Below the pieces are notes generated by a model. It saw only the letters and a list, made by a program, of their open reading frames with translations, did not search any database and was not told the origin of the DNA. From positions 1 to 13,799 of the forward strand of contig DJVD01000003.1 in NCBI GenBank assembly GCA_002440805.1: 13,799 nucleotides of DNA. The letters run 5' to 3'. Positions within the stretch are counted from its first letter, which is position 1. The number at the start of each line of letters is the position of its first letter. A program made the translations under genes and the position numbers. The stretch comes from Chloroflexi bacterium UBA6265. GTDB taxonomy: Bacteria > Chloroflexota > Chloroflexia > Thermomicrobiales > UBA6265. Positions 1-13,799 of this stretch are shown here, in pieces.

Positions 1-18
1 CGTATGCAGGAAACAGGC

Positions 19-543
19 ATGAGCACACCTCCTCCCAATCGCAGCCGCGCCCTGGCGCTGAGCAATATCCTGTTCGCCCTGATGGTAGTGGCGGCCGGGG
101 GGGTGGCGTACCTGTATTTTGTGGAGGACCAGTTCTTTCAGGAAGGGCCCAAGCCGCCCGCCTGCGAGCAGGGTCGCAACGAGTTGATCTGCGTCATTGA
201 GGCCCTGAAAGCCCAGGACTTCGATCGCGTCGAGCCGGGTCGGTACACGGCCACGGCCAACCAGCTATCGCAACCGGGCCAGGTGATCGAAATCAATGAA
301 ATAAACGCGTTCCTCTTCATCTATCCCGATGCAACCGGCAATAAGGCCGTTGCCGCCCGCGAGGCGGATGCCGCCGACCTGGATCCGGAGACGCTGCAGG
401 TGACAGCACGGATTTCCGAGCGGCCACTGAATGAGGGCGAAGAGATCACGGTTTATCAGCAGAGTAACGTTATCCTTATCGTGATTGGCGGCAGCGATAA
501 TGAACTCGCCAGTATCAAAGCCGCCATGGACACCCTTCCGTAA
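19..543 (+). CDS. Membrane-anchored protein of unknown function, upstream of the TlpA-like gene
   Basis: I do not recognise the family. The 174-residue product has a short Pro/Arg-rich cytoplasmic start, one hydrophobic segment at about residues 12-34, and an extracytoplasmic domain of about 140 residues. Two cysteines (C49 and C58) lie just outside the membrane. The C-terminal part alternates short beta-like stretches (QVIEINEINAFLFIY, ILIVIGG) and ends with a helix. The ATG at 19 was chosen over the in-frame ATG at 4 because AGGA at 9-12 sits 6 nt before it, and 4 lies at the window edge with no visible ribosome site. The TAA is 15 nt upstream of the thioredoxin gene, so the two are probably co-transcribed. 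The cysteine pair makes a redox-linked or complex-forming role conceivable, but that is inference. Upstream operon partners may lie outside the window. Confidence 0.75.
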   Translation: MSTPPPNRSRALALSNILFALMVVAAGGVAYLYFVEDQFFQEGPKPPACEQGRNELICVIEALKAQDFDRVEPGRYTATANQLSQPGQVIEINEINAFLFIYPDATGNKAVAAREADAADLDPETLQVTARISERPLNEGEEITVYQQSNVILIVIGGSDNELASIKAAMDTLP

Positions 544-558
544 ACAGGACGAACCCCA

Positions 559-1305
559 ATGTCATCCGGGCACCCTACCCCACCTCCAGCCGACGAATCC
601 GATCTACACCTTGCCGAGCCAACGCTGGCCGATACCGATGACGACCAGGAAGATCGCGGCCGTATCGGCTACGGCAAGAACGAGCGCACATCCAGCTGGA
701 TGTTGGGAGGCGTGCTGATCCTGGTGGTGCTGGCGCTGGGCGTTTACCAGTGGACGCGTGGCGGTGACGATGCAGATACCGACAACAACGGCGGCTCCAC
801 CTCCGTCGATGTACCTGCGGTCGGCAAACAGGCACCCGATTTCACGCTCACCACCTTTAGTGGCGAGGACATCACCCTGAGCGAGCAAGAAGGCAAGGTA
901 GTGGTCGTCAACTTCTGGGGCAGCTGGTGTGAGCCATGCAAGCGCGAGATGCCGGCGTTCCAGTCCTACTGGGAATCGGCGCCCGCCGATGTGGTGCTGA
1001 TCGGCGTGGGTGGCAAGCAAGATCCCGAAGACCGTTCACGCGCGTTTGCCGAAGGGTTCGGCATCACCTACCCCATCGGCCGCGATTCCGGTGGCGATGG
1101 CGTGGCATCGGGCAGTATCGCCACGGATTACACGGTGACCTTCTATCCCATGACCTACATCATCAGCCCCAACGGCGTTGTGAGCTCGCTGGTGATCGGC
1201 GAAATGGATGAGAACGACCTGAAGAGCTATGTGCAGAAAGCTCGGGACGACGCCAGCGAGGCGCCATCAACGCCGCAGGCGTTCCAGAGCCGCCGCGAGC
1301 ACTAA
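559..1305 (+). CDS. Membrane-tethered TlpA/ResA-family thiol-disulfide oxidoreductase
   Basis: The 248-residue protein has a long acidic, Pro-rich cytoplasmic N-terminus (1-46), one transmembrane anchor (about 48-64), an Asp/Gly linker, and a thioredoxin-fold domain from about residue 85. It begins with the GKQAPDF motif typical of AhpC/TSA/TlpA proteins. The redox site is WCEPC, with C124 and C127 inside FWGSWCEPCKREMP. The presumed cis-proline is in FYPMTYII near residue 200. Family knowledge: TlpA and ResA reduce or shuttle disulfides outside the membrane, often for cytochrome c maturation, copper-site assembly or stress resistance. No cytochrome genes are visible here, so the exact partner is unknown. 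The ATG at 559 has CAGGA about 10 nt upstream. The gene follows its membrane-protein neighbour by 15 nt and ends before a hairpin shared with the converging DUF305 operon. The family call is firm; the physiological role is not. Confidence 0.93.
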   Translation: MSSGHPTPPPADESDLHLAEPTLADTDDDQEDRGRIGYGKNERTSSWMLGGVLILVVLALGVYQWTRGGDDADTDNNGGSTSVDVPAVGKQAPDFTLTTFSGEDITLSEQEGKVVVVNFWGSWCEPCKREMPAFQSYWESAPADVVLIGVGGKQDPEDRSRAFAEGFGITYPIGRDSGGDGVASGSIATDYTVTFYPMTYIISPNGVVSSLVIGEMDENDLKSYVQKARDDASEAPSTPQAFQSRREH

Positions 1306-1315
1306 ACCGGCATAC

Positions 1316-1347
1316 GAAACGGGGAAGGCGCAAGCCCTCCCCGTTTC
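1316..1347. terminator. Hairpin between convergent genes, likely bidirectional terminator
   Basis: GAAACGGGGAAGG pairs with CCTCCCCGTTTC, with one bulged A and a short GC-rich loop. It starts 11 nt after the TAA of the TlpA-like gene and lies 21 nt beyond the stop of the converging DUF305 gene. A short T-run inside the 3' arm (GTTTC) is the only U-tract, so termination efficiency is uncertain. Confidence 0.6.
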
Positions 1348-1367
1348 TGCTAGTTTGAAACCGAGAC

Positions 1368-2132
1368 CTAGATGAGATCCTTGCGGATCTCCAGGAGCTC
1401 CTTGATTTCGGCCTGCTGGGCGTCAATGACGTCCTGGCAGATTTCCTTGAGTTCCTCGTGCTCGGCCAGCTGCAGGCCAACCCAGCTCTGGTGTACAGCC
1501 ATCATGTGGTGCGGGATCACGAGATCGATGAAGCTGAGGTCTTTGTCCTCGGCGTTTTCAAACTCGGCCACCAGCGCCTCGCCATCCATCATGGCCATAT
1601 CCATGTCCATCATGTTCATGCCGGTGTCCATGCCCATCATGTCCATCATGTCCTTGATGTCCATATCCATGCCCATCATGCCCATACCCATGTCATGATC
1701 GCCACAGGCGGCCATGGCTTCGGTATCGCCCATGGTGACCATCATCATCTCGTGGGTGAGTTCGTCTGGCTCATCGCTGCCATACCACTCCAGGCGGAGG
1801 GCCTTCAGGGCTTCGATTTCGCCCGGCTGGGTATCGAGGATCGCCTGGGCGATAGTGAGCAGGCGCTCATCTTCCAGCACATCCTGGGCAGCCGTGGCGA
1901 GATCAATAACGCTGGCATGATGCGGGATCATGGTGTCGATATAGGCCTGGTCGAACGGGATATCGGATTCATACGGCACGACTTGCGGCGTGCCATCCAT
2001 CATGTGGCAATCCGGCGTGGCCACGGGCGTTGAACCATGGTGAGCGCCGTGATCTTGCGCGAGCGCGGTGGCCGGGACGATGGCGCCAGCACCGATGAGT
2101 GCCATGAGGTGTCGTCGATTGAGGGTAGTCAT
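1368..2132 (-). CDS. Exported DUF305 protein with two PHH half-domains and a Met-rich linker
   Basis: The 254-residue protein begins with an export signal containing twin arginines (NRRHLM, then a hydrophobic stretch ending ATALA-Q), so Tat or Sec export is likely. The mature part has a His/Met-containing N-terminus. A first DUF305 half follows at about 55-128 (IDTMIPHH, H71-H72) and a second at about 188-254 (IDLVIPHH, H208-H209, then AEHEELKE). Between the halves, residues 148-182 hold 18 Met with Asp and Gly as the main other residues. DUF305 proteins form ferritin-like helical bundles, and some (CopM of Synechocystis) bind copper; Met-rich and His-rich stretches are common Cu(I)/Ag(I) ligands. 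A copper-binding role is therefore plausible but unproven. The ATG at 2132 has AGGA 9 nt upstream. The gene lies 24 nt after the stop of a second DUF305 gene, the likely operon partner and paralogue. Confidence 0.92.
   Translation of the reverse strand: MTTLNRRHLMALIGAGAIVPATALAQDHGAHHGSTPVATPDCHMMDGTPQVVPYESDIPFDQAYIDTMIPHHASVIDLATAAQDVLEDERLLTIAQAILDTQPGEIEALKALRLEWYGSDEPDELTHEMMMVTMGDTEAMAACGDHDMGMGMMGMDMDIKDMMDMMGMDTGMNMMDMDMAMMDGEALVAEFENAEDKDLSFIDLVIPHHMMAVHQSWVGLQLAEHEELKEICQDVIDAQQAEIKELLEIRKDLI
1587..1691 (-). repeat. Low-complexity Met/Asp/Gly coding repeat inside the DUF305 gene
   Basis: The plus strand shows imperfect tandem units built on CATCATGTCC and CCATGCCCAT, with 6- and 9-bp periodicity. 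In the minus-strand gene these are ATG-GAC, ATG-GGC and ATG-ATG codon runs encoding residues 148-182 (18 Met in 35). The frame is kept open throughout, so this is a protein-level repeat, probably grown by slippage, rather than an intergenic element. Confidence 0.8.
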
Positions 2133-2156
2133 TGGGTGTCCTTTCAGAACAATTGG

Positions 2157-2825
2157 CTAGTAGCGGTTGATAAGTTCGCCGCGAACTTCCTTCAGTGTTT
2201 TGATGTGGGGCTCGGAAGCATCAATCATCCGTTGACTGAACTCCTTGAGTTCATCATGCTCGGCCACCTGCACACTGACCATATGCTGGTGGTGCTCCAT
2301 CTCCATTACCAACACCAACATGCTGACGAAGGCAAGGAGCGGATCGTCGTTCTTTTTCCAGGTTTCCTCAACCCACTCAACATCCATGAAGTCGATATGG
2401 GATTGATCGGTGCAGCTTTCGAGGCCACCCATGGAAAGGAGCATCATCTCGTGCGTGGCCTTGTCGGGCTCCGCCGATTCGAACCACTCCTCGCGGAAGG
2501 CCTTGAGATCTTCGATGTCTTTCGGGTGGCTCTCGAGAATCGCATCCACGATCTCGGTCAGGCGTTCATCCTCAAGATCGTCCTTGTTCAGCTCGGCGAG
2601 TTTGAGGGCGCTTTGATGGTAGGGAATGGTGGTATCGATAAACGCCCGGTCAAAGGGAATATCGGATTCGACCTCGATAATTTCCGGCGTGCCAACAACG
2701 GCACCACAGGAAAGGAGCGGACGGCCGGGTGCGCCAATGCGGAACGATGTGGCACTGGTGGAAGCGGCGGCAAGGGCGGCAATGCCGGAAAGCGCGATGA
2801 TCGATCGACGCGAGTACGTGTTCAT
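2157..2825 (-). CDS. Exported, degenerate DUF305 paralogue
   Basis: The 222-residue product has a twin-arginine-type signal (SRRSIIALSG plus an Ala-rich stretch). It aligns along its length with the downstream DUF305 protein: DIPFDRAFID, LEDERL, AILESHP, THEMML and AEHDELKE are shared. It lacks the Met-rich linker. The family's His motif is altered in both halves. The first PHH is PYH (68-70). In a gapless alignment the second PHH becomes LVM (172-174), followed directly by a Glu/His cluster, EMEHHQH (175-181). It is thus a diverged duplicate with a possibly different metal site, or a structural partner without one. The ATG at 2823-2825 lacks a strong Shine-Dalgarno sequence (AAAG and CACC only), which suggests translational coupling or modest expression. 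It follows the small exported-protein gene by 56 nt and precedes its paralogue by 24 nt. Confidence 0.88.
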   Translation of the reverse strand: MNTYSRRSIIALSGIAALAAASTSATSFRIGAPGRPLLSCGAVVGTPEIIEVESDIPFDRAFIDTTIPYHQSALKLAELNKDDLEDERLTEIVDAILESHPKDIEDLKAFREEWFESAEPDKATHEMMLLSMGGLESCTDQSHIDFMDVEWVEETWKKNDDPLLAFVSMLVLVMEMEHHQHMVSVQVAEHDELKEFSQRMIDASEPHIKTLKEVRGELINRY

Positions 2826-2881
2826 GGTGGGGTGCTTTCTGAAACAAGAACGCTATCGGCCAACAAATGGAGGCTTGGCGA

Positions 2882-3226
2882 TCAATTCAGAAATACCTGT
2901 AACCACGCCCTGCGGGTTGAGGAATCCTCCCCGAACGTATCTGGCCGTGGTGTTGTGATCGCGGTCGTATCGGTGGTCGGCAAAACACCGACGTGCCCGG
3001 TAGCGGCGGGGGCGTGATCGAACAACGGACCAGAAACGGAGTGGGGCATCCCCTCGGTGTTGCCGCACACCTGAATCTTCACCACATCATGATGGGGGGT
3101 TTCGGCGACAGCGCTGGCCGGATTGATGGCCATCATGGCATCGTGACCGAGCACAAACGCAATTACCACGGCGGCAATGCGCACCATGATCATCGCTTTT
3201 GTAACACGTGGTTTATGCCCGTTCAT
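2882..3226 (-). CDS. Small exported protein, family not recognised
   Basis: The 114-residue product has a basic start (MNGHKPRVTK) and a hydrophobic segment at about 12-28 with four Met in or near it. A likely signal-peptidase site follows around ASAVAE-T. The mature part is about 75 residues with several His, one Cys (in IQVCGN) and a Thr/Pro-rich stretch (TTDTTAITTPRP). I recognise no domain. The gene looks real because GGAGG lies 4 nt before the ATG, because the signal peptide is convincing, and because it sits first in a tight run with two exported DUF305 genes. It could be a periplasmic or secreted metal-related accessory protein, but that rests only on its neighbours. The C-terminal 30 residues look unstructured and the true end could differ if there is a sequencing error. 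Confidence 0.6.
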   Translation of the reverse strand: MNGHKPRVTKAMIMVRIAAVVIAFVLGHDAMMAINPASAVAETPHHDVVKIQVCGNTEGMPHSVSGPLFDHAPAATGHVGVLPTTDTTAITTPRPDTFGEDSSTRRAWLQVFLN

Positions 3227-3271
3227 CCGCCCTCCGAGAGATTCAGATCAATGCTAGCACAACGAAGGCGG

Positions 3272-3811
3272 TTATCTGTCGGGGTTTCCCTGCGCAAATT
3301 GGTTCAGCCAGCCTGCCAGTTCGGTGGGCCCGGCTTCCAGGTAGGAGGGCATCACCAACGCCCGATCGCGCACGATCATGCTGTTTGCCTTGTGCATCAC
3401 TTTGGCAGCTGTGGTTTGCTGGCCCATATGCGCATCCCAGGCCGATTCGGTGAGGTTCAACGAAACAGATGGAGGGGATTTGGCAGGGGCAAACACACTC
3501 ACGCTGACAACATCACTCCATGGAACGGACACGCCATTGATCAGGGTGATGCCGTGTCGATCGATAATGATCGATTTGCCACCATATTGCTTCACCACAA
3601 AGGCAATGCATACCGCAATGAGCAGCCCAAAGCCGACCGCAGCGAGCGTAAGCCCACGTTGGCCAATATCACCACTTTGGTAGCGTGCATAGATGAAGAA
3701 CGCGACCAGCGCTACGGCAACGCCGACGCGCCACAACAGGCTACCGAAGCTCGAGGAAATGGTGACCCTGCCCTGCTCTTCCAGTTCTGTTTGCCAGGCC
3801 TGCTGGTTCAC
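3272..3811 (-). CDS. Two-helix membrane protein with a C-terminal PH-like region, hypothetical
   Basis: From a GTG at 3811 the product has 179 residues: a short polar N-terminus, two transmembrane helices (about 25-42 and 54-73), and a soluble domain. That domain contains IIIDRHGITLINGVSVPWSDV, the beta-strand pattern seen in small bacterial PH-like/STM3941-type membrane proteins. This resemblance is by eye only. AAGGAG lies 9 nt before the GTG. A TTG at 3829 preceded by GGGAGG is a close alternative (185 residues). A longer reading from GTG 3901 adds an Arg-rich stretch with no ribosome site. Its 3' end lies 45 nt before the small exported-protein gene. It follows the NTF2-like gene after about 150 nt in which I see no gene. 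Function is unknown. Confidence 0.72.
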   Translation of the reverse strand: MNQQAWQTELEEQGRVTISSSFGSLLWRVGVAVALVAFFIYARYQSGDIGQRGLTLAAVGFGLLIAVCIAFVVKQYGGKSIIIDRHGITLINGVSVPWSDVVSVSVFAPAKSPPSVSLNLTESAWDAHMGQQTTAAKVMHKANSMIVRDRALVMPSYLEAGPTELAGWLNQFAQGNPDR

Positions 3812-3963
3812 CGTGATGTTCTCCTTCAATGCCTGTTTCCTCCCTGTAGCAATTGGTTCGCACCGCACCAATCGCCCAAGGCGAGGAGCAAGCCTGCACA
3901 CCGCTCATCGCGCAGAGCAGCCTTCCTGACGACGCAGGAGATCGATAATTTGTTCCCGGGGAA

Positions 3964-4368
3964 TCAGGAGGCTGGCATGGGGAAGCCGGCTTCGGGCAAG
4001 GCACCTTCGGGCACCAGGCCCATTTTCGTGACGGCCTCACCGACATCGGCATAGCGGGAAATGCTGGAGATTTTGTCGTCAGTAAAGCCAAAGGCAATCG
4101 CCCATATCGCTGAATCAGTGGCATCGCCAGTTTGGGGCGAATGCCACACCACTTCGACTTCCACCACGGCCAGGTCTTCCGCACCGAACCAGCGCCGGGG
4201 CGTCATGGTGGTTGTGGCGCGATCGATCCATTCCAGCAACAACAGGGTGCCATCTTCCTTGCGGCCGTTGTAGCGCACATCGTCGGCAAGGGTATCCAGC
4301 AACTGGTCGCGCTCGCGGGAATTGAAATGATCGAGGAATCGCTGCGCGAGGGGCTGCGGTGATGTCAT
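3964..4368 (-). CDS. NTF2-like / SnoaL-like family protein
   Basis: The 134-residue protein fits the NTF2-like fold. An N-terminal helix (LAQRFLDHFNSRERDQLLDTLADDVRYNG) is followed by an ED-rich turn and several beta strands (VEVEVVWHSP, AIWAIAFGFTDDKISSISRYADVGEA). The 'D-x-I-x-S-I-x-R-Y-x-D' ending is characteristic of SnoaL-like domains. Members range from small enzymes to ligand-binding or association domains, so no reaction can be assigned. Trp and hydrophobic residues (W47, W60, W75) could line the pocket. The ATG at 4368 has AGGA about 12 nt upstream, weaker than most neighbours. The gene is divergent from the beta-propeller gene across 132 nt and may head the minus-strand run that continues to 1368. 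Confidence 0.82.
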   Translation of the reverse strand: MTSPQPLAQRFLDHFNSRERDQLLDTLADDVRYNGRKEDGTLLLLEWIDRATTTMTPRRWFGAEDLAVVEVEVVWHSPQTGDATDSAIWAIAFGFTDDKISSISRYADVGEAVTKMGLVPEGALPEAGFPMPAS

Positions 4369-4402
4369 GGTGAGGAGAAGTCCTTTCGGGTCGCCGCCGT
4401 AC

Positions 4403-4438
4403 TTCCGGCATGAATGCTAGTGTACCGCGCAGCCGGAA
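4403..4438. promoter_or_regulatory. Inverted repeat in a divergent intergenic region
   Basis: TTCCGGC (4403-4409) is repeated in inverted form as GCCGGAA (4432-4438) with 22 nt between. It lies in the 132-nt gap between the divergent NTF2-like and beta-propeller genes, where both promoters should be. I cannot define clear -35/-10 boxes. It may be an operator for a dimeric regulator, or chance in GC-rich DNA. Confidence 0.25.
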
Positions 4439-4500
4439 CCGCACGTATCCGCCGCCCGTTATGGGGATATGGGAATGACGAGCGTAGCAGAGAAAACCAC

Positions 4501-5586
4501 ATGATCTCACGTCGACTCTTTGCCATCTTGCCCGCGGTGGTGCCTTTTGCGAACGGCAGTGTGCGACGCCTGGATATCGAGGATGTGCGCCACGAACCGC
4601 TGGATGTAGGGGCGACAACGGTGCTCTCCATCTCGCCAGATGGCAGCGTGTTAGCCGGCGTGCAGTTCCGCAATCGGCTCTGTTTCCTGGATGCATCCAC
4701 ACTCGATGTCCTCGCCCTGGGTGAGCCAACTGTGGAACTGCAGTCGATTGATCGCTCATCGATTCACTGGAGTCCGGATGGCACCCGCATCGCCTTTTCA
4801 CTGGATACCTGGCGGCACATGCGCGATTCCGATATCTTCATCGCCGATGTGGCCACAGCAGCCATCAGCAACCTGACGGCAGAGGGACACCAGCAGGAAG
4901 CAGCATCGATCCTGGATAGGCCTGATGTATCGCTCGACATCTATCCACGATGGATCAATGACTCCACAGTGATCTTCGCGCGGCAGCGGGTAGTTAAAAG
5001 CGGGCAGTCCACGTGCGAGATATGCACGCTTGCGATCGAATCGCTGGTGGTGGAATCCCTGATTTCCCTGCACCCTCCTGGTTACCGGTTTGTAGCCAGT
5101 CCACCGATCTTGCTGACTAATGGCAGCATGGTCATGACGCTGCAAGGTGGCGATCATCCGAGCGAAATCGTCATTGTGGATCCGGTTGGCGACCTCATGC
5201 CCGTGGAGATCGAGGGCGCACGTGTGCCGGAGTTACTGAACGCCACCAATACGCAGGGGCTAGTGTGGGATAGGGAGACCCACATCTATTGGCTGGTCCT
5301 TCTTGATGGGTCCGGTGAAAAAATGCCGTTAACCGCCCTGTTCGAGTACGGCGATGGATATCAGTTCATCGGCCACCCTGCAATCGCGGAAACGCCGGTA
5401 GCGTATGCAGGTGTGGCGCTTTCGGCTTCCAGCGGGAAGTACCGCGTATTCACGATGGTTGGGGGTGAGCAGAGAGATCGGGGCCACCTGAACGGGGACG
5501 TCATCGATCCCGCGTGCATCCTGGTGAAAGATCGACTTTTCATCTCCGATCTTCGCAATGCGTGGCTGATTGAGTTGGGCTCATAG
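4501..5586 (+). CDS. Probable exported beta-propeller (WD40-like/TolB-type) protein
   Basis: The 361-residue product has a short twin-arginine/hydrophobic start (MISRRLFAILPAVVPFA), consistent with a signal peptide or anchor. Blade-like repeats follow: SPDGSVLAG at 45-53, HWSPDGTRIAFS at 89-100 and IYPRWINDSTVIFARQ near 150-165. These are the PD40 motif of TolB-like propellers. Later blades are weaker (VIVDPVGDL, LFISDLRNAWLIEL). I see no enzymatic motif, so a binding or scaffold role is likely, but the ligand is unknown. The ATG at 4501 was preferred to the in-frame ATG at 4414 because the export signal starts there and the extra 29 residues are Arg-rich. Neither has a strong ribosome site (GCAGAG before 4501). 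The gene stands alone between a divergent neighbour and a convergent glnA, with its own terminator. Confidence 0.75.
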   Translation: MISRRLFAILPAVVPFANGSVRRLDIEDVRHEPLDVGATTVLSISPDGSVLAGVQFRNRLCFLDASTLDVLALGEPTVELQSIDRSSIHWSPDGTRIAFSLDTWRHMRDSDIFIADVATAAISNLTAEGHQQEAASILDRPDVSLDIYPRWINDSTVIFARQRVVKSGQSTCEICTLAIESLVVESLISLHPPGYRFVASPPILLTNGSMVMTLQGGDHPSEIVIVDPVGDLMPVEIEGARVPELLNATNTQGLVWDRETHIYWLVLLDGSGEKMPLTALFEYGDGYQFIGHPAIAETPVAYAGVALSASSGKYRVFTMVGGEQRDRGHLNGDVIDPACILVKDRLFISDLRNAWLIELGS

Positions 5587-5602
5587 CCTGGAGCGAAAAC
5601 CG

Positions 5603-5636
5603 AAACCGGGCCGGAGCGTGTGCTCCGGCCCGGTTT
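5603..5636. terminator. Perfect 15-bp hairpin terminator between convergent genes
   Basis: AAACCGGGCCGGAGC (5603-5617), loop GTGT, then the exact reverse complement (5622-5636). It is preceded by AAAACCGAAA and its arms end in TTT, so either strand gives a GC stem with a short U-run. It lies 16 nt after the propeller gene's TAG and 9 nt beyond the end of glnA on the other strand, and so probably ends both transcripts. Confidence 0.85.
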
Positions 5637-5645
5637 GCAGGATGA

Positions 5646-7061
5646 CTAGTACATTTCCAGGTAGCGATCGCGCTCCCACTGGGTCACGTGCAGGCGGAAG
5701 GCGTTCCATTCGGCGGTCTGGCCCTCGATCAGGCGCTCGCTGGTGTGCTCGCCCAGTGCCTCGCGCAGGACATCGTCTTTCTTGAACTCTTCCACAGCCT
5801 CACCGAGGGTGGCTGGCAGTGTCGGGATATTGCGTCGCTTCAGGTCCTCATCGGTGAAGTGGTAGAGATTCTCCTCCACCGGATCCTCGAGCGGCAACTC
5901 GTTGACAATGCCATCCATACCGGCGGCAAGCATGGCCGTGAAGGCGAGGTACGGGTTGCAGGCCGGATCCGGGCAGCGCAGCTCGATGCGGGTGGCGTTG
6001 ACATTGCCCGCGCGAATGGCCGGAACGCGGATCAGCGCGGAGCGGTTGGTGCGTGCCCAGGCAACGTACACCGGCGCTTCGTAGCCCGGCACAAGGCGGC
6101 GATAGCTGTTCACCAGCGGCGCAATCACCGCAGCAAGGCCGCGCGCATGCTTCAGCTGGCCGGCAATGAAATGCTTGGCAATTTTACTGAGGCCGTACGG
6201 ATCGTTCTCATCCACAAATGCATTCTTGCCCAGGGCGGCATCGAGGAAACCGAAACTCTGGTGCACGTGCATACCGGAACCGTTGATGCCCTCCATTGGC
6301 TTGGGCATGAAGGTGGCGTGCAGGCCGTGCTTTTGGGCAATGGCCTTGAGGATGTATTTGAAGGTCACAGCGCGATCAGCGGTGGGGATGGCCGGGCCGT
6401 ACTCGAAGTCGATTTCGTGCTGGCCAATCGCCACTTCGTGGTGGCTGGCTTCAACATCGATTCCCATTTCGATCAGCGCACTCACCATATCCTTGCGCAC
6501 GGTGCTGGCGAGGTCGGTGCTGAGATCGAAATAGCCGCCGCGGTCGTGTGGCAACGGGGCAATGCCGCCGGCAGCATCACGCTCGAACAGGAAGAACTCC
6601 AGCTCGGGGCCGGCATTGTAGGTGTAACCGAGATCGGAAAGCTTCTCGAGTTGCTTCAGCAGCAATCCGCGCGGATCGCCAGGGAATGGCTCGTTGTTCG
6701 GATTGTGCACCCAGCAGATAACGCGGGCGGTGGTGAACTCGCCACGCTCCCACGGGATGACGGCGTAGGTGGAAAGATCGGGCACGAGGAACATATCGGA
6801 TTCGGCGATGCGGGTGAACCCGGCGATGGACGAGCCATCGATCCACTGGCCACGCTCAACGATATCCGGGAAGAGCCTGGCCGGAATGGTCACGCTCTTC
6901 ACCATGCCCATGACATCGGTGAACTGGAGGTTGATGAACTCAACGCTCTCTTCCTCGATGCGGGCATAGATCTCTTCTGGTGTGGGCTCCTGGCCCAGGA
7001 GGCGCATGCGGGTGGCGTAGACTTCCGGGATTGCATCTTCGAACATGGCTGAGGGAACCAT
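5646..7061 (-). CDS. glnA: Glutamine synthetase type I (GSI-alpha-like)
   Basis: It makes glutamine from glutamate, ammonia and ATP in the cytoplasm and, with glutamate synthase, is the main route of ammonium assimilation. The 471 residues carry the full set of family motifs. They are FTDVMGMVKSV (47-57), DGSSIAGF (75-82), the metal-binding GPELEFF (151-157, E153 and E155), SHHEVAIGQHEIDF (206-219), NGSGMHVHQS (260-269), the flap PGYEAPV (E329), NRS (340-342), and RIELRCPDPACNPYL (359-373). The C-terminus (LPATLGEAVEEFKKD to WERDRYLEMY) resembles Bacillus-type GSI-alpha rather than adenylylated GSI-beta, although Y401 sits where GSI-beta has its AMP-tyrosine. The ATG at 7061 has AGGAG 5 nt upstream. 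A longer frame back to 7199 has no ribosome site and is not family-like. It is a single-gene unit with its own leader and a terminator shared with the convergent gene. Confidence 0.97.
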   Translation of the reverse strand: MVPSAMFEDAIPEVYATRMRLLGQEPTPEEIYARIEEESVEFINLQFTDVMGMVKSVTIPARLFPDIVERGQWIDGSSIAGFTRIAESDMFLVPDLSTYAVIPWERGEFTTARVICWVHNPNNEPFPGDPRGLLLKQLEKLSDLGYTYNAGPELEFFLFERDAAGGIAPLPHDRGGYFDLSTDLASTVRKDMVSALIEMGIDVEASHHEVAIGQHEIDFEYGPAIPTADRAVTFKYILKAIAQKHGLHATFMPKPMEGINGSGMHVHQSFGFLDAALGKNAFVDENDPYGLSKIAKHFIAGQLKHARGLAAVIAPLVNSYRRLVPGYEAPVYVAWARTNRSALIRVPAIRAGNVNATRIELRCPDPACNPYLAFTAMLAAGMDGIVNELPLEDPVEENLYHFTDEDLKRRNIPTLPATLGEAVEEFKKDDVLREALGEHTSERLIEGQTAEWNAFRLHVTQWERDRYLEMY

Positions 7062-7120
7062 CGCTACTCCTGTTTCTGTTGAGTGCAGCCCGGCTGTCGA
7101 TGATTGCCGGGCAAAACAAA

Positions 7121-7138
7121 TCACAGTACGAAGTGTGA
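7121..7138. promoter_or_regulatory. Inverted repeat TCACA-N8-TGTGA in the glnA leader
   Basis: TCACA (7121-7125) and TGTGA (7134-7138) form a perfect 5-bp inverted repeat, 60-77 nt upstream of the glnA start. This is a plausible site for a dimeric regulator. Further TGTGA and GTGCA copies lie upstream. It does not match a complete TnrA/GlnR box (TGTNA-N7-TNACA), so I do not name the regulator. Confidence 0.3.
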
Positions 7139-7161
7139 TGGGCAGTAGCGAGGGTTCCAAT

Positions 7162-7228
7162 GTGCAGGCTGGTGAGATTCGCTGTGAAAAACTGTGCATG
7201 TTGCACTACAGCATGATCGGTTTGTGCA
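7162..7228. promoter_or_regulatory. Phased GTGCA boxes upstream of glnA
   Basis: GTGCA occurs at 7162, 7194 and 7224, i.e. at 32- and 30-nt steps, close to three helical turns. The middle copy is part of a tight inverted repeat GTGCA-TGT-TGCAC (7194-7206). The array lies about 100-167 nt upstream of the glnA start. The same-face spacing suggests cooperative regulator binding, but with 5-bp words chance cannot be excluded. Confidence 0.3.
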
Positions 7229-7284
7229 GTGCGCCCGAAAACCCTTGGGCAGAACCACCGGCAGCCGGTGCATCCTGCATGTTC

Positions 7285-7303
7285 AGGGCCCAACGGGGGC
7301 CCT
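7285..7303 (-). terminator. Hairpin downstream of the DUF899 pair
   Basis: AGGGCCC (7285-7291), loop AACGG, GGGCCCT (7297-7303), starting 14 nt after the stop of the second DUF899 gene on the minus strand. There is no clear U-tract, so it may only be a stabilising or inefficient terminator. A second near-perfect palindrome (CACCGGC-A-GCCGGTG) lies just beyond at 7256-7270. Confidence 0.45.
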
Positions 7304-7317
7304 CATTGGTCAATTCA

Positions 7318-7986
7318 TCACATGGCGTTGAAAGGTTGTGGCCACCCGTCGGGCGAATCCTCGCCTTTTTCCTGCATACCATAGGGTGTCATGCGGAGCA
7401 TGCCATTCACCGGCATGGTGAACTCCACTGCGAAATCGTTGGTCTTGAACGCGCGGTAGATGGTGTTATCGTCGCCGCGAAAGAACACGCTTACGCCGGG
7501 GAAATCACCAAAATCGTTGTTGATCACGCCCATCTCTTCGCTGAAGGCAGTAGGTGCCGAATACCAGGGGGTCGGGATACCCTTCTCCTCCTTCCAGGCC
7601 TTCAGCTTTTCGTAGGGTGCCCGGCTGGTGAGAATATAGCGGGTGTCGCGATCGCCAAGTTGAAGATTGATGCCCGCCCCCTGCTGGAGGGCGTAATTGG
7701 TGCAATGTGGGCATGCTTGCGGCCAGTCCGGGGCAAACATGAAGTGGTACACCACCAGTTGCCTGGCGCCCTGGAAAAGATCGGCGAACGATTGCTCACC
7801 ATCTTCGCCAACAAAGGTGTACTCGCCTTCCACAGGCGTCATCGGCAAGCGACGGCGAGCCGCCGCTACTGCCAGAACCTGCTCTTTCAGGGCATCTTCT
7901 GCCTGCTTTTCTGCCTGGAGGGCAGCATTCCACGCTTTGCGATCGACAATCGGTGGCATTGGAATCGATGTGTGTTTGGCAGTCAT
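7318..7986 (-). CDS. DUF899 family thioredoxin-fold protein (second of a tandem pair)
   Basis: The 222-residue protein matches the DUF899 pattern. An N-terminal helix containing AAARRRLPMTPV (41-52) is followed by a YTF-x-G-x-DG strand, then RQLVVYHFMFAPDW (75-88). The CXXC site is CPHC (92-95), followed by RDTRYILTSRAPYEKL, PTPWYS and a C-terminal LRMTPYGMQ...DGWPQPF. The family is thioredoxin/peroxiredoxin-like and mostly uncharacterised; thiol redox chemistry in the cytoplasm is the likely role, since I see no signal peptide. ATG 7986 was chosen because AGGAG lies 8 nt upstream and because it gives exact register with the paralogue; a longer frame to 8058 overlaps the upstream gene. The upstream paralogue ends 22 nt before this start, so they are co-transcribed. 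Confidence 0.88.
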   Translation of the reverse strand: MTAKHTSIPMPPIVDRKAWNAALQAEKQAEDALKEQVLAVAAARRRLPMTPVEGEYTFVGEDGEQSFADLFQGARQLVVYHFMFAPDWPQACPHCTNYALQQGAGINLQLGDRDTRYILTSRAPYEKLKAWKEEKGIPTPWYSAPTAFSEEMGVINNDFGDFPGVSVFFRGDDNTIYRAFKTNDFAVEFTMPVNGMLRMTPYGMQEKGEDSPDGWPQPFNAM

Positions 7987-8008
7987 TATCGTGCTCCTCA
8001 CGTTCTCG

Positions 8009-8674
8009 CTAATACTGTTCGTCGAACGATTGTGGCCAGCCGTGCGGGGAATCGTCACCGTTCACCTGCATGCCGTACGGCGTCAGGTGGAGGATCAAAT
8101 CGCCCGTAACCGGGGGCTCACCGGATGAACCTGGACGATACGCGCGATAGATGGCGGTATCGTCACGAAAGAACGTGGTGAACCCTGGCACGTCGCCAAA
8201 GCTATTGTTCACCGCTTCCATTTCCTCGCTGAAGGCCGTGGAGCATGAATACCAGGGTGTTTGGATGCCGTTGCTGGCTGCGTGCTTGGCCAGCTTGCTG
8301 TATGGGGCGCGGCTAACAAGTACGAACCGGGTATCTCGCTCTCCAATATATGCGTCAAACGTGCTGCCGAGTTCATTCATATACCGCGTGCACGATGGAC
8401 AACCGTGGTCCCAGTCGGGCCCGAACATGAAATGGTACGCCACCAGTTGTCGCTTGCCGTCAAATACATCGGCAAACGCCACGTCGCCATCGGAACCGGT
8501 AAACGTGTAATTGCCTTGCACCGGCGTCATCGGCAGCCGACGCCGGGCCGCAGCTACCTTTTTCGACTGTTCGGCCAGATCATTCTCCAGGTGGTGTTGC
8601 TCGGCCAGCGCCTGGTGCCACACTGAATGTTCCACCACGGGTGGCATGGCCGTTCCGGTGTTTTCCCCACTCAT
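8009..8674 (-). CDS. DUF899 family thioredoxin-fold protein (first of a tandem pair)
   Basis: The 221-residue protein is colinear with the downstream DUF899 gene: KVAAARRRLPMTPV (39-52), RQLVAYHFMFGPDW (75-88), CPSC at 92-95, then RDTRFVLVSRAPYSKL, TPWYS and LTPYGMQ. CPSC is the usual DUF899 redox motif, so this copy looks the more canonical. A cytoplasmic thiol reductase or peroxidase-like role is inferred from the fold; the family has no firm biochemical assignment that I know of. ATG 8674 has AGGAG 8 nt upstream and matches the start of its paralogue. An extended frame to ATG 8773 adds 33 residues without family similarity. It heads a two-gene unit. The leader upstream holds an 8-bp inverted repeat. 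Confidence 0.9.
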   Translation of the reverse strand: MSGENTGTAMPPVVEHSVWHQALAEQHHLENDLAEQSKKVAAARRRLPMTPVQGNYTFTGSDGDVAFADVFDGKRQLVAYHFMFGPDWDHGCPSCTRYMNELGSTFDAYIGERDTRFVLVSRAPYSKLAKHAASNGIQTPWYSCSTAFSEEMEAVNNSFGDVPGFTTFFRDDTAIYRAYRPGSSGEPPVTGDLILHLTPYGMQVNGDDSPHGWPQSFDEQY

Positions 8675-8719
8675 GCTGTCACTCCTGATGGTTCCACTCG
8701 CCGTCGCGTGTTTCGCTGC

Positions 8720-8772
8720 TGGCAATTTCACTCTATCTTGTGACCGGGTTACCGGCTTCTCAATAATTGCCA
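8720..8772. promoter_or_regulatory. Long-spaced 8-bp inverted repeat upstream of the DUF899 pair
   Basis: TGGCAATT (8720-8727) and AATTGCCA (8765-8772) are perfect inverted copies separated by 37 nt, 46-98 nt upstream of the chosen DUF899 start. Between them lies CCGG-GTTA-CCGG. The rest of the 288-nt gap (8675-8962) holds no gene I can support. The arrangement suits paired operator half-sites or a structured leader. I found no convincing -35/-10 pair. Confidence 0.35.
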
Positions 8773-8903
8773 TTCAAACTTCCCGGGAGCATACCGATGG
8801 TTGCCCGCTTGCGCGGGTTTGGCCTTCCCCTTCTCCAGGAATGTGAAGGCAACAGCGTCTGCAAACATCCGGCGAACAGGCAGCGTAAATGGAGAAAACG
8901 GCA

Positions 8904-8931
8904 GTGGCCCCCGGTTTGCACCGGGGGCCAC
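8904..8931 (-). terminator. Strong hairpin terminator after the substrate-binding protein gene
   Basis: GTGGCCCCCGGT (8904-8915), loop TTGC, ACCGGGGGCCAC (8920-8931): a perfect 12-bp, GC-rich stem. It is 31 nt past the stop of the binding-protein gene on the minus strand. On that strand it is followed by TGCCGTTTTCTCC, which includes a TTTT run a few bases beyond the stem. It probably ends the whole importer operon. Confidence 0.8.
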
Positions 8932-8962
8932 GAGCCTGATGATACCTGGGTGAACCGGGAGC

Positions 8963-10843
8963 CTAGACGGCTTCCATGATTCCCTGGAACAGCATCATGG
9001 CCGGGATGTTATCAGCGTAGAAGCTCTGCTTCAGCAGCGGATCATCATCGGCCGGCCAGGCAACAACACGTACGCCTTCCAGCGCGCAGTTGTTACCGAA
9101 GCGTTCCCACAAAGGAATGGCTGGCAACAGCTCGTTGTAGACCTGCGCCATGATGGCGACCTTGGACTTCTGCGCATCGAGGCTCATGCCTTCGGCGGAT
9201 TCCACCACCATGGCCTCGAGATCGACATCGCCCGCAATTTCGCTGGTGGTCTGCAGCGGGAACTGCGTACCGGTGCCGCCGTTGTTGACGGCCAGCGTGT
9301 TGTGGGTGAAGAACGCGGTGCTGAACGAGAAGTGCGGGTGCGGATTGGTGGAGTTACCCCAACCGCGAACCGCAAAGTCGAATGCACCCTGATCGACATC
9401 AATCGGCTGCTGGGTGAAGGTGATCGCGCGCGGATCAATCACGAAGCCGAAATCGGTGAGCTGCTCGGCCAGGTCCTGGCCAGCGGCGCTCCAGTCGGCG
9501 AACTCGGCCGGGAAGCTGAGTTCGTAGGCGGCTTCGGATCCATCTGGCTTCATCCACACATCGCCGTCCTTGCTCCAGCCAAGCTCTTCAAGCATGGTGG
9601 CGGCGGCTTCAGGATCGTACGCGTATGAATTGAGGCCAGCGGCTTCATCTTCAGTGAGCCACTGCGTTACGAGGCTATCGGCGAAGCCTGCCATGTACTG
9701 AGCCGGCACACCGGAATCGCCGAGGGCGATGGTGCCGTTTTGCTCACGGTTGATGGCATGGGCCAGCGCCTGGCGCGCCTTGGCATCCTGGAACTCGGTG
9801 AGCTTGCCGTAGTTGAACAGCAGGCCCGGGCCGGAGTATGTGGGCGGACGCAGCACGCGAATGCCAGATTCCATCATCTGGTTCTCAGTGGCAACCGAGA
9901 AGCCATGGGTGGCGTAATCGATTTCCTTGCTGAGGACCACGGCGGTGATGGTATCGGTTTCGCCATTGAAGTTGATGATGCGATCGAACGGAACCTGATC
10001 GGCCCAGTAGCTGGCATCATTCTTCACCAGGGTCATCTGGGCATTGGTGATGCTGGCTTCGTCGATCATGTACGGGCCGCTGTTGGCCGGGAGGCTCTCG
10101 GGGCGGAACTGATTGAACTGATCCAGCAATTGCTTGCCTTCTGGATCGTCAATGGTCTTGCCGGCGCCGAACACATCGCGCGCCTGCTGGGCCCATTCAC
10201 CATAGGTGGAACTGGGAACTGGCACCATACCGCGGATCACGTAGCGCTCGACAACGGTGGAAGGAACGCTCATGTGGACGCTGAAGGTGAGGTCATCAAC
10301 AACCTGGGCGTCATCCACATAGCGCCACACGGTGTTGCTCATGATGCGGTAGCACCACATGGTGTCAACCACGTCCTGCGCGGTGATGGGGCTGCCATCG
10401 CTCCAGGTGAGGCCTTCGCGGATGTGAACGATAAGGGTATCGGCATCTTCCGGGGCGGTTGTCAGCGGGGCAAGGCCCTCGCCTTCGGCAACCGGGGACG
10501 CAGCCGGGGTACCGGTGCCACCACCAGCAACAAATTCCCAACCGGAGGCAACCAGCGGCAGCCAGGTGTTGGATTCCCAGAAGTACATGCCCAACGGCAC
10601 ATTGATGATTTCACCGTAGATGGTTGCCGGGGGAGGAAGAATAGCGTTGGTCACAAAGCTGTTGAAGTGACCACCGGCTCCCGGATCGGTGTATGGATAG
10701 GCGCCGTGGAACTCTTTTCCACCATCCTGCGCCATTACTACCTTGCCAAGCCCACCCGGCAGCGCACCACCGGTAAGCATGGCAGCCGCCATACCGGCAC
10801 CTGCTGTGCCAAGAAAGCGACGACGATTCATCGAAGCAGCCAT
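8963..10843 (-). CDS. Peptide/oligopeptide ABC transporter substrate-binding protein (SBP family 5)
   Basis: The 626-residue protein begins with a twin-arginine signal (MNRRRFLGTAGAG, then a hydrophobic Ala/Met/Gly stretch), so it is probably exported folded by Tat. SBP_bac_5 features are PLVASGWEF, IVHIREGLTWSDGSPITAQDVV (139-160), a SGPYMIDEA segment, and ARQALAHAINRE. In the first lobe hairpin a low-complexity insert (GGGTGTPAASPVAEGEG, about 107-123) interrupts the usual strand pair. I see no lipobox cysteine, so membrane retention may depend on the uncleaved signal or on partners. It should capture peptides, or another family-5 ligand such as nickel chelates or oligosaccharides, and deliver them to the permease encoded upstream. 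ATG 10843 has AAAGGA 9 nt upstream. It follows the second ATPase gene after 240 nt containing a candidate promoter, which would allow extra expression of the binding protein. Confidence 0.93.
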   Translation of the reverse strand: MAASMNRRRFLGTAGAGMAAAMLTGGALPGGLGKVVMAQDGGKEFHGAYPYTDPGAGGHFNSFVTNAILPPPATIYGEIINVPLGMYFWESNTWLPLVASGWEFVAGGGTGTPAASPVAEGEGLAPLTTAPEDADTLIVHIREGLTWSDGSPITAQDVVDTMWCYRIMSNTVWRYVDDAQVVDDLTFSVHMSVPSTVVERYVIRGMVPVPSSTYGEWAQQARDVFGAGKTIDDPEGKQLLDQFNQFRPESLPANSGPYMIDEASITNAQMTLVKNDASYWADQVPFDRIINFNGETDTITAVVLSKEIDYATHGFSVATENQMMESGIRVLRPPTYSGPGLLFNYGKLTEFQDAKARQALAHAINREQNGTIALGDSGVPAQYMAGFADSLVTQWLTEDEAAGLNSYAYDPEAAATMLEELGWSKDGDVWMKPDGSEAAYELSFPAEFADWSAAGQDLAEQLTDFGFVIDPRAITFTQQPIDVDQGAFDFAVRGWGNSTNPHPHFSFSTAFFTHNTLAVNNGGTGTQFPLQTTSEIAGDVDLEAMVVESAEGMSLDAQKSKVAIMAQVYNELLPAIPLWERFGNNCALEGVRVVAWPADDDPLLKQSFYADNIPAMMLFQGIMEAV

Positions 10844-11023
10844 GTTCCTCTATCCTTTCTCAGATGCCAGACGGTCCGGCACCATATCGAATGCGTTATC
10901 GCCACATTGTTGCTGCGTAAACCTGCTCGCCAACACCGAGCCGAACATCTCATGGATGCTCGAATTGCTCATTTTCTGCTGACTGCGTAGTACCTCACGC
11001 CTTCAACCTCATGCAGAAACAAC

Positions 11024-11059
11024 CATGATAATCATGCAGCCATTACGCGGGTTTTGCAA
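11024..11059 (-). promoter_or_regulatory. Candidate promoter and overlapping palindrome before the binding-protein gene
   Basis: On the minus strand TTGCAA (11059-11054) and CATGAT (11036-11031) are 17 nt apart, each matching 4 of 6 sigma-70 consensus bases. The -10 box is one arm of a perfect palindrome, CATGAT-A-ATCATG (11024-11036). A regulator bound there would block the promoter. There is no good terminator after the ATPase gene, so this may be an internal promoter within a read-through operon. Confidence 0.35.
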
Positions 11060-11083
11060 GAACACTGCGCGCTGTACACAGTA

Positions 11084-12163
11084 TCACTTCCGCATTAGCT
11101 CGTTGGCGAGTTGGTCAGTTACCTCAAGGTCACGCGGGTTTCCGCCGCGTTCCACAATGGCCTGCACTACGTGGCAGGCAACTTCCCGATCCTCGGCCAC
11201 GCGCACCAGAGGTGGCATCTTCACATCACATAATCCCTGCACCCAATACGGGCAGCGGGGATGGAACACGCAGCCATCCGGCAATTCCGTGAGCTGGGGA
11301 ATATCGAGGCTGCGCAGCTGCAGTTTTTCCTTCGAGCGGGTGAGATCGGGATCGGCTTCCGGGATTGCCGCTGCCAGCGCCCGGGTATACGGATGCATGC
11401 TGCGGCCAATAACACCCGGCGTGCGGCCGTATTCCACCACCTTGCCCACGTACATCACGCCGATGTTGCCTTCCCAGGCGAAGTACTTCACCACGGAAAG
11501 ATCGTGGGTGATGAACAGGAAGGTGACGCCAAGCTCGTTGCGCAGCTTCAACATGGTGTTGAGCAGGCTGACGCGGATACTCACATCCACCATACTCACG
11601 CTCTCGTCAGCCACAATTACGCGAGGATTCAGCGTCATTGCCCGGGCGATGGAAATGCGTTGTCGCTGACCACCGGAGAGCTGATGCGGGTACTTGTCGA
11701 TGAAATTCTCTACCGGGCGGCAATCGACCAACTCCAGCAGTTCCGATGCCCGCTTGGTAGCCTCGGCGCGATTCCGGCAGATCTTGTGCTTCAACAGCGG
11801 CGCCCGCAACATGTCACCCACCGTATGGATGGGATTCAGCGAGGCGTAGGGATCCTGGTGGATGATCTGCACGGCGCGGCGATACTCGCCGAACTCCTTT
11901 TTGGACATCTCGTAAATGTCCTTGCCCTCAAAGTACACCTTGCCCCTGGTGGGCTTGAGCAAGCCGGCGGCCATGCGGGCCACGGTGGTTTTGCCGGATC
12001 CACTCTCGCCGACGAGGCAGAGGATATCGCCCTTGTACAGATCGAAGCTGACATTATCGACAGCGGTGATATCGCCATTACGCGACGCGAAATCGCGGCG
12101 GAGATGATCCAGCCGCATGATGGGTTCACCACGATCGATGGTGGCATCCGTTTCCGGTTGCAC
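11084..12163 (-). CDS. Oligopeptide/dipeptide ABC transporter ATPase, OppF/DppF-like
   Basis: One of two cytoplasmic ATPases that power the importer. The 359 residues show Walker A GESGSGKT (52-59), Q-loop QDPYASLNP (from Q103), signature LSGGQ (162-166), Walker B VIVADE (182-187) and H-loop ITHD. The C-terminal oligo_HPN extension contains CVFHPRCPYWVQGLC, the cysteine-rich region typical of OppD/OppF. After Walker B the usual DEPVSALD D-loop reads DESVSMVD. The catalytic Glu and the D-loop Asp are kept. GTG 12163 was chosen because AGGA lies 7 nt upstream and the codon follows the previous gene's TAG by 4 nt. A TTG at 12181 overlapping that gene, or ATG 12118, are alternatives. It forms a tight unit with the OppD-like gene upstream. 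Confidence 0.93.
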   Translation of the reverse strand: MQPETDATIDRGEPIMRLDHLRRDFASRNGDITAVDNVSFDLYKGDILCLVGESGSGKTTVARMAAGLLKPTRGKVYFEGKDIYEMSKKEFGEYRRAVQIIHQDPYASLNPIHTVGDMLRAPLLKHKICRNRAEATKRASELLELVDCRPVENFIDKYPHQLSGGQRQRISIARAMTLNPRVIVADESVSMVDVSIRVSLLNTMLKLRNELGVTFLFITHDLSVVKYFAWEGNIGVMYVGKVVEYGRTPGVIGRSMHPYTRALAAAIPEADPDLTRSKEKLQLRSLDIPQLTELPDGCVFHPRCPYWVQGLCDVKMPPLVRVAEDREVACHVVQAIVERGGNPRDLEVTDQLANELMRK

Positions 12164-12167
12164 GGTT

Positions 12168-13274
12168 CTATCCTGCAGCAACGGTAGCCTCCATTCCTTC
12201 CCATACTTCCTGGTCGCGCGTTACCTGGTCGTGATGGTGGCAGGCAACGTAATGGGTGCCGCCAACTTCTTCCAGCGGCGGATTGACGTTCACACAAATT
12301 TCGGTGGCAAACGGACACCGCGGGTGGAACGGGCAACCACTGGGGATACTGAGCAGGTTCGGCGTGGCACCCGGAATCGCCACCAGCGGGGTGAATTCCT
12401 CACCGGTAATCGGCGGCACGGCGTTCAGCAGGCCCACGGTATACGGGTGCTCGGGTTCGTAGAACACATCTCGCACCGGTCCGTATTCCACAATTTCGCC
12501 GGCATACATCGTCGCCACCCTGTCAGCCAGTTCAGCGGCGAGGCTGAGATCGTGGCTGATGAAGATCATGGTGAAATCGAGCTGCTCGCGCAGGCTCTTC
12601 ACCACATCGATGATGGCGCGCTGGGTGATGATATCGAGCGCAGTGGTGGGCTCATCCAAAATCAGCAGGTCGGGATCGAGCAGCAGGCTGAGGGCGATGC
12701 TGACGCGCTGGCGCATACCGCCGGAGAGTTCATGCGGGTAGGCATCAAAGACGCGGCGAGGATCGAGCTGCACTTTCTTGAACAGATCCAGCGTCTTCTC
12801 GCGCACGGCCTTCCTGTCATTCCAGCCGTGGGCCTTGGCCGTTTCGTAAAAAATGTTGCTCACGCGCATCACCGGGTTGAGCACATTTTGCGCGGCCTGG
12901 AAGGTCATGGCGCACTTGCTCCAGCGGAAATCGCGGAACTCCTTGTCGCTCATGGAGAACAAATCGTACGTTTTACCCTCGTTATCGGTAAACATGGCCG
13001 AACCGTTATTGACACGGGCAGCACGAGGCAGCATCCGCAGCAAGGCAAAGCCAAGGGTGGATTTACCGGATCCGGATTCGCCGATGAGGGCAACAGCTTC
13101 ACCGCGGCGGATATCCATGCTGGATTTGCGCACGGCGGTCATCCAGCCGAACGGCGTTTTGTATTGCACCGACACATCCTTGATGGAAAGGATGACAGGG
13201 GCAGTTGATTCCGCGGTGCCACGCGTGCGATTTCGTTCGGCCTCGAACGCGGCCCTGGTTGCTTGGTCGGTCAT
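12168..13274 (-). CDS. Oligopeptide/dipeptide ABC transporter ATPase, OppD/DppD-like
   Basis: This is the partner ATPase of the importer. Its 368 residues carry Walker A GESGSGKS (65-72), Q-loop at Q126, signature LSGGM (183-187), Walker B LLILDEP (203-209), D-loop TALD and H-loop ISHD. The oligo_HPN tail follows (GCPFHPRCPFATEIC, near 320-334), ending in VACHHHD. The Q-loop reads FQAAQNVLNP where OppD proteins usually have FQDPMTSLNP; the essential Gln is retained. The first 26 residues are a charged extension before the ABC fold. ATG 13274 lies 3 nt after the permease stop with GGAGGTG 6 nt upstream, so it is translationally coupled to the permease. The OppF-like gene follows 4 nt after its stop. 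Confidence 0.94.
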   Translation of the reverse strand: MTDQATRAAFEAERNRTRGTAESTAPVILSIKDVSVQYKTPFGWMTAVRKSSMDIRRGEAVALIGESGSGKSTLGFALLRMLPRAARVNNGSAMFTDNEGKTYDLFSMSDKEFRDFRWSKCAMTFQAAQNVLNPVMRVSNIFYETAKAHGWNDRKAVREKTLDLFKKVQLDPRRVFDAYPHELSGGMRQRVSIALSLLLDPDLLILDEPTTALDIITQRAIIDVVKSLREQLDFTMIFISHDLSLAAELADRVATMYAGEIVEYGPVRDVFYEPEHPYTVGLLNAVPPITGEEFTPLVAIPGATPNLLSIPSGCPFHPRCPFATEICVNVNPPLEEVGGTHYVACHHHDQVTRDQEVWEGMEATVAAG

Positions 13275-13277
13275 GTT

Positions 13278-13799
13278 CTACACCTCCCGCAGGCGAGGAT
13301 TGAACACATCCTCAAGAGCTCGGGCCACCAGTGTGAGCGACCACATGAGCAAAACGATCATGACAATGGGCGAAAGCAGGTAGAGGAATCCATCAGGTGA
13401 GTAGGCCGCGCCCTGGCGATAGGCTTCCTGAATCATCAGGCCCCAGTTATCGCCAGACATCGAAACCAAACCGAGGAAGTACAGCACCACCTGGCCATAA
13501 ATGGCGCCGGTCATGGCAAACACGAAATTGATGAGAATGTAACTGGCCATATTTGGCAGCACTTCGCGGAAGAGGATACGCGGCAGGCCGAGATCCAGCA
13601 TGCGGGCGGCTTCCACAAACTCGCGTTCCTTCAGGCTGAGCACCTGCGCCCGCACTGCACGTAGCAAAGTGGGCCAACCGGTGGCCGCAAGGATGATTAC
13701 CAGGAGGAATGGGCTATTCAGCTTCACGAACGCGGCCAGCACACCCAGCAGGATGATGGATGGCACTGTGAGCACTACCTCGGTGATCATCAGCACCAC
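13278..13799 (-). CDS. ABC transporter permease, OppC/DppC-like (N-terminus outside window)
   Basis: The C-terminal 173 residues of an inner-membrane permease continue beyond the window edge at 13799, so no start is called. Hydrophobic helices occur at about 8-25, 30-46, 85-110 and 138-158 of the visible part. The cytoplasmic EAA loop, EFVEAARMLDLGLPRILFREVLPN (starting at visible residue 60), is the docking site for the ATPases. The ending LARALEDVFNPRLRE type is typical of DppC/OppC (here VARALEDVFNPRLREV). Full members are about 280-320 residues. A DppB/OppB-like permease gene is expected next upstream, but cannot be seen here. Its stop lies 3 nt before the OppD-like start. Confidence 0.92.
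   Translation of the reverse strand: MVLMITEVVLTVPSIILLGVLAAFVKLNSPFLLVIILAATGWPTLLRAVRAQVLSLKEREFVEAARMLDLGLPRILFREVLPNMASYILINFVFAMTGAIYGQVVLYFLGLVSMSGDNWGLMIQEAYRQGAAYSPDGFLYLLSPIVMIVLLMWSLTLVARALEDVFNPRLREV

Follow-up and report, generated by a model that had tools for sequence, protein, structure and literature searches.

Among solved relatives with a known ligand, those closest to the DUF305 protein studied here are CopM and 7vw1, in which the ligand is copper or silver. CopM of Synechocystis sp. PCC 6803 is a DUF305 metallochaperone (PDB 5fej, 5ffa and 5ffc-5ffe) that carries 23 Met and binds about one Cu per monomer (PMC4335983), and the MxxHH motif, named for CopM in PMC11836926, is found in both of its halves. 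The Met-rich loop between these halves has already been studied, in the form of the linker peptide GMMGMHQGHGMMAMD, as a Cu(II) site; its affinity for Cu(II) was lower than that of the MxxHH peptide, and binding depended on two His (PMC11836926). Binding of Cu(I)/Ag(I) through clustered Met is further described for a Met-rich segment of PcoE (PMC4335983) and for the Mets motif of Ctr1, MxMxxM (PMC9117721). DUF305 continues to be classed as a domain of unknown function, and it is listed with the Pfam families in whose PDB proteins low-complexity segments rich in Met are over-represented (PMC7004392); PMC4520260, considered as a DUF305 paper, was rejected because its available text concerns DUF3050. 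A second relevant system is formed by CutF of Rhodobacter and CruR of Bordetella, DUF2946 proteins which act while on the ribosome, where a Cys motif situated 45 residues before a C-terminal Pro-Pro motif senses copper, the downstream copper gene going up with CutF and down with CruR (PMC9973294, PMC9426467).

The window, meaning the whole 13,799-nt stretch that was analysed, is an entire contig of a 73%-complete assembly and encodes on its reverse strand a 254-residue CopM-like protein with a Met-rich linker (DUF305-A; open reading frame at 1368-2132). A single PF03713 (DUF305) match covers residues 61-248 (E = 2.3e-24; 86.7 bits against a curated cut-off of 27), and alignment places PHH motifs at residues 70-72 (1917-1925, minus strand) and 207-209 (1506-1514, minus strand). 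In the predicted model these lie in a first helical half (residues 60-117; 1782-1955, minus strand), whose ten-residue blocks have a pLDDT of 94-99, and a second helical half (residues 197-253; 1374-1544, minus strand). The N terminus (2055-2132, minus strand) opens with NRRHLM, a twin-arginine-like start of the NRR type that, judged by eye and from the alignment, resembles an export signal, and the protein is probably exported; a His-rich arm lies near this terminus. Downstream, between DUF305-A and the convergent gene, a terminator-like stem-loop was called by consensus match at 1322-1342 (minus strand), a weak call given that the region holds four such structures and its shuffles average 3.3. 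An open frame of 191 codons runs antisense to the linker (1458-2033, plus strand); it owes its many His to ATG being read as CAT from the opposite strand, and it was set aside as a mirror of the ATG codons and probably no gene.

Positions 1587-1691 of the window (minus strand) correspond exactly to codons 148-182 of DUF305-A, MGMGMMGMDMDIKDMMDMMGMDTGMNMMDMDMAMM, a stretch of 35 residues that includes 18 Met, 7 Asp and 5 Gly and is free of His. The initial annotation had described an exported DUF305 protein with two PHH halves and, at residues 148-182, 18 Met separated mostly by Asp and Gly; each of these points was borne out, export as a probable feature. The protein as a whole is already Met-rich (30 Met), and 20,000 whole-protein shuffles produced at most 14 Met per 35 residues and never 18; at the Met rate of seven other window proteins (80/2525, 3.2%), any one stretch would have a binomial probability of about 3e-18. 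The Met packing of the linker is thus beyond chance. Its spacing showed no tuning towards MxM or MxxM (window p 0.25), with P0003 the only one of six clade members to reach p 0.02 for MxM, and MM pairs are rarer than chance. A promoter scan of positions 1-4500 returned one weak match, located within the linker, where shuffled sequence gave 2.0 on average.

Comparison with CopM reveals both a common plan and specific differences. Homology and the predicted model show the family and fold of DUF305-A to be CopM-type, with the four-helix bundle in common and a Met-rich loop between the halves in both proteins. CopM carries MxxHH in both halves, whereas DUF305-A has it in the first half only (M68-I-P-H71-H72), the second reading V205-x-x-H208-H209 with Val at the position of the CopM Met. 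The linkers also differ, as that of CopM has two His (PMC11836926) and that of DUF305-A has none, and DUF305-A scores 51.1 bits on the CopM equivalog model NF049983 of NCBIfam, below its cut-off of 90. The linker resembles the PcoE segment and the Ctr1 Mets motif in being Met-rich like these Cu(I)/Ag(I) binders; sequence kinship has been shown with neither, and unlike them the DUF305-A segment bridges the halves of a putative metal-binding bundle and is not enriched in MxM spacing.

The distribution of the linker was investigated in a DUF305 sample of 248 sequences (207 fetched proteins and 41 open reading frames from loci), from which 27 without a recognisable HH motif pair and 11 duplicate segments were removed to leave 210 distinct inter-half segments. 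The maximum number of Met per 35 residues had a median of 8 across these segments, in a sample skewed towards the window's order and towards relatives found with the queries, the third protein search contributing the best 120 of 3685. Counts of 16-18 Met per 35 residues were confined to six proteins, each a member of the window's clade, and the other 204 had 14 or fewer. A Met-rich loop between the halves is therefore common in the sample and the window linker is an extreme of it, a context in which the initial annotation was incomplete. Since a Met-rich loop at the same place is the family's usual state and has been treated in published CopM/DUF305 work, the novelty of the linker is one of degree and not of idea. 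Other proteins have Met-rich loops with different wording (P0081, P0088, P0110, P0117 and P0141), and P0012 has a 37-residue linker of another composition (Met, Asp and His). In precomputed domain lists, P0141 and P0090 join DUF305 to a cupredoxin-like domain and to a Spy/CpxP-like domain, respectively, within a single protein.

A tree of 44 relatives, computed without the linker columns, united the six long-linker proteins in one group (support 90/91), with neighbouring rows mostly at 14-22 linker residues and remoter rows mostly at 9-12. The 35-residue linker is a lineage-specific enlargement of a loop found in most sampled DUF305 proteins; the linker appears to have grown rather than shrunk, a direction that depends on a root placed at the midpoint. 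The comparison of linker length and Met content proposed with the initial annotation yielded 9-39 residues and 1-18 Met in the 44 relatives; the predicted variation in length therefore holds between relatives, whereas inside the expanded clade all members have 38-39 residues. The gene neighbourhood is conserved in G058 and G059, which belong to the window's genus and have linkers of 21 and 9 residues, and a third genome of this genus (G060, 72% complete) contains one DUF305 match. This natural series could be used to test the effect of the Met arm on Cu(I) capacity or transfer.

We consider it moderately probable that DUF305-A is a CopM-type copper protein whose flexible Met linker captures Cu(I)/Ag(I) outside the membrane and so aids the bundle site, and a copper reading of the linker is likely. 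By homology and model, the two helix-pair halves build a four-helix bundle in which an MxxHH-type site is buried, and the chemistry of this site would, by analogy, follow that of CopM. Outside the membrane, the linker may present numerous weak thioether ligands between which Cu(I) or Ag(I) could exchange, its Asp residues serving to maintain solubility, and it may gather an ion that it then passes to the bundle site or holds beside it. The link to Cu(I)/Ag(I) made in the initial annotation is accordingly right as a plausible, putative one, and its interpretation overall is partly supported. Several observations count against this reading, namely the approximately single Cu of CopM despite its 23 Met, the weaker Cu(II) binding of the CopM linker peptide and its need for two His, the lack of His and of tuned Met spacing in the linker, the bundle sequence retained by relatives with loops of only 9-10 residues, the absent MxxHH Met of the second half, the missed CopM equivalog and the want of another clear copper gene on the window contig.

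Near-neutral growth of low-complexity sequence, in which a loop outside the bundle tolerates ATG-rich insertions and the Met content has no function, is an unlikely explanation, and it would fit the range of linker lengths among the relatives. It would also fit the imperfect arrays that Tandem Repeats Finder detects in the linker DNA, together with the clear tandem repeats of other DUF305 loops such as that of P0110. However, the Tandem Repeats Finder score was also attained in 22 of 300 sequences resampled with synonymous codons and in 25 of 300 with shuffled codon order, and an ungapped self-match score in 34% and 21% of such sequences, respectively (2000 each). The DNA repeat signal is thus weak, not clearly stronger than the amino-acid composition alone yields, and slippage, which the initial annotation had read from a codon-level tandem pattern, is unproven as the origin of the linker. 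Further against near-neutral growth are the Met-rich loops usual across the family sample, the constant length inside the clade and the retention of Met positions, at 0.88 compared with 0.61 for the other linker residues and 0.85 for the bundle (column permutation p = 0.009). This retention provides moderate rather than strong evidence of selection on the linker Met, since Met is abundant here and is encoded by a single codon.

A role as an oxidant sink, in which exposed Met would be consumed by peroxide or hypochlorite and re-reduced by methionine sulfoxide reductase with a ResA-like electron source, seems improbable. The exposed Met of a probably exported protein would suit such a role, as would the convergent neighbour of DUF305-A, a ResA/TlpA-like thiol-disulfide oxidoreductase (559-1305, plus strand; PF00578 E 8.3e-24; 99.3 bits on NF002854, below the cut-off of 170), and an MsrB-like match with a C-terminal MsrA fragment was found at the start of contig C27. 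Against this, the Msr genes found sit on a different contig, MsrP stays below cut-off in the 73%-complete genome (best 60.2 against 207 bits), and the nearest solved ligand-bearing relatives carry copper or silver. A purely structural role, in which the Met stretch would fold into short amphipathic helices and serve as a metal-free bundle cap or dimer interface, is similarly doubtful. The model predicts short helices at residues 157-165 and 174-181, and dimers have been described for a related DUF305 protein (7vw0, 7vw1), but the pLDDT of this helical region is only 56-69, the frequent M-D/M-G alternation would make an odd helix surface, and relatives align across the bundle without the Met stretch.

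A possible disulfide is suggested by a pair of Cys residues. One arm Cys and one linker-region Cys occur together in 43 of 44 A1 sequences, the remaining one having the arm Cys only, and the linker-region Cys stands before the start of the Met stretch in 38 and after it in five. Because of this co-occurrence, Cys42 of the N-terminal arm and Cys143 at the start of the linker (1704-1706, minus strand) could pin the arm to the loop as a disulfide; the gene convergent with DUF305-A encodes the ResA/TlpA-like thiol-disulfide oxidoreductase.

A paralogue and a small leader protein are probably co-expressed with DUF305-A. The paralogue, DUF305-B (2157-2825, minus strand; PF03713 E 9.4e-9), is divergent, lacks a long linker and reads PYH at the first motif; DUF305-A begins 24 nt after it, and the leader ends 56 nt before it. 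DUF305-B has lost the canonical first PHH, has EMEHHQHM in its second half and keeps the arm and linker Cys together with a short linker. In G059 the same order extends further than the ResA-like gene and takes in a CsoR-type regulator (PF02583 E 1.6e-28; 98.5 bits on the NCBIfam model RicR, below the cut-off of 175). In the window's own genome, contig C33 has its genes in matching order, among them a CsoR-type gene and one for a metal P-type ATPase with a His-rich N terminus and a CPH motif, which we take to suggest a copper or silver pump; C33 appears to continue the window contig. No ATPase was found in G059 at the place where C33 has one, and the window contig contains no other clear copper gene.

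The leader-like frame at the head of the operon (2882-3226, minus strand) encodes 114 residues with a hydrophobic N terminus, HDAMMA, HH and a single Cys, Cys54 (3065-3067, minus strand), which lies 61 residues from the C terminus; it ends in the motif RRAWLQVFLN (2885-2914, minus strand). Pfam gave no match to the window leader up to E 1, and NCBIfam no meaningful match to the leaders scanned. Among the first nine leaders compared, 49-53 residues separate a Cys from the motif Arg in 9/9, and the distance from HD to that Cys, counted by eye, ranges from 24 to 53 with spacers that scarcely align. A scan for the motif over 4166 ORF ends in the fetched loci, some of them overlapping, recovered 14 distinct proteins; the next gene is DUF305 in 13, partly by selection since the loci had been fetched for DUF305 or leader homology, and a multicopper oxidase in one (G279; PF07732 E 5.3e-47). 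A Cys stands 58-63 residues from the C terminus in 14/14, a regularity that random placement reached in at most nine of 14 (20,000 trials), and with one leader per genus the count was 10/10 against at most seven.

These observations were extended by applying a 14-leader profile to 158 genomes of the class, which matched 23 places in 21 genomes at E <= 0.01. Thirteen of the places were known, seven were verified by the end motif or a near form, and three were dropped (L112, masked; L117 and L118, C-terminal motif absent). Four of the seven added leaders precede DUF305, although the DUF305 frame of L110 does not continue beyond the first motif; one precedes a YceI-like gene (L114, G008), one a sortase about 300 nt off (L111, G060, where a cytochrome c assembly gene is also present), and one runs off its contig. 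Their Cys lies 57-63 residues from the end in 6/7, that of L110 lying at 78. Altogether, 17 of 21 leaders with a RRALLQVF[LR]N-like end are directly upstream of DUF305 and one is before a multicopper oxidase, and the Cys is 57-63 residues from the C terminus in 20 of 21 (loci: window 2882-3226, minus strand; L025, L027, L035, L036, L038, L040, L043, L047, L053, L054, L095, L109-L111 and L113-L116). A nine-leader profile on 400 genomes drawn from the phylum, with at most ten candidates scored per listed genome, matched only two (the window's own and G279), so that outside the order leaders are either rare or missed. In G042, an open reading frame resembling a multicopper oxidase by eye precedes the leader.

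Compared with CutF and CruR, the leaders share the small size, the hydrophobic N terminus, the position upstream of copper genes and a Cys whose distance to a conserved C-terminal motif hardly varies. They differ in ending in RRALLQVF[LR]N, with no Pro-Pro or RAPP, and mostly in having a single Cys in place of CXXC or CXXXC. The G279 leader has CGGC at 74-77 residues from the end and another Cys at 58, and it lies directly upstream of the multicopper oxidase (L095), which is the CutF-CutO gene arrangement. The usual next gene is DUF305, a term absent from the main text of PMC9973294 and PMC9426467, and in the portions of literature available four spellings of the leader motif turned up in just one paper, on plant gene silencing. 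Membership in DUF2946 (PF11162, cut-off 23.7 bits) was rejected, with no match for the window leader and a best relative at 14.4 bits (E 0.064); none of 61 genomes had a PF11162 match over the cut-off. With start codons assumed, the Shine-Dalgarno (SD) region pairs with leader codons in 7/9 minimum-energy folds, and in a synonymous-recoding control of the nine loci leader-codon pairing was modestly higher (Fisher p 0.044) and total SD pairing was not distinguished (p 0.34). Of five stretches, four had ordinary fold stability (z -1.9 to 0.5) and one reached -3.1. Predicted pairing of the last leader codons with the ribosome-binding region of DUF305-B is thus suggestive only. Since the plan of CutF/CruR is shared but the motif differs, the DUF2946 cut-off is missed and the pairing excess is modest, we regard the leader as a candidate for, and not a member of, the copper-sensing nascent chains, one that would sense copper during its own synthesis.

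The leader is a stronger novelty than the linker. We tentatively propose, with a confidence that falls somewhat short of even, that Thermomicrobiales and relatives possess in this operon a unit that responds to copper. In this proposal a leader of a new, Pro-Pro-free class, with a Cys about 60 residues from its RRALLQVF[LR]N end, would sense copper outside the membrane while on the ribosome, pause and open a hidden DUF305 start site, and the induced DUF305 of one lineage would have evolved a 39-residue Met-saturated Cu(I)-capture arm. If confirmed, the leaders would link DUF305 genes with copper on grounds separate from CopM and would extend copper-sensing nascent chains to a motif excluded by the published CutF search, which demanded Pro-Pro in the last 15 residues (PMC9973294).

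The protein at 4-543 (plus strand) and its counterparts in L035 (10243-10815) and L036 (11198-11779) have a hydrophobic N-terminal segment, have no Pfam match above cut-off and adjoin the ResA-like gene in all three genomes. Two adjacent, mutually similar proteins at 7318-8058 and 8009-8773 (minus strand), for which NCBIfam gave no match, presumably resemble DUF899.
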